Source of the DNA: Roseimicrobium gellanilyticum
GTDB lineage: Bacteria > Verrucomicrobiota > Verrucomicrobiia > Verrucomicrobiales > Verrucomicrobiaceae
Direction: 5' to 3'
Length of the DNA: 64,000 bases
NCBI RefSeq assembly: GCF_003315205.1
Contig: NZ_QNRR01000005.1
Span: forward strand, 372,001 to 436,000
Part shown: piece by piece, positions 1 to 64,000 of the stretch
Layout of the letters: each line of letters opens with the position of its first letter
How positions within the stretch are numbered: the stretch's first letter is position 1
Program-made: the position numbers and the translations under genes
Notes under the pieces: generated by a model
Seen by the model: the letters and a program-made list of their open reading frames with translations, nothing else
Told to the model about the DNA's origin: nothing
Database searches by the model: none

Positions 1-420
1 CCAGAGCGGTGTATCAGGAGGCCACACGATTTCATTCCGCCCTGCAAAGGCGCCGGCATAGGGTTGCGATTCCGCGAAAGTACTCGCCTGATGCACCCAA
101 TCCGGAGCCAGGAGACAGTCGTCATCCACCATGGCCACCCAGGTGGCACTGCTGTGGCGTACACCGGTGCAGCGGGCGTAGGCGACTCCGGGCCGTGGCT
201 CGTCCACGACACGCAGCAAAGGAATGCGCGAATCCTGCGCGTAGCGTTCAGCGACGGAGTTGGTTTCATCCGTGCAGGCATTGGTGACCACCAGTACGTC
301 CCAGCGGACGATCGCCGGGACCTGCTGCATCGCGATCGCCTCCAGCGTCGCTGCGAGGGACGGGGCGCGATTGTGCGTGCAGATGATCAGCGTGAGCTGT
401 GTGACGTGACCTTCAGCCAT
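1..420 (-). CDS. GT2 family glycosyltransferase, 3' part cut by window edge
   Basis: The first 140 codons of a glycosyltransferase are visible and the frame runs open off the window start. The N-terminus reads TLIICTHNRAPSL, the usual GT2 opening strand, followed by VVTNACTDET and an acidic triad VDDD at residues 98-101 that would bind the metal and the nucleotide sugar. These are hallmarks of an inverting GT-A fold enzyme acting on the cytoplasmic face. It follows the ArnC-like transferase by about 50 bases on the same strand, so the two are probably co-transcribed. Donor and acceptor cannot be told. The start at base 420 is the only in-frame ATG near the conserved strand. Confidence 0.85.
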   Translation of the reverse strand, partial: MAEGHVTQLTLIICTHNRAPSLAATLEAIAMQQVPAIVRWDVLVVTNACTDETNSVAERYAQDSRIPLLRVVDEPRPGVAYARCTGVRHSSATWVAMVDDDCLLAPDWVHQASTFAESQPYAGAFAGRNEIVWPPDTPLW

Positions 421-471
421 GCAGATGGAAGCATGGTTGGTTCAACAGAGGTGTGCCACAACATTCAATGC

Positions 472-1497
472 TCAAACAGGGGGCTGAGCCTGGCCGGGTG
501 GAGTCACTGTGGGCTTCTGGTTTTCGGCAAGGTTGAGCGTGTAGTCCACGAGCCACAAGGGGCGGCGTTTCACTTCCGCGTAGGTGCGACCCAGGTACTC
601 TCCCAGCAGGCCGGCCGACAGCGAGATGACGCTCAGGTTGAGCAGCAGCAGGAAGAGCAGCGTCATGAAGCCGGGAGGCGCGTGTTTGCCGAACATCAGC
701 AGAACAATCTGCACCGGCACGAGGGCCAGCGTGAACAACAACACGAGCGCGCCAAAGGCGGAGAAGAGGCGCAGCGGCTTGAGTGAGAACCCAAAGACGG
801 CATTGGCCATTACGCTCACGAGGCCGGCGATGAATCCCGTGCCACCGACAAGCCGGCCTTCCTGGCCGAACTGCCTGCCACGCCGCACATACGGGATCCC
901 GAGCTGCTTGAAGCCCAGCCAGTGGATCATGCCGCGTACGTAGCGGTTTGATTCAGGCAACTGGATGAAGGCGTCCCGCACCCGACGGGAAATGAGCCGA
1001 AAGTCCCCGCTGTGCGCGGGCATGGGATGATCGGAGAGCCAGCGGATGGCGCGCATGGCCCACATGGTGATCGCGATGCGCCAGGCAGGCTCTCCCGTGC
1101 GTCGGCTGCGCACGCCGTAGACGATCTCGTAGCCCTCGTCCCAGTGCTTCAGGAAGTCGGCAATCATCTCGGGTGGATCCTGCAGATCCACGTCGATGAC
1201 CACAATCGCCTGGCCACGGGCCAGCGTCATGCCTGCGGTGATGGAGTTTTGGTAGCCAAAGTTGCGGCTCAGGCGCACGTACTTCCACTGGGGATCCTGC
1301 CGGGTGATGTCCTGCATGATCTTCTCCGTTCCATCCGTGCTCCCATTGTCGGTGACCAGCACTTCGTACGTCCTGCCAAAGCCTTGCAGAAGTTTGTTCA
1401 GTTCTTCCCTCGCGAGCGGCAGGGCCTGTTCTTCGTTATACACAGGCACGACTACTGTCAGCACCGGTCCGTCATTGGAATCTGGAGCACCGTTCAT
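472..1497 (-). CDS. ArnC/GtrB-like polyprenyl-phosphate glycosyltransferase
   Basis: The 341-residue protein has the GT2 opening LTVVVPVYNEEQAL near residue 13, the metal-binding IDVDLQDPP at 101-109 and SRNFGYQNSITAGM, all typical of the DPM1/ArnC/GtrB group. Two C-terminal hydrophobic segments (about 260-280 and 290-312) are followed by GEYLGRTYAEVKRRP, the family's usual tail. Known members transfer a sugar from a nucleotide donor to undecaprenyl phosphate at the inner face of the membrane. The frame is open further upstream, but the ATG at 1497 directly precedes the conserved domain and avoids overlap with the next gene. The product would feed a GT-C type transferase, and the 890-residue membrane protein just upstream is a candidate. 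Confidence 0.88.
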   Translation of the reverse strand: MNGAPDSNDGPVLTVVVPVYNEEQALPLAREELNKLLQGFGRTYEVLVTDNGSTDGTEKIMQDITRQDPQWKYVRLSRNFGYQNSITAGMTLARGQAIVVIDVDLQDPPEMIADFLKHWDEGYEIVYGVRSRRTGEPAWRIAITMWAMRAIRWLSDHPMPAHSGDFRLISRRVRDAFIQLPESNRYVRGMIHWLGFKQLGIPYVRRGRQFGQEGRLVGGTGFIAGLVSVMANAVFGFSLKPLRLFSAFGALVLLFTLALVPVQIVLLMFGKHAPPGFMTLLFLLLLNLSVISLSAGLLGEYLGRTYAEVKRRPLWLVDYTLNLAENQKPTVTPPGQAQPPV

Positions 1498-1549
1498 GGT
1501 CAGTTGAGAATTGTGAGGTGGACGGAAGGTGTGTGGGGCTTGGAGTACT

Positions 1550-4222
1550 TCACTCGAGAGAGCAGGTGAAAACACGGAAGTTGAGGATGCGCGGTTCTCC
1601 GCGAGGCGAGGGCAGTCCACCGCCTTCCACATGGAGTTGGCAGACTTCGTTCGGCAGCAGTGGTCGGGACAGCTTGAGCTGCAGCTCAGCGTAGGTGTGG
1701 ATGTGAGTGCTTGCCAGCACTTCACCGTCCTTGGCGCGCACCTCCAGGGTGGCTCCGTCTTCTCCCGCACCGGGTCCACACTCCACGGTAAGCCGGAGAG
1801 TCTCAACGGATGTCGACCAGATGCCAGGCTTGATTTCCGCATCGTTGGTCACCCACCGGAAGGTTTTGCCATCGTATCGCTCCAGAGGATGCCAGTTTTC
1901 ACCCAGCACTGTTCCCGGTTCTGTAACGTCTGATCTTTTCCGTGCGGGGAAGGCCCGTTTCACGGTGCCGGCGCGGTAGGCCTTGAGCACCGGGGGGGCA
2001 GTCGCACCAGGCTCGACTGCGGCGAAGTGGAAACGAAAGCTCTGCAGGCGTTGGGGATCGAGTGGGAGCTTCACCTGTGTTCTTCCCTCCTTGGGCAGGC
2101 GGATCTTCGCGACTTCGGCTCCTTGATCATTGTGGATGGAGAAGTCCATGGCCAGCTTCTCATAGTCCGAGTCTGGCTTGATACTGAGCGAGAGGTCGAG
2201 GCTCGTCCGGCCCGCGGGATTCACCCAGATGGTGGCATCGTTCTGGAACTCGCGAGATAGCCTCTCGTTTTTGGAGATCCGGCGTTCACCCCACCTCTCG
2301 CCGAGCAAGACACCGGGAGTGAAATCAAAGACGTCAGGCGTGCCGTCGCTCCATTTGGGTAAGCGGAAGATGGGAAGCGGGTTGATGACACCGGGATGCA
2401 GAAGATTCAGCGGACGATACAGACGCGCGGCATCGGGGGCTTCGGCGATGAGCGCTGGCGGCAGCTCCGTGATCAGCCGTGTGGTGCCGTCATAGGAAAG
2501 GCGGAAGGCCACGAGGTTCTCGTATCCATATTCCCCTGAGACGATGAATTCATGGGTGGGAATGATTCCCTTGGGGCCAATCTTGCCAGTGACTTCCGTG
2601 GAGCTGCCATTCACAATGTAGGACGGAGCGCCCAGCACCAGCTCGCTGACGCGGTTCATGTGATAGAGGCCGCCCAGAGGGCTGGAGATACCGTCATCAA
2701 GGACGAACAGCACGGCACTGCCGGGTTCCAGTCGCGGAGACAGCGAGTGGATCTGTTCGAAGACGGAGGTCACCTTTTCGAAGGTGATGCTGGAAATGCG
2801 CCTCTCGTATTGCTGGGAGGTGAAGGTGGCGATGCTGGTGACGCCTGCGATGCCTGCGATGAGCAGGCTCGTTCCGGCACCTCTCCAGCGTACCGGCAGG
2901 AAGGAACCGGCGAGGCACACCAGCGCCGCAAAACAGACCGACTCTCCGGCAGAGGCCAGGAAGTGCGTGCGGAACAAATGAGGGATGTGCAGAAACGGGA
3001 GGAAACCGAAAATCATCGCACCGCCCGCGGCCAAAGCCGCGAACAAAAGTGCCTTCCGTGACGGGCCAGTGGGCTCTGCAGTCGCCAACCGGGGCGCCAG
3101 CCACAAGACCAGCAAGACCATGACAGATACCCCTGCAGCAGCAGGCCAGTACTCCCACAAGGCACCCCGCAAGTTGAAGTACTCGAGGAAAGCCGTCAGG
3201 TGGACCTTGATGGCCGTGGCGATATCGATGTGGCCATGGCTGCCCTTCGTCTGACGCAGCTGGTAGACGTCGCCACCTTTGGAGAGAAGAAACTGAACGA
3301 AGCGGCTGGCAAAGAGCGCCACGGTGCCATTCCATGCGAAGAACCAGAGAAATCCATGCCTGCGGTCCTGCCAGTAACGGTAGACCAGGAATGACAGGAC
3401 CCCTGCCAGTGGGAAGAGTCCTTCCGTGCCCAGAAGGGCCACGCCCAGAGAGAAGCATGCGGCAAAGAGCAGCACTCGGCTGCGGCGTCGGCTGGACACC
3501 AGAAACAACCATGTGGCCAGCAGGATGAAGCACAGCGGACCCCAGTAGAGGCTGGTGGTCCACATGATCATGAAGCGGGAAAGGTCCCCGCGATTCAGAA
3601 CCATCATCACACCCGCAGCCACGGGAAGGATGCGGTCCTTGGGAAGCAATTCGCGAACCACGCCCATCAGGAAGACACCGTTCGCAAGGCACAACAGCGA
3701 GGCCACGATGAGCTGCCCCTCAATCCGGTCAGGGGTGAGCTGGCGTCCGAGCCAGTAGTAGATCATGTTGAGGGGACGGCTCAACCCCTTGTCAAACCCG
3801 GATGACCAGACCTCGCTGCGAAGCATCTGAATCTCATCACCACCACCCCAGAAATGGATCGTGAGAGGGATGAAGAAGGTGACTACGGTGACGCCGGCCA
3901 GCAACAGGATGGTGAGAACCCAGCGCCAGGCGTGCCAGGGTTCCGGCGCGGCGACTGTGAGCGATTCTTCCTTACCAGCCATACGGTTCCAAAGAACCAG
4001 CAGTGCGAGTGTTCCCACGGGGAAGCCAATCATCCAGGGCCACCCCATCAGAATCGGGGAGTGCCGTAGGAAGATCAATGGAAGGGCGAACCAGACGAGG
4101 AGCAGGAGCACCATGCCCAGATCAAGAGCCAGCTTTCGGGTAAAGAATTTCGATGGTTCCGCCACACGTTCCATAATTAGCGCCCAGGAGAGAGCGGCGC
4201 ACACAAAGCATTTTCGGCTCAT
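1550..4222 (-). CDS. large polytopic membrane protein, possible GT-C-like transferase
   Basis: This protein has 890 residues. Roughly the first half holds about 11-12 hydrophobic segments; the second half is soluble and rich in beta-type sequence. A loop after the first membrane segments carries an acidic GGGDEIQ motif near residue 110 and SRPLNMIYYW, as expected for the first periplasmic loop of GT-C enzymes that use lipid-linked sugars; this is an inference from position and acidity. The neighbouring ArnC-like gene would make such a donor. I do not recognise a named family. Translation could also start at the ATG at 4174 (residue 17). The C-terminal half may be two beta-sandwich, carbohydrate-binding-like modules. 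Confidence 0.75.
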   Translation of the reverse strand: MSRKCFVCAALSWALIMERVAEPSKFFTRKLALDLGMVLLLLVWFALPLIFLRHSPILMGWPWMIGFPVGTLALLVLWNRMAGKEESLTVAAPEPWHAWRWVLTILLLAGVTVVTFFIPLTIHFWGGGDEIQMLRSEVWSSGFDKGLSRPLNMIYYWLGRQLTPDRIEGQLIVASLLCLANGVFLMGVVRELLPKDRILPVAAGVMMVLNRGDLSRFMIMWTTSLYWGPLCFILLATWLFLVSSRRRSRVLLFAACFSLGVALLGTEGLFPLAGVLSFLVYRYWQDRRHGFLWFFAWNGTVALFASRFVQFLLSKGGDVYQLRQTKGSHGHIDIATAIKVHLTAFLEYFNLRGALWEYWPAAAGVSVMVLLVLWLAPRLATAEPTGPSRKALLFAALAAGGAMIFGFLPFLHIPHLFRTHFLASAGESVCFAALVCLAGSFLPVRWRGAGTSLLIAGIAGVTSIATFTSQQYERRISSITFEKVTSVFEQIHSLSPRLEPGSAVLFVLDDGISSPLGGLYHMNRVSELVLGAPSYIVNGSSTEVTGKIGPKGIIPTHEFIVSGEYGYENLVAFRLSYDGTTRLITELPPALIAEAPDAARLYRPLNLLHPGVINPLPIFRLPKWSDGTPDVFDFTPGVLLGERWGERRISKNERLSREFQNDATIWVNPAGRTSLDLSLSIKPDSDYEKLAMDFSIHNDQGAEVAKIRLPKEGRTQVKLPLDPQRLQSFRFHFAAVEPGATAPPVLKAYRAGTVKRAFPARKRSDVTEPGTVLGENWHPLERYDGKTFRWVTNDAEIKPGIWSTSVETLRLTVECGPGAGEDGATLEVRAKDGEVLASTHIHTYAELQLKLSRPLLPNEVCQLHVEGGGLPSPRGEPRILNFRVFTCSLE

Positions 4223-4371
4223 AATTCAAGCCATCCCGGTCCGGAGATAATTTTCATTCATATGCGGCCACAGCTTCCACAGGCGCGATTCTGAACGTCT
4301 CTTCACAACTCATCCACGTTTGTGCTTTGTACTTGGTCCGGACCGTGCCATGGATCTCCCGAGGCTCTCCT

Positions 4372-5565
4372 GTGAACATTCTTTTCGCCAACTACGGCCA
4401 GTCTGACAATAACAGCGCATATCACATCGTCGGCTTCGCGAGTGGTCTGGCTGCCCGTGGTCACGACGTCTGCGTGGCGGTGGCAAAGTCCGTGCCGGAC
4501 GGGCAGTTTGAGTCGGTGGGTGGTTTCCGCATGGCGTCCCATCGTACGGCTCTGAAGACGGGCTTTACCTTTGCAGATGGTCGTTCCGCGGATGTCCTTC
4601 ACGTCTGGACGCCGCGGGAGACGATGAGGCTCTTTGCCAGCGCGCATGCTGCGGCGTGGGGGCATGCCTCGCTGGTGGTGCATCTGGAGGACAATGAGGA
4701 GGCGATCTTTGAAAGGTTCACGGGCTGCTCGCTGGAAAAGGCCTGTACGCTTGATGAGCCCTGGCCCAAGGGCCTCATCCACCCGGTTCACTACCGCGGC
4801 TTTTTGAAGTCCGCTCAGGGGGTTACCATGGTACACCGGTGCCTGGAGCCGCTTGTGCCTTCGGAACTTCCGAGGCAGGAAATCGTTCCCGTGATGGACT
4901 TCCGCTTCTTCACCAACGGGGGGGAAAGTCACGCCCTTCGCCGGGAGCTCGGCATCGCCCCGACAACGCGGGTCGTCGTTTTTAATGGCAACGATCACGC
5001 TGCTGCCGCTCTGGATATTCGCCAGCTCTATGAGGCGGTGGATCTGCTGATTGAGGAGGGCATGGATCTGGCATTCGTGCGCACGGGGCACGTCCTGCCT
5101 GCGAACTACGACGGCCTCCATTTCCGTCCCGGCTCCCGTTGCCATGAACTGGGGTTCGTGGAGCGGGGCATGGTCCCTGAAATCATGAGCCTGGCAGACG
5201 TAGCCGTGCAGCCCGGGGATGGTGATTATTTCAATGCCCACCGGCTTCCGGCCAAGGTCCCGGAATACCTCGCCATGGGCAAGCCGTTGGTGATGGGTGA
5301 AACAAACATCGGCCGTGAGCTTGCTGCGGCGGATGCGGCATTGATTCTTCCGGGCATGTCGCCTCGTCAGATGGCTGATGCCATTGCCCGGTTGTTGAAC
5401 GCGCCCACCGAAACCGCAGCCATGGCGGTGCGAGGGCGTGAGTTTGCACGGAGCCGGTTTTCGAGGGATGCGGTGATTCCGCTGTTGGAAAGGTTCTACC
5501 AGAAGTGTCTGCCGGCACCGGCGGTGACACGACCTCAAGTAGGCTCCTGTCAGCTTCGCCGCTGA
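4372..5565 (+). CDS. GT4-like (GT-B fold) glycosyltransferase
   Basis: The 397-residue protein begins with NILFANYGQSDNNSAYHIVGFASGLAARGHDV, the N-terminal Rossmann strand and first helix of GT-B glycosyltransferases. The C-terminal half has HELGFVERGMVPEIMSLADVAVQPG and LPAKVPEYLAMGKPLVMG, the nucleotide-sugar-binding block of the GT4 group. The GTG at 4372 is chosen because GAGG lies seven bases upstream and because the frame before it has only a TTG start and no good site. It is divergent from the membrane protein and leads a plus-strand run of GT2-FkbM fusions and an NRPS. The sugar is unknown. Confidence 0.82.
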   Translation: MNILFANYGQSDNNSAYHIVGFASGLAARGHDVCVAVAKSVPDGQFESVGGFRMASHRTALKTGFTFADGRSADVLHVWTPRETMRLFASAHAAAWGHASLVVHLEDNEEAIFERFTGCSLEKACTLDEPWPKGLIHPVHYRGFLKSAQGVTMVHRCLEPLVPSELPRQEIVPVMDFRFFTNGGESHALRRELGIAPTTRVVVFNGNDHAAAALDIRQLYEAVDLLIEEGMDLAFVRTGHVLPANYDGLHFRPGSRCHELGFVERGMVPEIMSLADVAVQPGDGDYFNAHRLPAKVPEYLAMGKPLVMGETNIGRELAAADAALILPGMSPRQMADAIARLLNAPTETAAMAVRGREFARSRFSRDAVIPLLERFYQKCLPAPAVTRPQVGSCQLRR

Positions 5566-5631
5566 TGCCCTCGAAGGAGTGGGGCCTGCACTTTCGGATT
5601 TACCAAGTTCTCTACGAAAGCAACGCTGCCC

Positions 5632-7833
5632 ATGACTCGCCCTCGCTTCAGTGTTGTCATTCCCACGCGCAATGCGGAAGCGACTCTGGGAGCCACGTTG
5701 AGGACCTGCCTGGAGCAGGAGTTCGAGGACTACGAGATACTCGTCTCCGACAACAGCGCCACGACTGCCACACAGGAGCTGCTCGCAGGTATCAATTCTT
5801 CCAGGATTCGCTGCGTGCGACCGGACAGGACACTGTCCATGCAGGAGAACTGGGAGTTTGCCGTGGAGCAGGCGCAGGGAGAGTTCGTCCTGGTGTTGGG
5901 CAGCGATGATGGTCTCATGCTGCATTCTCTCAGGGAATTGGACCGTCTCTTGAGAATGCTGGACACCAAGCTGCTGCGCTGGGACTCCGTATGCTACCAC
6001 TGGCCGACCGTGCCCGTCCAGGCGCAGCTCCCACCGAATGCGCTTCTGCTGCCATTGAAGCAGATGGATTCCTATCATCCCATTCGCTGGAGGGATTCGC
6101 GAGCCGTGATGTTGGACGCAGCCCATGGAAGGGTGAGCTACGCCGAACTTCCCACGGTGTACTCCTCAGCCGTGCACCACAGCCTTCTGGATGAATTGAG
6201 AAAGCAGACCGGCAAGGTCTTCCATGGTGACTGCCCGGATGTGTACAGCGGATTTGCCCTGGCACACCTTGTGAAGCGTTATTGCTCCCTGGATGCGCCC
6301 CTGTCCATCAATGGGCTCTCAGGTGTGAGCAACGGCGTGGCGACCATCTTCTTGAAGAACAGCTCTCCGATCGCAGAGGACTTTAACGCATTGAACCATG
6401 CGAGAAAGGCCGGACGTGGATGGCAGGAGTGGATTCCTGATCTTTCCCTGTTTTCCACCTGCAGCGCGCACTCGTTTCAGTGTGCCAAGGAGCGCTTGTT
6501 TCCCGAGGATGCAGAACTTTCAATGTGTCGCAGGGAGCTGGCGCAGCGCGTCATGCGCGAGTATCGCTCAGCGAGTGAGACCGAGTGGCAGATGGTGCGT
6601 GGAGCCGTGCGAAAGAGCATGGTGGATGACGCCTCGCTGCTGGCGTGGTTTGACTCGGAATACGCGGATAAATCACTGGCTGCCTGCCCGCCAGCGGATC
6701 GGTACCCGCTGAAGCACTATGGGGGTGCGTACATGCAACTGGATGCCGCGGAGTTTGGTGTGAAGGACGTGTGGGAGGCGGCTCTGCTGTGCGAAAAACT
6801 GCTGGGCTATCGCCAGGAGGGCATCAATGCACACCTGAAGGCAGACGGTGCTACAGCGCTGGAGAGATCGAAGACAAACAATGGTGCCGTGCCCGGAGCG
6901 CCGCGCGAGGGTCTGTATCAGCAGGAGACCGAAGTTGCGATTCTGAAGATCCTCGCTGGAAAGGTGACACGAAAAACCTTCATCGATGTAGGTGCGGAGA
7001 AGGGCTCCTTTGCCAGGGAATTTCTGAAGCTGGGATTTGACGGCGTATTGTTTGAGCCCTTTGCAACGCACCTGCCCGTGCTGGAAAAATTGGTGTCCGG
7101 CACGCGCTCCAAGGTGTTGCCTCTGGCGATCGATGCCACGGATCACGAAGGTCAATTGCATATTGCAACGGATCAGGCGGGGCAGCCGCTGGAGTATTTT
7201 CATTCCCTGCAGCCAGCGCCATCCGCGACGAACTTTTTTCACGGCGCGGCAGTGCCAGTCACCTGCCGTTCTCTGGAGAGCCTGGTGCGTGAAGGGACGA
7301 TTGCGCGAGACGTTGGGATCTTGAAGATCGATACCGAGGGCAACGATTTGCGAGTATTGCAGGGCATGGGACCCGTGCGTGCGGAGGTCTTGATGTGCGA
7401 ATACGTGACCCCCAGATTGTATCCCGACTGGTCATGCTCATTTCCTGAGGGAGTGATGGATGCAGCCAAAGCGATGGGGTATGAACATTGCATAGCGGTG
7501 AGCCGCTTCGACGAGCATGAGGTGGTGGAAAACGATCCAGTTCACTTTGTGGACGGTCAGTGGGGTAATCTTATCTTCATTTCCGATGCGCTCCTGCGCT
7601 CCGCTCAGAAGGAGATCGACGACATCCAGCGTTATGTGCATCGTGAGCATGTGAAAGCCTGTCTGCGAGATCACCAGGTCCTTCTGGAAAAGGAGGCCCG
7701 CATCCAGGATCAGGCGACAGTCTGCCTGGATCAGCAGAGACGGCTGGATGAACGCAGAGCCAAGATCGAAGAGTTGAAGGTCAAGAACGCAGTCCTGAAA
7801 GAAAAGAATGAGCGCCTGCGCACACGCTGCTGA
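5632..7833 (+). CDS. GT2 glycosyltransferase - FkbM methyltransferase fusion, copy 1
   Basis: This is a 733-residue two-enzyme fusion. Residues 1-230 are a GT2 domain (FSVVIPTRNAEATL, metal site GSDDG at 90-94). Residues about 448-660 are an FkbM-type SAM methyltransferase, with FIDVGAEKGSFARE as the SAM loop and ILKIDTEGND as the later conserved block. A middle segment (about 230-440) is unassigned. The last 50 residues are rich in Lys, Glu and Leu and look like a coiled coil. The chain could add a sugar and then O-methylate the product. The next gene is a close tandem copy. No clear ribosome binding site is seen; the ATG sits right at the GT2 strand. Confidence 0.88.
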   Translation: MTRPRFSVVIPTRNAEATLGATLRTCLEQEFEDYEILVSDNSATTATQELLAGINSSRIRCVRPDRTLSMQENWEFAVEQAQGEFVLVLGSDDGLMLHSLRELDRLLRMLDTKLLRWDSVCYHWPTVPVQAQLPPNALLLPLKQMDSYHPIRWRDSRAVMLDAAHGRVSYAELPTVYSSAVHHSLLDELRKQTGKVFHGDCPDVYSGFALAHLVKRYCSLDAPLSINGLSGVSNGVATIFLKNSSPIAEDFNALNHARKAGRGWQEWIPDLSLFSTCSAHSFQCAKERLFPEDAELSMCRRELAQRVMREYRSASETEWQMVRGAVRKSMVDDASLLAWFDSEYADKSLAACPPADRYPLKHYGGAYMQLDAAEFGVKDVWEAALLCEKLLGYRQEGINAHLKADGATALERSKTNNGAVPGAPREGLYQQETEVAILKILAGKVTRKTFIDVGAEKGSFAREFLKLGFDGVLFEPFATHLPVLEKLVSGTRSKVLPLAIDATDHEGQLHIATDQAGQPLEYFHSLQPAPSATNFFHGAAVPVTCRSLESLVREGTIARDVGILKIDTEGNDLRVLQGMGPVRAEVLMCEYVTPRLYPDWSCSFPEGVMDAAKAMGYEHCIAVSRFDEHEVVENDPVHFVDGQWGNLIFISDALLRSAQKEIDDIQRYVHREHVKACLRDHQVLLEKEARIQDQATVCLDQQRRLDERRAKIEELKVKNAVLKEKNERLRTRC

Positions 7834-7923
7834 TACCGCTGTTTGCAGCTTCACGTTTGTGCGAATGCTCTCCACAAGTATCGACCAGAAGTGACATCTC
7901 AGACGATATTGATATCACCACTC

Positions 7924-10185
7924 ATGACTCGTCCGCGCTTCAGTGTTGTCATTCCCACTCGCAATGCAGCAGTGACCCTGGAGGCAACACTGAAGACCTG
8001 CATTGAACAGGACTTTGAAGATTATGAAATTGTCGTGTCGGACAACGGCGACACCACTGCCACGCAGGAACGGATTGAGGGCATCAATTCTCCGAGGATT
8101 CGCCGCGTTCGACCGGATCGAACGCTGGCCATGCAGGAGAACTGGGAGTTTGCCGTGGAGCAGGCGCAGGGGGAGTTCATCCTGGTGCTGGGCAGTGACG
8201 ATGGCCTGATGCTGCATTCGCTCAGGGAATTGGATCGACTCCTGAGAAAGCTGGATACGAAACTGCTGCGTTGGGATGCCGTGTGCTACAACTGGCCAAA
8301 CCTGCCTGTGCAGGAGCATGCGGCGCCCAACACCTTGCTGCTTCCCTTGAAGCAGGTGGGCTACTACCATCCCATCCGCTCACGCGACTCACGGCAGGTC
8401 ATGCTGGACGTGGTCAATGGCAAGATCAGCTATGCCGAGCTGCCCACGGTGTATGTGTCCGTTGTGCATCGCAGTCTGTTTGATGCCTTGCGGAAACGGA
8501 CCGGAAAGGTATTTCATAGCGATTGCCCGGATGTGTACAGCGGATTTGCCCTGGCTCATCTGGTGAGGAAGTATTGGACGGTGGATGCGCCCCTATCCAT
8601 CAGTGCGCTTTCAGGCGCCAGCAACGGAGTGGCAGTGCTCTACCTGAAGAACCAGTCCAACATTGCGCGGGATTTCTCGACGCTCAACCAGTCCCGAAAA
8701 ACGGGTCGCGACTGGCCAGCATGGATACCTGATCTTCCGATCTTCAGTTCGTACAGCGCGGAGTCGTTCCATTGTGCCAAGGCGGCGTTGTTCCCGAACG
8801 ACACAGAGATGCAGGTGGATCGACAGCAATTGGTGCGATTGGCCATGAGCGAGTATCGCTCGGCAGACGAGACCGAGTGGCAGATGTTACGCGAAGTCGT
8901 GCGGAAGAGTACGGCGGACGACGCTGCGCTGCTGGCGTGGTTTGACGCGGAGTACGGAGGCAAATCGCTCGTGACCTGTCCCCCTGCACCGCTGCATCAG
9001 TTGAAACGGTACGGTGGTCCCTACATGCAGCTGGATGCGGCGGAGTTCGGCGTGAAAGACGTGTGGGAGGCGGCGCTGTTGTGCGAAAAGGTACTGGGTT
9101 ATCACCGCGATGGAATCAACGCGCACGTGCACCAAGAGCAGATCGCCAGTCCTTCAAGCGTATCTGTGGCCGCTGGCACTGCCAGTCCCGGTCCGGTCGC
9201 TGTCGATACTCCGCGCGATGGTGTGTACCAGCAGGAGACGGAGGCGATGTTGCTGAAGAGCCTCGCTGGAAAGGTGACACGGAAGACCTTCATCGACGTG
9301 GGTGCAGAAAAAGGTTCTTTTGCCAGGGAGCTTCTTGAACTTGGGTTTGACGGCGTGTTGTTTGAGCCCTTTTCAGCCCACCTGCCCGTGCTGGAGGAGT
9401 TGGTGTCCCACACCCGTTCCAAAGTATTTCCCTTCGCGATCGATGCCACGGATCACGAAGGTCGGTTGCACATTGCCACGGACGAGGCCGGGCAGCCGCT
9501 GGACTACTTCCATTCTTTGCAAGCAGCTCCATCGGCGACACTCTTCCATCATGACGAAGGAGTGCCGGTCATTTGCCGCTCCCTGGAGAGTCTGGCACAG
9601 GAGGGCGTGATAGCCCCCGAGGTTGGAGTTTTGAAGATCGACACCGAGGGAAATGACCTGCGAGTGCTGCAGGGGATGGGAGTGGTGCGCGCGGAGGTCC
9701 TGATGTGCGAGTACGTGACTCCACAACTGTATCCAGATTGGTCGTGCTCCTTCCCTGATGCCTTGATGGCCGCAGCCAGAGCCATGGGATATGAGCACTG
9801 CATTGCAGTGAGCCGCTTCGATGAGCATGAAGTTGTGGAACTCGATCCCGTGCATTTTGTGGATGGGCAGTGGGGCAATCTCATCTTCACCTCCGCAGCG
9901 ATACTGCATTCTGCCCGAATTGATGTGGAAAAAATTCGTGCATGTCGACAGGAACATCACGTGAAGCTCTGTTTCAGGGAGCACTTGGAACTCTTCCAGA
10001 AAGAAGATATGATTCAGGACCAGGCGAGGCAGCTTCACGAAAAGGAGGCTGTCATTCGTCAACTGGCCGATGCCCTTGAGAATTTGCAGACAGAGCTGGG
10101 TGCGAAACATGCCAAGATCGCGGAACTCAAAGACAAGGTCACGCTGCTCAAGGAAAAAAACGAAAACCTGCGAATGAAGCGCTAA
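7924..10185 (+). CDS. GT2 glycosyltransferase - FkbM methyltransferase fusion, copy 2
   Basis: The 753-residue paralogue has the same layout as the previous gene: GT2 at 1-230 (GSDDG at 90-94), an unassigned middle, FkbM methyltransferase from about residue 454, and a longer C-terminal coiled coil from about 685. Most residues match copy 1 by eye, including long stretches of near-identical DNA, so this is a fairly recent tandem duplication. The clearest divergence lies in the linker before the FkbM domain, where copy 2 has an Ala/Ser/Pro-rich insertion. The start is the ATG at 7924 before TRPRFSVVIP, matching copy 1; an upstream frame extension has no counterpart in copy 1. The pair may act on successive sugars. 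Confidence 0.88.
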   Translation: MTRPRFSVVIPTRNAAVTLEATLKTCIEQDFEDYEIVVSDNGDTTATQERIEGINSPRIRRVRPDRTLAMQENWEFAVEQAQGEFILVLGSDDGLMLHSLRELDRLLRKLDTKLLRWDAVCYNWPNLPVQEHAAPNTLLLPLKQVGYYHPIRSRDSRQVMLDVVNGKISYAELPTVYVSVVHRSLFDALRKRTGKVFHSDCPDVYSGFALAHLVRKYWTVDAPLSISALSGASNGVAVLYLKNQSNIARDFSTLNQSRKTGRDWPAWIPDLPIFSSYSAESFHCAKAALFPNDTEMQVDRQQLVRLAMSEYRSADETEWQMLREVVRKSTADDAALLAWFDAEYGGKSLVTCPPAPLHQLKRYGGPYMQLDAAEFGVKDVWEAALLCEKVLGYHRDGINAHVHQEQIASPSSVSVAAGTASPGPVAVDTPRDGVYQQETEAMLLKSLAGKVTRKTFIDVGAEKGSFARELLELGFDGVLFEPFSAHLPVLEELVSHTRSKVFPFAIDATDHEGRLHIATDEAGQPLDYFHSLQAAPSATLFHHDEGVPVICRSLESLAQEGVIAPEVGVLKIDTEGNDLRVLQGMGVVRAEVLMCEYVTPQLYPDWSCSFPDALMAAARAMGYEHCIAVSRFDEHEVVELDPVHFVDGQWGNLIFTSAAILHSARIDVEKIRACRQEHHVKLCFREHLELFQKEDMIQDQARQLHEKEAVIRQLADALENLQTELGAKHAKIAELKDKVTLLKEKNENLRMKR

Positions 10186-10254
10186 GAAGCGGTTGGTCTA
10201 TTCGTCAACATATGACAGTAGACCCGGCGCCGCGGAAGCGGCGGAGAAAACGTT

Positions 10255-13200
10255 GTGGCCCTGCCACGGCATTTTTGTGAGCTGCTCGAAATGGAAGATC
10301 CAACATACGCCTCGCTCTCCCCCATGCAGAAGGGGATGCTCGCAGACCATCTGAGGCATGCCGAACCCGGGTTGGACCTGCTGCAGATTTTCTGTGAAGC
10401 CCACGAGCGACTGGACCCAAAGATCTTTGAGCAGGCATGGAATGTAGTGGTGAACAGGCATGATCTCCTGCGAAGCCGGTTTCTTTGGGAGGAGGTGGAT
10501 GAGCCAGTGCGGGAAGTGTTGCCGAGCATCCGGATGCCTTTTGTCGAGCTGGATTGGAGGGACTCTTCAGGAAGGGAGCAGTCGGCCCGTTTCGAAGCTT
10601 TCTTCCGGGAGGATCGCCGCAGTGGCATGTCACTCACTGAGGCTCCGCTCCTGCGCATGACATTGGTCCGCATGGGCAGGAAGTTGTGGAGATGGTGTCT
10701 CACCATCCATCACCTGCTTCTCGACGCGCGCGGCATGCTCCTGCTGCTGGATGAGCTTTACCCTGTCTATGAGAGCCTGCTGGCAGGGACCGAGCCGGTG
10801 CTCCCGCCCGCGTCACATTTCGGTGACTATGTGGCGTGGCACAGGCAGCAGGACTGGTCTTCGGCGGAAGCCTGGTGGCGCCAGCAGCTTTCCGGATTCA
10901 TCAAACCGACCCCGGCTCCTTTTCAGAACATGCAGGGGTGTGGTGAAGGTGATTGCTGGGGCGACCACCTCGTGGAACTCCCGGCGCGAGTGACACGCGG
11001 ACTCGCGGGGCTTGCCGCGCGCGCCGACGTGACGCTCAATACCGTGCTGCAGGGCGCGTGGGCGCTGGTCCTGGGCAGATGCAATGGGGAGGGCGATGTG
11101 GTGTTTGGCGCTGTACGGGCCTGCCGCAAATCCAATGTTACCTCCGCGCCCACGTCGGTGGGGCTTTTCGTCAATACCCTCCCGGTCCGTGTGGACATCT
11201 CCCCGGAGAACGAGCTGATTCCGTGGCTTGGGTCATTGCGCAGACAATGGAGGGCGATGGGTGCTTTTGAGAATGTGCCACTCTCCCATGTGCAGAGATG
11301 GAGCGAGGTGCCGCGTGGCGAGCGTCTCCTTGAGTGCATTTTCAACTACCAGGAACCCAGTTGGGACAAGGTACTGGGAAGCCGGGGCGGAGCATGGCGT
11401 CGCCGCCGTTTTGGACTTCGATGCCAGACGTCTTATCCACTGACTCTCGATGTCTATGGAGGTGGTGGCTCGCTGGAGTTGAATCTGGTGTATGATCGCC
11501 GTGCACTCAGCGCGGACTCCATCAGCCAACTGATGAAATGCCTGGAGGAGGTGCTTGCCAGCATGGCGTCATCTCGTGGAGGCCGACTTGGGGACATTGA
11601 AATGGTGAGCAAAGCCACGAGGCACCAAGTCGTCACGGCCTGGAACAAGACCGCGCGTCGCTATCCGAAGAAATGTGTCCACGAACTCTTTGAGCTGCAG
11701 GCGAAACGGATGCCGGATGCCGTGGCGGCAACAGTCAATGCGGAGTCCATCACCTATTACAAGCTGAACCTCCGGGCCAATCGCCTGGGACGTCATCTGC
11801 GCCGTCTGGGCGTGGGACCGGGTACGATGGTGGCTGTCTGCCTGGAACGCTCACTGGATCTGCTCGCCGCACTCCTGGGGGTGATGAAGGCGGGAGGCGC
11901 CTATGTGCCTCTGGATCCTGAATATCCCACAGAGAGACTTGCCTTCATGCTTGAGGACACGGGTGCGCCGCTGGTGCTGACGGTTTCCCGCCTTGCGTCG
12001 CGTCTACCTGCCACTGTGGCGAAAGTGGTCTTGCTGGACACGGATTGGCCCGAGATCAAACTCCAAAGCAGCGACGGCTTCCAGAGTCTTGTCGACGCGG
12101 AGTCTGTTGCTTATGTCATCTACACCTCAGGATCCACGGGCCGGCCCAAAGGGGTGGTGGTGCCCCATCGGGGAATTGCGCGCCTGGTGATCAATGCCGA
12201 CTACGCAAGCATCTCCGCTGACGACGTGTTCTTGCAGGCGGCTCCGGTGTCGTTCGATGCCTCCACATTCGAGATTTGGGGTGCCCTGCTTAATGGTGCA
12301 CGCGTTGAGATTCTTCCAGCGGGCAGATTCGCCATTGAGGATCTCGCGAGGTTCATCCAGGCGCAGCGAGTCACGACGATGTTCGTCACCACAGCGTTGT
12401 TCCAGCAGTTGACGGAGCTCCACAGTGATGCGCTGGGAGGAGTAAGACAGCTCCTTACCGGTGGGGAGACCATGCCGGTGGAGACCATGCGTCGGGCGTT
12501 GCAGAGCCTGCCAGGTACCCGCATCATCCATTGCTACGGCCCCACGGAAAACACCACGTTCACGACGTGTCTTGCCATTGAGTCCGTGGACAAGGACGCG
12601 GGTTCCATTCCCATCGGACGTCCCATTGCCAACACCTCCGTCTACGTACTTGACTCCCAACTTCGGCCCGTGCCTCCCGGCGTGCCTGGCGAGTTGTATG
12701 CGGGCGGAGATGGCCTGGCGCATGGCTATTTGAACCGGCCAGAATTGACGGAGGAGCGTTTCATCACGCACCCGTTGGGCAGTGGGAGTGTGGGTCGGCT
12801 CTATCGGACGGGAGATGTGGTGCGCTGGTTGCCGGACGGCACGATCGACTTCATTGGCCGCGTCGATCATCAGGTAAAGATCCGTGGTCATCGGATCGAA
12901 CTCGGAGAGATTGAGTCCGCACTCTGCAGTCATGGGGACGTGCGCGATGCCGTGGTGCTGGTGCGTGAAGAATGCCCAGGCAACAAGCGACTCACGGCCT
13001 TCTTGTCGCTCTTCCGGAAACTGTCCATTCGCGAGATCCGAAGGTACCTGGAGAGCAGGCTGCCGGCTTACATGATTCCATCCGTTTTCGTGCCATTGGA
13101 ATCGCTGCCCTTGAATTCAAATGGGAAGGTGGATCGCAGAGCGTTACTCGCTCTCCTGATGACGAAGGAGTCGGAGACTGGTGACGATGCCCAGGAGGCT

Positions 13201-14817
13201 GTGACAAGGGTGGCGCCCAGGACAGAGACGGAGGACATCGTGGCCTCCATCTGGTCTGAAGTGCTGGAGATACCCCTGGTTGGTATGCAGGATCACTTCT
13301 TTGAACTTGGAGGTCATTCTCTGCTCGCCATGACGACCGTTTCGAAAGTGCGCAAGGCACTGCACAAATCCTTCCAGGTGCGTGTTCTGTTTGAGAATCC
13401 GGTGCTCGAGGACTTCTGCATCGCCTTGCAGAAGGTTGGATTGGGAAGTGCTGATGAGCTGACGACACCCATCACGAAGGTTGCCTTAAAAGGGCCTCCT
13501 CAGGCGTCGTCCTTTCAGGAGCGAATCTGGTCTGGCTACCTACACCGCAAGCCCGACGATGCAGCCAATCTGCTGGTGTGCTTCCGCCTGAAAGGAGCAC
13601 TGGATGTAAAGGCCCTCGAGCAGAGCCTGACGGAAGTCGTGAGGAGGCATGACATCTTGCGCACCCGGCTGGAAGGGCAGCAGGGAAGAATGGTCCAGAA
13701 CATCGCTCCTGCGGAACCGGTGACGGTGGAAGTCCTTGCTCTGAGCCGCGCACCCAGGCGCTCACCTGAGCTGTCGAAGCTCATCAGCGGTATCACCCAT
13801 GCTACGCTTGATGATGGCACGGGACCGATGCTCCGCTTTACCCTGCTACAGTGGAGCGAGTCACGGCACCTTCTCCTCGTCATTTTTCACCCGCTGACGT
13901 ACGACTCCAGTGTCCGCCGCATTTTGCTTCGCGAGCTGGAGGTGCTGTACGCCGCGCATAAGGAAGACCGGCAGGCATTGCTTCCAGAGCCCACGTTGCA
14001 GTATGCGGACTTTGCCGTCTGGCAACAGAAGTGGCTGGGCAAGGACACCGTCGCTCGCAGAAGGTTGCTCAACCACTGGACGCAAGTCCTCGACAGCGAG
14101 AAACTGCCTGCGGTCGAACTTCCCTTTCCAAGGACGTCACCCGGGGAGGCCACGGCGGAGGAGTCCGTGCTCTGGATGCTCTTCAAACGTACCACTACGA
14201 GTCAGGCGAGGCATTTTGCGAAGGAGCATGGAGCCACGTTGTTCATGCTCCTTCTGGCCTGTGCGAAGGTCCTCCTGTACCGCCGTACCCGCCAGACGGA
14301 CATGCTCGTGGGGACGTACTTCGCGAGTCAGAGCCATTCCGAGATGGAGTGCGTCATGGGGCCAAGATCGAACCTCGTGGTGCTGCGCACGAATCTCTCC
14401 GACAATCCTACATTCTCCAATATTCTCCTGCGCGTGCGTGAGGTGGTCCTGGACGCACAGGCTCATCAGGACATGCCGTTTGAGCACTTGTGTGCCGCCT
14501 TGCATGCGTGTGGGAAGCCTGTGCCACCCATCGAGGCCCTGTTCATGCACACGCATGTGGAGTGGCCCATTCTGCGTCTCGAAGGCATTCGAACCCACCA
14601 ATCAACGATCCTTGGTGGATCGATACCGTGGGGATTCTCCATCAACTTCCTCAGCCGTGAAGATAGATCGGACTTCCTCCGGGCCTGTTGCGTTTTTGAT
14701 GCGCGCAGGTACGAACCTGAAGAGGTCCGTAAGTTTGTGTCGGCACTCGTGTCGATGGTAGAGACCGTCATCGCGCGCCCATCCGTCACACTGGATGAAC
14801 TGGCCATCCGCGCATAG
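10255..14817 (+). CDS. non-ribosomal peptide synthetase, C-A-T-C
   Basis: The 1520-residue synthetase reads: condensation domain (about 15-430, HHLLLDA at 152-158), adenylation domain (about 460-1000, core YTSGSTGRPKG at 623-633, YRTGDVVRW, NGKVDRR with the conserved Lys), carrier domain (FELGGHSLL, phosphopantetheine Ser1022) and a second condensation-like domain (about 1085-1515). In the last domain the active-site motif reads HPLTYDS at 1212-1218, so the catalytic second His is Pro. Hand alignment to GrsA gives a binding-pocket code near D-A-F-F-L-G-C-T-F-K, suggesting a hydrophobic amino acid, with low certainty. There is no thioesterase or reductase. The GTG start has GGAG eight bases upstream. 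It lies among glycosyltransferases 70 bases after copy 2. Confidence 0.95.
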   Translation: MALPRHFCELLEMEDPTYASLSPMQKGMLADHLRHAEPGLDLLQIFCEAHERLDPKIFEQAWNVVVNRHDLLRSRFLWEEVDEPVREVLPSIRMPFVELDWRDSSGREQSARFEAFFREDRRSGMSLTEAPLLRMTLVRMGRKLWRWCLTIHHLLLDARGMLLLLDELYPVYESLLAGTEPVLPPASHFGDYVAWHRQQDWSSAEAWWRQQLSGFIKPTPAPFQNMQGCGEGDCWGDHLVELPARVTRGLAGLAARADVTLNTVLQGAWALVLGRCNGEGDVVFGAVRACRKSNVTSAPTSVGLFVNTLPVRVDISPENELIPWLGSLRRQWRAMGAFENVPLSHVQRWSEVPRGERLLECIFNYQEPSWDKVLGSRGGAWRRRRFGLRCQTSYPLTLDVYGGGGSLELNLVYDRRALSADSISQLMKCLEEVLASMASSRGGRLGDIEMVSKATRHQVVTAWNKTARRYPKKCVHELFELQAKRMPDAVAATVNAESITYYKLNLRANRLGRHLRRLGVGPGTMVAVCLERSLDLLAALLGVMKAGGAYVPLDPEYPTERLAFMLEDTGAPLVLTVSRLASRLPATVAKVVLLDTDWPEIKLQSSDGFQSLVDAESVAYVIYTSGSTGRPKGVVVPHRGIARLVINADYASISADDVFLQAAPVSFDASTFEIWGALLNGARVEILPAGRFAIEDLARFIQAQRVTTMFVTTALFQQLTELHSDALGGVRQLLTGGETMPVETMRRALQSLPGTRIIHCYGPTENTTFTTCLAIESVDKDAGSIPIGRPIANTSVYVLDSQLRPVPPGVPGELYAGGDGLAHGYLNRPELTEERFITHPLGSGSVGRLYRTGDVVRWLPDGTIDFIGRVDHQVKIRGHRIELGEIESALCSHGDVRDAVVLVREECPGNKRLTAFLSLFRKLSIREIRRYLESRLPAYMIPSVFVPLESLPLNSNGKVDRRALLALLMTKESETGDDAQEAVTRVAPRTETEDIVASIWSEVLEIPLVGMQDHFFELGGHSLLAMTTVSKVRKALHKSFQVRVLFENPVLEDFCIALQKVGLGSADELTTPITKVALKGPPQASSFQERIWSGYLHRKPDDAANLLVCFRLKGALDVKALEQSLTEVVRRHDILRTRLEGQQGRMVQNIAPAEPVTVEVLALSRAPRRSPELSKLISGITHATLDDGTGPMLRFTLLQWSESRHLLLVIFHPLTYDSSVRRILLRELEVLYAAHKEDRQALLPEPTLQYADFAVWQQKWLGKDTVARRRLLNHWTQVLDSEKLPAVELPFPRTSPGEATAEESVLWMLFKRTTTSQARHFAKEHGATLFMLLLACAKVLLYRRTRQTDMLVGTYFASQSHSEMECVMGPRSNLVVLRTNLSDNPTFSNILLRVREVVLDAQAHQDMPFEHLCAALHACGKPVPPIEALFMHTHVEWPILRLEGIRTHQSTILGGSIPWGFSINFLSREDRSDFLRACCVFDARRYEPEEVRKFVSALVSMVETVIARPSVTLDELAIRA

Positions 14818-14846
14818 GGACGCGGGGTCTGCCCCGGTAAGCTGCG

Positions 14847-16163
14847 CTACCAGCGGATGCCCCAGCGCAGAAGGCGGTCGCACCATGCGGCGTTTGCCTG
14901 GTAGAGTACGACGTGATGGCCCAGGCGCTCCTCGGAGAACGACGATCCCAGCTCACGCATACGCAGCTTGGCCATCTCGGCAAAGCCGGTGGTGGTAATC
15001 TCCGCGCTGGACTTTTGAAGGTCGTGAACGCGGAAGCACCCCAGGCACCAGGGGAGACGCTTGATGCGCGCTCCGGCCCGCTGGAAGCGCAGCAGTAAGT
15101 CCCAGTCGAAGGCGAACTTGAAGCTCTCATCGAGGTGGCCACCGCACTTCTCCCAGAGGCTGCGGCGCCAGAACAATGTCTCCTGGGGGATGTAGTCAGC
15201 CCACAGTAACATCTCGCCATTGTGGCGCGGCAGTACCCAGCGGCCGACCTGCCAGTCGCGTTCATTGATGATGAGACGATGACCGTAGATGGCGTCCACT
15301 TCGGGGTGAGTGGCAAAATAATGAGCCACGTAGTGGAGGGCGCCCGGAGCGAGGAGGTCGTCCGAGTTCAGCCATGCCATGATCTCGCCTTTGGAGCGGG
15401 TGAAGCCCTTGTTGATCGCATTGGCAGGACCGGTGTCCTTTTCACTTCCCCAAGACGCCAGCTTGTCTGCGTGCTTCTCGATGATGTCCACGGAGCCGTC
15501 CTTGCTGCCACCGTCCCACACGTGGTAGTCGAGCCGGGGATAATCCTGGCTCAGAATGCTATGCAAGGTGCGCTCCAGGAAATCAGCCTGCTGATAAGAG
15601 GGCGTCACCATGCTGATGAGGGGCCATGACTCCGGTGGTCCGGGAGGCAGGACCTTCGGTATGGAGTCCAGCTTCAGAGGCTTGGGGTCATGCTGGCGCA
15701 GCACCCCCAGGCGCATCTCTGTCTTCCAAACCCTGTCCTTGAGCTTCAGGAAGCGGTTCACGCGGCTGGGGTCTTCCAACACGGGAGCCACGATGCATCC
15801 ACGGCGGGTGAGACTGCGGTGCACGGCTTCCTCATACGAGCGGAGGTCTGAGCGCATGAGGCGATAGCGCGTTTCCCAGTTCCAGGCCTCATGCCTGTCG
15901 TGCCGGGCTTGTACCTTCGTCTGCTTGAGCTCGCGCTTCAGCTGCACCACGCGCTTGCGCAATTCCTTGTGCCGGACGTTGCGTTTGTCTGTGGTTTCCT
16001 TCATGCGCCGCATCACTTCCATCTGCTGTTCCGAATGGGCTTGGAGGGCCTTCAGATCGATGGATGGAGCCGCAGCGTGTCCGGGAGTTCCATTGGCGCC
16101 GTCGCTCCGGCTGGTGGCGCGTCGCAGCAGCCATCGTGCAAGGAGATCATCAAGGCGTGCCAT
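14847..16163 (-). CDS. GT2 family glycosyltransferase with N-terminal coiled coil
   Basis: The 438-residue protein has a charged, helix-prone N-terminal part (about residues 25-90, EQQMEVMRRMKETTDK and a following Lys/Arg-rich stretch). The GT2 domain begins at PLISMVTPSYQQADFLERTL. VWDGGSKDGS, EKDTGPANAINKG and the metal motif LNSDD are typical of GT2 enzymes in capsule and O-antigen loci. The start at 16163 leaves 19 bases after the upstream methyltransferase; the longer frame would overlap it. It is convergent with the NRPS gene, 29 bases apart, and probably belongs to the same glycan locus. The specific sugar is not predictable. Confidence 0.87.
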   Translation of the reverse strand: MARLDDLLARWLLRRATSRSDGANGTPGHAAAPSIDLKALQAHSEQQMEVMRRMKETTDKRNVRHKELRKRVVQLKRELKQTKVQARHDRHEAWNWETRYRLMRSDLRSYEEAVHRSLTRRGCIVAPVLEDPSRVNRFLKLKDRVWKTEMRLGVLRQHDPKPLKLDSIPKVLPPGPPESWPLISMVTPSYQQADFLERTLHSILSQDYPRLDYHVWDGGSKDGSVDIIEKHADKLASWGSEKDTGPANAINKGFTRSKGEIMAWLNSDDLLAPGALHYVAHYFATHPEVDAIYGHRLIINERDWQVGRWVLPRHNGEMLLWADYIPQETLFWRRSLWEKCGGHLDESFKFAFDWDLLLRFQRAGARIKRLPWCLGCFRVHDLQKSSAEITTTGFAEMAKLRMRELGSSFSEERLGHHVVLYQANAAWCDRLLRWGIRW

Positions 16164-16182
16164 TGAGAGAGAAGGACTGTTC

Positions 16183-16767
16183 CTAGCGGCGTCGACGCAG
16201 CACCGCAAGGTGCTTGTCCACGAACTTGCCGGGGGTCAGTAATTTGCGGGAATCTTCATTGTGATGCGTGAGCACGAGCTCGGCTCCGAGGTTCTGCAGC
16301 GCATCCAGTGCGAGTTGATGTTCCTTGTCAAAATAGCTCGTGATGACCAGCAGGCCATCCTCGCCCACCTTGGTGAGGCCTTCTTCGAAGATGCGCTTCC
16401 ACAGCTCCGGGCCGTGCCAGAAGTTTTGATGGCGGAGCAGCACCATGTCGAAGTTCTCACCCAGCTCCTTGTGCTTGGAGAGCTTGGTGGCGTCTTCCAG
16501 CAGAAACTCAGCGGGAAGGTGGGCGTGATTCTCCCGTGCCTGCAGGATCTCGCGGATTCGGATGTCTGCACCAATCAACTTCACGTCGCCACTGGTCTGC
16601 GCCCTGGCAAAGTTCACCAGAGTCTCTGCCTCATCACATTGCCCGCACGCGATGTTGAGCAGCCTCAGATCCTTGTCCGCCGCCGCTTTTAGATGTGGGG
16701 AAACTTTGTCGCGCAATAGCGCGTTCAGCTTCCGCATGTCCTGGGCAATGGGATGGCTGGCAGACAT
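16183..16767 (-). CDS. class I SAM-dependent methyltransferase
   Basis: This 194-residue protein contains RLLNIACGQCDEAE, the SAM-binding motif I with Cys in place of the more usual Gly, then LIGADIR (motif II acid) and FDMVLLRHQNFW (motif IV region). The fold should be Rossmann-like. The substrate is unknown; motif IV lacks the DPPY/NPPF signature of DNA or RNA amino-methylases. It lies directly upstream of a GT2 gene and downstream of trpB on the same strand, 17 bases after the trpB stop, so it may be co-transcribed with either. Confidence 0.78.
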   Translation of the reverse strand: MSASHPIAQDMRKLNALLRDKVSPHLKAAADKDLRLLNIACGQCDEAETLVNFARAQTSGDVKLIGADIRIREILQARENHAHLPAEFLLEDATKLSKHKELGENFDMVLLRHQNFWHGPELWKRIFEEGLTKVGEDGLLVITSYFDKEHQLALDALQNLGAELVLTHHNEDSRKLLTPGKFVDKHLAVLRRRR

Positions 16768-16784
16768 GGAATGAAACGAACAGG

Positions 16785-18002
16785 CTAGAAGTTCATGCTC
16801 TCACCGAAGACATGGCGCGCAGCGGAGGCCACGTCCTTGTCACCACGACCGCTGAGGTTGGCGAGGATGATCTCGTCCTTTTGCATCGTCGGGGCGATCT
16901 TCTTCACGTAGGCCATCGCATGCGCGCTTTCGAGCGCAGGGATGATCCCCTCGTACTTGGAAAGAGTCTGGAAGGCATCCAGCGTCTCGTCATCCGTGGC
17001 ATACGCATATTCCACGCGGCCCTGGTCATGCAGGTAGGCATGTTCGGGTCCGATGGCAGGATAGTCCAAGCCGGCACTCACAGAGTGGGTCAGCTGGATC
17101 TGGCCATCTTCATTGGCCAGCAGCCAGGTCTTTGTGCCTTGCAGCACGCCGAGGCGCCCCCCTTGGAAACGCGCAGCATGCTTCTCCGGCTTGATGCCTT
17201 CGCCACCGGCTTCCACGCCGACCATGCGCACATCCTTGTCACCCAGGAACGGATGGAAAAGCCCGATGCTATTGCTGCCACCACCGACGCAGGCCACGAG
17301 CAGATCCGGCAGGCGTTGTTCACGCTCCAGGATTTGCCGACGTGCTTCGACACCGATGACACGGTGGAAGTCGCGCACGATCATGGGGAAGGGATGCGAG
17401 CCCAGAGCGCTGCCGAGAATGTAATGCGTGGTGCGCACATTCGTCACCCAGTCACGCATGGCCTCATTCACCGCTTCCTTGAGCGTCGCCTGACCGGCCG
17501 TCACTGGCACGACCTTGGCGCCGAGGAAACGCATGCGGGCGACATTGAGCGCCTGGCGCTCCATGTCCACACTGCCCATGTAGATGACGCACTCGAGATT
17601 GAACTTCGCACACACCGTGGCCGTGGCCACGCCGTGCTGACCAGCACCGGTCTCGGCGATGATGCGCTTCTTGCCCAGCCGGATGGCGAGCAGGGCCTGA
17701 CCGAGGGCGTTGTTGATCTTGTGCGCGCCCGTGTGGAGCAGGTCTTCGCGCTTCAGGTAGATCTTGGCACCGCCGAGTTCCTTGGACCAACGCTCGGCAA
17801 AGTAGAGCGGCGTCGGACGGCCCACGTACTCGCCCAAAAGGCGGTCGAGTTCGGCCTGGAAGGCGGGATCCTTCCGGGCGCGCTCGTATTCGTGGGTAAG
17901 CTCCGTAAGAGCCGCCATGAGGGTTTCCGGGACAAACATGCCTCCATACTGGCCAAAGTGGCCGTGGGCATCTGGCAGGGCGGAAGGGGCGGGGGCGCTC
18001 AT
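16785..18002 (-). CDS. trpB: tryptophan synthase beta subunit
   Basis: The 405-residue enzyme joins indole and L-serine to form tryptophan with pyridoxal phosphate, normally in an alpha2-beta2 complex with Trp[16 protein letters not shown] at the N-terminus, [20 protein letters not shown] around the PLP lysine (Lys95), and GGGSNSIG, the phosphate-binding glycine loop, are all intact. Length is normal for the TrpB1 type. The ATG at 18002 before [16 protein letters not shown] is preferred over one seven codons upstream. No trpA or other trp gene is in the window, so the pathway genes are dispersed here. Confidence 0.97.
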
Positions 18003-18066
18003 GGGGGCGATAGCAAAGCACAAAGGCCCGCTGTCTCAAAGGACTTCTGCGTTCCCTGATAGGCGT

Positions 18067-19110
18067 TCAGGCCTCCAGCTGGAATGCGTTGTCCCCCAGC
18101 AGGGCATTCAGGGCACGGCGGTAGGGGCTGGGCATGGGGAGGTCCGGCAGATCATCATGCGAAATGACACGGACGGATGCACTCTCTTCCAACGCAGGGC
18201 GCTTTTTTTCAACAGGGGCTTCATGCACCCATAGCGTGACCCGGTAGCGGGTGATGGTGTAGCGGGACTTGTGGAGTACCCCGGGCAGCTTCTCGCACTC
18301 CGGCAGGGCGGGCAGCTTCCACAGGCCGGTGCGTCTCGCGCCGGTCTCCTGCTGCAGCAGCACCCCCTCTTCCGTGCGGTGGAAGAAGACACGCTCCGTC
18401 ACTTCCGTGGCTGAAGCACGGGCGCCCTTGACCGGGAGAGAGGTGGGCTCCTCGGCAAGGCAGTACTTCTGCACCGGGCACTGCCCGCAGGTGGGGGAGG
18501 AGACGCGGCACACCGTCTGACCGAGTTCCATGAGTGCGCTGTTGTGGGTACGGGCACTGGGGGAAGCCTTCACCAGCAACTCGGCCCGCTCCCAGAGCTT
18601 GGTTTGGCCCTCGGTGGAGTCCACGGGTGTAGCGTCGTTGCAAAGGCGTGCCAGGACACGCGCCACGTTGCCATCCACAATGGGCGCTGCCTGGTCATGG
18701 GCGAAACTCATCACTGCGCCTGCCGTGTAGCGGCCCACGCCCGGCAGAGCATGTATCTCCTCCAGTGTCTTTGGAAACACACCTCCGTGCCGTTCCATCA
18801 CGGTCCGCGCCATTTGTTGCAGGAAACGCGCGCGCCGGTAGTAGCCCAGGCCTTCCCACGTGCGGAGTACCTCTGCCTCCTCCGCCTTGGCCAGCGTCCG
18901 CACATCCGGGAAACGCTCCATCCACCGGGTGTAGTAGCCCTTGCCCAGTACCGTGGGGATCTGTGTCTGTTGCAGCATCATCTCAGACACGAGGATGGCG
19001 TATGGATCCGTGGTGCGGCGCCAGGGGTAGTCTTTCGCGTTCGCCGCGAACCATGCACCCAGGGCTTGGGCGAATGCCTCCGGGTGCTGTAGCGGCGATT
19101 GTTTTGGCAT
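18067..19110 (-). CDS. mutY: A/G-specific adenine DNA glycosylase
   Basis: The 347-residue base-excision repair enzyme removes adenine mispaired with 8-oxoguanine. DYPWRRTTDPY, SEMMLQQTQIPTV (catalytic Glu), the helix-hairpin-helix LPGVGRYTAGAV and VDGNVARVLAR (catalytic Asp) follow in order. The iron-sulfur loop has the expected C-x6-C-x2-C-x5-C spacing at CRVSSPTCGQCPVQKYC. The C-terminal 100 residues are the NUDIX-like domain that recognises 8-oxoG. The ATG at 19110 is chosen because it precedes the conserved domain and leaves an 82-base divergent promoter region to rnhC. Confidence 0.96.
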   Translation of the reverse strand: MPKQSPLQHPEAFAQALGAWFAANAKDYPWRRTTDPYAILVSEMMLQQTQIPTVLGKGYYTRWMERFPDVRTLAKAEEAEVLRTWEGLGYYRRARFLQQMARTVMERHGGVFPKTLEEIHALPGVGRYTAGAVMSFAHDQAAPIVDGNVARVLARLCNDATPVDSTEGQTKLWERAELLVKASPSARTHNSALMELGQTVCRVSSPTCGQCPVQKYCLAEEPTSLPVKGARASATEVTERVFFHRTEEGVLLQQETGARRTGLWKLPALPECEKLPGVLHKSRYTITRYRVTLWVHEAPVEKKRPALEESASVRVISHDDLPDLPMPSPYRRALNALLGDNAFQLEA

Positions 19111-19192
19111 GACGGGAAGTGACAGATGACGATTTCCAGCGGACAAGTGAACGTCCGACGAGCGGCTCCAGCTTGCAAGCGCCATCCTCCTC

Positions 19193-20125
19193 ATGCCCGC
19201 ACCTGCACTCACCACCTATACCAAGGTCATCACGGAACTTCAGGCTGCGAAACTCCGATCCATCTTGGAGGAGAAAGGCTGGGAGTTCGAAGCAAAGCCT
19301 TATACCCTCTACGCCGCTGCCGGGCCGAAGGTGAATGTCGCCGTGTATGAAAAGGGACCCAAGGTCGTGCTGCAGGGGAAGGGGATTGAGGACTTCATTA
19401 AATTCACGTTTGAGCCCGAGGTGCTGGGCGCGGCGGAACTGGGCTATGAGGAGGTGCACAATCCCTCCATGTTCGCTCCCCACATCGGGGTGGATGAAAG
19501 CGGCAAGGGTGATTTCTTCGGTCCACTCGTCATCGCTGGCGCTTATGTAGATGCGGACATGGCGCGCACGCTCCGGGAGATGGGCGTGGTGGATAGCAAG
19601 CGCATCGGCTCCGATGCAAAGATCTACGAACTCGCGCGGGACATGCGCCAGGCGCAGGTGATTCACGAGACGATCGTCATCGGTCCGGAGCGTTACAACG
19701 AGCTATATGCCAAATTTGGAAACCTGAACAAGCTGCTCGCCTGGGGGCATGCCAGGATCATTGAGAACATGCTGGCACGTGTACCCGACTGCCCACGTGC
19801 TCTGTCTGACCAGTTTGCCAATCCCCGCGTGCTTCAGCAGGCGCTTCAAGAAAAGGGGCGTGGAATTATTTTGGAACAGCGGACAAAAGCCGAAAGTGAC
19901 CCCGCAGTGGCGGCTGCTTCCATCTTCGCACGGGAAAAATTCGTGCAATGGCTCGACCAAAATAGCCCTAAAATCGGCTTTACTCTCGGCAAGGGTGTTT
20001 CCGCATCCGTAAAAGCCACAGGCGTAAAAATTGTGCAAAAGCTTGGAGTTGAAGGGCTTGCAAAATTCTCAAAAATGCACTTCAGAACGGCGCAAGAGGT
20101 ATCTGCCGCATCCTCAAGCACATAG
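19193..20125 (+). CDS. rnhC: ribonuclease HIII
   Basis: The 310-residue enzyme cleaves RNA in RNA-DNA hybrids. The N-terminal 80 residues are the TBP-like substrate-binding domain that marks HIII against HII (KVNVAVYEKGPKVVLQGKG). The catalytic domain opens with IGVDESGKGDFFGPLVIAG, which contains the first two acidic residues of the DEDE set, followed by GVVDSKRI and later ESDPAVAAASIFAREKF. It is divergent from mutY. The ATG at 19193 is the only start fitting the family length. The tail of the gene is more A/T-rich than its front. Confidence 0.95.
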   Translation: MPAPALTTYTKVITELQAAKLRSILEEKGWEFEAKPYTLYAAAGPKVNVAVYEKGPKVVLQGKGIEDFIKFTFEPEVLGAAELGYEEVHNPSMFAPHIGVDESGKGDFFGPLVIAGAYVDADMARTLREMGVVDSKRIGSDAKIYELARDMRQAQVIHETIVIGPERYNELYAKFGNLNKLLAWGHARIIENMLARVPDCPRALSDQFANPRVLQQALQEKGRGIILEQRTKAESDPAVAAASIFAREKFVQWLDQNSPKIGFTLGKGVSASVKATGVKIVQKLGVEGLAKFSKMHFRTAQEVSAASSST

Positions 20126-20146
20126 AGATAACTTTAGACGATCTTT

Positions 20147-20176
20147 TTGTACACGAGGCGCGTTGTTTGCTACACT
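20147..20176 (+). promoter_or_regulatory. candidate sigma70-type promoter upstream of the HU gene
   Basis: TTGTAC (20147-20152) and TACACT (20171-20176) are spaced by 18 bases and lie about 60 bases before the HU start, in an A/T-rich gap that stands out from the GC-rich surroundings. This is a pattern match only. Confidence 0.35.
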
Positions 20177-20238
20177 AACGTGCATTTTTCGGTTGGGAAT
20201 TAGTCCCCTAGCGGCAACCTCATCCTCCCTCTCATCTC

Positions 20239-20577
20239 ATGGCTACGATCACGAAGCGCGACCTCGTTGTCGAATTGAGCAACCGGACAGGCCTGACTCA
20301 GAATCAGGTATTTGACATGCTTCAGCATGTGCTGGATCTCATCACCGAGGAACTCTCGAAAGGGAACGAAGTGACCCTGCGTCGCTTCGGCACGTTCGAA
20401 GTTCGCGTGGCCAAGCCTAAAATTGGGCGCAATCCCAACAAGCCCGGTTCAGAGATGCAGATCCCGCCACGCTCTGTGGTGCGCTTCAAGCCGGGCAATG
20501 AAATGAAGGCCCAAGTCGCCTCCGTGCTCCCCAAACTGGTGAGCAATGACGGAGACGCCCCTTCATCACCGGCCTGA
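20239..20577 (+). CDS. HU/IHF family DNA-binding protein
   Basis: The 112-residue nucleoid protein opens with ATITKRDLVVELSNRTGLTQNQV, the HU/IHF dimerisation helices, followed by LRRFGTFEVRVAKPKIGRNP, the beta-arm signature that inserts in the DNA minor groove. PPRSVVRFKPGNEMK closes the family domain. The extra 15-residue tail is unassigned. It probably binds as a dimer and bends or compacts DNA. Its stop overlaps the convergent methyltransferase stop by 12 bases, and the 113-base gap upstream contains a candidate promoter. Confidence 0.94.
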   Translation: MATITKRDLVVELSNRTGLTQNQVFDMLQHVLDLITEELSKGNEVTLRRFGTFEVRVAKPKIGRNPNKPGSEMQIPPRSVVRFKPGNEMKAQVASVLPKLVSNDGDAPSSPA

Positions 20578-21177
20578 ATTGGAATTCGCTGGAGCCACCG
20601 CTTCACCTGCGGTGGCTACATATACGAATGCCGGCGGTAGATTCCCCCACACGGTGGTGGTGGTGGTCAGCTTGTAGCAGCGGCTGGCGAGCAAATCCCG
20701 GAAGCACCTTCCCTTGGGAAGAAGGTGGAAGCCTGTGTAGGCAAAGGTGACGAAGATGCCACCCGGGCGCAGGCGGGGTAGCACGTGGTCGAGAATGGCC
20801 TTCTGCAGGCTCTCAGGAAAGGCCGTCCAGGGCAGTCCACTCACCACGGCATCAAAGGTTTCGCCTTCTCCCGGCCATTGATTGAAGTCAAACTCCTGGG
20901 CCGGGACTGCTTCGAAGCGGAGGTTGGGGAATCGCTGACCAAGCTGCTTCACGAAGATTTCATTGAGCTCGAGACCCAGGTATTCGCTCCCTTTGGGCAG
21001 GGCCTCGGCGACCGCTTCAGTCAGGGCTCCGGTGCCCGGACCCAGCTCCAGGACTCTTTTGGACTCATGGATTTTGGCTGCTTCCGCGATGCGGCGAGCC
21101 AAAGCCAGAGAGGAAGGCGCCACGGCCCCCGTAGTCTCCCAATTGCGTACAAACTCTTTCAAAAACACCCATGACAT
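20566..21177 (-). CDS. class I SAM methyltransferase, phospholipid N-methyltransferase-like
   Basis: This 203-residue protein has VLELGPGTGALTEAVAEAL, the SAM-binding glycine loop, LGLELNEIFVKQL (motif II acid) and FDAVVSGLPWTAFP in the motif IV position. This arrangement, shared with rRNA adenine dimethylases, and the short length best match the PmtA-like phospholipid methyltransferase group. The lack of a C-terminal RNA-binding domain argues against KsgA. The substrate is inferred only. It overlaps the HU gene end to end and is divergent from the lipoprotein-maf pair. Confidence 0.8.
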   Translation of the reverse strand: MSWVFLKEFVRNWETTGAVAPSSLALARRIAEAAKIHESKRVLELGPGTGALTEAVAEALPKGSEYLGLELNEIFVKQLGQRFPNLRFEAVPAQEFDFNQWPGEGETFDAVVSGLPWTAFPESLQKAILDHVLPRLRPGGIFVTFAYTGFHLLPKGRCFRDLLASRCYKLTTTTTVWGNLPPAFVYVATAGEAVAPANSNSGR

Positions 21178-21247
21178 TGACGTGACGCTATCCGTGGTTG
21201 CGGGGGCACGCGAACAGTTTTATGGGAGCGATTCGGGAAATGACCCT

Positions 21248-21469
21248 ATGATCATCCGCCTTTGTCTTGCCCTGACTGCGCTGGCCATGCTTGCCTGCGC
21301 TGGCTGCAGTTCCTCCCACTACAAGATCACGCTGCGTGATGGGCGTGAGTTCATGACGGCGAGCAAGCCGGAGTACAACTCAAAGACAGGCTACTACAAG
21401 TTCCGCGCGCTGAATGACAAGGATGCGCTCATTCGCTCGGACGAGATTCTCATGATGAATGAGCTCTAA
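21248..21469 (+). CDS. small YgdI/YgdR-like lipoprotein
   Basis: The 73-residue precursor has a hydrophobic signal (LCLALTALAMLACAGC) with a lipobox-like CAGC before Ser-Ser, so Cys20 is the likely lipidated residue. The mature part, HYKITLRDGREFMTASKPEYN and DALIRSDEILMMNEL, follows the pattern of enterobacterial YgdI/YgdR proteins, which have an SH3-like beta fold and unknown function. The stop overlaps the maf start by 11 bases, so the two are probably translationally coupled. The frame is open upstream, but the lipoprotein signal fixes the ATG at 21248. Confidence 0.85.
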   Translation: MIIRLCLALTALAMLACAGCSSSHYKITLRDGREFMTASKPEYNSKTGYYKFRALNDKDALIRSDEILMMNEL

Positions 21470-22088
21470 CAGCAGCATGGCGCACGAAGGAAACGGCAGC
21501 GACAATCTCAAGCCCGGAACGGCGCCACTGGTGCTGGCCTCTGCTTCACCGCGCCGCACGGAGCTCATGCAGGAAGCGGGCTATACCTTCGAGGTGCTCG
21601 TGCCTGAGGTGGAGGAGGCCCATGATGAATCCCTCACCTGCGAGTCCCTCACGATCGAGAACGCCCGGCTCAAGGCCATGGCCGTCGCGAGCCAGCGACC
21701 GAATGCCGTGATTGTCGCCGCGGACACGTTGGTCTACCTCGATGATAAGCCCATCGGCAAGCCGGCGGATCTGGAGGATGCCGCAGGCATGCTGCGCCGC
21801 CTCAGCGGTCGCACGCACAAGGTGTGCACCGGTGTGGCCATCGTGGCCCGTGGCGGTGCGGAGGAGCGCACGTTCCCCGTCATCAGCGAGGTAACCTTCA
21901 AGCTGCTCACGGAGGAGATCATTCGGGACTACCACTCCCGCATCCAGCCGCTCGACAAGGCTGGCGCCTACGCAGTGCAGGATGAGAGCGCGATGATCAT
22001 CGAGCGCGTGGAGGGCTCATGGTCCAACGTGAAAGGCCTGCCGATGGAGCGGCTGAATGAGGAACTGAGGGTGTTTTTGACAAGGTAA
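21459..22088 (+). CDS. maf: Maf-like nucleoside triphosphate pyrophosphatase
   Basis: The 209-residue enzyme of the Maf/YhdE group hydrolyses non-canonical or excess nucleoside triphosphates to monophosphates. LVLASASPRRTELMQEAG is the diagnostic substrate loop, VIVAADTLVYLDDKPIGKP holds the catalytic Asp, and DKAGAYAVQDESAMIIERVEGSWSNVKGLP is the family's C-terminal signature. The ATG at 21459 overlaps the lipoprotein gene; the Met seven residues later is an alternative start. Downstream lies a REPIN-like repeat, then the convergent antiporter gene. Confidence 0.94.
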   Translation: MSSNSSMAHEGNGSDNLKPGTAPLVLASASPRRTELMQEAGYTFEVLVPEVEEAHDESLTCESLTIENARLKAMAVASQRPNAVIVAADTLVYLDDKPIGKPADLEDAAGMLRRLSGRTHKVCTGVAIVARGGAEERTFPVISEVTFKLLTEEIIRDYHSRIQPLDKAGAYAVQDESAMIIERVEGSWSNVKGLPMERLNEELRVFLTR

Positions 22089-22090
22089 GT

Positions 22091-22304
22091 GCCACATGGT
22101 GTGAAGCGCGGGGCATTCGCAGGGAGCGGCACTAGCCTTAGTGCCGGTGGTGGGAAAAACTGGGTGCGGAGCCTCTTTCTTCGACCTGTGATTTCCAATC
22201 GTCCACAACCGCTCAGTCCCTTACGCCACGTCGATGACGTTACATGACGGCACTAGGCTAGTGCCGCTCCCTGCGGGCTGACGCTCGTTTCACACCCGGT
22301 GCGT
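22091..22304. repeat. REPIN-like inverted repeat, family 1
   Basis: Two arms face each other across about 100 bases. Arm 1 (22118-22146) and arm 2 (22248-22275) match in reverse complement over 28 bases with one single-base gap (core GGCTAGTGCCGCTCCCTGCG). Each arm itself folds on CGGCACTA/TAGTGCCG. Weaker matching continues outward to GTGTGAA/TTCACAC. It fills the gap between the convergent maf and antiporter genes. Two palindromic REPs in opposite orientation are the definition of a REPIN. No coding frame of note lies inside. Confidence 0.7.
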
Positions 22305-22306
22305 GG

Positions 22307-24214
22307 CTACTGCTTGCCTTCCTCCTCCAGCGCTTCATTCCTGAGCGACTCCGTATCCCAAGCCTCATCGCTTGGGCTTTCACGCACCTCAGCATCCACC
22401 GCAAAAAGCTTCTCCATTTCCGCAATCTGATCGCGCGCGGCGTTCACATAAGCATCGCCGTCCTTATGCTCGAACCACACGTCCGCCATATTGCGAATGG
22501 AGCGCTCGTCGAACTCACGGAACTTCTTTGCGGCACGATGGGCTTCGTGGGCAGGAATTCCCATCAGTCGCAGAGCCTCCTTGCCGAGATCCAGCGAGCT
22601 GCCCAGGGTCTCGCGATAGATGTAGTGTGCCCCTCGCCGCACCATCTCATACGCATGGATGCGTCCCGAGGCACGTGCCAGGATCGTGAGATGCGGGAAG
22701 TTGTGTCTCACGGTCTCGATGATCTTGAGACTCTTTTCTTCGTCGTCGATGGCGAGGATGAAGAGCTTGGCTCTTGAAGCGCCTGCGCTGTGCAGCAGGT
22801 CCAGGCGGCTGGCATCGCCATAGAAGAGTTTCATGCCCATGCGCCGGAGGAAGTCCACCTGTTCGGAGTCGAGGTCGAGCACGGTGGCATTGATGCGATT
22901 CACCGCAAGCAGGCGGCCCACGATGTGGCCGAACCTGCCATATCCAGCGATGAGCACCGGATTGTCGCTTTCCGGAATGGCATCCGGCTCACGTTCGTTC
23001 TCGCGCTTTTGCAGGCGAGGGAGCAGCATCTTCTCGTAAATCAAAAGCAGGATGGGTGTGACTGCCATGCTGAGTGCGACCACGGCGGTGAGCTTGCTGC
23101 TGAGTTCCGGCGGAAGCGCCCCGCCCGATTGTGCCACGGAAAAGAGCACAAAGCAGAACTCGCCACCTTGCGAGAGCGCGCACGCCATGAGCAGACTTTC
23201 TGGCAGACACAGTCCGCTGAAGCGCGCCACCGCGAAGAGCACGATTCCCTTCAGCAGAATCATTCCCGCGATCCAAAGCGCGATATCCATCGGCTGTGAT
23301 CCCACCAGTCCAAAGTCGATGCTCGCTCCCACCGCGATGAAGAAGATGCCGAGCAGCAATCCTTTGAACGGCTCCAGGTCCGATTCCAACTCATGGCGGA
23401 ATTCACTCTCTGCCAGCACCACACCCGCGAGGAACGTCCCCAGCGCAGCACTCAGACCCACCGACTGCATCAGCAGCGCAGTACCCATCACCAGCAGAAG
23501 CGCGGTGGCGGTGAACATTTCCCGCAACTGCGTTCTTGCGATGTAACGGAAGATGGGACGGATGAGGTAGCGGCCACCACCTACGATCAACGCCACTGCA
23601 CCAAAGGTGAGCAACGCCTGCTGCCAGCCTGGGAGCCCCTCCGCGAGGCTGTGGCCACTCCCGTGCTCGGCATGCGGAACCGCTGCGCCCACATGGCTGG
23701 AGAGCAGTGGCAGTACCGCGAGCAACGGAATGACCGCGAGATCCTGGAACAGCAGAATGGCGAAGCTCGCTTGGCCGGCGCTGGTCTTCATGAGCCCCTT
23801 CTCCGCGAGGGTCTGCAGCGCGATGGCCGTGGAGGACATCGCCAGGATGAGGCCCGCCGCGATGGCTTGTTTTCCGGGATACTGCATGAGCCACCCGACC
23901 AGGGCGATGACCGCGCCCGTGCCCAACACCTGGGCGCCGCCCATGCCCATCACCGGACCACGCAGACGCCACAGCAGCTTGGGCTGAAGCTCCAGCCCCA
24001 CGAGGAAGAGCATCATCACCACGCCGAACTCGGCGAAGTGCATCACGTCCTGGCCCTCCTTGCCAATGAATCCCAGGACAAAGGGGCCAATCAAGGCTCC
24101 GGCGATCAAGTAACCCAGCACCGAACCCATCCCCAGCCGTTTGGCCACGGGCACAGAAACCACGGCGGCAAGCAGGTAGATGAATGCCTGGGCGAGGAAG
24201 GTCTCGAGATGCAT
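22307..24214 (-). CDS. KefB/KefC-type CPA2 monovalent cation:proton antiporter
   Basis: The 635-residue protein has about 12 N-terminal membrane segments (residues 5-390) with GSVLGYLIAGALIGP and MSSTAIALQTLAEKG, typical of CPA2 exchangers. An RCK_N nucleotide-binding domain follows (about 410-530, VLIAGYGRFGHIVGRLL, a Rossmann loop). It would exchange K+ or Na+ for protons across the inner membrane. Glutathione-gated Kef systems need a KefF/KefG subunit, and just such a protein is encoded six bases upstream on the same strand. The acidic C-terminal 60 residues are unassigned. Confidence 0.93.
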   Translation of the reverse strand: MHLETFLAQAFIYLLAAVVSVPVAKRLGMGSVLGYLIAGALIGPFVLGFIGKEGQDVMHFAEFGVVMMLFLVGLELQPKLLWRLRGPVMGMGGAQVLGTGAVIALVGWLMQYPGKQAIAAGLILAMSSTAIALQTLAEKGLMKTSAGQASFAILLFQDLAVIPLLAVLPLLSSHVGAAVPHAEHGSGHSLAEGLPGWQQALLTFGAVALIVGGGRYLIRPIFRYIARTQLREMFTATALLLVMGTALLMQSVGLSAALGTFLAGVVLAESEFRHELESDLEPFKGLLLGIFFIAVGASIDFGLVGSQPMDIALWIAGMILLKGIVLFAVARFSGLCLPESLLMACALSQGGEFCFVLFSVAQSGGALPPELSSKLTAVVALSMAVTPILLLIYEKMLLPRLQKRENEREPDAIPESDNPVLIAGYGRFGHIVGRLLAVNRINATVLDLDSEQVDFLRRMGMKLFYGDASRLDLLHSAGASRAKLFILAIDDEEKSLKIIETVRHNFPHLTILARASGRIHAYEMVRRGAHYIYRETLGSSLDLGKEALRLMGIPAHEAHRAAKKFREFDERSIRNMADVWFEHKDGDAYVNAARDQIAEMEKLFAVDAEVRESPSDEAWDTESLRNEALEEEGKQ

Positions 24215-24220
24215 GCGGGT

Positions 24221-24805
24221 CTAGAGCTCCAGGTTCAGGCATTCTGCCGCGGCCAGCTCCGCGGGATCGAGGCGCCCATCGCGCAGACTTTCCAGCAGAG
24301 TCCGATATTGTCGCGCATGATTGTGCAATTCCAGATCACCTACTCGAAACGAACTGTGTACGACGAGTGGCGGGAGGAAGGTCATGCCACACAGCATGGC
24401 CGTTTGTTCCAGTGGGGCGAGGAGCTGGCGGATGGTGTAGCGATTTTGCCCCGAGCAGCAGTACGCCTCCGCACTCCCACCGGTGCTCATCACGTGCATC
24501 CAGCACTTGTCGCGCAGTGCGGTGCCATCTTTCCCATAGGCCCAGCCGTGTTCCAGCACCAGGTCCTCCCATTGCTTCAGAATGGCGGGCGTGGAGTACC
24601 AGTAGAAGGGATGCTGGCACACAATGATGTCATGCTCGGTGAGCAGCTTCTGCTCATGTGCCACGTCGATATGGAAATCCGGATACGCCTCATACAGGTC
24701 GTGAAAGGTCACCCCTTCCACGCCACGCACGGAGTCCGCCAGCGCCCGCTGGATACGCGAGCGACGCAGGCGCGGGTGCGCGAAGAGAACCAGGATGCGT
24801 TTCAT
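24221..24805 (-). CDS. KefF/KefG-like NAD(P)H oxidoreductase, antiporter partner
   Basis: The 194-residue flavodoxin-fold protein opens with ILVLFAHPRLRRSRIQRAL and has ADFHID-like YPDFHIDVAHEQKLL, QHPFYWYSTPAILKQWED and STGGSAEAY, which are signatures of the KefF/KefG and MdaB quinone-reductase group. In enterobacteria these bind FMN or FAD and activate the Kef efflux channel. It ends six bases before the antiporter start, so the pair is an operon. The ATG at 24805 directly precedes the first strand; the frame is open for 74 more codons without similarity to the family. Confidence 0.92.
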   Translation of the reverse strand: MKRILVLFAHPRLRRSRIQRALADSVRGVEGVTFHDLYEAYPDFHIDVAHEQKLLTEHDIIVCQHPFYWYSTPAILKQWEDLVLEHGWAYGKDGTALRDKCWMHVMSTGGSAEAYCCSGQNRYTIRQLLAPLEQTAMLCGMTFLPPLVVHSSFRVGDLELHNHARQYRTLLESLRDGRLDPAELAAAECLNLEL

Positions 24806-24920
24806 GAAGGGACGGAGGGATGTCCGGAGATTTGATGCGTCCAAAGCAGCGGTGCGAGTCGATCCTCTGGGGCGTTCTTGTCTCTTGTCAAAGACAAGGC
24901 CATTGAGCAAGCTTTGAACC

Positions 24921-25715
24921 ATGAAAACTCGCCACTTCCTCCTCGGGTGCGCCCTTACTGCCGCCCTGTCCGTTTCTGGTATGATGAAAGCCCAAGCGGA
25001 AATCAAGGAGGGACCGGTGGAATACAAGGCCGGTGACGTGGTGTGTGAAGGCTGGCAGGCCTATGACACGGAGAAGGAGGGCAAGCGCCCCGCTGTGCTC
25101 ATCATCCACCAGTGGACCGGCGTGAGTGACTACGAAAAGATGCGCGCCCGCATGGTGGCGGAGCTCGGCTACAATGTGCTGGTGGCTGACATCTATGGCA
25201 AGGGGGTGCGTCCCCAGAAGCCTGACGCCGCGAAGGAGGCGGGCAAGTACAAGGGCGATCGTGCCCTCTACCGCGAGCGCATCAGCGCGGCGCTGGACGT
25301 ACTTTTCAAGGATCCCCGTACTGATGATACGCGTGTGGCTGCGATGGGCTACTGCTTCGGCGGTACAGGCGCGCTGGAAGCCGCACGCAGCGGCGCCAGC
25401 CTGAAGGGCGTGGTGAGCTTCCACGGCAATCTCAACACTCCAACCCCGGATGACGCGAAGAACATCAAGGGACAGGTGCTGGTGCTGCACGGGGCGGATG
25501 ATCCTGTGGTGCCCCCGGCTGAAGTGGAGGCATTTGAAAAGGAGATGAAGGGACACAGCGTGAAGTACTGGTTCGTCTCCTACCCGGGAGCCGTCCACAG
25601 CTTCACCCAGAAGGGCGCTGGAAACGACAACTCGAAAGGATCCGCCTACAATGCGGATGCCGATGAGAAGTCGTGGAAGGAGATGAAGGACTTCTTTGAG
25701 AAGGTGCTGAAGTAG
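24921..25715 (+). CDS. secreted dienelactone hydrolase family protein
   Basis: The 264-residue alpha/beta hydrolase has a Sec signal peptide (residues 1-26, cut near AQA-EI). The nucleophile elbow GYCFGG carries Cys, as in true dienelactone hydrolases. LVLHGADDPVVPP supplies the acid and GAVHSFTQ the His. The GNDNSKGSAYNADADEKSW tail is frequent in periplasmic members found in PVC and proteobacterial genomes. The natural substrate of the secreted group is uncertain and need not be dienelactone. It is divergent from the Kef operon, with 115 bases between them. Confidence 0.9.
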   Translation: MKTRHFLLGCALTAALSVSGMMKAQAEIKEGPVEYKAGDVVCEGWQAYDTEKEGKRPAVLIIHQWTGVSDYEKMRARMVAELGYNVLVADIYGKGVRPQKPDAAKEAGKYKGDRALYRERISAALDVLFKDPRTDDTRVAAMGYCFGGTGALEAARSGASLKGVVSFHGNLNTPTPDDAKNIKGQVLVLHGADDPVVPPAEVEAFEKEMKGHSVKYWFVSYPGAVHSFTQKGAGNDNSKGSAYNADADEKSWKEMKDFFEKVLK

Positions 25716-25724
25716 TCGAGCGCC

Positions 25725-26177
25725 TCAATACGGTGGCGGAACCGGCGGTGGTGACATGGGTTGAGGAAGGTTCCTCCACCCATGCGTGGCAAAATAGAGG
25801 CGTGTTGGCATCTGGCACCAGAGGACCAGCAGGACAATGGATGGCGCACCGCAACAGGACAGGCCCACGATAAGCGCCGCCAGTCCCACGCCCCAACTCC
25901 ATGGAGCGGCAGGGAGGAAAGCGCACCCGAACATGGCGAGGGCCAGCACACAGAAGATGCCGAGCACGATCCAGTCACCGGGACCTATGGGTTCGACTTC
26001 GTCTGCAGGAGTCAGGCCCCACTTCACTTCCAAGCCTGTGACCCGCGTGACGCCGTAGGCCGCCATGAGAAGGCAGAACGCGGCGTAGAGGCTCACGAAT
26101 ACCCTGAATGCCACTACGACTCCGGGTGTTCCTTGAGTTTGGAAGGAGGGCGGCGGTGGCAGGGGCAAAGACTGCAT
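25725..26177 (-). CDS. small membrane protein of unknown function
   Basis: The 150-residue protein has three hydrophobic segments, at about 22-45, 70-88 and 92-115, flanked by Pro-rich ends (LPLPPPP at the start, PMSPPPVPPPY at the end). The last lumenal-type stretch, RLYFATHGWRNLP, has no known motif. I do not recognise a family. Pro-rich tails like these are common on small verrucomicrobial membrane proteins, and another appears on the 125-residue protein at 50.2 kb. It is convergent with the dienelactone-hydrolase gene nine bases away. Confidence 0.65.
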   Translation of the reverse strand: MQSLPLPPPPSFQTQGTPGVVVAFRVFVSLYAAFCLLMAAYGVTRVTGLEVKWGLTPADEVEPIGPGDWIVLGIFCVLALAMFGCAFLPAAPWSWGVGLAALIVGLSCCGAPSIVLLVLWCQMPTRLYFATHGWRNLPQPMSPPPVPPPY

Positions 26178-26223
26178 GCACGACTATGCATGGCTCTGCC
26201 GCCCTCGAACAAGAGAATCCACT

Positions 26224-26703
26224 TCAGCCGGGAGGTGTGGTGTCCTGGCCAGCCTCCACCAAAGCGGCCAGCTTGTCGAACGCCTCGGTCCAGCCAAGCT
26301 CGTTGTCACTCGGGGAGATGCCGGGTGGTACGCCCTCGTGCAGGGAGATGACTTCCGTTCCTCCATCCACCTCACGGAAGGTAGTGGTGAGAGTCATCTC
26401 TCCTTGCATGGTGGGATCCGGCGTCTCGAACTCGACCACTTCAACAATCTCTTCGTTTGGGATCAGCTTCACAAACCGGCCATGGTACGTGTCCGTGTGT
26501 GCATTCGTCTTGCCGGCAGTCGCAGACTCCTCATAGGTGAGTGAGATGCGGATGGCTCCGCCTTCCTGCGGCTCGGAGGTGTGGACCTCGCAAGTCATGC
26601 CCGTGGGGACTTTCCAGATAGCGACATCACGCGGATCGAGAAAGGCGCGATACACGCGCTCGCGGGAAGCGTGCACACGGCGGCTGATACGGGTGGTGCT
26701 CAT
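26224..26703 (-). CDS. SRPBCC (AHSA1/START-like) domain protein
   Basis: The 159-residue protein begins with RISRRVHASRERVYRAFLDPRDVAIWKVPTGM, the AHSA1-type N-terminal strand and helix, and ends with TLTTTFREVDGGTEV and a final helix NELGWTEAFDKLAALVEAG. The fold is a helix-grip hydrophobic pocket. Members are Aha1-like proteins, cyclases or unknowns; nothing here narrows the ligand. It stands alone between a small membrane protein gene and a hypothetical one. Confidence 0.87.
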   Translation of the reverse strand: MSTTRISRRVHASRERVYRAFLDPRDVAIWKVPTGMTCEVHTSEPQEGGAIRISLTYEESATAGKTNAHTDTYHGRFVKLIPNEEIVEVVEFETPDPTMQGEMTLTTTFREVDGGTEVISLHEGVPPGISPSDNELGWTEAFDKLAALVEAGQDTTPPG

Positions 26704-26853
26704 GCTCCGACGTTAACATCAGCCGACAACAGGACAATGCCGCGCCTTGTGGTCCCCGGACGGTGGCATTCCCCTTGATCAATCGTATTTCGCTGTGGGC
26801 AGCAGTCGATCGCGGTCATAGGGAGCTTCCTCGCCCAACAGGCTGTGCCTTCA

Positions 26854-27360
26854 CTACGAAGCGGTATCCAATCGCGTCGTGCGGGTTTTCCACAGAAACA
26901 CAAATATCGCAGTTCCGACGATGAACCAGATTCCTGACGTCAGATAGACCATGCGGTGTCGGGAGGCATATTCCGCTACTCTCTCGTCAAAGGACAAAAG
27001 AGTGTGTGCTGGAGAACTGGCCTCGGCAATTTCCATGAGAACATTTCCCTCGACCGTGTTCCAATAGACAATGTTCAGCTCCTTGCCCTCGGGGACCAAG
27101 TCCCGGAGTTTTGCGATGGGTTCGGGCTCGGGATCCCGCAGAAAGTAGGTGTTGTGATCCGGACTTGTCAGCCAGAGTTCGAAATGGTCGCTCCCCTTCG
27201 AACCATTCTTGCCGATGGCCTTCACCTCGACAGGAATGAATGACGTAGAGGGAAACTCAGACTTGGGCTTGGATAGATCAGGACCGAGTATCCACGGGAG
27301 CAGGACCATGCCCAGTGGAACAACCCAGGCTACAATTGCCATCGCGATCAGTCGACGCAT
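26854..27360 (-). CDS. hypothetical two-helix membrane protein
   Basis: The 168-residue protein has an N-terminal hydrophobic segment (about 6-26) and a C-terminal one (about 138-158), with a 110-residue loop between them. The loop (SFIPVEVKAIGKNG, LNIVYWNTVEGNVLMEI) looks beta-rich and probably faces the periplasm. The ending, FLWKTRTTRLDTAS, is a positive-inside tail. I recognise no family. Codon use and GC seem lower than in the flanking housekeeping genes, judged by eye only. Confidence 0.6.
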   Translation of the reverse strand: MRRLIAMAIVAWVVPLGMVLLPWILGPDLSKPKSEFPSTSFIPVEVKAIGKNGSKGSDHFELWLTSPDHNTYFLRDPEPEPIAKLRDLVPEGKELNIVYWNTVEGNVLMEIAEASSPAHTLLSFDERVAEYASRHRMVYLTSGIWFIVGTAIFVFLWKTRTTRLDTAS

Positions 27361-27516
27361 GCTTTTGTCGTTAGGCTATTTCAGCTCCTTTGCGACCGGG
27401 CAAGTTATTCAATGTGTCACAATCGACTTCTGGACGATGCTTGCTCAACCAAGCACGAGCATGCTCCAAGCACGTGCGTTTGGATCTGTTGATGAGTGCT
27501 TGGTGGGGGAGCCTGG

Positions 27517-27879
27517 CTAGATCAGCCTCCGTGCATTCCTCAGCCCGTCCGCTGTCACCACACTGCTGCGGGAGGCGACGAGGAAGTCCATGTAATTCTG
27601 CCACTGCATGGGGCGCAGGGCGGCCATGCCGAAGGAGCGCAAGGTGTAGGCGCTGTCGGCAATCTCCCAGCCGAACTCGGTGTTCCGGTTGCGGTAGGCC
27701 ATGCGGTGAATCCAGGCGCCACGCTCGTCCTTTCGCCACACGGCGGGATCGTTGCCGGGGATGATCTGGGCGCCTTGCCACACACGCTCGACAACGTCGC
27801 GCTCGTAGCTTCGTTCCAACGCATTGCTCGCAGGGGTTTCGAGCTGGGAGGTCATGAGAAAAAGGGAGCGATGGGACAT
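27517..27879 (-). CDS. hypothetical protein resembling a degenerate HNH-type domain
   Basis: The 120-residue protein contains VWQGAQIIPGNDPAVWRKDERG and NRNTEFGWEI, followed by LRPMQWQNYMDFL. In the HNH-like group I compare it with, GWEI is followed by Asp-His, and the later block is LRPLxWxxN. Here the Asp-His pair is absent (GWEIADSAY), so the protein has probably lost nuclease activity or belongs to a non-catalytic branch. The comparison is from memory. The Met at 27855 is an alternative start. The upstream neighbour is an RmlC-like cupin on the same strand. Confidence 0.6.
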   Translation of the reverse strand: MSHRSLFLMTSQLETPASNALERSYERDVVERVWQGAQIIPGNDPAVWRKDERGAWIHRMAYRNRNTEFGWEIADSAYTLRSFGMAALRPMQWQNYMDFLVASRSSVVTADGLRNARRLI

Positions 27880-27944
27880 GGCGGTGACGGAAACAGCATA
27901 TGTCGTGCCGAACCGCCTTTGCCGTTTTTTGCAGGGGTTGATGG

Positions 27945-28682
27945 TCAGGCGAGGTTCCAGAACTTCTCCCAATCCGGGGGCGTTTCTGGGGTCTCGATGC
28001 CGTGTTCGATGCGGCCCTCGTTCGCCTCGACGAAGGTCGTGCTGGTGCCATACACCATGATGAGATCCTGGGAACTGGCACTGCGGATGGCATGCGCCAC
28101 GCCGGCGGGGATGACCACGCCCACGTTGTTCTCACCGCGCAGGTCGTCGCCTTCGATGATGAAGCGCATCTTCTTGCGAGGCATGCCGGCGCGTTCATCA
28201 ATGAGGAACATCTCGCAGATGCCCTGGATGAAGAACATCACGTCCCACTGCTCCTTGTCATAGGGGCGCAGGGAGTAGTTCAGCGGGTCCTGCACGAAGA
28301 GCCTTTGAAACCATGCCTCCGGTGTGGTGCCTTCCGGAATGTAAGGAGGGTGAATATGGAAGCCCTTGCTCGTGCCGGCGTACATCTTGGCCGTGGCCCA
28401 CTGTTTCGGCCACATCTCGATGTCGCCCACACGGCCCTGCCCCTCACGGGCGAACTCGCTGAAGTAGCCGCGGTAGCGTTGATGGAAGACCCTGCGATGA
28501 AAAACCTCCACCCCGGGAATGCCCACTTCCGGAGGAATGCCACCCACGAGTTCCTTCGCTTCCACGCGTCCGGTTTGCTGTAGACGCGCACCCAGTGAGG
28601 CGTCGGAATAGTCGCGCGTTTTCAGGGCGGTGCGGGCAATGCTGCTGAGACCGCGCCAGAGATCGTTGGAAGTGTCTGCCAT
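27945..28682 (-). CDS. RmlC-like cupin / sugar 3,5-epimerase-like protein
   Basis: The 245-residue protein has QRYRGYFSEFAR and WPKQWATAKMYAGTSKGFHIHPPYIP in the first half, then WDVMFFIQGICEMFLIDER and VVIPAGVAHAIRSASSQDLIMVYGTS, a cupin barrel of the dTDP-4-dehydrorhamnose 3,5-epimerase type. The family His is present in GFHIHPPY. It is longer than usual RmlC (about 180 residues), with an extra N-terminal segment. No other rhamnose genes are nearby, so the substrate may differ from dTDP-sugars. It lies upstream of a small HNH-like gene on the same strand. Confidence 0.75.
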   Translation of the reverse strand: MADTSNDLWRGLSSIARTALKTRDYSDASLGARLQQTGRVEAKELVGGIPPEVGIPGVEVFHRRVFHQRYRGYFSEFAREGQGRVGDIEMWPKQWATAKMYAGTSKGFHIHPPYIPEGTTPEAWFQRLFVQDPLNYSLRPYDKEQWDVMFFIQGICEMFLIDERAGMPRKKMRFIIEGDDLRGENNVGVVIPAGVAHAIRSASSQDLIMVYGTSTTFVEANEGRIEHGIETPETPPDWEKFWNLA

Positions 28683-28790
28683 GAGTGGGAGGTGAAAGGT
28701 GAGGTCGGTGGGGCAGGTACTTTCCGTGGCAATGTCTGGGCCTGCAAGCCCGCGTTTGTGTGATTCTGGAAGCGGACCCTCCGTTCACGA

Positions 28791-28822
28791 AAAAGGCAGG
28801 ATGCATTCACATCCTGCCTTTT
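28791..28822. terminator. bidirectional hairpin terminator after clpP
   Basis: A perfect 13-base stem (28791-28803 with 28810-28822) encloses a six-base loop and carries A and T runs at its two ends. It lies 30 bases past the clpP stop on the minus strand, where it should end clpP transcription. Confidence 0.8.
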
Positions 28823-28852
28823 CAGATTTTTCGGAAGGGATTCCTGCGGGCG

Positions 28853-29542
28853 TCAGGCCGTGGGCGGATTTTCCTTCACCAGCTCCAGGGAGGCGGGGGT
28901 GAAGTCCTTCTTGTTGTCGAGCACCTTGTCCACGAGGCCGTAGGCGGCAGCTTCCTCGCCGGTCATGTAGTTGTCGCGGTCAGCATCACGATCCACCTGC
29001 TCCACCGGTTTGCCAGTGTGCTTGGAGAGGATCTGATTGAGACGCTTCTTGAGGCGGTACATGAACTCGACCGTGCGTTCCACATCGCTGGCGGTGCCCT
29101 GGGCGCCACCGCTCACCTGGTGAATCATCACGTGGGAGTTCGGCAGGGCGTAGCGCTTGCCCTTGGTGCCGGCGGTGAGGAGCACCGCGCCCATGCTGGC
29201 GGCGATGCCCATGCAGTAGGTATTCACGTCACACGTGACGAACTGCATCGTGTCATAGATTGCGAGGCCCGCAGTCACAGAGCCGCCAGGGGAATTGATG
29301 TACAGGTTGATGTCCTTCTTCGGGTCCTGCATTTGCAGGAAGAGAAGCTGGGCAATGACAATGTTCGCCACCTGGTCATCGATCGGCGTGCCGATGAAAA
29401 TGATGCGGTCCTTCAGAAGGCGGGAATAGATGTCGTAGGCGCGCTCCATGCGGCCTTCGCTCTCGATCACCGTGGGGATGATGAAGTTGCTCGGGGTGCG
29501 GTTCATCTGGGGAAGTTGGGGAAAGGGGCCGGAGTGGGACAT
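28853..29542 (-). CDS. clpP: ATP-dependent Clp protease proteolytic subunit
   Basis: The 229-residue serine protease forms the tetradecameric chamber that degrades proteins unfolded by ClpX or Clp[20 protein letters not shown] is the oxyanion region, GIAASMGA contains catalytic Ser116, [16 protein letters not shown] has His141, and the Asp lies in the [12 protein letters not shown] block near 184-190. The N-terminus, before [24 protein letters not shown], is about 15 residues longer than the E. coli mature form, consistent with a processed propeptide. A strong hairpin terminator follows. No clpX is in the window. Confidence 0.97.
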
Positions 29543-29585
29543 GGGTGAAATGAAGTGCGGGGTGTGGGATTGTCCAGAGGGATCG

Positions 29586-29792
29586 TTACTCTTTCCCGTA
29601 ATACGCCTTTACCTCGGGTTTCAGCCAGAAAATTAAGAGGGGGATGAAGAACGGCAGGGTGCAGCCCGTGAAGCCGATGCAGATGAGCACCCGGCTGTAG
29701 GCCCACACCCATGGACGCGGACTGGAGACCAGGGGTGGCAGGCAGGCCACCGTGAATGGCGCGCCAAGCCCGAGAAACACGCATCCCATCAC
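29586..29792 (-). CDS. small two-helix membrane protein
   Basis: This 68-residue protein has two hydrophobic segments (about 5-22 and 33-56) and ends in [12 protein letters not shown]. That charged tail, with a helix leading to a Lys-Pro-Glu turn, is a pattern I associate with short membrane proteins of PVC genomes. It is one gene upstream of clpP on the same strand, 44 bases away. No function can be given. Confidence 0.55.
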
Positions 29793-29866
29793 TGCCGCTT
29801 TCGGAACATCGCGAGCGGATGCATGCGCTGCTTTCCTTTCCTTTGGCCGCCTGCTAAAGGTGCGGC

Positions 29867-30469
29867 GTGAAGCAGCTCCTCATCTCCACCGGCAATCGTC
29901 ACAAGACTGAAGAAATCCGCGCCATGCTGGGCGAGGGGTGGACCGTTAGAGATCTCACTTCCTATCCCGAAATCGTCCCGGCGGAAGAGACAGGCGATAC
30001 TTTTGAAGCCAATGCCCGGATCAAGGCGCTGCACCTCAGCGAGGCGCAGCCGGAACTGCTGGTGCTCTCTGACGACTCTGGCTTGGAAGTGGATGCGCTC
30101 GGTGGCGCGCCGGGTGTCATTTCCGCCCGCTATGCCGGCGTCGGCGCGACCGATGCAGACAACCGCACCAAGCTGAAGCTCGCCCTTCGCGACAAAATCG
30201 TGGAAGGAGAAGGCCCCCCGTACAAAGGACGATTCCGGTGCTGCATGGTGCTGGCCCAAGGAGGCAGGGAGTTGGGCATCTTCAACGGCGCCGTAGAAGG
30301 CACGCTTCTGCTGGAGGAGGAAGGCGAGGGCGGCTTCGGCTATGATTCGCTGTTTGTGCCGGAAGGACACGATCAGAGCTTTGGAGTCCTGCCGTCCGAG
30401 GTGAAGAATGGCCTCAGCCACCGCGGCCGTGCTCTGGCACAGGTGAAAGCGTGGTTGGAGAGCCATTGA
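29867..30469 (+). CDS. rdgB: RdgB/HAM1 non-canonical purine NTP pyrophosphatase
   Basis: The 200-residue house-cleaning enzyme hydrolyses ITP, dITP and XTP to monophosphates. LLISTGNRHKTEEIRAML is the opening P-loop-like strand of the family, LSDDSGLEVDALGGAPGVISARYAG is the diagnostic core, and GGFGYDSLFVPEGHDQSFG with LSHRGRAL closes the active site. Start codon GTG at 29867 precedes the conserved strand directly. It is divergent from the clpP-side genes; the next gene follows 74 bases later on the same strand. Confidence 0.95.
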   Translation: MKQLLISTGNRHKTEEIRAMLGEGWTVRDLTSYPEIVPAEETGDTFEANARIKALHLSEAQPELLVLSDDSGLEVDALGGAPGVISARYAGVGATDADNRTKLKLALRDKIVEGEGPPYKGRFRCCMVLAQGGRELGIFNGAVEGTLLLEEEGEGGFGYDSLFVPEGHDQSFGVLPSEVKNGLSHRGRALAQVKAWLESH

Positions 30470-30543
30470 GGCGGTCTCCGGACGCTGCAACACGCCCTTG
30501 CCATCCCCGGCAAAGTCCGCACTCTGTAAGTGCTCCCAATTCC

Positions 30544-31638
30544 ATGCCCGCGTCCTCCAACGATTTTGAATGGCTCACCCTCCGTCAGCTCAAGGGCGTG
30601 GCCAGTGCCACCCCGGAGCCGTGGTGCATCCGTGTTCAGATTGAGAATCTGTCCGTGCGCGAAGCTTCAAACGGCAAGCCCTACTACGAGCTGAAGCTCA
30701 ACGACGGTACCGAGTCGCTGGTGTGGCGGGTGTTCGACAGCAGCCCTGCATACCTTGAAGTGGCCACCTGCAAACGCGGCGGGTGGATCGAGCTCGCCGC
30801 GCACTGGGCGGATGGAAAGTTCGGCCTTGAGCCGCGCAATGCTTCGCTGCGCCCGCTCAAGGATGATGAAATCCAGGCACTGCTTGCGGGGGATGAGGAG
30901 ACGCGCGACCGGCAGAAGCTGGACTACGAGACCATCACGAATCTCACCTCACAGCTCGCGGATCCGCGCCTGCGCATGCTGTGTGGCCTCTTCTTGCAAC
31001 AGCATGGAGTGCGCTTTCAGCGCGCGGCGGCAGCGCGTGACTATCACCACGCACGGCGCGGCGGCCTGGTGGAGCACATGGCGCAGATGATGCGCACCGC
31101 CGTGCAAATCTGTGTGGCGTATCCTGCGCTGAATCGTGACCTCCTCGTTGCCGGTGTGCTCTTCCATGATTGCGGCAAGCTCTGGGAGAACAACTATGCC
31201 GAGGACGGTTTCACCATGCCGCATACGCTTACAGGTGAGATGATCGGCCACATCGCCATGGGGCTGGAAGTGGTGAACAAGCTGTGGCGCACGGTGATGG
31301 ATTCTCCCGAGGCTGCTTCGTGGACCTTGCTGGAGCCTCCCAGCGAACTGGTGCGTCTGCATCTGCTGCACCTGATTGGCTCGCATCATGGAGAGATGCA
31401 GTTTGGCTCTCCCGTGCTACCGAAGACGCCCGAGGCCATCGCGTTGCACTACATCGACAATCTCGATGCCAAGATGGAGATGTTCCGTCGCGGATACGAA
31501 ACCAGCGCGGAACTCGCAGATGGCATCTACGAGCGAGTGCGACCACTGCCTGCGAATCTCATTCGTCCGCTGGCGAGTGTGCCACCACCTGCGGCTTCTG
31601 CTGCTGCCGTGAGGGAGGAGAATGAAGAGGGCGACTGA
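30544..31638 (+). CDS. YhaM-like HD-domain exoribonuclease
   Basis: This 364-residue protein combines an OB-fold N-terminal domain (about residues 25-110, IRVQIENLSVREASNGKPYYELKLND) with an HD phosphohydrolase domain. The HD motif is seen at HHARRGGLVEHM and in LFHDCGKLWENN. Later Ile/Leu helices include HHGEMQFGSP and YIDNLDAKMEMF. This order matches YhaM (3'-5' exoribonuclease of Gram-positives). The ATG at 30544 is used; the open frame before it has no family match. Its tail is Pro/Ala-rich. A REPIN-like repeat begins just after the stop. Confidence 0.85.
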   Translation: MPASSNDFEWLTLRQLKGVASATPEPWCIRVQIENLSVREASNGKPYYELKLNDGTESLVWRVFDSSPAYLEVATCKRGGWIELAAHWADGKFGLEPRNASLRPLKDDEIQALLAGDEETRDRQKLDYETITNLTSQLADPRLRMLCGLFLQQHGVRFQRAAAARDYHHARRGGLVEHMAQMMRTAVQICVAYPALNRDLLVAGVLFHDCGKLWENNYAEDGFTMPHTLTGEMIGHIAMGLEVVNKLWRTVMDSPEAASWTLLEPPSELVRLHLLHLIGSHHGEMQFGSPVLPKTPEAIALHYIDNLDAKMEMFRRGYETSAELADGIYERVRPLPANLIRPLASVPPPAASAAAVREENEEGD

Positions 31639-31639
31639 C

Positions 31640-31777
31640 GTGGTGGTCCGCACAGTCCCCTGTGCGGTTGCACGGCATGCCCCTGAGTTCGATGGCTCTG
31701 TTGATCGTTTTGCGGCGACTTGATGGTCAGAGGCATGGCAGCCTCCTGACCGCACAGGGGACTGTGCGGACCACCAG
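31640..31777. repeat. REPIN-like inverted repeat, family 2
   Basis: Arms 31641-31667 and 31750-31776 are perfect reverse complements over 27 bases (core CCGCACAGGGGACTGTGCGG). Each arm is itself palindromic, with CCGCACAG/CTGTGCGG stems. The 82 bases between them also pair imperfectly. The element fills the gap between the convergent yhaM-like and sugar-dehydrogenase genes. Its core is unrelated to the repeat at 22.1 kb. Confidence 0.75.
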
Positions 31778-31791
31778 GAATGTGGATCAAC

Positions 31792-32997
31792 TTACTTCGC
31801 CGCTTCCACGCGCAGGATCTTGCCACCCCAGTCGAGCACCAGAATCTCCTTGTTCTGGTCTTCGCAGAAGGCATTGGGCTTCATGAGGCCCTTGCCCTTC
31901 GTGTCACGGGCGGCTTCATAGATGAGATCATTGCTGATGACCTTCTTGGCCTTCTTGTCATACTTCAGTGCCCAGATGCGCCCAAAGCCCCAGTCGCCGT
32001 AGATGTAGGCGCCTTTCAGTGCAGGCACTTTCTCGCCACGATACACAAAGCCGCCAGTGATGCTGATGCCATCCGAGTGCGGATATTCGTGAATGGGCTC
32101 AATGTAGGTGAAGCCGGTGGGCGGCGCATCCGTGCGCAGCGGGAAGGGGCGAGCGCCTTCACGGAAGCTCCAGCCATAGTTGCCACCTTTTTCGATGAGG
32201 TCGATTTCTTCCCAGACGTCCTGGCCCACGTCCGCCAGCCAGAAGGTGCCGTCTTCGTCGAAGGCGATGCCCCACGGGTTGCGCAGACCGTAGGCCCAGA
32301 TTTCGTCGCGCATGCCATCCTTGCCCACGAAAGGATTGTCCTGTGGCACGGTGTAGCCGCGGCTGCCGCTGGGCTTGCTGGGGTCAATGCGCAGGACCTT
32401 GCCATTCAGCATGAAAAGATTCTGGGCGGTGCGGGTCACGTCATCGCGCTTGCCACCGTCTCCGAGAGCGAGGTAAAGGTAACCATCTGGGCCGAAGAGC
32501 AGATTGCCCGAGTTGTGATTCCAGAAGGGCTGCGGCACCTCCAGGAGGATGCGCTCCGACTTGATGTCCGCCTTGTTTGGGTCGTCCTTGCTCACCGTGA
32601 ACTCGCTGTACACGCTGCGCTTGAGGTCCTGCTGGGAGTAGCACACGTAGAATTTGCCGGATTTGGCAAAGTCAGGAGCGAAAGCGAGGCCGAGGAGGCC
32701 CTCTTCGAACTTCGCCTGTTCATTCGCCTCCATCTTGCGGTCGGTGAAATCGAGGAACACCTTCGCATCCCCGCTGGATTCATCCTTGGGAAGCACAAGG
32801 ATTTTGCCGCGCTGCTGCACCAGGAAAAGGCGGTTCGAGCCGTCCGGAGGGATCACCACGCTGATGGGCCGCTCGACGGTCATCGCCACCTTTTCAAAGG
32901 CGGGTGTGAGCTGGATTTTGGGCGCTTCAGCGGCGGCGGCAGTGAGGAACGCCAGTGAGGCGGCCAGGGTCAGGAACGGTGCTTTCACGGTGTGCAT
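31792..32997 (-). CDS. secreted PQQ-type glucose/sorbosone dehydrogenase-like protein
   Basis: The 401-residue protein has a Sec signal peptide (about 1-22) and a six-bladed propeller typical of soluble PQQ sugar dehydrogenases. Visible are RPISVVIPPDGSNRLFLVQQRGKI, EEGLLGLAFAPDF, HNSGNLLFGPDGYLYLALGDGG, RNPWGIAFDEDG and ADVGQDVWEEID. The last two hold the Arg and Asp that contact cofactor and calcium. It probably oxidises a sugar or sugar alcohol in the periplasm. It precedes an isomerase-like gene on the same strand. The cofactor cannot be proven from sequence. Confidence 0.88.
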   Translation of the reverse strand: MHTVKAPFLTLAASLAFLTAAAAEAPKIQLTPAFEKVAMTVERPISVVIPPDGSNRLFLVQQRGKILVLPKDESSGDAKVFLDFTDRKMEANEQAKFEEGLLGLAFAPDFAKSGKFYVCYSQQDLKRSVYSEFTVSKDDPNKADIKSERILLEVPQPFWNHNSGNLLFGPDGYLYLALGDGGKRDDVTRTAQNLFMLNGKVLRIDPSKPSGSRGYTVPQDNPFVGKDGMRDEIWAYGLRNPWGIAFDEDGTFWLADVGQDVWEEIDLIEKGGNYGWSFREGARPFPLRTDAPPTGFTYIEPIHEYPHSDGISITGGFVYRGEKVPALKGAYIYGDWGFGRIWALKYDKKAKKVISNDLIYEAARDTKGKGLMKPNAFCEDQNKEILVLDWGGKILRVEAAK

Positions 32998-33066
32998 GGA
33001 GCAGAAACTACGGAGGTGGTTGGGAAAAGGAATCAGGAAGTTTTGGCGCTTTTCAGGGCAATGAAG

Positions 33067-33966
33067 TCACGCCACATCACACAGCCCCACGGCCTCGCGC
33101 AGACCCACCATCGGGTCAATCGTCGGGATGAATTCGTGGCCCACGTAGCCAGTGTAGCCAATCTCGAGAATCTTCTTCATGAGCGGTGGGTAGTTGATTT
33201 CTTGGTCCTTGCCAATCTCACAGCGCCCAGGATTGCCTGCGGTATGGATGTGGCCGATGACGTCCTTGCACTGCTCGAGGCGGCGGGTTACGTCGCCGTG
33301 CATGATTTGCACGTGGTAGATGTCGAAGAGCAGTTTCATGTTGGGTGAGCCGACTTCGCGCACGATTTCCGCGCAATAGTCCACATCATCCCCCTGATAG
33401 CCGGGGTGGCCCTTCATTTCGGCGGAATCGCGCGTGTTCAGGTGCTCCAGCAGCAGGACTACGTTCTTCTTCTCCGCCTCGCCGATAATCTTCTTGTAGG
33501 CTTCGATGCAGTTCTTCTTCCCCTGCTCGCGGCTGATGACACTGCCACCTTCATTGGTGGTGTCCGCGAAGCCGGTGAAACTCAGCACGTTCGGATTGCC
33601 ATATTCCGCACACTTGTCGATGCGTTCCTGGATGGCCTTGAAGTTCGCGTCCCAGAAAGCGGGATTGTTCATGCCTTTCACAAACCCGTGGGCACCGACA
33701 TAGGCACACTTGAGGTCAGCAGCCTTCAGCTTGTCCCAGTCCGTGGGCCCCACACCCTCCACCGATACGCAGCCGAGTTCCTTCGCTGCCTTGATGGTGT
33801 CTTCAATTTTCCACTTGGCGCCCCGGGCGAAGCACCAGTGAACAATGCTTTGCTTGATTTTCCCATTCTTCACCATGGTCTCTGCCGGAGCGGACTTGGG
33901 GGTGGAGAGCGCGGCAAGACCGGAGCTTGCGGCGAACCAGCGGAGGGCGGTGCGGCGGGAGGGCAT
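33067..33966 (-). CDS. exported hydroxypyruvate isomerase-like TIM-barrel protein
   Basis: The 299-residue protein carries a Tat-like signal (SRRTALRWFAASSGLAAL) and an AP-endonuclease-2/xylose-isomerase TIM barrel. SVEGVGPTDWDKL, LSFTGFADTT, VVLLLEHLNTRDS, LLFDIYHVQIM, HIHTAGNPGR and GYVGHEFIPT give the Glu, Asp and His residues of the metal site in the usual order. In known relatives it interconverts hydroxypyruvate and tartronate semialdehyde. The start at 33966 fits the twin-arginine motif. The preceding gene on the strand is far away; the next one is the sugar dehydrogenase 69 bases downstream. Confidence 0.86.
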   Translation of the reverse strand: MPSRRTALRWFAASSGLAALSTPKSAPAETMVKNGKIKQSIVHWCFARGAKWKIEDTIKAAKELGCVSVEGVGPTDWDKLKAADLKCAYVGAHGFVKGMNNPAFWDANFKAIQERIDKCAEYGNPNVLSFTGFADTTNEGGSVISREQGKKNCIEAYKKIIGEAEKKNVVLLLEHLNTRDSAEMKGHPGYQGDDVDYCAEIVREVGSPNMKLLFDIYHVQIMHGDVTRRLEQCKDVIGHIHTAGNPGRCEIGKDQEINYPPLMKKILEIGYTGYVGHEFIPTIDPMVGLREAVGLCDVA

Positions 33967-34103
33967 GGGAGGAGGCAGGGTGGAAGTAGTCCATAGTAGT
34001 CGGTGGATTTGCGACGAATCAATCACGGACTGCCATCATTCCGTGGAGAGACTTGTCACAGGCAGTCACGCTCTCTAAGGTTCTGACAAACAAGGAACCC
34101 CTC

Positions 34104-36155
34104 ATGCCCTGGAACCGGTGGATCATTTATGCCCTCCCGCTGGCGCTCGTGCTGCTGACCGTATGGTCGGCGGTGCAGGCGAGGGCCTCCCGTGCCATCA
34201 AGGGCAAGGCGGAGATTGTCGTGGCCTCCAGCGATGCAGAGCAGCCTTCCTTGAATCCCTATCTTCCATCCGGTGAGGCGGGGCGTGAGATGCATGCGCT
34301 GCTGCATGAGCCGCTGCTCAAGATGGATGAACAGGGGCGTATCACGAGCGGACTGATCGAGAGCTGGTCGTGGTCCCAGACCGTGTCCTTCTGGTTCGCC
34401 CAGGAAAAGTTCGCGCAGCAGGCGGCGGAGGCATTGCGCAAGGCGGACGCTGCCCAGGGCTCCCGCCTGCGTCTGGGAGTAGTGGATGCCGTGGGCAATG
34501 AATTGCGCCTGATTTTCGCTGAGCCGGATCCACGTGCCGGTGCGCGCGTCATGGATGCGGTTGCGGGATTTGGCCCGCTGCCGGTGGAGACGGTGCGGGT
34601 GGAACTGCAGGAGCCTGCGGAGTCGCACCACAACTTTTTCATGCAGAGCGCGGTCGAGCGCGATCAAGTCAAGGACGTGTGGTTTGATGGAACCAACGCA
34701 TATGAAGTGAAGGTCAGCGGTGAGGCGTTGCGGCTGTTTGAGGAACTCAGCAATTATTACCAGAACCGCCCGGCGCTCGGAGCCAAAGTGCGACTGGTGG
34801 GCAAGCAACCTTATCTGGCCCGTCCCGTCCTGGAACTCCAGATGCGCGAGGGTGCGACGTTTCATGATGGCACGCCGGTCACGTCGAGCGATGTCGCGCG
34901 TACCCTGCGCTTGATCGCCGAGCAACCCTGGCCGGTGGCGGGTCGCGATGTCTTCCAGCGTATTCACACCCTGGACTCCACGCAGCCCGATGCGTTGCGT
35001 CTCGGGTTCCGCGAAACCTATGGCCCGTTCCCCGTGGCGCTGGTGGATCTGCCGGTGCTCCCTGGGGGCTGGATACGGAAGTACGCACGGGAGTTTGAAA
35101 CAGGACATCCGTTCGAAACCGATCCCCCCCCCGGCACCGGTTTGTACAAGCTCGCGGCGCAGGGGAAGGGCAGTATTCAGCTCAGCCGCCTGCAAGCCGT
35201 GCCGGAGGATTCCCGCAGCCGCCTGCAGTTCGTCTTTGGCCGATCCCCGGGAAACATCCGTACCGGCTTTGCCATGAATGCCGTGGATGTCTTCTGGCCC
35301 GCCTCGGCCAGTGCTGCCACGCTCGCAGGAGATTCCCAATTGCGCATCCAGACCACCCCTCCGCGCAACCGGCTCCTGGTGTTGTGGAACTGCCGCCGTG
35401 CCCCGCTCGATCAATGGGAGGTCCGGCAGGCATTGGGAGAAATTGTCGACCGCGAGTTGCTCCTGAAGGATCTGCTGCGTGGTGAAGGCAGCATTCATGA
35501 AGGCATCTTCCGCCCTGATCTCTGGTTCTCCTCCGAGCGTCCGGTGAAGCCTGCGGATCCGTACCGCGCCAGCCAGACACTGGCGGGATTGGGGTGGTCG
35601 CAGGATTTGCAGGGGCGCCTCGTGAAGGGTGGCGAGGTCTTCCGCATTGAGTTGATGACTGTCTCCGGCAACGCCGAGCGTATGGCATTGGCGCGTCGCC
35701 TGGCGCAGGCGTGGGGTGAATACGGCATTGAGGTGGTGATCACCGCGGTGTCCTGGGATGAGATGCTGCGCGATCGACTTCCGCAGCACCGGTTCGATGC
35801 CGTGCTGCTCGGCCTGGACTATGAGGTCACGTGGGACCAGTCGCCCTTCTGGCACAGCTCACAGGCACCTCACGGGCTGAACTATTCCGGCATTGCCGAT
35901 GCGCCGCTCGATAATCTGCTGGATGCGCTGCGCCTCGAGACCGATCTGGAGCGCGTGCCCGTGCTGGCGAAGCAGGTGGAGGATCGTTTGCTGGCCCTGC
36001 ACCCCTTCCTGCCGCTCTTCTCGGGGGCGAATGTCATGGCCATCCGGCGCAGTGTGGCCACGGGTGGTGATAAGTCAGCGGGACTTCGTCGTCTGCTGGG
36101 GACACCGGCGGTGCACGGTGCAGGGACGGCTACGGGAGGCGCGGGGGAGAAATAA
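34104..36155 (+). CDS. peptide-type ABC transporter substrate-binding protein
   Basis: The 683-residue protein is anchored by one N-terminal hydrophobic segment (about 5-24) and continues with AEQPSLNPYLPSGEAGREMHALLHEPLLKM, the opening of the SBP_bac_5 family (DppA/OppA). The later EMREGATFHDGTPVTSSDVARTL, matching the GVKFHDGxPLTAxDV block, confirms it. Length is well above the usual 500-550 residues because of an inserted segment around residues 80-230. It heads a three-gene operon with a fused permease and one ATPase. AAGGAA lies nine bases before the ATG at 34104. The ligand is probably a peptide or an oligomer. Confidence 0.88.
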   Translation: MPWNRWIIYALPLALVLLTVWSAVQARASRAIKGKAEIVVASSDAEQPSLNPYLPSGEAGREMHALLHEPLLKMDEQGRITSGLIESWSWSQTVSFWFAQEKFAQQAAEALRKADAAQGSRLRLGVVDAVGNELRLIFAEPDPRAGARVMDAVAGFGPLPVETVRVELQEPAESHHNFFMQSAVERDQVKDVWFDGTNAYEVKVSGEALRLFEELSNYYQNRPALGAKVRLVGKQPYLARPVLELQMREGATFHDGTPVTSSDVARTLRLIAEQPWPVAGRDVFQRIHTLDSTQPDALRLGFRETYGPFPVALVDLPVLPGGWIRKYAREFETGHPFETDPPPGTGLYKLAAQGKGSIQLSRLQAVPEDSRSRLQFVFGRSPGNIRTGFAMNAVDVFWPASASAATLAGDSQLRIQTTPPRNRLLVLWNCRRAPLDQWEVRQALGEIVDRELLLKDLLRGEGSIHEGIFRPDLWFSSERPVKPADPYRASQTLAGLGWSQDLQGRLVKGGEVFRIELMTVSGNAERMALARRLAQAWGEYGIEVVITAVSWDEMLRDRLPQHRFDAVLLGLDYEVTWDQSPFWHSSQAPHGLNYSGIADAPLDNLLDALRLETDLERVPVLAKQVEDRLLALHPFLPLFSGANVMAIRRSVATGGDKSAGLRRLLGTPAVHGAGTATGGAGEK

Positions 36156-36159
36156 TCAC

Positions 36160-37775
36160 ATGCGACGTCCCGGGCTCCATCCTCCCTCTCTCCCCCTGCG
36201 CGCGTGGCTGCTCACGGCGGTCGCGGCCTTGTTTCTTCTCCTGCTGCAGAATGGCTCCTTTGGCGATGTGTTCCCTCTCCTGCTGGGATTCATGCCGCTC
36301 GAGTCGGGCGGGCCGGGGTATCTGCACATTCTGCTGGGACGGGCCACGGCCACCTTCTGCTGCATCTCCGTCGCGGTCCTCTTTGGCTGGAGCACCGCGC
36401 TGGCGCTTACTTTGCTGACCGCTTTCACAGGCAAGGGAGGACTGAAAGTGATGGTATGGGCCGGTCGCTTCCTCGGAAGTGTACCTCCCATGGCGTGGGC
36501 GTTGGGAATTCTTGTCGTGCTCATCCAGCGCTGGGGTATTCCGGTGGAGACCCTTTTCCCGTATGTGCCACCTGAGGGAATGGACTCCGCGATGCTCCGT
36601 GTCGGGCGCGAGGTGTGGGCATGGATGCTCCCGGTGGTCGTGCTCGCTTTGCCAGCCTGCGCCATGATGCTCTCCGCGCTGGCACATCGGCTGGAAATGC
36701 TGATGGCAGGTGAAGAATATTGTCATCTCCGGGCACGCGGACTTGGCATGGGAACCATCCTGCACCGCCATTTTCTTCCCTCGCTCATTCTGGATATGGC
36801 GCGTCAGGGTCGCGCCACTCTGCCGCTCCTGGTCGGCTTCAGCGTGCCGGTGGAGCACATCTTTGGCTTCGATGGCCTCGGCGGATTCTCCGGCCAAATG
36901 CTCCTGACGCACGAGTACACGAAGGCCCTCCCTGCCGCACTGTATCTGGGTGGCTGGATGTTGCTGCTGTGGTTCTCGCTCCTCGGCATGGTCGAGCGTC
37001 GCTCTCCGGCTGCGCGTGTGCTGCCAGCCTATCCGGAAGGGGAAGGTCGTGCGCTGATTTGCGCCATTGGTGGAGCGGTGCTGCTGCTCGCGCTTCTTGT
37101 CCTGCCTTATTGGATGCAGGGGGAGGCGATCGGGAACGCACAGCGCGTGTGGTGGCGGGAGATTCTGTTTGTGGCCCAGGTCATGGGGGTCGCCGTCGTA
37201 GTGGTGCTTGTCAGCATGCCGCTCTGGCAGGGATGGGACCGCATCAGGCCGAAGTGGAATTTCGGCCTGGTTTCGCCAGGCGTGAACGAGGCGGTACTGC
37301 TTCCGGCTTTGCTTTTTGGCGCCCTGGCGTGGCTGGATGTGCCCATGGCTGCCATCGGTGCTGGCATGGCGCTCTCCCTGGGAGGCATGGCTCTGTTGCG
37401 TGAACAGGCTCGCGAACTCTCCACACGCCGCATGGTGGAGGCTTCGCGCATGCTCGGGGAGAATATTCCCGGGATATTGAAGCATCACCTGCTCCGCTTC
37501 CTGCTCCCATCGCTGGGGAATTGGGCGTTCCGCATGATGTCCGCACTTCTGCTCTGGATGTCCATCATCCACTGGTTCGTCGCCGGCGCCGGGGAGGGGA
37601 CGAATCTCTGGTGGGGCGCTCAGATGCGCCTTGCCTCGGAGGAGGTTTTCGATGATCCAAGAGGTGTCATGGTGCCCGCCCTCATGGTGGCGCTGTGGTG
37701 CCTCAGTCTCCAACTGCTCAGCCGCGCCTTCCGGGCTGATCTGCCTCCGAAGGACATCCAACCTGCTGATCCGCG

Positions 37776-37779
<4 letters not shown>
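36160..37779 (+). CDS. fused double permease of peptide-type ABC transporter
   Basis: The 539-residue protein is two permeases in one chain. The first half (residues 1-290) has EYCHLRARGLGMGTILHRHFLPS, the EAA-like loop of the DppB type, and VEHIFGFDGLGG. The second half (310-539) has RRMVEASRMLGENIPGILKHHLLRFLLPS, a second EAA-like loop of the DppC type, and hydrophobic segments on both sides. In most systems these are separate proteins that pair. It starts four bases after the binding-protein stop with a GGGGGAGA ribosome site, and its stop overlaps the ATPase start by four bases. Confidence 0.85.
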
Positions 37780-38663
<884 letters not shown>

Positions 38664-38730
38664 TGGTATTCACGTCCCTGTGTCGGGCACCTCGCAGCCG
38701 AACACACGCATCCTCCCACCGCCGCATCGG

Positions 38731-40218
38731 CTACGCGATCCACGCAGGAATAACCTTTCCACCCACATCCGTGAGGCGGAAGTCCCGACCCTGGAACCGG
38801 TGTGTGAGCTTCAAGTGGTCCAGGCCGAAGAGATGCAGCATGGTCGCATGGAAGTCATTCATGTGCACCGGGTCCTTGGTGATGCCCCAGCCAATTTCAT
38901 CCGTCTCACCGTACACCTGGCCACCCTTGATGCCGCCACCGGCCATGAGGATGGTGAATGCAAAGGGATGGTGGTCACGTCCCGTGACATTCGGATTGCC
39001 ACCACGGTTCTCACCCAATGGCGTGCGGCCGAATTCACTGCACCAGATGACCATGGTGTCCTCCAGCATGCCGCGATCCTTCAGATCCTTGATGAGCGCG
39101 GCAATGGGTTGATCTGCCATGCCCGCGTTGAAGGCGAGTTCGTTGTTCAGGTTGCTGTGGTGATCCCAACTCGCGTGCATGATGCTCACGAAGCGCACGC
39201 CGCGCTCCACGAGACGGCGGGCGAGGAGGCAGTTGGTCGCATAGGACTTGTATTGCCCCGGACCGCCGGCGCGATCCGCTTTGACCTTCAGGTCTTCGCG
39301 ATTCACACCATACATCTCCAGCGTCTTGTCGGACTCCGTGCTGAGATCGATCAACTCCGGAGCCGCGCTTTGCATGCGGAACGCGAGCTCATAGGCACTG
39401 ATGCGGCTGGAGATTTCCGGGTCGCGCATCTGGTCGAAGCGCTGCTGGTTGAGCTCAGCGAGCGTGTCCAGTCCACGACGTTGCAGCGCGGTGGGCAGGC
39501 CCTCGGGGTTTTTCAGATTCAGCACTGGCTCACCCTGATTTCGGAAAAGCACGCCCGCATACGAGCTGGGCAGGAATCCACTCTGCCACAAAGACGCGCC
39601 GCCGCTCGTGCCGCGACCCGCGCTGAGAACCACGTAGCCCGGAAGGTTTCGCGATTCGCTGCCAAGCCCATAGTTCAGCCACGAACCCATCGTCGGCAGT
39701 CCGAAGGTGGCGCGGCCCGTATGCAAGAGAAGCTGTCCCGGATGGTGGTTGAACTGGTCCGTGTGCATGGACCGCACCATCAGCAGGTCGTCCGCGCAGG
39801 TGGCGAGATGCGGCAGCAGATCGCTGAAGTCCATGCCGCACTGTCCGTGCTTCGTAAAAGTGCGCGGGCTGCCCATGATGCGCGCGGTTTCCTTCTTGAT
39901 GAAGGCGAAGCGCACATTCTTCGTCATGCTCTCCGGCAGGGCCTGGCCGTTCAGTTCATTGAGCTTCGGCTTCGGATCGAAGAGGTCCATCTGCGAGGGC
40001 GCGCCCTCCATGAAGATGCAGATGCAGTTCTTCGCCTTGGCCGGGAAGTGCGGCTTCCGCGGTGCCAGCGGATCCATCGGCATCGCCGCTGCCGAGGCTG
40101 GTGTCATGAGTCCTTCCTGCGTCAGGATGGAACCCAGCGCCATCATGCCAATGCCATTCGCCGTGGTCGTGAGAAAGTCACGACGCGTGAACTGCTCAAG
40201 TGCGGAGATGGGGTGCAT
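38731..40218 (-). CDS. DUF1501 family secreted protein
   Basis: The 495-residue protein has a Tat-like signal (FTRRDFLTTTANGIGMMALG) and the DUF1501 (sulfatase-fold-like) core: CIFMEGAPSQMDLFDPKP, TDQFNHHPGQLLLHTGR, YVVLSAGRG, MVIWCSEFGRTP and GRDHHPFAFTILMAGGGIKGG. The paired gene 26 bases upstream encodes a PSD1-type cytochrome protein. These two are a fixed couple in PVC bacteria, where they are thought to be exported and involved in polysaccharide or sulfated-substrate use; biochemistry is largely unknown. Confidence 0.93.
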   Translation of the reverse strand: MHPISALEQFTRRDFLTTTANGIGMMALGSILTQEGLMTPASAAAMPMDPLAPRKPHFPAKAKNCICIFMEGAPSQMDLFDPKPKLNELNGQALPESMTKNVRFAFIKKETARIMGSPRTFTKHGQCGMDFSDLLPHLATCADDLLMVRSMHTDQFNHHPGQLLLHTGRATFGLPTMGSWLNYGLGSESRNLPGYVVLSAGRGTSGGASLWQSGFLPSSYAGVLFRNQGEPVLNLKNPEGLPTALQRRGLDTLAELNQQRFDQMRDPEISSRISAYELAFRMQSAAPELIDLSTESDKTLEMYGVNREDLKVKADRAGGPGQYKSYATNCLLARRLVERGVRFVSIMHASWDHHSNLNNELAFNAGMADQPIAALIKDLKDRGMLEDTMVIWCSEFGRTPLGENRGGNPNVTGRDHHPFAFTILMAGGGIKGGQVYGETDEIGWGITKDPVHMNDFHATMLHLFGLDHLKLTHRFQGRDFRLTDVGGKVIPAWIA

Positions 40219-40244
40219 GATGGTGGGGCAAAATGGGTTGCGTG

Positions 40245-43200
40245 CTACTCCCTCGTTACAAACTCATCCAGGTTCAGCACGATGCGCGCGGTGGCAGTCC
40301 AGGCGGCAAGCTCGTCGGTAGCGATGCCCTTGCTCTCATAGCCTTTGGTGAGCGCTTTGGCTTCATCTGCGTGACCGGCGTACCAGGTGCGGGAGTCATA
40401 GAGCAGTGCGCGCAGGGACTTGATTTCCTTCTCCGTCGGTGCGCGTGATACGCAGAGGCGGAAGGAACGGGTGAGGCGTTCGTCGTCGTTGGCGAGAGTC
40501 TTGTCTTCGAGTACACGTTTTCCGAGGGCCTTGGCGGCTTCGGCGTAAGATTCGGCGTTGAGCGTGGTGAGCGCTTGCAGGGGCGTGTTGCTCACCGTTC
40601 GCTTCACATTGGTGGTGTTCGCGTCGGGGCAATCGAAGGTCATCAGGTCCGGATGCGGCGCGGTACGTTTGAAGAAGGTGTACATGCCACGCCGGTTGCG
40701 ATCTTCACCGGTGCTGGTGGCCCACTTGAAGTTGTTCGCGTAGCTGAGTGCTGCGATGTCCGGCGGCATGGGCGGATAGACACTCGGTCCGCCGACCTTC
40801 CGGCTCAGCAACCCGGAGGAGGCGAGATAGAGGTCACGCACGACTTCACCTTCCACCCGCATGCGATTCTGCCGGGCGAGGAGTTTGTTTTGTGGATCGA
40901 CCTCAAGCAGGTCCGTGCGGTGCGCGCTGCTTTGCTTGTAGGTGGCAGACATCATGATGCGCTTGATGAATTTCTTCCGGCTCCAGCCATCCTCGTCCAT
41001 GAAGGTGGCGGCAAGCCAGTCCAGCATCGCGGGATGCGTGGGTTGCTCGCCACGAACTCCGAAGTCATTCACCGTGCGCACGATGCCTTCCCCAAAGAGG
41101 CGCGCCCAGACGTGATTCACCGTCACGCGTGCGGTGAGCGGATTCTCCCTGCTCACCAGCCAGCGCGCGAAGTCGAGGCGGTCGGCTTCTGCACTGCGCG
41201 TCTTGATGGGCGGCAGTACCGCCAGGGCGGCTGGCTTCACTTCTTCCGCTGGGCTCAGGAAGTCACCGCGGTGCAGGACCTTCGTGGTGCGCACGTCGCG
41301 ATTGCGTTGCGCGATCACACGCACGTCCATGAGCGGAGCCTTGGGAAGCTTTGATTGCGCCGTATCCAGTGCGGTGGACGCCACCATCACATCCACATCG
41401 AGTTTTGCCATCCATTCATAGAGAGCCTTGATGACGACGGGATTGCGGCGCTTGGGTTCTTCGTTGAGAATCTTCACCACCTCCGGCGGAGCGATGGAGG
41501 CTTCGGTCTCTTCCGCTGCTGCGAGAATGCGGAAGCGGCCGAGGTTGTGCTCACTCTTGCCATAGTTCTGGTCGAACTGCAGACGGAGCGGGCTGCCAGC
41601 GGGAAGCGGCGTGGCGAGTTGCAGGGTGAGCACATGACGCTTGCCCACAAATCCGGAGATGGCCCAGCCCGTGTCCGGTTTGTCATCGATGGCATCCACC
41701 GCCTTGAACCCCTTCTGTTCGACGTCCGCCTTCGCGGAGTGCAGCAGCACGGGAAGTTGTCCGGTAGTCGCTTTCACTTCGCTGAGTACGAAGTTGCCAC
41801 CTGTGGCGCGTCCCGGACCATTCTTGGGAAGCGATTCATCGGGCAGCACTTCAATTTGCAGTGCGGTGATGGGCTTTGCGGAAGGCGCGAGTTCAATCGT
41901 GTACGCATCTACCTTCGCCTGCTTGCCACTCGCGAGTTGTGAGCCATCCGGAAGCGTCTTGAAGGTACTGCCGGACTTGCTGGAGATCTTGGCGACTTCG
42001 AGCGGGGTGAAGTTCTGCGTGGGCTTGGCCTCGCGCGCTTTCGTCAGCCGCGCCTGCACATCCTTTTCCCATTCGGGAAGCTTCACCGGTAGCGCGGCCT
42101 TGGCCTCGTCCAAATCCTTCTGCAGCGGCACGAGCTTCTTCACCTCGCCGCCATTCTTTTGCACGTAGGCGGCCCATTCCGTAGGTGACGTGGGTACCTG
42201 GCGGCTTACTTCGTCGCCATTGTTGTAGAAGGCGTAGATCTGGAAATACTCCTTCTGCGTGATCTGATCGTACTTGTGCGTGTGGCATCGAGCGCAGCCC
42301 ACGGAGAGGCCCATCCATACGGTGCCGGTGGTCTCGGTGCGATCGAAGGTGGCCTCCACGCGGAATTGCTCCTGGTCCGTGCCGCCTTCCGTATTCGTCA
42401 GCGTCTGGCGATGGAACGCGGTGGCCACCATCTGCTCCTGTGTTGCATCTGGCAGCAAATCACCCGCGAGTTGCTCAATGGTGAACTCATCAAACGGCAT
42501 GTCCTCATTCACCGCGCGAATCACCCAATCACGATAGCGCCACGCATCGGGACGCGGACGGTCTTTCTCATAGCCATCGCTGTCCGCATACCGCGCCATG
42601 TCCAGCCAGTGACGGCCCCACCGCTCACCGAAATGCTGTGATGCCAGCGCCGCATCCACCATCTTCTCATAAGCATTCGGCGCCGAGTCCTTCACAAACG
42701 CATCCACCTCCTCGGGCGTGGGTGGCAGGCCCAGTAGATCATACCACACGCGCCGAATCAGCGTGGTCCTGTCAGCCTCAGGCGATGGCGCAATCTTCAC
42801 TTCCGCCAGCTTCTCCCACACAAAACCATCAATCGGGCTCTCCCCACCCTTTTGACTTTTCACTTCTGACTTTTCACTTCCCGCCACCGGCCGATACGCC
42901 CAATGCGCCGGCCACTCCGCGCCACTCGCAATCCACTGCCTCAGCGTCTCAATCTGCTTCGCCGTCAGGTGTTTCTTTTCTTTGGGCGGCATGATCTCAT
43001 CCTCATGCGTGGAGGCCACGCGCTTGATGAGTTCGCTTTCTTCTGGCTTGCCGGGGACCAACGCAGGCACGCCGCTCTTCAAGACCTTCACGGCATCCTG
43101 CAGCGACACCAGCGACAGTCCCCCCTTCGCCTTGTCCAGACTGTGGCACTCCAGGCAGCTCTCCGCGAGGATGGGACGCACATCTTTGTCAAAGTCCGGT

Positions 43201-43283
43201 ACAGGCGCGGCAGCATTGGCGGCAGCGACCCAGGTCATCCCTGAGGACAGGGCGGCCAGACGGAGGGAAAGGAGACGGGACAT
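40245..43283 (-). CDS. PSD1 family protein: cytochrome c, DUF1549, DUF1553
   Basis: The 1012-residue exported protein begins with a signal peptide, then a planctomycete-type cytochrome c domain (DKDVRPILAESCLECHSLD, CxxCH at 43-47, with the distal MPPKEKKHL). DUF1549 follows from SPIDGFVWEKL (HWAYRPV, RRVWYDLLGLPPTPEEV, HFGERWGRHWLDMARYADSDG), then a long beta-rich linker, then DUF1553 (NPLTARVTVNHVWARLFGEGIV, NDFGVRGEQPTHPAMLDWLA, CPDANTTNVKRTVSNTPLQAL). The ATG at 43283 fits the signal. Between cytochrome and DUF1549, a 14-base unit is repeated twice (42853-42880), coding a Lys/Ser/Glu insert. It probably receives electrons in the periplasm. Confidence 0.93.
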   Translation of the reverse strand: MSRLLSLRLAALSSGMTWVAAANAAAPVPDFDKDVRPILAESCLECHSLDKAKGGLSLVSLQDAVKVLKSGVPALVPGKPEESELIKRVASTHEDEIMPPKEKKHLTAKQIETLRQWIASGAEWPAHWAYRPVAGSEKSEVKSQKGGESPIDGFVWEKLAEVKIAPSPEADRTTLIRRVWYDLLGLPPTPEEVDAFVKDSAPNAYEKMVDAALASQHFGERWGRHWLDMARYADSDGYEKDRPRPDAWRYRDWVIRAVNEDMPFDEFTIEQLAGDLLPDATQEQMVATAFHRQTLTNTEGGTDQEQFRVEATFDRTETTGTVWMGLSVGCARCHTHKYDQITQKEYFQIYAFYNNGDEVSRQVPTSPTEWAAYVQKNGGEVKKLVPLQKDLDEAKAALPVKLPEWEKDVQARLTKAREAKPTQNFTPLEVAKISSKSGSTFKTLPDGSQLASGKQAKVDAYTIELAPSAKPITALQIEVLPDESLPKNGPGRATGGNFVLSEVKATTGQLPVLLHSAKADVEQKGFKAVDAIDDKPDTGWAISGFVGKRHVLTLQLATPLPAGSPLRLQFDQNYGKSEHNLGRFRILAAAEETEASIAPPEVVKILNEEPKRRNPVVIKALYEWMAKLDVDVMVASTALDTAQSKLPKAPLMDVRVIAQRNRDVRTTKVLHRGDFLSPAEEVKPAALAVLPPIKTRSAEADRLDFARWLVSRENPLTARVTVNHVWARLFGEGIVRTVNDFGVRGEQPTHPAMLDWLAATFMDEDGWSRKKFIKRIMMSATYKQSSAHRTDLLEVDPQNKLLARQNRMRVEGEVVRDLYLASSGLLSRKVGGPSVYPPMPPDIAALSYANNFKWATSTGEDRNRRGMYTFFKRTAPHPDLMTFDCPDANTTNVKRTVSNTPLQALTTLNAESYAEAAKALGKRVLEDKTLANDDERLTRSFRLCVSRAPTEKEIKSLRALLYDSRTWYAGHADEAKALTKGYESKGIATDELAAWTATARIVLNLDEFVTRE
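42853..42880. repeat. two perfect 14-base tandem copies inside the PSD1 gene
   Basis: TGACTTTTCACTTC occurs twice back to back. It codes for Glu-Lys-Ser-Glu-Val-Lys-Ser on the minus strand, lying between two conserved domains. Because 14 is not a multiple of three, each copy is read in a different frame. Confidence 0.85.
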
Positions 43284-43486
43284 GGCGGCGGCAGTGGTGA
43301 CTCGGACTCCAGCCGACTTAACGCATGGCCATGATAGGGTATTGCGCCCCGGTGATAAACCCACCACTGCACATCACTTTCGTGCAGGAAACGTGGGCAG
43401 ATACACCAGTACCTCAGTCCCTCCTTCGGACCGAGACGCAGGCGGAGCAACGGAGAAACCAGGGATATGATTTCGGATGGGGTTTC

Positions 43487-43939
43487 TCAGGGCGCAGGCG
43501 TGACCTTCGGGGAAGGAAACTCCGCGGCAAACCTGCTGTGGCGCAGCCCTGTGTACCACTCGTCGTATTCGGGATGAGCAGCGTGGATCTGTTTCAGTTT
43601 CTCGCGAGGGAATGTCTTCTCGAACTGCGCCTTGTCCGCCTTGGCAGACAGCTCCACGGCTCCCGCCAGGATCCCAAGACTCCAGATGCCGGTCTTCACG
43701 TGCGCAGGGTCGGTGGAGTCGAGCTCGGAGGTGAAGAATGTGAGGGACTTCTGCCAGTCCTGGACCCATTTCACGGCGTGTTCGGCATCGACCCGGGGAT
43801 CCGCGATGGTGTCTGGATGGCTGCCGCCGTGGCGCTTCACCATACCGTCATAGCCGGATGGGGTGCGCGAGCATCCTGCCAGCATGAGGCAGAGGCAGGC
43901 CGCAGCTATCACGGAGAAAGGGAAAGGTTTCACGGGCAT
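43487..43939 (-). CDS. putative small lipoprotein of unknown function
   Basis: The 150-residue precursor has a hydrophobic signal with a good lipobox (LMLAGC), so Cys near residue 23 is probably lipidated. The mature part, GYDGMVKRHGGSHPD and EHAVKWVQDWQKSLTFFTSEL, is helical and charged; HPEYDEWYTGLRHSRFA lies at its C-terminus. I recognise no family. ATG at 43939 is the first Met before the hydrophobic signal, and a Met eight residues earlier is an alternative. It is isolated between the PSD1 gene and a zinc-ribbon-like gene. Confidence 0.7.
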   Translation of the reverse strand: MPVKPFPFSVIAAACLCLMLAGCSRTPSGYDGMVKRHGGSHPDTIADPRVDAEHAVKWVQDWQKSLTFFTSELDSTDPAHVKTGIWSLGILAGAVELSAKADKAQFEKTFPREKLKQIHAAHPEYDEWYTGLRHSRFAAEFPSPKVTPAP

Positions 43940-44032
43940 GAGTTCAGCGTGAGTTGGAAGCATGGGGAGTGCAATCGTTGTTCTGCATTCACTCCCTCGT
44001 TTCTTCCGGTGAATCCATGCGCGTAAGCAAGT

Positions 44033-44416
44033 TCACCGGTCATCCGACGCCTTCACGATCGGCTCGTGCGACTCGGACAAGCGGAGCCACCCATGGCTCA
44101 GATGCTGGGTCACTTCGGATGGGGAAGCTGGCGGTAGTCGTCGTGCAGCGAAATAGCTGGCGAAACACTCTGTGCAGATGGCATACGTGCCCCACGATCC
44201 GGCGTCTGCACGGATGTCCTTCTGGCAGGCAGCACAGGTCTTCCAGAAGTGCCCGTGGGAATGATGCGCCTGGGTCGAGGAAGACGCCGGCGCATCATGC
44301 GCGGACTCGTAGATGAACTCATGACACGTGGGATCCAGGCACACGACACCATGGAGATTTCCCATGCCGCAGATGATGCACTCCGGGAACCAGCCTTCGA
44401 TGCCTGGGTGTGACAT
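44033..44416 (-). CDS. Cys-rich, zinc-ribbon-like hypothetical protein
   Basis: The 127-residue protein contains CIICGMGNLHGVVCLDPTC and TCAACQKDIRADAGSWGTYAICTEC, two groups of Cys pairs that could hold two zinc ions. A His-rich patch (AHHSHGHFW) sits between them. The start at 44416 is preferred because GGAGG is placed eight bases ahead of it; the frame stays open for 37 more codons that include more Cys. It could be a regulator or adapter, but no function is assigned. It is upstream of the lipoprotein gene on the same strand, 93 bases away. Confidence 0.6.
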   Translation of the reverse strand: MSHPGIEGWFPECIICGMGNLHGVVCLDPTCHEFIYESAHDAPASSSTQAHHSHGHFWKTCAACQKDIRADAGSWGTYAICTECFASYFAARRLPPASPSEVTQHLSHGWLRLSESHEPIVKASDDR

Positions 44417-44548
44417 GGTTCCTTCCTCCGGTGCGTGTAAAGATCTCATGGCACGGGGCTTCCGCGCCTCGATGGGTTCATGAATTTGACACTCTTCGCA
44501 CGGACAATGTTGTGATGAATCGCACAAAAGAACCCCGTCGCGCAGGGC

Positions 44549-45103
44549 CTATTTCCGTATCGTGGCCGCCCTGTAGGGAATCCCGAACCAATCTGCAAGA
44601 ATTAGCCCCAGCCAATCACTCTGCGCAATGGGCTGCCTCTCCAGAAGTACATGATTGGATCGGGTCTTCAATACAAGGCCCCAGGAGGGGAACGAATCTT
44701 CTCCTTCACCGCCATCCTTGACCTGCTCCAGCGATTCCATTGATAGTCGGGACACCTGCTTGGACCGGGTAATAGAGCAGAGCGATTTGGTGATCACGAG
44801 AGCGTCTCGGGTTGCCGTCATGCGGGTGGACCCAAACAGGTGCGAGATGACGAAGAAGGAAAAGTGTATGAGGGAGAGCGCGCCGCCGACTCCGGCCAAC
44901 GCGGCCCACCACGTACTTGTAAACATTTGCGTCAGCTGGTCGGGAGCAGCGACAAACGCAATCAGGAAGCCGCCACCCAAGCCCAGAATGAGCACGGAAA
45001 GGAACACAAGCATGCAGCCCATTCCCGTGGAACGGTATTCCAGCACAAGGAGCTCCCGGGGCTTGTACTCGATGATTTGGAATCCCTCAGGTGGGCTGGT
45101 CAT
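44549..45103 (-). CDS. hypothetical membrane protein with PH-like part
   Basis: The 184-residue protein has a short leader, two hydrophobic segments (about 30-52 and 66-90) and a C-terminal soluble part starting HLFGSTRMTATRDALVITKSLCSI. The tail (SRLSMESLEQVKDGG, WGLVLKTRSNHVLL) is beta-rich and reminiscent of a bacterial PH-like domain that follows two membrane helices, a comparison made by shape only. The ATG at 45103 is chosen; the frame continues 17 codons upstream without hydrophobic content. It is co-directional with, and 86 bases downstream of, another membrane protein gene. Confidence 0.6.
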   Translation of the reverse strand: MTSPPEGFQIIEYKPRELLVLEYRSTGMGCMLVFLSVLILGLGGGFLIAFVAAPDQLTQMFTSTWWAALAGVGGALSLIHFSFFVISHLFGSTRMTATRDALVITKSLCSITRSKQVSRLSMESLEQVKDGGEGEDSFPSWGLVLKTRSNHVLLERQPIAQSDWLGLILADWFGIPYRAATIRK

Positions 45104-45189
45104 GAGTGATTGGTTCCGATTCAGCGCGCTGATGCACAATCGTCGTCGCCTCAATCAGCGCGATGATCTTCTCCGACGATGACGCAGTT

Positions 45190-45945
45190 CTAGGGACGTT
45201 CGTTGGGATGGTCTTCTTGGTATCGCTGCGAGAACCTGGAGCTCATTCTGACCACAATGGTGGAGCGCTTTTCACCTGCATAGATGCGCTCTTGGGGCTC
45301 TTGCTGGGCGATGCCAAGTCCGTGTGGATTCTCCCAAATCGACGCATCTCCTCCGCCCCCAAACGTGATCCGTTCACTGTAGTCTCCCACGGTTATCATT
45401 TCGTCGTCTCCCCGGGACATCACATAGCGGATCGGTTTTCCCCAAGAATCCACGATCCGGTCTACACCACTGATGTTTTTCACCGGAAGCGTTGGGATGC
45501 GTGCCTTCGCGTATCCGACAAATCCCTCCACCAGCACTTCTTCACTTCCCGAATCCGTGACATATTTGAACTTTACGGGGTGCTGTTTGTGGTAGTCCAG
45601 CAGAAGAGGACTGACCTCATAGACGAGCAAAAACCACTGGTCCCACTTCGCCAACCCTGCCTCACCTCTCCAGCTTTTGATCCACAGGGAGGGCAAGGGA
45701 AGGCACAGGAGAACTGCCGCCACGACTGGCCCTTTCGCGCCTGGTTTGAAGAGCCGGAAGAGAGAAATGGCAACGACACACGCCGCGGCCAGCGAAGTAG
45801 GGACGAGCAGGCACGCCACTACCAAATGTGCCAGCAACGCCAGGGGAGTGAAAGGCGCCGAGCGTGCGAGGAATCCAACGCCAAGCGCGATCGAAAAGCC
45901 AAAGACCCACCTTGCCGCTCTTAGAAGCTTGCTGTTTGGCTGCAT
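45190..45945 (-). CDS. hypothetical membrane protein with pseudopilin-like tail motif
   Basis: The 251-residue protein has about three hydrophobic segments in the first 90 residues and a soluble C-terminal half. In that half, DSWGKPIRYVMSRGDDEMITVGD resembles the DPWGxPYxY...GxDG block of type II secretion pseudopilins, but no pilin-like N-terminus is present. The resemblance is weak and structural only. I recognise no family. It is divergent from rpmE, with 197 bases between the starts that should hold both promoters. Confidence 0.6.
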   Translation of the reverse strand: MQPNSKLLRAARWVFGFSIALGVGFLARSAPFTPLALLAHLVVACLLVPTSLAAACVVAISLFRLFKPGAKGPVVAAVLLCLPLPSLWIKSWRGEAGLAKWDQWFLLVYEVSPLLLDYHKQHPVKFKYVTDSGSEEVLVEGFVGYAKARIPTLPVKNISGVDRIVDSWGKPIRYVMSRGDDEMITVGDYSERITFGGGGDASIWENPHGLGIAQQEPQERIYAGEKRSTIVVRMSSRFSQRYQEDHPNERP

Positions 45946-46142
45946 ACGGTTCCACTTTTTTCCTCAAAGCAGAGTGAGTGCAAGTTGCATTGGAACCGTC
46001 CCCCCTGCATCCACCGGCCCTCCACACTCGAAATTTACCTTGATCCCCGGGCGGGGTCGCTTACCGTCTCTGCCCTTTGCTTGCCTCCCTCCGGGGGTGG
46101 GCACCCGAATGCCCAATAACATTCGACCCCTCAGTTGCCGTT

Positions 46143-46406
46143 ATGAAGAAGGAAGCTCATCCCACTACGTTTGAAACGACCATCACCTGCACTTGCGGGA
46201 AGGTCTACAACACCCTTTCCACGGTCAAGAACCTGAAGATTGGTATTTGCGCCGCCTGCCACCCCTATTTCACGGGTGAACAGCGCTTCGTCGACACCGC
46301 TGGTCGCGTGGACAAGTTCGCCCAGCGCTACGGTTCCACCAGCGCTACCCGCCGTACCAAGCCCAAGGTCGGAGCCGCTGCCGCTCCCGCCGAAGTCACG
46401 GCCTAG
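46143..46406 (+). CDS. rpmE: 50S ribosomal protein L31, zinc-binding form
   Basis: The 87-residue protein has the zinc ligands of the C+ form: Cys16 and Cys18 in ITCTCG, Cys36 and Cys39 in ICAACHPYFTG. HPYFTGEQRFVDTAGRVDKFAQRYG is the L31 signature. Its Ala-rich C-terminal tail is longer than in E. coli. It sits at the central protuberance of the large subunit. A hairpin terminator follows 24 bases after the stop, and prfA comes next on the same strand, a common gene order. Confidence 0.96.
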   Translation: MKKEAHPTTFETTITCTCGKVYNTLSTVKNLKIGICAACHPYFTGEQRFVDTAGRVDKFAQRYGSTSATRRTKPKVGAAAAPAEVTA

Positions 46407-46430
46407 CTCCTTCATCTTTGATTTCCAGCA

Positions 46431-46470
46431 GAACGGTGCTCGTGCCTCCGGCGCGACACCGTTCTTTCTT
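46431..46470 (+). terminator. rho-independent terminator of rpmE
   Basis: GAACGGTG (46431-46438) pairs with CACCGTTC (46457-46464), and inner bases extend the stem with few mismatches. TTTCTT follows. It ends 52 bases before the prfA start, so prfA probably also has its own promoter. Confidence 0.75.
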
Positions 46471-46522
46471 TGTGCCATACTGTAAGTGTTCCCACGCCTG
46501 ATTTTCCTGTCCTCCCTGCTCC

Positions 46523-47599
46523 ATGGACTACTCCTCCATCATCGATAAGAAAAAAGCACGACTCGCTGAGATTGAAGCTCTCATGGGCCAGTTGGACTTT
46601 TATGACGACAATCGCAAGGCGGGCGAACTCCTCCGTGAACACCGTGGCCTGGAGACGCTCACCAAGTCTTGGGACGAGTACCAGCGGGTGCTCCAGCAGA
46701 TAGCGGACAACACCGACCTCATGAAGTCCGGCGATGCCGAGCTGGCCGCCATGGCCGAGGAGGAACTGCCCGGCCTGCAGGCCCGCATCCTAGAGCTGGA
46801 GGCGGCCGTGCAGCGTTTCATCCTGCCCCCGGACCCGCTGGAGGGTCGCGATGTCATCATGGAAATCCGCGCCGGTACCGGTGGGGACGAGGCGGCGCTT
46901 TTCGCGGGCGACCTCTTCCGCATGTACTCCCGCTACGCGGAAGAGCGCGGCTGGAAGACCGAGCCCCTCGAAGCCAGCCCCGCCGGTGTGGGCGGGTACA
47001 AGGAAGTCGTGTTCAAGGTCAGCGGGGACGATGTCTTCAGCTCGCTGAAGTACGAGAGCGGCGTCCACCGCGTGCAGCGCGTGCCCGCCACGGAGGCCCA
47101 GGGCCGCATCCACACCTCCGCCGCCACGGTCGCAGTGCTGCCTGAGGCTGAGGACGTTGATGTGCAGCTCAAACCGGACGAAGTCCGCATCGAAGTCTGT
47201 CGTGCGAGCGGCAACGGTGGCCAGGGCGTGAATACCACCGACTCCGCCGTGCAGGTCCTGCACATCCCCACGGGGGTGATTGTGCGCTGCCAGGACGGTC
47301 GCAGCCAGCTCAAGAACAAGGAAAAGGCCCTCACCATCTTGCGCTCCCGTCTCTTGGAGAAGAAGCAGCAGGAGGAGGCCGCGAAATACTCCGCCCATCG
47401 CCGCGCCCTCATTGGCAGCGGCGGTCGTGAGGAGAAGATCCGCACTTACAACTACCCGCAGAACCGCATCACGGACCATCGGATTGAGTTCACCTTGTAC
47501 AATCTGGACCAGTTCGTGGAAGGCCGGCTCGATGAGATGGTAGGCAAGCTGCAGACTGCCGAGGTGAATGATCGCCTGGCGGAAGCTGGGCTGGAGTGA
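46523..47599 (+). CDS. prfA: peptide chain release factor 1
   Basis: The 358-residue factor reads UAA and UAG stop codons and triggers peptidyl-tRNA hydrolysis. The catalytic GGQ is at 232-234 within RASGNGGQGVNTTDSAVQ. The codon-recognition tripeptide is the RF1 form Pro-Ala-Thr at 188-190 (RF2 has SPF). No programmed frameshift site is seen, as expected for RF1. Gly-rich IRAGTGGDEAALFAGDLFRMY is the domain 2 signature. Length is normal. No prmC (the GGQ methylase) lies within the window. Confidence 0.97.
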   Translation: MDYSSIIDKKKARLAEIEALMGQLDFYDDNRKAGELLREHRGLETLTKSWDEYQRVLQQIADNTDLMKSGDAELAAMAEEELPGLQARILELEAAVQRFILPPDPLEGRDVIMEIRAGTGGDEAALFAGDLFRMYSRYAEERGWKTEPLEASPAGVGGYKEVVFKVSGDDVFSSLKYESGVHRVQRVPATEAQGRIHTSAATVAVLPEAEDVDVQLKPDEVRIEVCRASGNGGQGVNTTDSAVQVLHIPTGVIVRCQDGRSQLKNKEKALTILRSRLLEKKQQEEAAKYSAHRRALIGSGGREEKIRTYNYPQNRITDHRIEFTLYNLDQFVEGRLDEMVGKLQTAEVNDRLAEAGLE

Positions 47600-47669
47600 C
47601 CGCGCAGGAAAAGTTGCCTGCTGGTGGCAGCATGAACATGGAGAAAGCATCCGGGTCAGACCGGGTGCT

Positions 47670-47843
47670 ATGAAAACAACATTCGTCCGCCCGGTCGCGC
47701 GTCTCCTCCTGCTGGTCGTCTCCACTGCGGGGTTGATGAGTTGTATGAATCAACCCACCCCCGGCAGTCGTCGTGCGGCTCAAGATGTCGTGGATCCGTG
47801 GCGTCTGCACAAGCACAGGCATCAGCCATCGGTGAAGATCTGA
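47670..47843 (+). CDS. tiny lipoprotein, twin copy A
   Basis: The 57-residue precursor has a hydrophobic signal and lipobox-like LMSC (LLLLVVSTAGLMSCMNQP); Cys25 would be lipidated. The mature peptide is only about 33 residues, ends in WRLHKHRHQPSVKI and is rich in His and Arg. It matches the protein at 48276 in signal, Cys-Asn-Gln-Pro motif, upstream bases and terminator. No family is recognised. Short mature lipoproteins of this type often occur in PVC genomes. Confidence 0.7.
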   Translation: MKTTFVRPVARLLLLVVSTAGLMSCMNQPTPGSRRAAQDVVDPWRLHKHRHQPSVKI

Positions 47844-47881
47844 TGTCGTAGCGTGTTGCCTGCGACAGTGTGCACAAAGAG

Positions 47882-47910
47882 CGGAGGCAGGCGGTTGCCT
47901 CCGTTTTTTT
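47882..47910 (+). terminator. rho-independent terminator of tiny lipoprotein A
   Basis: CGGAGGCA (47882-47889) and TGCCTCCG (47896-47903) pair around loop GGCGGT, followed by seven T. It lies 38 bases after the stop and shares its loop with the terminator at 48508. Confidence 0.9.
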
Positions 47911-48275
47911 ATTTATGTGGGACTGGGTGCGGATGCGATTTGGATTGCTGGAGCAAGCTCCAGCAGTCCAAATCATGAACGCGCAATCGCTATGGGCATG
48001 CGTTGGGCCAGTGATTCATGTTGCGTTGCATCCCGTGTGTGACGGGGTTGATCTGATATCATTGCGATGCCCATAGCATGGTTGTTGGGCTCCGCTTGCA
48101 TGTCATCCTCGCTTTGTAAATGGCGCTGGAATGTGACGGCACGAGGATGAAATTTTGTCGATTGTTTGGAAGTGCTTGTGAGTGAATCACAGAGCCGTTG
48201 TTGCTGGGTCTGCGAAGTGTGGAGCACTCACCTCCTCTTGAACGTCCCTGGTGCGTTCGCGTCAGACTCGTCGCT
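47911..48275. other. hairpin-rich gap without a convincing gene
   Basis: No frame here has coding character. Its front half folds: 47937-47974 is a near-perfect hairpin (18-base stem with one mismatch, two-base loop, GCTGGAGC/GCTCCAGC core), and GCTATGGGCAT at 47989-47999 is matched in reverse by ATGCCCATAGC at 48067-48077. The rest, up to the tiny lipoprotein B leader, has no feature I can name. It could hold a repeat remnant or an RNA. Confidence 0.45.
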
Positions 48276-48470
48276 ATGAAAACACATCTCGTGCGTCCTA
48301 TTGCACGTCTCATCCTCCTGGCCTCTGCGGCCACCCTCATCAGTTGTGCAAACCAGCCGAGCACCGGAAGACGCTATGTCTCGAACACCAGCAGCAGCAC
48401 CTTCTCGGATCCCTGGTACTTCAACAGGCACTGCTTCCACAACAGTCATCACTGCAAGACGAAGATGTAG
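48276..48470 (+). CDS. tiny lipoprotein, twin copy B
   Basis: The 64-residue precursor begins with MKTHLVRPIARLILLAS and a lipobox-like LISC, then CANQPSTGRR, nearly the same order as copy A. Its mature end, DPWYFNRHCFHNSHHCKTKM, is rich in His and Cys, so metal binding is possible though unproved. About 70 percent of the 23 bases before the ATG also match copy A, and both have a look-alike terminator, which points to duplication of the whole transcription unit. No family is recognised. Confidence 0.7.
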   Translation: MKTHLVRPIARLILLASAATLISCANQPSTGRRYVSNTSSSTFSDPWYFNRHCFHNSHHCKTKM

Positions 48471-48507
48471 TGTGTGAGCGGGTGCGCAGCTTCGAGCAAA
48501 GCAAAAA

Positions 48508-48537
48508 ACGAGGGCAGGCGGTTGCCCTCGTTTCTTT
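48508..48537 (+). terminator. rho-independent terminator of tiny lipoprotein B
   Basis: ACGAGGGCA (48508-48516) and TGCCCTCGT (48523-48531) pair around loop GGCGGT, followed by TTCTTTTT. It lies 37 bases past the stop. Confidence 0.88.
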
Positions 48538-48545
48538 TTGGGAAT

Positions 48546-48702
48546 GGAGGTTGGGCTTTCCAGCCCGACAGCGGACGTTGGACTTTCTAGTCCGACGGAT
48601 GGATATGCGGAACAAGGCTGTAGAGGTGATGTGTGGTTGGTTTCGGTAGCTGTCAGGGCAGAAGCCCTAACGCTCACTGTCGGGCTGGAAAGCCCAACCT
48701 CC
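48546..48702. repeat. REPIN-like inverted repeat, family 3, with an extra REP copy
   Basis: Arms 48546-48571 and 48677-48702 are perfect reverse complements over 26 bases (TTGGGCTTTCCAGCCCGAC core). A second, diverged copy (GTTGGACTTTCTAGTCCGAC) follows arm 1 directly, so three related palindromic units are present. Stems such as GGGCT/AGCCC around TTCC suit single-strand hairpins. It lies between the tiny lipoprotein terminator and a signal-peptide hydrolase gene. The core is unrelated to the other two REPIN-like families in the window. Confidence 0.75.
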
Positions 48703-48756
48703 GATCCGTGCGCCGCCTCCGAGCAAACTCCTCCATCTCACTCCGTATAAGGAGGC

Positions 48757-50178
48757 ATGCTGCCGCGCTGCTTTCTTGCCTTCGCCCTCTTGCTTCTCAT
48801 GCTGCTGCCTTCGCGGTTCACGCACGCAGCCCCTTTCGAGCTCGCCACCTTCACGGTGGATGTGACCATCCCTGTGGGACATCCCTGCATGGGTGGTGGC
48901 ATTGCACCAGCGGGCAAGGTCATCCAACCACTCCTCGCGAAAGGGTTCGTGCTTACCGGTGCCGGGAGACCCTTTGTGGTGGTATGCTTTGACTGGTGTG
49001 AGATTCGCGGCTCCGCGTTCGAAGATTGGCGCAAGGGATTGGCAGAGGAGTGCGGCACAGTTCCAGAGCGAGTGCTCATCACCAGCACGCATGTGCATGA
49101 TGCGCCAGTCATGGATCCGGAGGCTGAGCATCTATTGCATGAAGCACAAAAGACAGGCGCGTGGAAGAACCTTGCAGCGCCGGACCCGAAGGCTCGTATC
49201 CAGCTCGCCAGCGTGTGCTGGCCGGACTTCAATCGCATTTGCATCCAGCGGGTGCGTGTCGCGGTGAAGGAGGCGCTCGCCGGGAAGAAGCGTGTCACCC
49301 ACTTCGGCATTGGACGCGCGGAGGTGAAGGAGGTGGCGAGTAATCGACGCTACATCACGCCGGAAGGGCAGGTGCTCTACAACCGCATGAGCCGCAATAC
49401 GAATCCAGTGGCACGCGATGCGGACGCAGGCACGATTGATCCGTGGCTGCGCACCTTGAGTTTTTGGGATGGGGAGACACCCGTGTGCGCCTTGCACAGC
49501 TATGCCGTGCATCCCATGAGCTACTATGGGGGGGGCGAGATCTCCATCGACTTCGTGGGCCTCGCGCGGGAGCGCATGCAGCAGGAGCATCCCACGGTGC
49601 ACCAGATGTATGCCTCAGGTTGCTCGGGCAATGTCACCGCGGGGAAATGGAACGATGGTGCGCCAGCAAATCGTGATGTGCTGGCAGGTAAGATCCATGC
49701 TGCGATGCAGGAGGCGTGGAAGCAGACAAAGAAACTACCCCTTGAGCAAGTGGGTTTCAAAGCGGCGAAAATCGCCCTTGGTGCGCGGAACAGCATTGGC
49801 TTCACGGAGGAGGCGTTGCGGCACCGCATTTCGAATGACCCGGGACCTTTCGCTCGTGCGGAGGCGGCGATGGGGCTCGCGTGGTATGAACGCGTGAAGG
49901 CCGGGCATCAGATTGATTTGCCGATGCTGGACTTCGGCGGAGCGGCACAATTGCTGTTGCTGCCAGCCGAGTCGTATGTGGAGTTCCAGCTCTATGCGCA
50001 AGAACTGCGTCCGGACAGCTTCGTCATGGTCATGGGTTACGGCGAGTGCGGACCGGGATACATTCCCATCGAACGCGCCTGGCAGGAGAGGGATGGCAAT
50101 TTGCGCGATTGGGCTTGGGTGCCAACGGGTTCGGAAGACGCGATGAAGGCAGCGATCCGTGAGGTGATGCTGAAATAG
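48757..50178 (+). CDS. secreted neutral/alkaline ceramidase-like protein
   Basis: The 473-residue protein has a Sec signal peptide (ends near HAAPF) and the start of the neutral ceramidase-type domain, DVTIPVGHPCMGGG. FDWCEIRGSAFEDW and STHVHDAPVMDPEAEHLL supply a His pair that could bind zinc, and YASGCSGNVTAGKWND matches the family's substrate-site glycine loop. Length is shorter than true ceramidases because the C-terminal Ig-like domain is missing. In PVC genomes many copies of this group are secreted with sugars or lipids as suspected substrates. The actual activity is unknown. Confidence 0.8.
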   Translation: MLPRCFLAFALLLLMLLPSRFTHAAPFELATFTVDVTIPVGHPCMGGGIAPAGKVIQPLLAKGFVLTGAGRPFVVVCFDWCEIRGSAFEDWRKGLAEECGTVPERVLITSTHVHDAPVMDPEAEHLLHEAQKTGAWKNLAAPDPKARIQLASVCWPDFNRICIQRVRVAVKEALAGKKRVTHFGIGRAEVKEVASNRRYITPEGQVLYNRMSRNTNPVARDADAGTIDPWLRTLSFWDGETPVCALHSYAVHPMSYYGGGEISIDFVGLARERMQQEHPTVHQMYASGCSGNVTAGKWNDGAPANRDVLAGKIHAAMQEAWKQTKKLPLEQVGFKAAKIALGARNSIGFTEEALRHRISNDPGPFARAEAAMGLAWYERVKAGHQIDLPMLDFGGAAQLLLLPAESYVEFQLYAQELRPDSFVMVMGYGECGPGYIPIERAWQERDGNLRDWAWVPTGSEDAMKAAIREVMLK

Positions 50179-50242
50179 GGAGCGCTTTGGACTTGCAATA
50201 AGGGATCAATCCCGCTGCAATGAGCGCTTTCGAAAATAACCC

Positions 50243-50620
50243 ATGCAAATCATCGGTATAGAAAACATGACGGGCCAGGAGCTGGCGCACGAGCTGGACC
50301 GGGGAGGCCGGTTTGTGATGTTCAAGTACACCTTCTCGGTCATCGTCATGACCTTCAACAAGGGCAGCGATATCTACTTCATCAAGGGAAGTGAAGGCAG
50401 GATGGGGAAAGGGGCGAGGTACACTCTTCTGACCTTGTTCTGCGGTTGGTGGGGCCTCCCATGGGGGCCCATCTACTCTATTGGCAGCCTTTGGACCAAT
50501 CTCAGTGGAGGCCAGGACGTGACCAACGAGGTGCTGGCCGTTCTGCAGGCACCCTCGCATGAGCGCTACGGGACGCCGCCACCAGTTCCATCTTCCGCGC
50601 CACCGCCGATTCCGCGGTAA
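50243..50620 (+). CDS. hypothetical protein with Pro-rich tail
   Basis: The 125-residue protein has an ELDRGGRFVMFKYTFSVIVMTFNKGSDIYFIKG segment that is beta-rich and a hydrophobic stretch TLLTLFCGWWGLPWGPIY, followed by a Pro-rich end (TPPPVPSSAPPPIPR). No signal peptide is evident and no family is recognised. The central Gly/Trp region might insert in a membrane. It is followed by a strong terminator, so it is a single-gene unit. Confidence 0.65.
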   Translation: MQIIGIENMTGQELAHELDRGGRFVMFKYTFSVIVMTFNKGSDIYFIKGSEGRMGKGARYTLLTLFCGWWGLPWGPIYSIGSLWTNLSGGQDVTNEVLAVLQAPSHERYGTPPPVPSSAPPPIPR

Positions 50621-50657
50621 ACCATGCGTTGGTCCGCGCAGCAAGCGCAGCCACTCC

Positions 50658-50690
50658 AAAGATCACGCGGATGCCCGCGTGATCTTTTTT
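50658..50690. terminator. rho-independent terminator
   Basis: A perfect 13-base stem (50658-50670 with 50675-50687) encloses ATGC, then a T run. It ends the 125-residue gene on the plus strand and may also stop the haem dehydrogenase on the minus strand, whose stop is 20 bases away. Confidence 0.85.
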
Positions 50691-50707
50691 ATTGCTTGTG
50701 AGGTGGC

Positions 50708-53700
50708 TCAGGGAGTCGTCACCACCTTCGCCGGGCCATCCACAATTTCCACCTTGAAGCCGGGGAGTTCGCCGGCCTCTCGAGTGAGAATGAAGGTCAC
50801 GGTGCTCTTGCCCGCAGGCAGTTCGAGCGGGAGCTCTTCCGTCACTTCTTGAATCACCTTCTCACCGACGGTCACTACGATGCCCTTGGTGGCGGTGAGC
50901 TTCAGCTTTACCTGACCGGCGGCGGGCATTTCCAGATCCGCCTGGGCGATGCGGGGGAACCAGGGATACATCTTCACGGGCACGGGCATCTCGGCCAGGG
51001 GCAGGTCGCCGCTCACGAGGCTGGTCTTGAACTCCCACGGGTACTTGTAGGCGCGGTCGTTGAGGGCGAAGAGGCCCACGTGACGCACGTGGTCCACGTC
51101 CGCCTGCTCCATCACGCCCATGGTGCGCCAGGTGCGGATGTAGGGGTTGGCGGGAGTCTTGTAGGGACCTTCCCGGCCCAGCTCACTGAGGAAGCGCACG
51201 AGATCCAGGAACTCATCTTCGCGCAGGCTCGCGGTGAGACCGGGGGGCATCATGGACACGGGGCTGATGGTCTTCTGCGCGATGTCCGCCTTGGCGACTT
51301 TGTGCATCTGGTTTGCGGCGTCGCGGATGACCAGTTCATCGCTGCCGTCCTGAGCCACACCACCCGCCACCACGCGGCCGTCTTTGGTGGTGACCATGGT
51401 CATGTGGTAGCCTTCCTTGATTTTTGCCGTGGGGTTGAGGATGGATTCGATGAGGTAATCCACCTGCGCGCTGGCGCCGATGCTCACCATATCAGGTCCA
51501 ATCACACCACCGCTGCCGCCGATGGCGTGGCAGGAGATGCACAGAAGCTGCTGACGGCGGTACACTTTCTCACCACGCGCGGCATCGCCGAGCTTCTGCA
51601 CCTTGGCCACCATGGCAGTCATCTCCTCAGGAGTGAGCGGTTTGTCCATCTGCTTGATCTGGCCCGCTTTGCGCAGGGAGTCTTCGATGAGTGAGGCCAG
51701 GCCCTTGCTGCTTGCGAGGCGGATGCCTTCGATGGCAGCGGCTTCAGGAATGGTCTTGCCTTCGAGTTCCTTCGCCAGCACCGCGGGGAGCTTCTTGTTC
51801 CGGAGGAAGGCTTCCAGTACAGGCTTCGCATCCTCGGGGGACTTCACCGTACCGAGGAACTCCACGGCACGCTTGGCTGCGAGGGAGGGCGTGAGATCCG
51901 AGAGTGGGATGATGCCGAGCTGGGCTCGCACTTCACCGGAGGGATCCTGGGAAAGCTTGTCGAGCAGGGTACGGGAGGCTTCGCCACCCAGGGACACCAG
52001 ACCGCGTACGGAAGCCACGCGGACAGCCATGTCCGCCTCGGCGCTCTGGGCCCATTGCGTGAGCAGTTCGCGCGCAGGTTCCTGCTTCCACAGGCCGGCG
52101 AGCTGGGCGCCTTGCGCGCGGAAGCCGGGATTCGCGGAGTCGAGCAGCTTCTTCGTCTGCTCAAACGCGGCTCCCTCGGGAATGCCGCCCCGTTGGGCCG
52201 CTCGCTGCAGGGAGGCGAGGAGGGGAGACACTGGCGCATTCTGGCCCAAACGTTCCAGAGCCACGGTGAGGATGGCCCCGAGCTGTTTTGGTGAGCCGAA
52301 GTCACCCACCATGGCCAGCACGGTTTCCGCATCTTCCGGAGCAAGCTTGTTCGCGAGGTAGGCGGTGAGCAGCGGTTCCAGAGCCTCTGGTTTGCCGGTG
52401 GACTTCAGCGCATAGACGAGGTGCTTGGGATTTTCGTCGAGCTTCAGTTTCCCAGCGAGAAAGACGGGCAACCAGATATCCGCCTGCTCGCGTGCGGTGA
52501 GTTCCAGGAGGAAGTCGATGTTGTTGTCCACCGGTGTCTGCTTGTCGAGTGCGCGAAGGGCCACGGCGAAGGCTTCGGGCTTGGACATGAGGCGCAGGCA
52601 GGCGACGGCCCACAGGCGCACCTGCGCGCTTTCATCCGCCACAGCATTTTCCAGCAGCTTCAGGGCATCCGGCACTTTATCGAGGTGATGAGAGAGAATG
52701 CGCAGGCCTGCGGCACGGACACGAGGGTCGGGAGAGGTGAGCAGGAGGCGGGTCCACTTCGCCGAGTGCACGTTGAGTGCTTCCCGTGCCCAAGCCAGGT
52801 GCAGGAGCGTCTCGCCTTGCTGCGGAGGCACCGTCGCGAGGTCGGCAGGCAGGGCTTCTTCCCTGATTTTGTTCAGCAGGGCGATGGCTTCTTGGGGCAT
52901 GCGCTCACGCATTTCCAGCGTGGCGAACTGACGGTTCCAGCGGCGCGGGCTTTCGAGTTGCTTCACCAGCTCTTCGAGCGTCATCTTCGAAAAGTCCACC
53001 TTCTCCGTAAGCGGACGGCCCTTGGCGGTGAGACGCCAGATGCGGCCATTCACGCGGTCGCGACGGGGGTCGCGGAAGTCCACTTCACCGTGCTGGATGA
53101 TGGGATTGAACCAGTCCGCGATGTAGAGTGCGCCATCGGAGCCCGTGCGTGCATCGATGGGGCGGAAGCCACGATGCGTGCTCGCCAGCACGTCGGGCAA
53201 TTGCTTGCTCACGTAGCTGCTGCCGCTTTCGGAAAGCTTGAAGCGGTTGATGCGATTGCCGCGGAAGTCGCAAGTGATGAGGGTGTCCTGCCAGTCGTCC
53301 GGGAAGTGCGGGTCCTCGACGATTTCCAAGCCGCATTGCTTCGGCTGGCCGGGATTCAGACCATCCAGCACACGCTTCGCACCGGGCGAAGTCTTGAAGA
53401 CGGCACCAGGGTAGATGAAGTTGATGCCTTCGCTGCCGGCACCGTCCGTGGCAAAGCTCTGACCCCAGCGGTCGAACTCATGGCCCCAAGGGTTGATGAG
53501 ACCCTTCGCGATGATCTCCAGGCGCTGTGTCTCGGGCTGGTATTCCCAGATGCCGCCACCCATGAGCCGGCGTACGCCCCATGGCGTTTCGATGTGGCTG
53601 TGGATGTAAATGCTCTGGTTGAAATGAATTTGCCCATCCGGACCATGGCGCAAGGTGTGTACGAGGTGGTGGGTATCCTCCGTGCCGAAACCGCTCAGCA

Positions 53701-54178
53701 CCACCTGGCGCTGATCTGCCTTGCCATCGCCATCCGTGTCCCTGAGGAAAAGAATCTCCGTCGAGTTCGCCACATAGCAGCCACCGTTTGCAGGAAGCAC
53801 GGCGGTGGGGATGTGCAGGTCATCGGCGAAGAGCGTGCTCTTGTCCGCCTTGCCGTCGTTGTCCGTGTCTTCAAGGATGACCACCTGGTCGATGGCTTCC
53901 TCACCCGGTTTGATTTGGGGATAGGTCGTACTGCACACCACCCAAAGGCGGCCCTTCGAGTCCCAGTTCATCTGCACCGGCTTGCGCAGCAGGGGCTCGG
54001 CGGCCCACAAGTTGATTTCATAACCCTCTGGCACCACGAAGGCTTTCTGTTCAGCATCCACGGAAGGATCCGGCAGGTCTGCCAGGCCCTTCGGCTGGGA
54101 AGCGGTCGCAGAGGTCACCGTACCCATCAGGAGCGTGAGGGCCGCGGAGAGGGTTGTGAAGGAGTGAGCAGGTCGCAT
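50708..54178 (-). CDS. PVC-type haem-binding membrane-bound dehydrogenase
   Basis: The 1156-residue exported protein has a signal peptide, then an N-terminal propeller (FVVPEGYEINLWAAEPLLRKPVQM, DSKGRLWVVCSTTYPQ, ANGGCYVANSTEILFLRDTDGDGKADQRQVVLSGF, GFRPIDARTGSDGALYIADWFNP), then HEAT-like repeats (about 430-830), then a cytochrome c-like domain with CISCHA near residue 880 and a beta-sandwich tail. This layout is the PVC-type membrane-bound dehydrogenase group. The start at 54178 avoids overlap with the membrane protein gene. Substrate is unknown; carbohydrate or sulfated substrate oxidation is a general guess. Confidence 0.92.
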   Translation of the reverse strand: MRPAHSFTTLSAALTLLMGTVTSATASQPKGLADLPDPSVDAEQKAFVVPEGYEINLWAAEPLLRKPVQMNWDSKGRLWVVCSTTYPQIKPGEEAIDQVVILEDTDNDGKADKSTLFADDLHIPTAVLPANGGCYVANSTEILFLRDTDGDGKADQRQVVLSGFGTEDTHHLVHTLRHGPDGQIHFNQSIYIHSHIETPWGVRRLMGGGIWEYQPETQRLEIIAKGLINPWGHEFDRWGQSFATDGAGSEGINFIYPGAVFKTSPGAKRVLDGLNPGQPKQCGLEIVEDPHFPDDWQDTLITCDFRGNRINRFKLSESGSSYVSKQLPDVLASTHRGFRPIDARTGSDGALYIADWFNPIIQHGEVDFRDPRRDRVNGRIWRLTAKGRPLTEKVDFSKMTLEELVKQLESPRRWNRQFATLEMRERMPQEAIALLNKIREEALPADLATVPPQQGETLLHLAWAREALNVHSAKWTRLLLTSPDPRVRAAGLRILSHHLDKVPDALKLLENAVADESAQVRLWAVACLRLMSKPEAFAVALRALDKQTPVDNNIDFLLELTAREQADIWLPVFLAGKLKLDENPKHLVYALKSTGKPEALEPLLTAYLANKLAPEDAETVLAMVGDFGSPKQLGAILTVALERLGQNAPVSPLLASLQRAAQRGGIPEGAAFEQTKKLLDSANPGFRAQGAQLAGLWKQEPARELLTQWAQSAEADMAVRVASVRGLVSLGGEASRTLLDKLSQDPSGEVRAQLGIIPLSDLTPSLAAKRAVEFLGTVKSPEDAKPVLEAFLRNKKLPAVLAKELEGKTIPEAAAIEGIRLASSKGLASLIEDSLRKAGQIKQMDKPLTPEEMTAMVAKVQKLGDAARGEKVYRRQQLLCISCHAIGGSGGVIGPDMVSIGASAQVDYLIESILNPTAKIKEGYHMTMVTTKDGRVVAGGVAQDGSDELVIRDAANQMHKVAKADIAQKTISPVSMMPPGLTASLREDEFLDLVRFLSELGREGPYKTPANPYIRTWRTMGVMEQADVDHVRHVGLFALNDRAYKYPWEFKTSLVSGDLPLAEMPVPVKMYPWFPRIAQADLEMPAAGQVKLKLTATKGIVVTVGEKVIQEVTEELPLELPAGKSTVTFILTREAGELPGFKVEIVDGPAKVVTTP

Positions 54179-54204
54179 AGGAAAGGGAGAAACGGAAGCT
54201 GGGA

Positions 54205-55230
54205 TCAGGGCAGCGTCTTTTGCAGGGAGAGACGCGGACCGCGTGCGCGTGACATCGCCAGCGCGATGAGCCACGGGACATTCACCAGGAATATCAAACA
54301 GAGGATCTGATGGTTCGTAAAAGACAATCTCATCAGCCAGGCGATGGAGAGGTGCAGGATGATGATGGAGATGCCCATGAAGCAGGACCACTTCCGATCG
54401 CGCAGTCCCACCCAGGCGAAGAGTTCAATGAAGAAGCCCACGTCAAAGAGCAGCATCGCCAGATAGGGATGGTGCAGCAGGAGCGTGGCGGAGGCGGGAT
54501 CACCGGCGAACTCCACTTCCAGGTCCTTGTAATAGGAGAGGCGGTGGGTCTTGATGATCTCCACGCTGAGGTACTGTGAGTTCCACAGCCACATGCCCTT
54601 GGAGTTGATGATCTTCGTCACCACGGAGGTGATGTAGCCCGCGAGGATGATGCCGCGGCTGTAGTACCAGAGCTGGGCGCGCATCCCGGCATCGGGCAGC
54701 TTCCTCTTCCACCACGCCACCGCGGCCTGGCCGAAGAGCATGATGCTGATCATCTGGTGCCCGTGGTAGGTGTAGCCCTGTGAATCGTGATACGTCCACA
54801 CGAGCATGTGCATGATCGCGAGCACGGGCAGCACGAAGCGGATGCCGTAGCCAAGGATGTACACGGCGATGAGCACACAGGCGATGACGAAGAACTCCTC
54901 AAACAGCCCGGCACGCGGGATCCACGTGAGCGGGCCCGCGCCTTTGGCGCCGAGTTCCTCGCCCGGTTCCATGACTCCGTGATGCAGCCAGGTGAGGTCC
55001 ACGAAATTGGCGATGCCTTTCGGCTTGTCCTGCGCCACGTGGCGGAAGGGGTGCCAGTCCGTGAATATCCACACGAGCATGGCCCCGAAGAGCAGACGCA
55101 TGATGAACCATTCCCAGCGGCTGATGGGCTCCGGCAGGAAGCCAGCCTTCGCCCAGGACACAAAGCCCGCCTTCCACCGCTGGAGGCGGGTGGGCGCTTG
55201 GGTGCTGGGTTTGGTCACGTCGATGTCCAT
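54205..55230 (-). CDS. HTTM-like polytopic membrane protein
   Basis: The 341-residue protein has about seven hydrophobic segments. EWFIMRLLFGAMLVWIFTDWHPF opens it; GYTYHGHQMISIMLFGQAAVAWW and WLWNSQYLSVEIIKTHR come later. The pattern resembles HTTM (horizontally transferred transmembrane) proteins, distant kin of vitamin-K gamma-carboxylase; I do not see the lysine-rich catalytic part of the true carboxylase. It is encoded 26 bases upstream of the haem dehydrogenase and three bases after a small FPFSHYPMYSMP-type protein, so the three form a likely operon. Confidence 0.75.
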   Translation of the reverse strand: MDIDVTKPSTQAPTRLQRWKAGFVSWAKAGFLPEPISRWEWFIMRLLFGAMLVWIFTDWHPFRHVAQDKPKGIANFVDLTWLHHGVMEPGEELGAKGAGPLTWIPRAGLFEEFFVIACVLIAVYILGYGIRFVLPVLAIMHMLVWTYHDSQGYTYHGHQMISIMLFGQAAVAWWKRKLPDAGMRAQLWYYSRGIILAGYITSVVTKIINSKGMWLWNSQYLSVEIIKTHRLSYYKDLEVEFAGDPASATLLLHHPYLAMLLFDVGFFIELFAWVGLRDRKWSCFMGISIIILHLSIAWLMRLSFTNHQILCLIFLVNVPWLIALAMSRARGPRLSLQKTLP

Positions 55231-55233
55231 GCC

Positions 55234-55698
55234 TCAGCGCTTTTCCTTCCGTGGTGGTTGCACATGCTCTGCGACCACTGTGTTCGTTTCGATGAAGTGG
55301 CCATCGCCGAAACCAATCTTGGTTTCAATCAACCGGATGCGCTCAGGCAGGGGCCGCTTGGGACGCTGCGCGTTCTTCTGGCGGAGGTACTTCAGCACCT
55401 CCAGCCCGGCCTCTTCTTCCGTGGCGAAGTCATGCTTGTACGCGCCGAACATCTTCCCCACCTGGGAGGGGCTGATGCCAGTGTGGTACACATGAGCCAG
55501 AGGCTGGCCCTCGCCGTCTGCCAGGTACTGCCACTTCAGCGGGCGCGAAGTGGGCATGGAGTACATGGGATAGTGGGAAAAGGGGAACTGGTCCCGCGTG
55601 AGCTGGGTGATGAGCACCAGCACCATGAGGGGGAAGATGGGATGGCGCACCAGACGCCGCCATCCGGGCGAAGTCGAAGTGAATATGGGAAGTCCCAT
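55234..55698 (-). CDS. HTTM-associated small membrane-anchored protein
   Basis: The 154-residue protein has one hydrophobic segment (about 22-36) and then DQFPFSHYPMYSMPTSRPLKW. This FPFSxYPMYS motif recurs in proteins encoded next to HTTM-like genes in PVC bacteria, as I recall it. The remainder (YHTGISPSQVGKMFGAYKHDF, EEAGLEVLKYLRQK) is helical. It is directly coupled to the polytopic gene, three bases apart. Together they may form one complex; the role is unknown. Confidence 0.72.
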   Translation of the reverse strand: MGLPIFTSTSPGWRRLVRHPIFPLMVLVLITQLTRDQFPFSHYPMYSMPTSRPLKWQYLADGEGQPLAHVYHTGISPSQVGKMFGAYKHDFATEEEAGLEVLKYLRQKNAQRPKRPLPERIRLIETKIGFGDGHFIETNTVVAEHVQPPRKEKR

Positions 55699-55745
55699 GG
55701 AGTGCGCTGAAGCTGAGGCTTTTGAACCTTCCTACACGGCTAGGC

Positions 55746-56702
55746 TCACGGGAGCTGCGGCAGGGCCTGGAGGATCTTGAGCTTCTGTTCCTGAATTTTC
55801 TTGTCCTCCGCTGCCACGAGCGCGTCGAACTGCTCCACTTCGGCGGCGTTCTGACCTTGCTCGTGCTTGCGGAATCCATAGAGGTAGGTCTCGTTCGCGG
55901 GACGCCAGCGGTTGAAGAATAGCGAGTCCTTCTTGATCACGTCCCTCCGGAGCTGGGTTGCGGCGGGGCCGGCGGGGTCCTGCTTCGGCAGGCCGAGACC
56001 CTCGATCATCTTCGCGGCCCACTGCTGGTAGCCAGCCTCGGCGTAGTGGATGCCGTTCTCCGTGATGGGGTGCTCCGGGCGTTCCTTCTTCGCGCCGCCC
56101 ATCAGCTCGAATCCATCCACAAAAAAGGCACCCTGCTTGCCGGCGAATTCCTTCAGTGCGTTGCGCACGTCTTCCAGCTTGGCGTTGGCCTCGGTCTGGT
56201 CGGGGAGGGGAGAGCCCAGATTTTCAAGCGGAGGAGGTGCGACCACGATGACGCGCACATGCGGGTTCTTCGAGCGCACAAGTTCCAGCAGGTTGCGGTA
56301 GCCCGAGATGAATTCCGGCATCTTGATGAGTCCCTCAAACGGCAGATCCGCACCGTAGCAGGCGATGAGGACCGTGGGCTTCAGCGTTTCCAGATGCTTG
56401 CCGAGGCGCTCCAGACCTTCCGTGGGAGGGCCGAAATAGGAGCGGGCGTGGCCGAAGACAGTGTCCCCGCTCCAGCCCAGGTTCCGCACGGAGATTTGCT
56501 TTTGCCCCACGGCGAGGGTCAGGGCCGTCTCCAGAAAGCCGTAGTGCTGCTCGCGTTCCACGATGGTGCCGCCGAGGATCACGACACGGTCCCCGTCCTT
56601 GAACTCAAAGGCGCGGGTGGGCGGAGTGGTTTGCGAGGTTGCGGTTGCGGTCGTTCCAAACAAGACGAGGGCAAAGGAGAGGCGTAGGAGGGCGGATTTC
56701 AT
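55746..56702 (-). CDS. secreted SGNH-hydrolase-like protein with altered first block
   Basis: The 318-residue protein has a Sec signal peptide (about 1-23) and an SGNH-type fold. In block I the usual GDS nucleophile motif reads GGT (ILGGTIVERE, Thr46), so Ser is Thr. Block III (CYGADLPF) and block V (ENGIHYAEAGY, with the family His) are present. The loss of Ser means that hydrolysis may be weak or absent, or that this PVC subfamily uses Thr. It is transcribed in line with the GT2 gene upstream. The substrate is unknown. Confidence 0.82.
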   Translation of the reverse strand: MKSALLRLSFALVLFGTTATATSQTTPPTRAFEFKDGDRVVILGGTIVEREQHYGFLETALTLAVGQKQISVRNLGWSGDTVFGHARSYFGPPTEGLERLGKHLETLKPTVLIACYGADLPFEGLIKMPEFISGYRNLLELVRSKNPHVRVIVVAPPPLENLGSPLPDQTEANAKLEDVRNALKEFAGKQGAFFVDGFELMGGAKKERPEHPITENGIHYAEAGYQQWAAKMIEGLGLPKQDPAGPAATQLRRDVIKKDSLFFNRWRPANETYLYGFRKHEQGQNAAEVEQFDALVAAEDKKIQEQKLKILQALPQLP

Positions 56703-56738
56703 GCGCGGGGACACGAGGGCTGGAAAAAACGCAGGCGG

Positions 56739-57530
56739 CTAGGGGCTCTTTTCTTTCGATGTGGGCTGAATCTGCCGCCGATAGTCTCCCCGGCTGAAGA
56801 ACTTCTCCAGCCAGACATAGAGAATAATGAAGAGATAGCGGCTGCCCATCTCCTTGATTTTCAGTTTTGGGACGCCCGCGCGACGATTTCGCCACGTGAT
56901 GGGCATGGTGGTCCAGGTATAGCCGCGGACGATGGCCTTCAGCGGAATCTCCACCGTGAGATTGAAATGCGGAGCAATGAAGGGACGGCAACCCTCGATG
57001 ACCTCGGCGCGGTAGGCCTTGAAGGCATTGGTAGTATCGTTCAGGGGGATGCGGAAGAGCACCTTGATGCCCCAATTGGCGATACGATTCAGGATGAGCT
57101 TGTGCGTGGGGTAGTCATGGACGCCGCCGCCCTTGATGAAACGGCTGCCGAAGACGCACTCGTGGCCCTGATTTAGCAGGTCCCAGTACTGCACCACCTC
57201 CGCAGGGCTGTCCGAGCAGTCGGCCATCATGATCACCACGGCATCGCCCAGCATGTGATTTAGCCCGCAAATGATGGCGCGTCCGAAGCCATTGGGGCCG
57301 GTGTTGTTCACCGGCCGGAGGGTGGGGATGCGCTGGCTGAGTTCCTGTAGCAGCCCCCAAGTGCCGTCCTGACTGCCGTCATTCACCACGACAATTTCGT
57401 GGGAAATCTGACGGGCGGACAGGGTCTGGTGAAGCTCCTCCACCGTGTGGGCCACACTTCCCTCCTCATCACGAGCCGGAATGACCACGCTGAGCAGTTG
57501 CACCGGCTTTGGGTTGAGGGATTCGGGCAT
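56739..57530 (-). CDS. DPM1-like polyprenyl-phosphate glycosyltransferase
   Basis: The 263-residue GT2 enzyme opens with [22 protein letters not shown] and continues with [12 protein letters not shown] and [13 protein letters not shown], where the metal site holds Asp residues. [15 protein letters not shown] and [24 protein letters not shown] are the family's C-terminal marks. No extra membrane helices follow, as in single-subunit DPM1 types. It probably loads a sugar on a polyprenyl phosphate. It is divergent from an epimerase gene 68 bases away, which suggests a shared glycan role. Confidence 0.88.
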
Positions 57531-57598
57531 CAGAAAAGAAGTTCAGCCATGTAGAATTTTCTTTGCGGCGTCAATCTCAAATCGTAGCTTCGCGGCTC

Positions 57599-58660
57599 AT
57601 GAAGATTGCCCTGGTAACCGGTTCAGGGGGCCTAATCGGCTCGGAAACGTGCAGACGGCTGCACGCGGAAGGCTATGCCATCGTCGGGGTCGACAATGAC
57701 ATGCGCGCCTATTTCTTTGGGGAGGAAGCCTCTACCAAGGGGACCCGCCAGCTTCTGCGCAAACAACTGCAGGTGTATCACGACGAGCCTGCGGACATTC
57801 GCGATTGGGATGCGGTGGAGTTCCTTTTCAAAAAGTTCGGATTCGCCATAGGCGCTGTAGTCCATACGGCGGCCCAGCCCTCACACGATTGGGCGGCGAA
57901 GGAGCCACTCACGGACTTCGCGGTGAATGCCCAGGGTACCATGTACCTGCTGGAGGCCACCCGGAAGTACTGCCCCGAGGCGGTCTTCATCTTCACCAGC
58001 ACGAACAAGGTGTACGGCGACACGCCGAACCGCCTGCCACTGGTGGAAAAAGAGACCCGGTGGGAGGTGGATGAGTCCCACCCCTATTTTGCGAAGGGCA
58101 TCGATGAGTCGATGAGCATCGACGGCAGCAAGCACTCCATCTTCGGCGCGAACAAGGTGGCGGCGGACATCATGGTGCAGGAGTACGGGAAGTACTTCGG
58201 CATGAAGACCGGTGTCTTCCGCGGCGGCTGCCTCACAGGACCGGCGCATGCGGGTGCCGAGCTCCACGGCTTCCTGGCCTACCTCATGAAGTGCACCGTC
58301 ACCGGCCGCCCCTACAACATCTACGGCTACAAGGGCAAGCAGGTGCGGGACAACATCCACAGCCATGACCTTGTGGATGCCTTTGTGAAGTTCATGAACA
58401 ACCCCCGTCCCGGCGAGGTGTACAACATGGGCGGCTCCCGCCACTCGAACTGTTCCATGCTGGAGGCCATCAAGATGTGCGAGGACATCAGCGGCAAAAA
58501 GCTCGATTGGAACCTTCTGGATGACAACCGCATCGGCGACCACATCTGGTACGTGAGCGACGTGTCCAAGTTCCAGAGCCACTACCCCGACTGGGAATAC
58601 AAGTACAATCTCCAGACCACGCTGGAGGAAATCTACAAGGCGTGCGCGCTGACGAAGTAG
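57599..58660 (+). CDS. NAD-dependent nucleotide-sugar epimerase, CDP-paratose 2-epimerase-like
   Basis: The 353-residue SDR enzyme has a Rossmann loop [16 protein letters not shown] at 6-21, [15 protein letters not shown] and [13 protein letters not shown] typical of the CDP-paratose/tyvelose epimerase group, and [23 protein letters not shown]. The usual catalytic YxxxK reads Phe182-Gly-Ala-Asn-Lys186, so Tyr is Phe; I recall the same Phe in some relatives, so this may be a subfamily trait. The start at 57599 precedes the first strand. It is divergent from a GT2 gene. The sugar handled is uncertain. Confidence 0.82.
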
Positions 58661-58692
58661 GGTCGTGTGGTGGATGGTGAGTCGAGGGATTC

Positions 58693-58728
58693 AACACGGA
58701 GACGCAGAGACGCGAAGGCACGGAGGAG
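58693..58728. repeat. low-complexity ACGCAGAGACGC-type repeat
   Basis: A run of related ACACGGAGACGCAGAGACGC units lies just after the epimerase stop. Similar purine-rich spacer repeats are common between genes in this phylum. No function is proposed. Confidence 0.5.
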
Positions 58729-58761
58729 GTTCGGATTCCTAATTCGAACGCCCTCTCTGAT

Positions 58762-59157
58762 TCACTCGCTCACGAAGTCACAATCTGAGACTCTCTGGAA
58801 CGATGAACGTACCCGAGCCAAGACTTGGGGTTCGGTCGAGAACACCTCATAAAATGAGCTGTCGACGGCTCGGATAATAATCCAAGGTGAGTCAACGCTT
58901 TGTTCGAAAGCCGAAAACTCGCCGTCAATGACTTGAACAAGACGGTGCGCCAAATGGCTGAGATGTTCGCCAGGGATCAACGTCTGGCCATCCGCCAATC
59001 CTTCCAACCCGATTCCTTCCTCCCCGGTCGCCCAAACCTCGGACGCAAGCCACTGGGACTGGATCGCCCGCTCTCCGAACAGGTCGAGAAGGTCACGAAG
59101 GTCCACGGCAAGGACGTGACAGTCCTCTCGTGTGTCGTGAATCTGAAGGCCTTGCAT
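58762..59157 (-). CDS. hypothetical protein of a four-gene minus-strand cluster
   Basis: The 131-residue protein contains LVQVIDGEFSAFEQSVDSPWIIIRAVDSSFYEVFS, a mixed alpha/beta segment that looks conserved rather than random, and a final helical part VLARVRSSFQRV. No signal peptide, membrane segment or known domain is seen. It is the last gene in a run with two other unknowns and a DUF4272-like protein. Small unknowns grouped this way sometimes prove to be immunity proteins. Confidence 0.6.
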   Translation of the reverse strand: MQGLQIHDTREDCHVLAVDLRDLLDLFGERAIQSQWLASEVWATGEEGIGLEGLADGQTLIPGEHLSHLAHRLVQVIDGEFSAFEQSVDSPWIIIRAVDSSFYEVFSTEPQVLARVRSSFQRVSDCDFVSE

Positions 59158-59181
59158 GCTCAGTGATGTGGGGTGGTCTAG

Positions 59182-59574
59182 TTAAGTATCCTCGGACTCA
59201 TCGTCTTCACGCCACCCGTCGAGGGCTCCGACTCCAAACGTGTCTTGAACCGGGTAGCCGTATTGCCTGGCAGCAGCGGCAAGGTGGTTGGGAGCATGAA
59301 CGAGAAAGTCTCCGATGCCTTCGCGAATCTCTTCTGGAGTGAAGCGTTCTGGATAGAGCAAGAGCGCCGTGACAAACGCGGCATCGGAGTTCCAGTCCGT
59401 CATGTGGAATGCGATGTCGAGCGCGGTCTTGTCGTTGAAGTCGCCAGCAAGAGCTGCCTGCGCTGCTTGCTGGGCATCGGGGATAGGGACCGAAAACTGT
59501 TCGGCTCGATTGCCCACCAACTCGCGAAAGATCGCGATGGCTTTGTCGTGGACAGATGGATTGTCTTTGCTCAT
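59182..59574 (-). CDS. hypothetical protein
   Basis: The 130-residue soluble protein is mostly helical: KAIAIFRELVGNRAEQF, AAQAALAGDFNDKTALDIAFHMTDWNSDAAFVTALLLYPERFTPEEIREG. The pattern DWNSDAAFVTALLLYPERFTPEEI suggests a conserved family whose name I cannot give. It has an acidic C-terminus (GWREDDESEDT). It is 24 bases upstream of the preceding gene and 57 bases downstream of the next one in transcription order. Confidence 0.65.
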   Translation of the reverse strand: MSKDNPSVHDKAIAIFRELVGNRAEQFSVPIPDAQQAAQAALAGDFNDKTALDIAFHMTDWNSDAAFVTALLLYPERFTPEEIREGIGDFLVHAPNHLAAAARQYGYPVQDTFGVGALDGWREDDESEDT

Positions 59575-59631
59575 GGGGGATGGGTGACGGGTGCTGGTCT
59601 GGTGCTGTTCGTTGCAGATCGTAGCCGGGCG

Positions 59632-60117
59632 TTACACAACGCTGCCGCACAGTTCCCAGAGCTTACCGTTTTGAATTCGGGCTCCGACGGTGTGCTCCTC
59701 ATCCCAAGTCACACGATAGGCTATCTCGATGGAGGGGCCAGCTTGCGGCGAGCCTTGAATCAGCTCAATGCAGACCCGCTCGGCAAACACGTGAGGCCAG
59801 ACGTCCTCAGCACGATCAATTTTTGGAAAGGGTTCAGAATCTTCAGGTAGTTCTCCCGCCGAATCAGCATCCCGGTAGGGTTCGTAGTGCTCAAACAAAC
59901 TCGCCTGAATCTGGGGAAGCAGAGAATCATATTGCGCAGCTAATTCATGGGCCTGGGCCAGGCACAGTGAATCCGGTGATTGACGCCCGCCAGCAAGGCT
60001 CAACTCAATCTTGCCATGCTGATCTAGCGTGACGCTCCCTTTCCAATGGCCGCGTGACCGCGTCAGCAAGCCAAGATGGTTGTCCTCAAAAGTCGCGGCC
60101 TTGAACAGGTTGAACAT
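59632..60117 (-). CDS. hypothetical protein, DUF6985/DUF2262-like in outline
   Basis: The 161-residue protein begins with EDNHLGLLTRSRGHWKGSVTLDQHGKIELSLAG, beta-rich, then a helical middle and a final strand pair ERVCIELIQGSPQAGPSIEIAYRVTWDEEHTVGARIQNGKLWELCGSV. The alternating order recalls the DUF6985 and DUF2262 families, which are found near toxin immunity genes, but the assignment is tentative. It is in the same run as the other three small genes. Confidence 0.6.
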   Translation of the reverse strand: MFNLFKAATFEDNHLGLLTRSRGHWKGSVTLDQHGKIELSLAGGRQSPDSLCLAQAHELAAQYDSLLPQIQASLFEHYEPYRDADSAGELPEDSEPFPKIDRAEDVWPHVFAERVCIELIQGSPQAGPSIEIAYRVTWDEEHTVGARIQNGKLWELCGSVV

Positions 60118-60157
60118 GGTGTGTGTGCATGATGATGTTTAACGACTTGCCGTGCAC

Positions 60158-60745
60158 TCAGGTGTCAGTGGGAACGTCATCCCAATCATCTCCCCAGCCT
60201 GCCACCCAACTGAGCCCATATCGCCGTTCGTAGACGACCGATGGATTCAAAGCGTCGACCGGAAGTTCACCCGGATCAAGTGGCCTGCCGGCCCCAACAT
60301 TGAGTCCAAGCTGCCTGTCTCGTACCCTCCAGTGCTGGTGGTACAGAAATCCCTCCATCGCCTGAATCTCCTCTGAGGGCCGCTTCTCGGCGCACAGACG
60401 GAATTCGTTCGGATCCTTCATTGCCGCAGCGATGAAGTCGGTGTCGAGAATCCAACATTGCTCAGACAGAAGTGGCATCTGCTCCAGCCCACCCAGTGAC
60501 CAAATCAACGACACCAGTGCTTCGGCTCTCCAGCTGAAGTTCACGATGGCTTGCTGGTCTGGCGTGGAGTCGCTGAAGAAACCTCGCTCGGCATCCGAAA
60601 AGGAGTCGTGAATGCCGAACCGACGTGTCCAGTCTGCGACCCATGTCTGTTGCTGGGTATGGGCCACTATCGCCACCAATACCAGCGAGCGCTCTGCAAT
60701 CTCCAGCGCTGATCGCTCCGTCAGTTTGACGCTCTCGTCTTCCAT
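60158..60745 (-). CDS. DUF4272-like protein
   Basis: The 195-residue protein matches my memory of DUF4272: RSALEIAERSLVLVAIVAHTQQQ, then FSWRAEALVSLIWSLGGLEQMP, FRLCAEKRPSEEIQAMEGFLYHQHWRVRDRQLG and a closing VVYERRYGLSWVAGWG. DUF4272 proteins have no known activity and are often grouped with other small unknown genes. The start at 60745 is preferred; the frame has one earlier Met. It is the first gene of the run, with 123 bases to the sulfatase stop behind it. Confidence 0.82.
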   Translation of the reverse strand: MEDESVKLTERSALEIAERSLVLVAIVAHTQQQTWVADWTRRFGIHDSFSDAERGFFSDSTPDQQAIVNFSWRAEALVSLIWSLGGLEQMPLLSEQCWILDTDFIAAAMKDPNEFRLCAEKRPSEEIQAMEGFLYHQHWRVRDRQLGLNVGAGRPLDPGELPVDALNPSVVYERRYGLSWVAGWGDDWDDVPTDT

Positions 60746-60868
60746 ATTCCCGGCATGATTATGCAAGCGGTGTGCAGAAGTACAGAGAAAATGCTGTCGC
60801 TATCGTTAGGGATTGGAAGTTTCGTCAGGGGAAATAACCAAACGTCCTCTGCGCTACGAGCATTGTCT

Positions 60869-62260
60869 CTAGTCTCCCGCCTTCCCACCCTTGTCACGCT
60901 CCACCACCATGTCGTGTGCTGCGAACTTTGCCAGCATCTCTTCCAACATCGCTGTTTGCTCCGGATGTTCGGCGATCACGTTGCGTGACTCGCCAGGGTC
61001 AGCTTTGAGATTGTAGAGTTCCTTCCTGTCGCCTTTCTTGTCCTTGGCACCGCCCCCCTTGGTGACAATCAGCTTCCAATCTCCAAGCCGTACCATGCGT
61101 GCGCGGTAGCCTGGACTGGCGGAGTAGATGGGCATCGGTTCAAGAGGGCCGTTCTTGGCGTGATTCGCCAGCATGGGATTGAGGTGCGCGCCATCGCCCG
61201 TGGCGGCGCGGGGCAGCTCGACTCCACCGAGGGAGCAGAGCGTGGTGAACCAGCAGGTGACGCTGACCGGTGCGTCCTGCACTCCCGCTTCCCAATGTCC
61301 CGGCCAGTGAGCAATGGCCGGAGTGCGGATGCCGCCGTCATAGAGGCCGCCTTTCCACCCGCGGAAGGGAGTGTTGCTGCCACGGATGGTGAGGTGCGGG
61401 CGGGTGTCGATGCCGGGATACTTGTCCTGCTTGTTGTCCACATCATCGTGTGCGCCGTTGTCGCTGAGGAAGAGCACGACGGTGTTCTTGCGCAGATCCT
61501 TCTTCTCCAGCGCCGCGAGGATTTGGGCCACGCCATCATCTAGGTGGGAGACATCCGCGGCATGGAGACGCTGTGCCGGGCCCTCAATGTGCTCATTCAT
61601 CTTCAGCCACCGCTCGGGTTCATTGATGGGAACATGCACGGCGGTATAGGGGACGTAGAGGAAGAAAGGTTTATCCGCGCGCTCACCAATCCATTTCACG
61701 GCATCCTTCGTGATGAGGTCGGTGATGTGGCCCTCTTCATCCAGCAGAGTGCCGTTGCGATGCCACGTGCGTTGATGCGGTCCCATCTTGTATTCATGCG
61801 TGTCCGGCGTGGCGCCGCCGGCGAGCAGGCCGTAACTGTAGCCGAAGCCAAACTTGTCCGGCGGTGTATCGAGGCCGGAGCCGAGGTGCCACTTGCCGAT
61901 GAGCGCGGTGTCGTATCCCCCGTTGGAAAGCAGACTCGCCATCGTGGGCGTGCCGAAGGGGAAGGCCTGTTCATTCTGCGCGCCCGTCACGCCGAAGCGG
62001 CTGGCATATTGTCCCGTGAGCAGCGCCGCGCGCGTGGGACTGCACATGGGATGCACGTAGTGCGCAGCGAGGCGGATGCCTTCGGCGGCGAGCTTGTCCA
62101 GGTGCGGTGTCTTCGCCTTGCCTCCCTGGAAGCCGACATCGCCATAGCCCAGGTCATCCGCGAGGATGATGACGAAGTTGGGTTTGTCCTGAGCGGCAGA
62201 CGCGGGAGCGAAGGCTGCAGCAAAAATGAAAAACGCGAGGAGGAAACGTTCCGCGGACAT
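60869..62260 (-). CDS. secreted sulfatase
   Basis: The 463-residue enzyme has a Sec signal peptide (about 1-22) and the type I sulfatase active site. Cys73-Ser-Pro-Thr-Arg77 is the site turned into formylglycine by a maturase, and NFVIILADDLGYGDVG gives the metal-binding Asp35 and Asp36. IGKWHLG, WFTTLCSLGG and ELYNLKADPGESRNV are the other signature blocks. It would remove sulfate from sulfated polysaccharides. The start at 62260 is used because an upstream Met precedes no signal. It is isolated; the maturase gene is not in the window. Confidence 0.94.
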   Translation of the reverse strand: MSAERFLLAFFIFAAAFAPASAAQDKPNFVIILADDLGYGDVGFQGGKAKTPHLDKLAAEGIRLAAHYVHPMCSPTRAALLTGQYASRFGVTGAQNEQAFPFGTPTMASLLSNGGYDTALIGKWHLGSGLDTPPDKFGFGYSYGLLAGGATPDTHEYKMGPHQRTWHRNGTLLDEEGHITDLITKDAVKWIGERADKPFFLYVPYTAVHVPINEPERWLKMNEHIEGPAQRLHAADVSHLDDGVAQILAALEKKDLRKNTVVLFLSDNGAHDDVDNKQDKYPGIDTRPHLTIRGSNTPFRGWKGGLYDGGIRTPAIAHWPGHWEAGVQDAPVSVTCWFTTLCSLGGVELPRAATGDGAHLNPMLANHAKNGPLEPMPIYSASPGYRARMVRLGDWKLIVTKGGGAKDKKGDRKELYNLKADPGESRNVIAEHPEQTAMLEEMLAKFAAHDMVVERDKGGKAGD

Positions 62261-62350
62261 ACTGCGTGAGAACGTCTCGATGAGGAAAAACTTCCAGGCA
62301 ATGAGGTCTCGCCTCAAAACTTCACCGACTTCGCTATCCGCACTCCGCTT

Positions 62351-63106
62351 TTACCGGTTCACCCGAATCACCGTATTCCCACCCACCGAGAATGAACCAC
62401 GGATGATCGGCTGCACATAGGAGGAGCCGGAGTGATGGTGGTGATGTGGGGGGCAGTATCCCGAACCTCCGCCACCATAGATGGGGATGTAGGGATAGCC
62501 ATAACCGTAGAATCCGGAATACAGGTAGCTGTAACGATCACGCCCATACTGCCGGTAGGTCCCGGCGCCGGGTGTGTATACCTGGGTGATGGGAGACAGA
62601 GACGGCACAATCTCCTCCATGGGCTCGGAAGAAGCCGTGCCGAGTTGTGGCGTGGCATCACCGGGGAGTGGTGCTGGTGCGAGAGGTGGGCCGAGTTCTG
62701 CCGCAGCCTTCTCCGCAGCGAGGCGCTGACGCTCACGCGCCATGAGGATATCCATTTTCTCCTCTTCACGGAGCTGCTGTTTTTTCAGGGCGAGCTCGCG
62801 CTTCTCAGCAGCTTCCTTCACGCGTTGTTCCTCGGCCTTGGCAAATTCTTCTGCCTTCGAGGCGTCATAGCGGAACCTGGTGCGCCATTCGTCGCTGAGA
62901 TTCTCGAAGCTGATTTTCGAGACGCCCGCGTCGTGCATCACGGTCATGGCCTCAGGCGTGACTTTCAGGATGCGGCAGTTCTTGTACTTGTCCCCAGAGA
63001 GGGTGGTGAGCTGGAAAGGTTTGCCCGTCTCCTCTTCCGGAGCGGCCTGTGCGCTGGAGAGCAGCATCGCGGAAAGTGCCAGCGTGAGCATGAGCACGGT
63101 CTTCAT
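62351..63106 (-). CDS. secreted SHD1-like protein with coiled coil and Tyr/Gly/His tail
   Basis: The 251-residue exported protein has a Sec signal, then a 60-residue segment FQLTTLSGDKYKNCRILKVTPEAM with FENLSDEWRTRF, resembling the SHD1-like domain of verrucomicrobial proteins. A Lys/Glu/Ala-rich coiled coil follows (about 95-150), then a Pro-rich linker and a low-complexity tail with YGYGYPYIPIYGGGG and a five-His run. The start at 63106 fits the signal. The tail could bind metal or a cell-envelope partner. It is divergent from the VIT gene, 204 bases apart. Confidence 0.78.
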   Translation of the reverse strand: MKTVLMLTLALSAMLLSSAQAAPEEETGKPFQLTTLSGDKYKNCRILKVTPEAMTVMHDAGVSKISFENLSDEWRTRFRYDASKAEEFAKAEEQRVKEAAEKRELALKKQQLREEEKMDILMARERQRLAAEKAAAELGPPLAPAPLPGDATPQLGTASSEPMEEIVPSLSPITQVYTPGAGTYRQYGRDRYSYLYSGFYGYGYPYIPIYGGGGSGYCPPHHHHHSGSSYVQPIIRGSFSVGGNTVIRVNR

Positions 63107-63310
63107 GGTACAAGCCAACCACAGCCGGGGGGTGTGGTCAAGCCCGCGACCGTTGCGCGGTGGCGACGCAGTCCCGGCAAGAGGCTGAGCCTCATGAACT
63201 GAGCGCGCTGGGGGCTTTGTGGCGATTTTCCAATGTTTTCGCCAGCCGGACGTGTTGCCGGGAGAAGGTCCATTCCTGTGGTCTGTCACCCGCCTGCCCC
63301 TTTCGTACCG

Positions 63311-64000
63311 ATGAAAGCGCTCCTTTTTGCCACCACCTCTCTCCTCCTGCTGGCAGCCAGCGGCACTGCCCAGACACCCGCACCCGGCAGCTTTGCTGCG
63401 AGCCGGGCGCCGGGCCTCTGGATCAATCGCGAGGTGAACCAATACCAGCCGATGGAGCTGCAGGCTGCCGCGGTGGACATCAAAGTGCGCGGCCATCTGG
63501 CCACCACCACGGTGGAGCTCACCTTCTACAACCCAAACTCACGCGTGATGGAGGGTGAGTTTGTTTTTCCACTCGATGAAGGACAGACCGTGTCCGGCTA
63601 TGCCTTGGAGGTGGAGGGCAAGATGCGCCAGGCGGTGATTGTGGAGAAGCAACGAGGGCGGGCGATTTTCGAGGAGATTGTGCGGCGCGGCATCGACCCG
63701 GGACTGGCGGAGCTCACACGTGGGAATGTCTTTCGCACACGCGTGTATCCCATCTTTGCAGAGAAGACCAAGCGGGTGTCCGTGACCTTTGAGCAGGAAC
63801 TCAAGGCCGACGGTGATACGTTTCGCTATGCCCTGCCCATGTTCATCCCGGGGAAGCTGAAAACGTATCGTACACATGTGGAGGTGGTGCGCGCTCCCGG
63901 TGTTCCCTTCACCAGGGGCAATGCGTGCGAGCCGCTGGAGTTCAAGAGACAGCGGAACAACCAGAGCCAGGTGGCGGAGTTCACGAAGGTGGGCGTGGAA
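63311..64000 (+). CDS. VIT-domain protein, cut by window end
   Basis: The first 230 residues are visible and the frame continues off the window. A signal peptide (about 1-22) leads into a vault/inter-alpha-trypsin (VIT) domain: PMELQAAAVDIKVRGHLATTTVELTFYNPNS, EGEFVFPLDEGQTVSGYALEV, VEKQRGRAIFEEIVRRGIDPGL and NVFRTRVYPIFAEKTKRVSVTF. In most relatives a von Willebrand A domain follows, which would lie outside this window. Such proteins are thought to bind ligands in the envelope; the role here is unknown. Confidence 0.9.
   Translation, partial: MKALLFATTSLLLLAASGTAQTPAPGSFAASRAPGLWINREVNQYQPMELQAAAVDIKVRGHLATTTVELTFYNPNSRVMEGEFVFPLDEGQTVSGYALEVEGKMRQAVIVEKQRGRAIFEEIVRRGIDPGLAELTRGNVFRTRVYPIFAEKTKRVSVTFEQELKADGDTFRYALPMFIPGKLKTYRTHVEVVRAPGVPFTRGNACEPLEFKRQRNNQSQVAEFTKVGVE

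Follow-up and report, generated by a model that had tools for sequence, protein, structure and literature searches.

The window, a stretch of 64,000 nucleotides from the genome of Roseimicrobium gellanilyticum, carries a one-module NRPS gene at 10255..14817 (+) whose protein has the architecture C-A-T-C. That such a synthetase is present and intact had been proposed in a first-pass annotation of the sequence, and this is borne out by the open reading frame and by Pfam. The gene is probably a solitary one, placed at the junction between a glycan region and a housekeeping block and needed by neither side. It is quite likely to be independent of the glycan genes, judging by one sister genome and one homologue, and the tempting but weak claim that the NRPS acts on a glycan is removed. 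Our best explanation, which as a whole statement we consider about evenly balanced between right and wrong, is that this accessory one-module NRPS makes an acyl-Val/Ile-like unit that is handed on in trans. The protein is probably an ordinary small-metabolite enzyme. Terminal-C release is already known from other systems. Read from its motifs, the oddity of the NRPS is that the terminal condensation domain has HPxxxDS instead of HHxxxDG.

The synthetase and its condensation domains

The reading frame runs for 1520 codons without a stop. It begins with GTG, and GGAG, a ribosome-binding-like site in the sequence, lies 8 bases 5′ of this start (10243..10246, +). On the 1520-aa protein, Pfam recognises two Condensation domains, AMP-binding, AMP-binding_C, and PP-binding, all above cut-off. 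C, A and T follow each other in order with their core motifs and so make up a single NRPS module, after which the protein ends in a further C domain, the same protein having neither TE nor R. A search of the wider contig set with the NRPS as query gave no orthologue, the only matches being distant NRPS (28–37%) in Cyanobacteria, Xenorhabdus, Rheinheimera, and Actinomycetes.

The N-terminal condensation domain, C1 (10309..11628, +), is assigned by Pfam and alignment and bears the motif HHLLLDA. Its best solved relatives are the C domains of PvdL (E2-C3-A3 construct), McyB, and bacitracin synthase 3; in the tree its companions are a C domain from Xenorhabdus and N-terminal C domains, and it is not part of the large group containing C2. 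The A domain (11689..13128, +) has its core motifs A3 (YTSGSTGRPKG), A5 (YGPTE), and A10 (NGKVD) intact. Its 10-residue code is DAFFLGCTFK, which we take to be Val/Ile-like, as is typical of branched aliphatic substrates; motifs, in part with the help of a GrsA fragment, served to map the code positions, and the substrate call is based only on this code. The T (PCP) domain (13240..13419, +; Pfam and motif) contains FELGGHSL with the phosphopantetheine Ser.

The terminal condensation domain, C2 (13504..14805, +), has an LCL-like fold according to alignment, trees, and a structure model. Its C3 motif, placed by alignment at 13888..13908 (+), is His1212-Pro1213-Leu-Thr-Tyr-Asp1217-Ser1218. C2 thus reads HPLTYDS where HHxxxDG is expected, and the second (catalytic) His has become Pro, encoded by CCG at 13891-13893; Pro1213 lies opposite the second His in both the HMMER and the MAFFT alignments. 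The catalytic second His of a releasing terminal C domain is, therefore, missing. When compared with the CFAA motif, (D/H)HxxxDS with the second His, C2 has the Ser after Asp and lacks the His. Nor does it have the features of an X domain, namely HRxxxDD and a position before the TE in a glycopeptide NRPS, since its motif is HPxxxDS and there is no TE.

Because the second His is replaced, C2 may not catalyse; going by the motif, catalytic inactivity is likely, not certain. The second His is >99% conserved even among divergent fatty-acid-amide C domains (PMC13142362), and mutating it does not always abolish C-domain activity (review, PMC11546977). Modelled from just five sequences (mean pLDDT 75), the structure of C2 shows a complete C fold. 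Its best structural matches are Txo2, DhbF, HtmB2-CT, PCP-C didomains, and X domains.

The terminal C domain of the NRPS is not unique, as its sequence has clade relatives in the same genome and elsewhere. The clade was recovered in quick trees with SH-aLRT support and no bootstrap. In the first tree, C2 groups with the terminal C domain of an MT-A-T-C protein of the same genome and with those of T-C proteins (SH-aLRT 100, five domains). In the second, which had fewer other rows and included no X domain, the T-C proteins of genomes G002 and G378 are added and the support is 96 for seven domains. A clade of eight domains that includes the terminal C of a C-A-T-C protein of genome G018 has SH-aLRT 86. 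The clade spans three protein architectures in these genomes, every member seen is the last domain of its own protein, and the motifs of the other members are mostly intact. This recurrence in three architectures provides a testable case for TE-free release and for a C-domain role without the second His.

Proposed release in trans and the other NRPS genes of the genome

The absence of a release domain and of a phosphopantetheinyl transferase, also pointed out in the first-pass annotation, holds at the locus, where TE, reductase, and PPTase were found neither within the NRPS gene nor adjoining it. It does not hold genome-wide. Three genes of the PPTase family occur in the whole genome, and its single NRPS-type TE forms part of an A-T-TE protein whose gene lies on the same contig, 116 kb upstream (G000:C5:266620-269133; L037:8621-11137). 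All five Condensation-family matches of the genome are accounted for as C domains, and none was found to be an E domain.

On the preferred explanation, PPTases encoded elsewhere would prime the T domain and the A domain would load Val/Ile. C1 would then acylate the loaded residue with an acyl donor, which is likelier than a D-aminoacyl donor because no E domain was detected in the genome. The product would leave in trans, C2 being met by one of two acceptors, the separate A-T-TE protein or a small amine, in the manner of terminal-C release. Alternatively, with Pro in place of its second His, C2 could serve as a docking platform only, and another enzyme would release the product.

The genome carries scattered NRPS pieces, since the MT-A-T-C and A-T-TE genes, both missing from the corresponding places in the same-genus genome G001, also stand alone beside conserved genes. 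MT-A-T-C (G000:C1:1020579) stands by itself with moaA on one side and a dksA-like gene on the other; in G001 both neighbours are present, MT-A-T-C is absent, and no NRPS remnant was found at that empty site. The A-T-TE gene lies upstream of comM, where the corresponding gene of G001 is unrelated and encodes a patatin-like protein; G001 has its own A-T-TE elsewhere, only 32% identical to that of the window genome. The T-C gene (C1:265565-267235) shares an operon with genes for a P450 and a FAAL, an arrangement also present in G001 (twice), G002, and G378. Because the other NRPS genes are likewise scattered, the lack of a TE nearby is the general pattern here and is not peculiar to the NRPS locus. 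A literature search on dispersed NRPS assembly lines found nothing relevant. In G002 the FAAL/T-C pair is present, yet neither an A-T module nor an A-T-TE turned up when two A-T proteins were used as queries; at least one terminal C domain of the C2 clade thus probably works with a non-carrier acceptor. It is improbable, at about one level with the glycan hypothesis discussed below, that all these proteins form one scattered TE-poor system, in which C-A-T-C, MT-A-T-C, and T-C with their lineage-specific terminal C domain would all deliver their acyl or aminoacyl chains in trans to a single shared partner or acceptor, the His-less version being the one found here.

Several observations on these gene families were made alongside. 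The three-gene operon of P450, FAAL, and T-C, which has no TE, was seen at L036:5466-10239, L041:5315-10076, L042:5540-10337, L119:5311-10022, and L118:5391-9893; two genera of the family have it, with one further case at class level, and it resembles fatty-acid-amide pathways. Directly upstream of it, at L036:1171-5310 and L041:1112-5167, is encoded a 1380-aa protein with no Pfam family that is 73% identical between the two species. In the window genome a stand-alone C domain adjoins a reducing PKS (L034:8670-17735; KS-AT-DH-MT-ER-KR-ACP, 2564 aa), and neither protein has a TE domain. Orphan A-T-TE (or A-T) proteins with an A domain devoid of Asp235 are encoded at G000:C5:266620-269133, L038:5030-7504, L040:8110-10704, L076:5292-7808, and L077:9254-11725. 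Several of this set have Arg299/Asn330, and three have Cys in the TE motif (GEC).

Genome G018, of genus g2 in the same taxonomic family, encodes a C-A-T-C protein (1521 aa, L038:463-5028), and an A-T-TE gene starts 1 bp after it (L038:5030-7504). The G018 protein resembles the window NRPS in architecture, length, C1 clade, terminal C clade, and Val/Ile-like code. However, its A domain is only 42% identical to that of the window NRPS (code DAFFVGGTFK vs. DAFFLGCTFK), its C2 motif is intact (HHCLCDG vs. HPLTYDS), and its A-T-TE is directly downstream, whereas that of the window genome is remote. The arrangement in G018 speaks for a two-protein line in the window genome as well, in which C-A-T-C and the A-T-TE 116 kb away would yield an acyl-dipeptide-like product that the TE sets free. 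Such a pairing agrees with the finding of exactly one A-T-TE in the genome and with the lack, at the matching positions of G001, of a counterpart to either gene. Nevertheless, we regard it as possible but rather doubtful. The A-T-TE and the G018 partner are of different subfamilies (their A domains are 32% identical and differ in code), and docking domains were not recognised. With Asp235 missing from its A domain, the A-T-TE of the window genome may present an acceptor other than an alpha-amino acid; its TE motif has Cys (GECxA). Moreover, MT-A-T-C ends in a related C domain, and its A domain has Arg299 and Asn330 in common with that of the A-T-TE, so MT-A-T-C may be the real partner.

Another possibility is that the gene is the remnant of a lost larger cluster and makes nothing, C2 having decayed by the change of His to Pro. 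Loss of the C2 motif, the lack of a partner at the locus, and the scatter of single NRPS genes are all in line with this. It appears unlikely, nonetheless, as the frame is uninterrupted, the A and T motifs are intact, and the modelled C2 is a complete fold that matches solved C domains. The coding score of C2 (0.134) is no lower than that of C1 (0.099) and is near that of the nearby GT4 gene (0.141).

The locus in related genomes

Neighbouring genes were delineated with a simple codon-based caller trained on long ORFs of the same genome. To the left of the NRPS there are a GT2 gene (472-1497, −), a gene of the glycan region for an 874-aa protein with no Pfam, NCBIfam, or PDB sequence match (1550-4174, −), a GT4 glycosyltransferase gene (4372..5565, +; 83% identical in G001), and two GT2-FkbM fusions, the first at 5632..7833 (+; 72% identical in G001) and the second at 7972..10185 (+; 67%). 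To the right are a GT2 glycosyltransferase gene (14847..16163, −; 86% identical in G001, where it adjoins the second GT2-FkbM gene), a small methyltransferase (MT) gene (16183-16767, −), trpB (16785-18002, −), mutY (18067-19110, −), and rnhB (19193-20125, +). The outline given in the first-pass annotation, with GT2-FkbM fusions on one side and a GT2/methyltransferase pair on the other, is correct as to the genes, but the MT cannot be counted as clearly a glycan gene. It is the first gene of a block, MT-trpB-mutY-rnhB, that is conserved in genus g2 (G002, G012, and G018) with none of the GT genes alongside, and for this reason it is assigned to that housekeeping block. TrpB was considered as a PLP enzyme supplying an unusual amino acid and rejected: NCBIfam assigns it to tryptophan synthase beta, and the block is housekeeping.

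No classical NRPS cluster surrounds the gene: adjacent tailoring, transport, and release genes are lacking. A full cluster just outside the window, the other possibility raised at first, is likewise absent, as no other C-domain or TE gene was found within 100 kb of the NRPS and the neighbours are GT and housekeeping genes.

In G001 the GT4, both GT2-FkbM, GT2, MT, trpB, mutY, and rnhB genes keep their order and orientation, and the NRPS is absent; the second GT2-FkbM gene stops 22 bp before the GT2 gene. DNA identity between the window and G001 is 72% to the left of the NRPS site and 84% to its right. Repeats at the junction were sought, and none was convincing. Because G001 keeps both flanks without it, the NRPS is a lone accessory gene in a junction that is conserved apart from it; presence and absence being read from one same-genus relative, a gain here and a loss in G001 fit equally. 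The sister genome also differs 5′ of the GT block, where it has genes for SDR, Gfo/Idh, GHMP kinase, nucleotidyltransferase, SIS, HAD, and transaldolase proteins (L075:30-5509). They make up a heptose-like sugar-nucleotide pathway, and the window has other genes in their place; the glycan region itself is therefore variable.

The G018 homologue has as neighbours the A-T-TE, a methyltransferase, and an AraC regulator, and further genes there either have no Pfam match or encode a pilin-like protein, a sulfatase, and an NMT1-like binding protein. No glycosyltransferase was found among them. These two genomes bear directly on the proposal that the NRPS is a functional part of the glycan locus, in which C2 would attach an amino acid or acyl-amide to a sugar that the GT2-FkbM enzymes produce. 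The second GT2-FkbM gene and the NRPS are on the same strand, separated by a 69-bp gap in which a promoter/terminator scan gave matches at chance level only, and a common transcript with the upstream GT genes is a weak possibility. In addition, terminal C domains can transfer onto non-carrier acceptors. Against this, NRPS and glycan genes do not co-occur across relatives: the whole GT block is present in G001 without the NRPS, and the G018 homologue lies beside an A-T-TE without a GT gene. Relatives outside the genus that carry an NRPS of comparable type yielded no full-length homologue of GT2-FkbM, and C2 has no second His. The proposal is thus quite improbable. Related genomes in which the NRPS lies away from glycan genes had been named in the first-pass annotation as grounds for dropping the idea, and this is what the comparison with G001 and G018 shows. 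From the original suggestion of one module and an unusual terminal C domain attaching a unit to a glycan, we retain the module, the odd C domain, the lack of a release domain at the locus, and a possible transfer of an acyl-amide or aminoacyl unit to an acceptor, and give up the tie to the glycan.

Least credible is that C2 is a non-catalytic platform recruiting a tailoring enzyme, as X domains recruit P450s; its second His is replaced as in X domains (HRxxxDD) and these are among its structural matches, but it groups with terminal C domains of mostly intact motif (in a tree without X domains) and the neighbouring genes examined included no P450.

Known release systems

Transfer in trans by an accessory one-module NRPS, our preferred explanation, has several partial models. 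In glidonin C13 (PMC10587159) and ftChyA CT (PMC9622831), a terminal C domain releases the product onto a free acceptor; in these systems and the fatty-acid-amide pathways described next, such an acceptor is an amine or an acid. As proposed for C2, a C domain makes the last bond in both and release is independent of a TE. Unlike the window NRPS, however, they are proven active and belong to longer assembly lines, and glidonin C13 keeps the second His that C2 lacks.

Free-standing C domains in fatty-acid-amide pathways release onto a free amine (PMC13142362). One of them, OaaC, is similar to C2 in having Ser after Asp, its motif being (D/H)HxxxDS, and it needs no acceptor carrier. In contrast to C2, OaaC is free-standing, uses acyl-ACP, and retains the second His. 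In a verrucomicrobial symbiont, PalD of the palmerolide pathway is annotated as having a terminal C domain for release (PMC8739492). It shares with the window NRPS a terminal C domain replacing the TE and comes from the same phylum, but it is part of a PKS-NRPS cluster and its second His is kept. The FAAL, P450, and T-C operons of the same and related genera have a terminal C clade in common with C2 (SH-aLRT 96–100), whereas in these operons, unlike in the window NRPS, FAAL loads a fatty acid and there is no amino-acid A domain.
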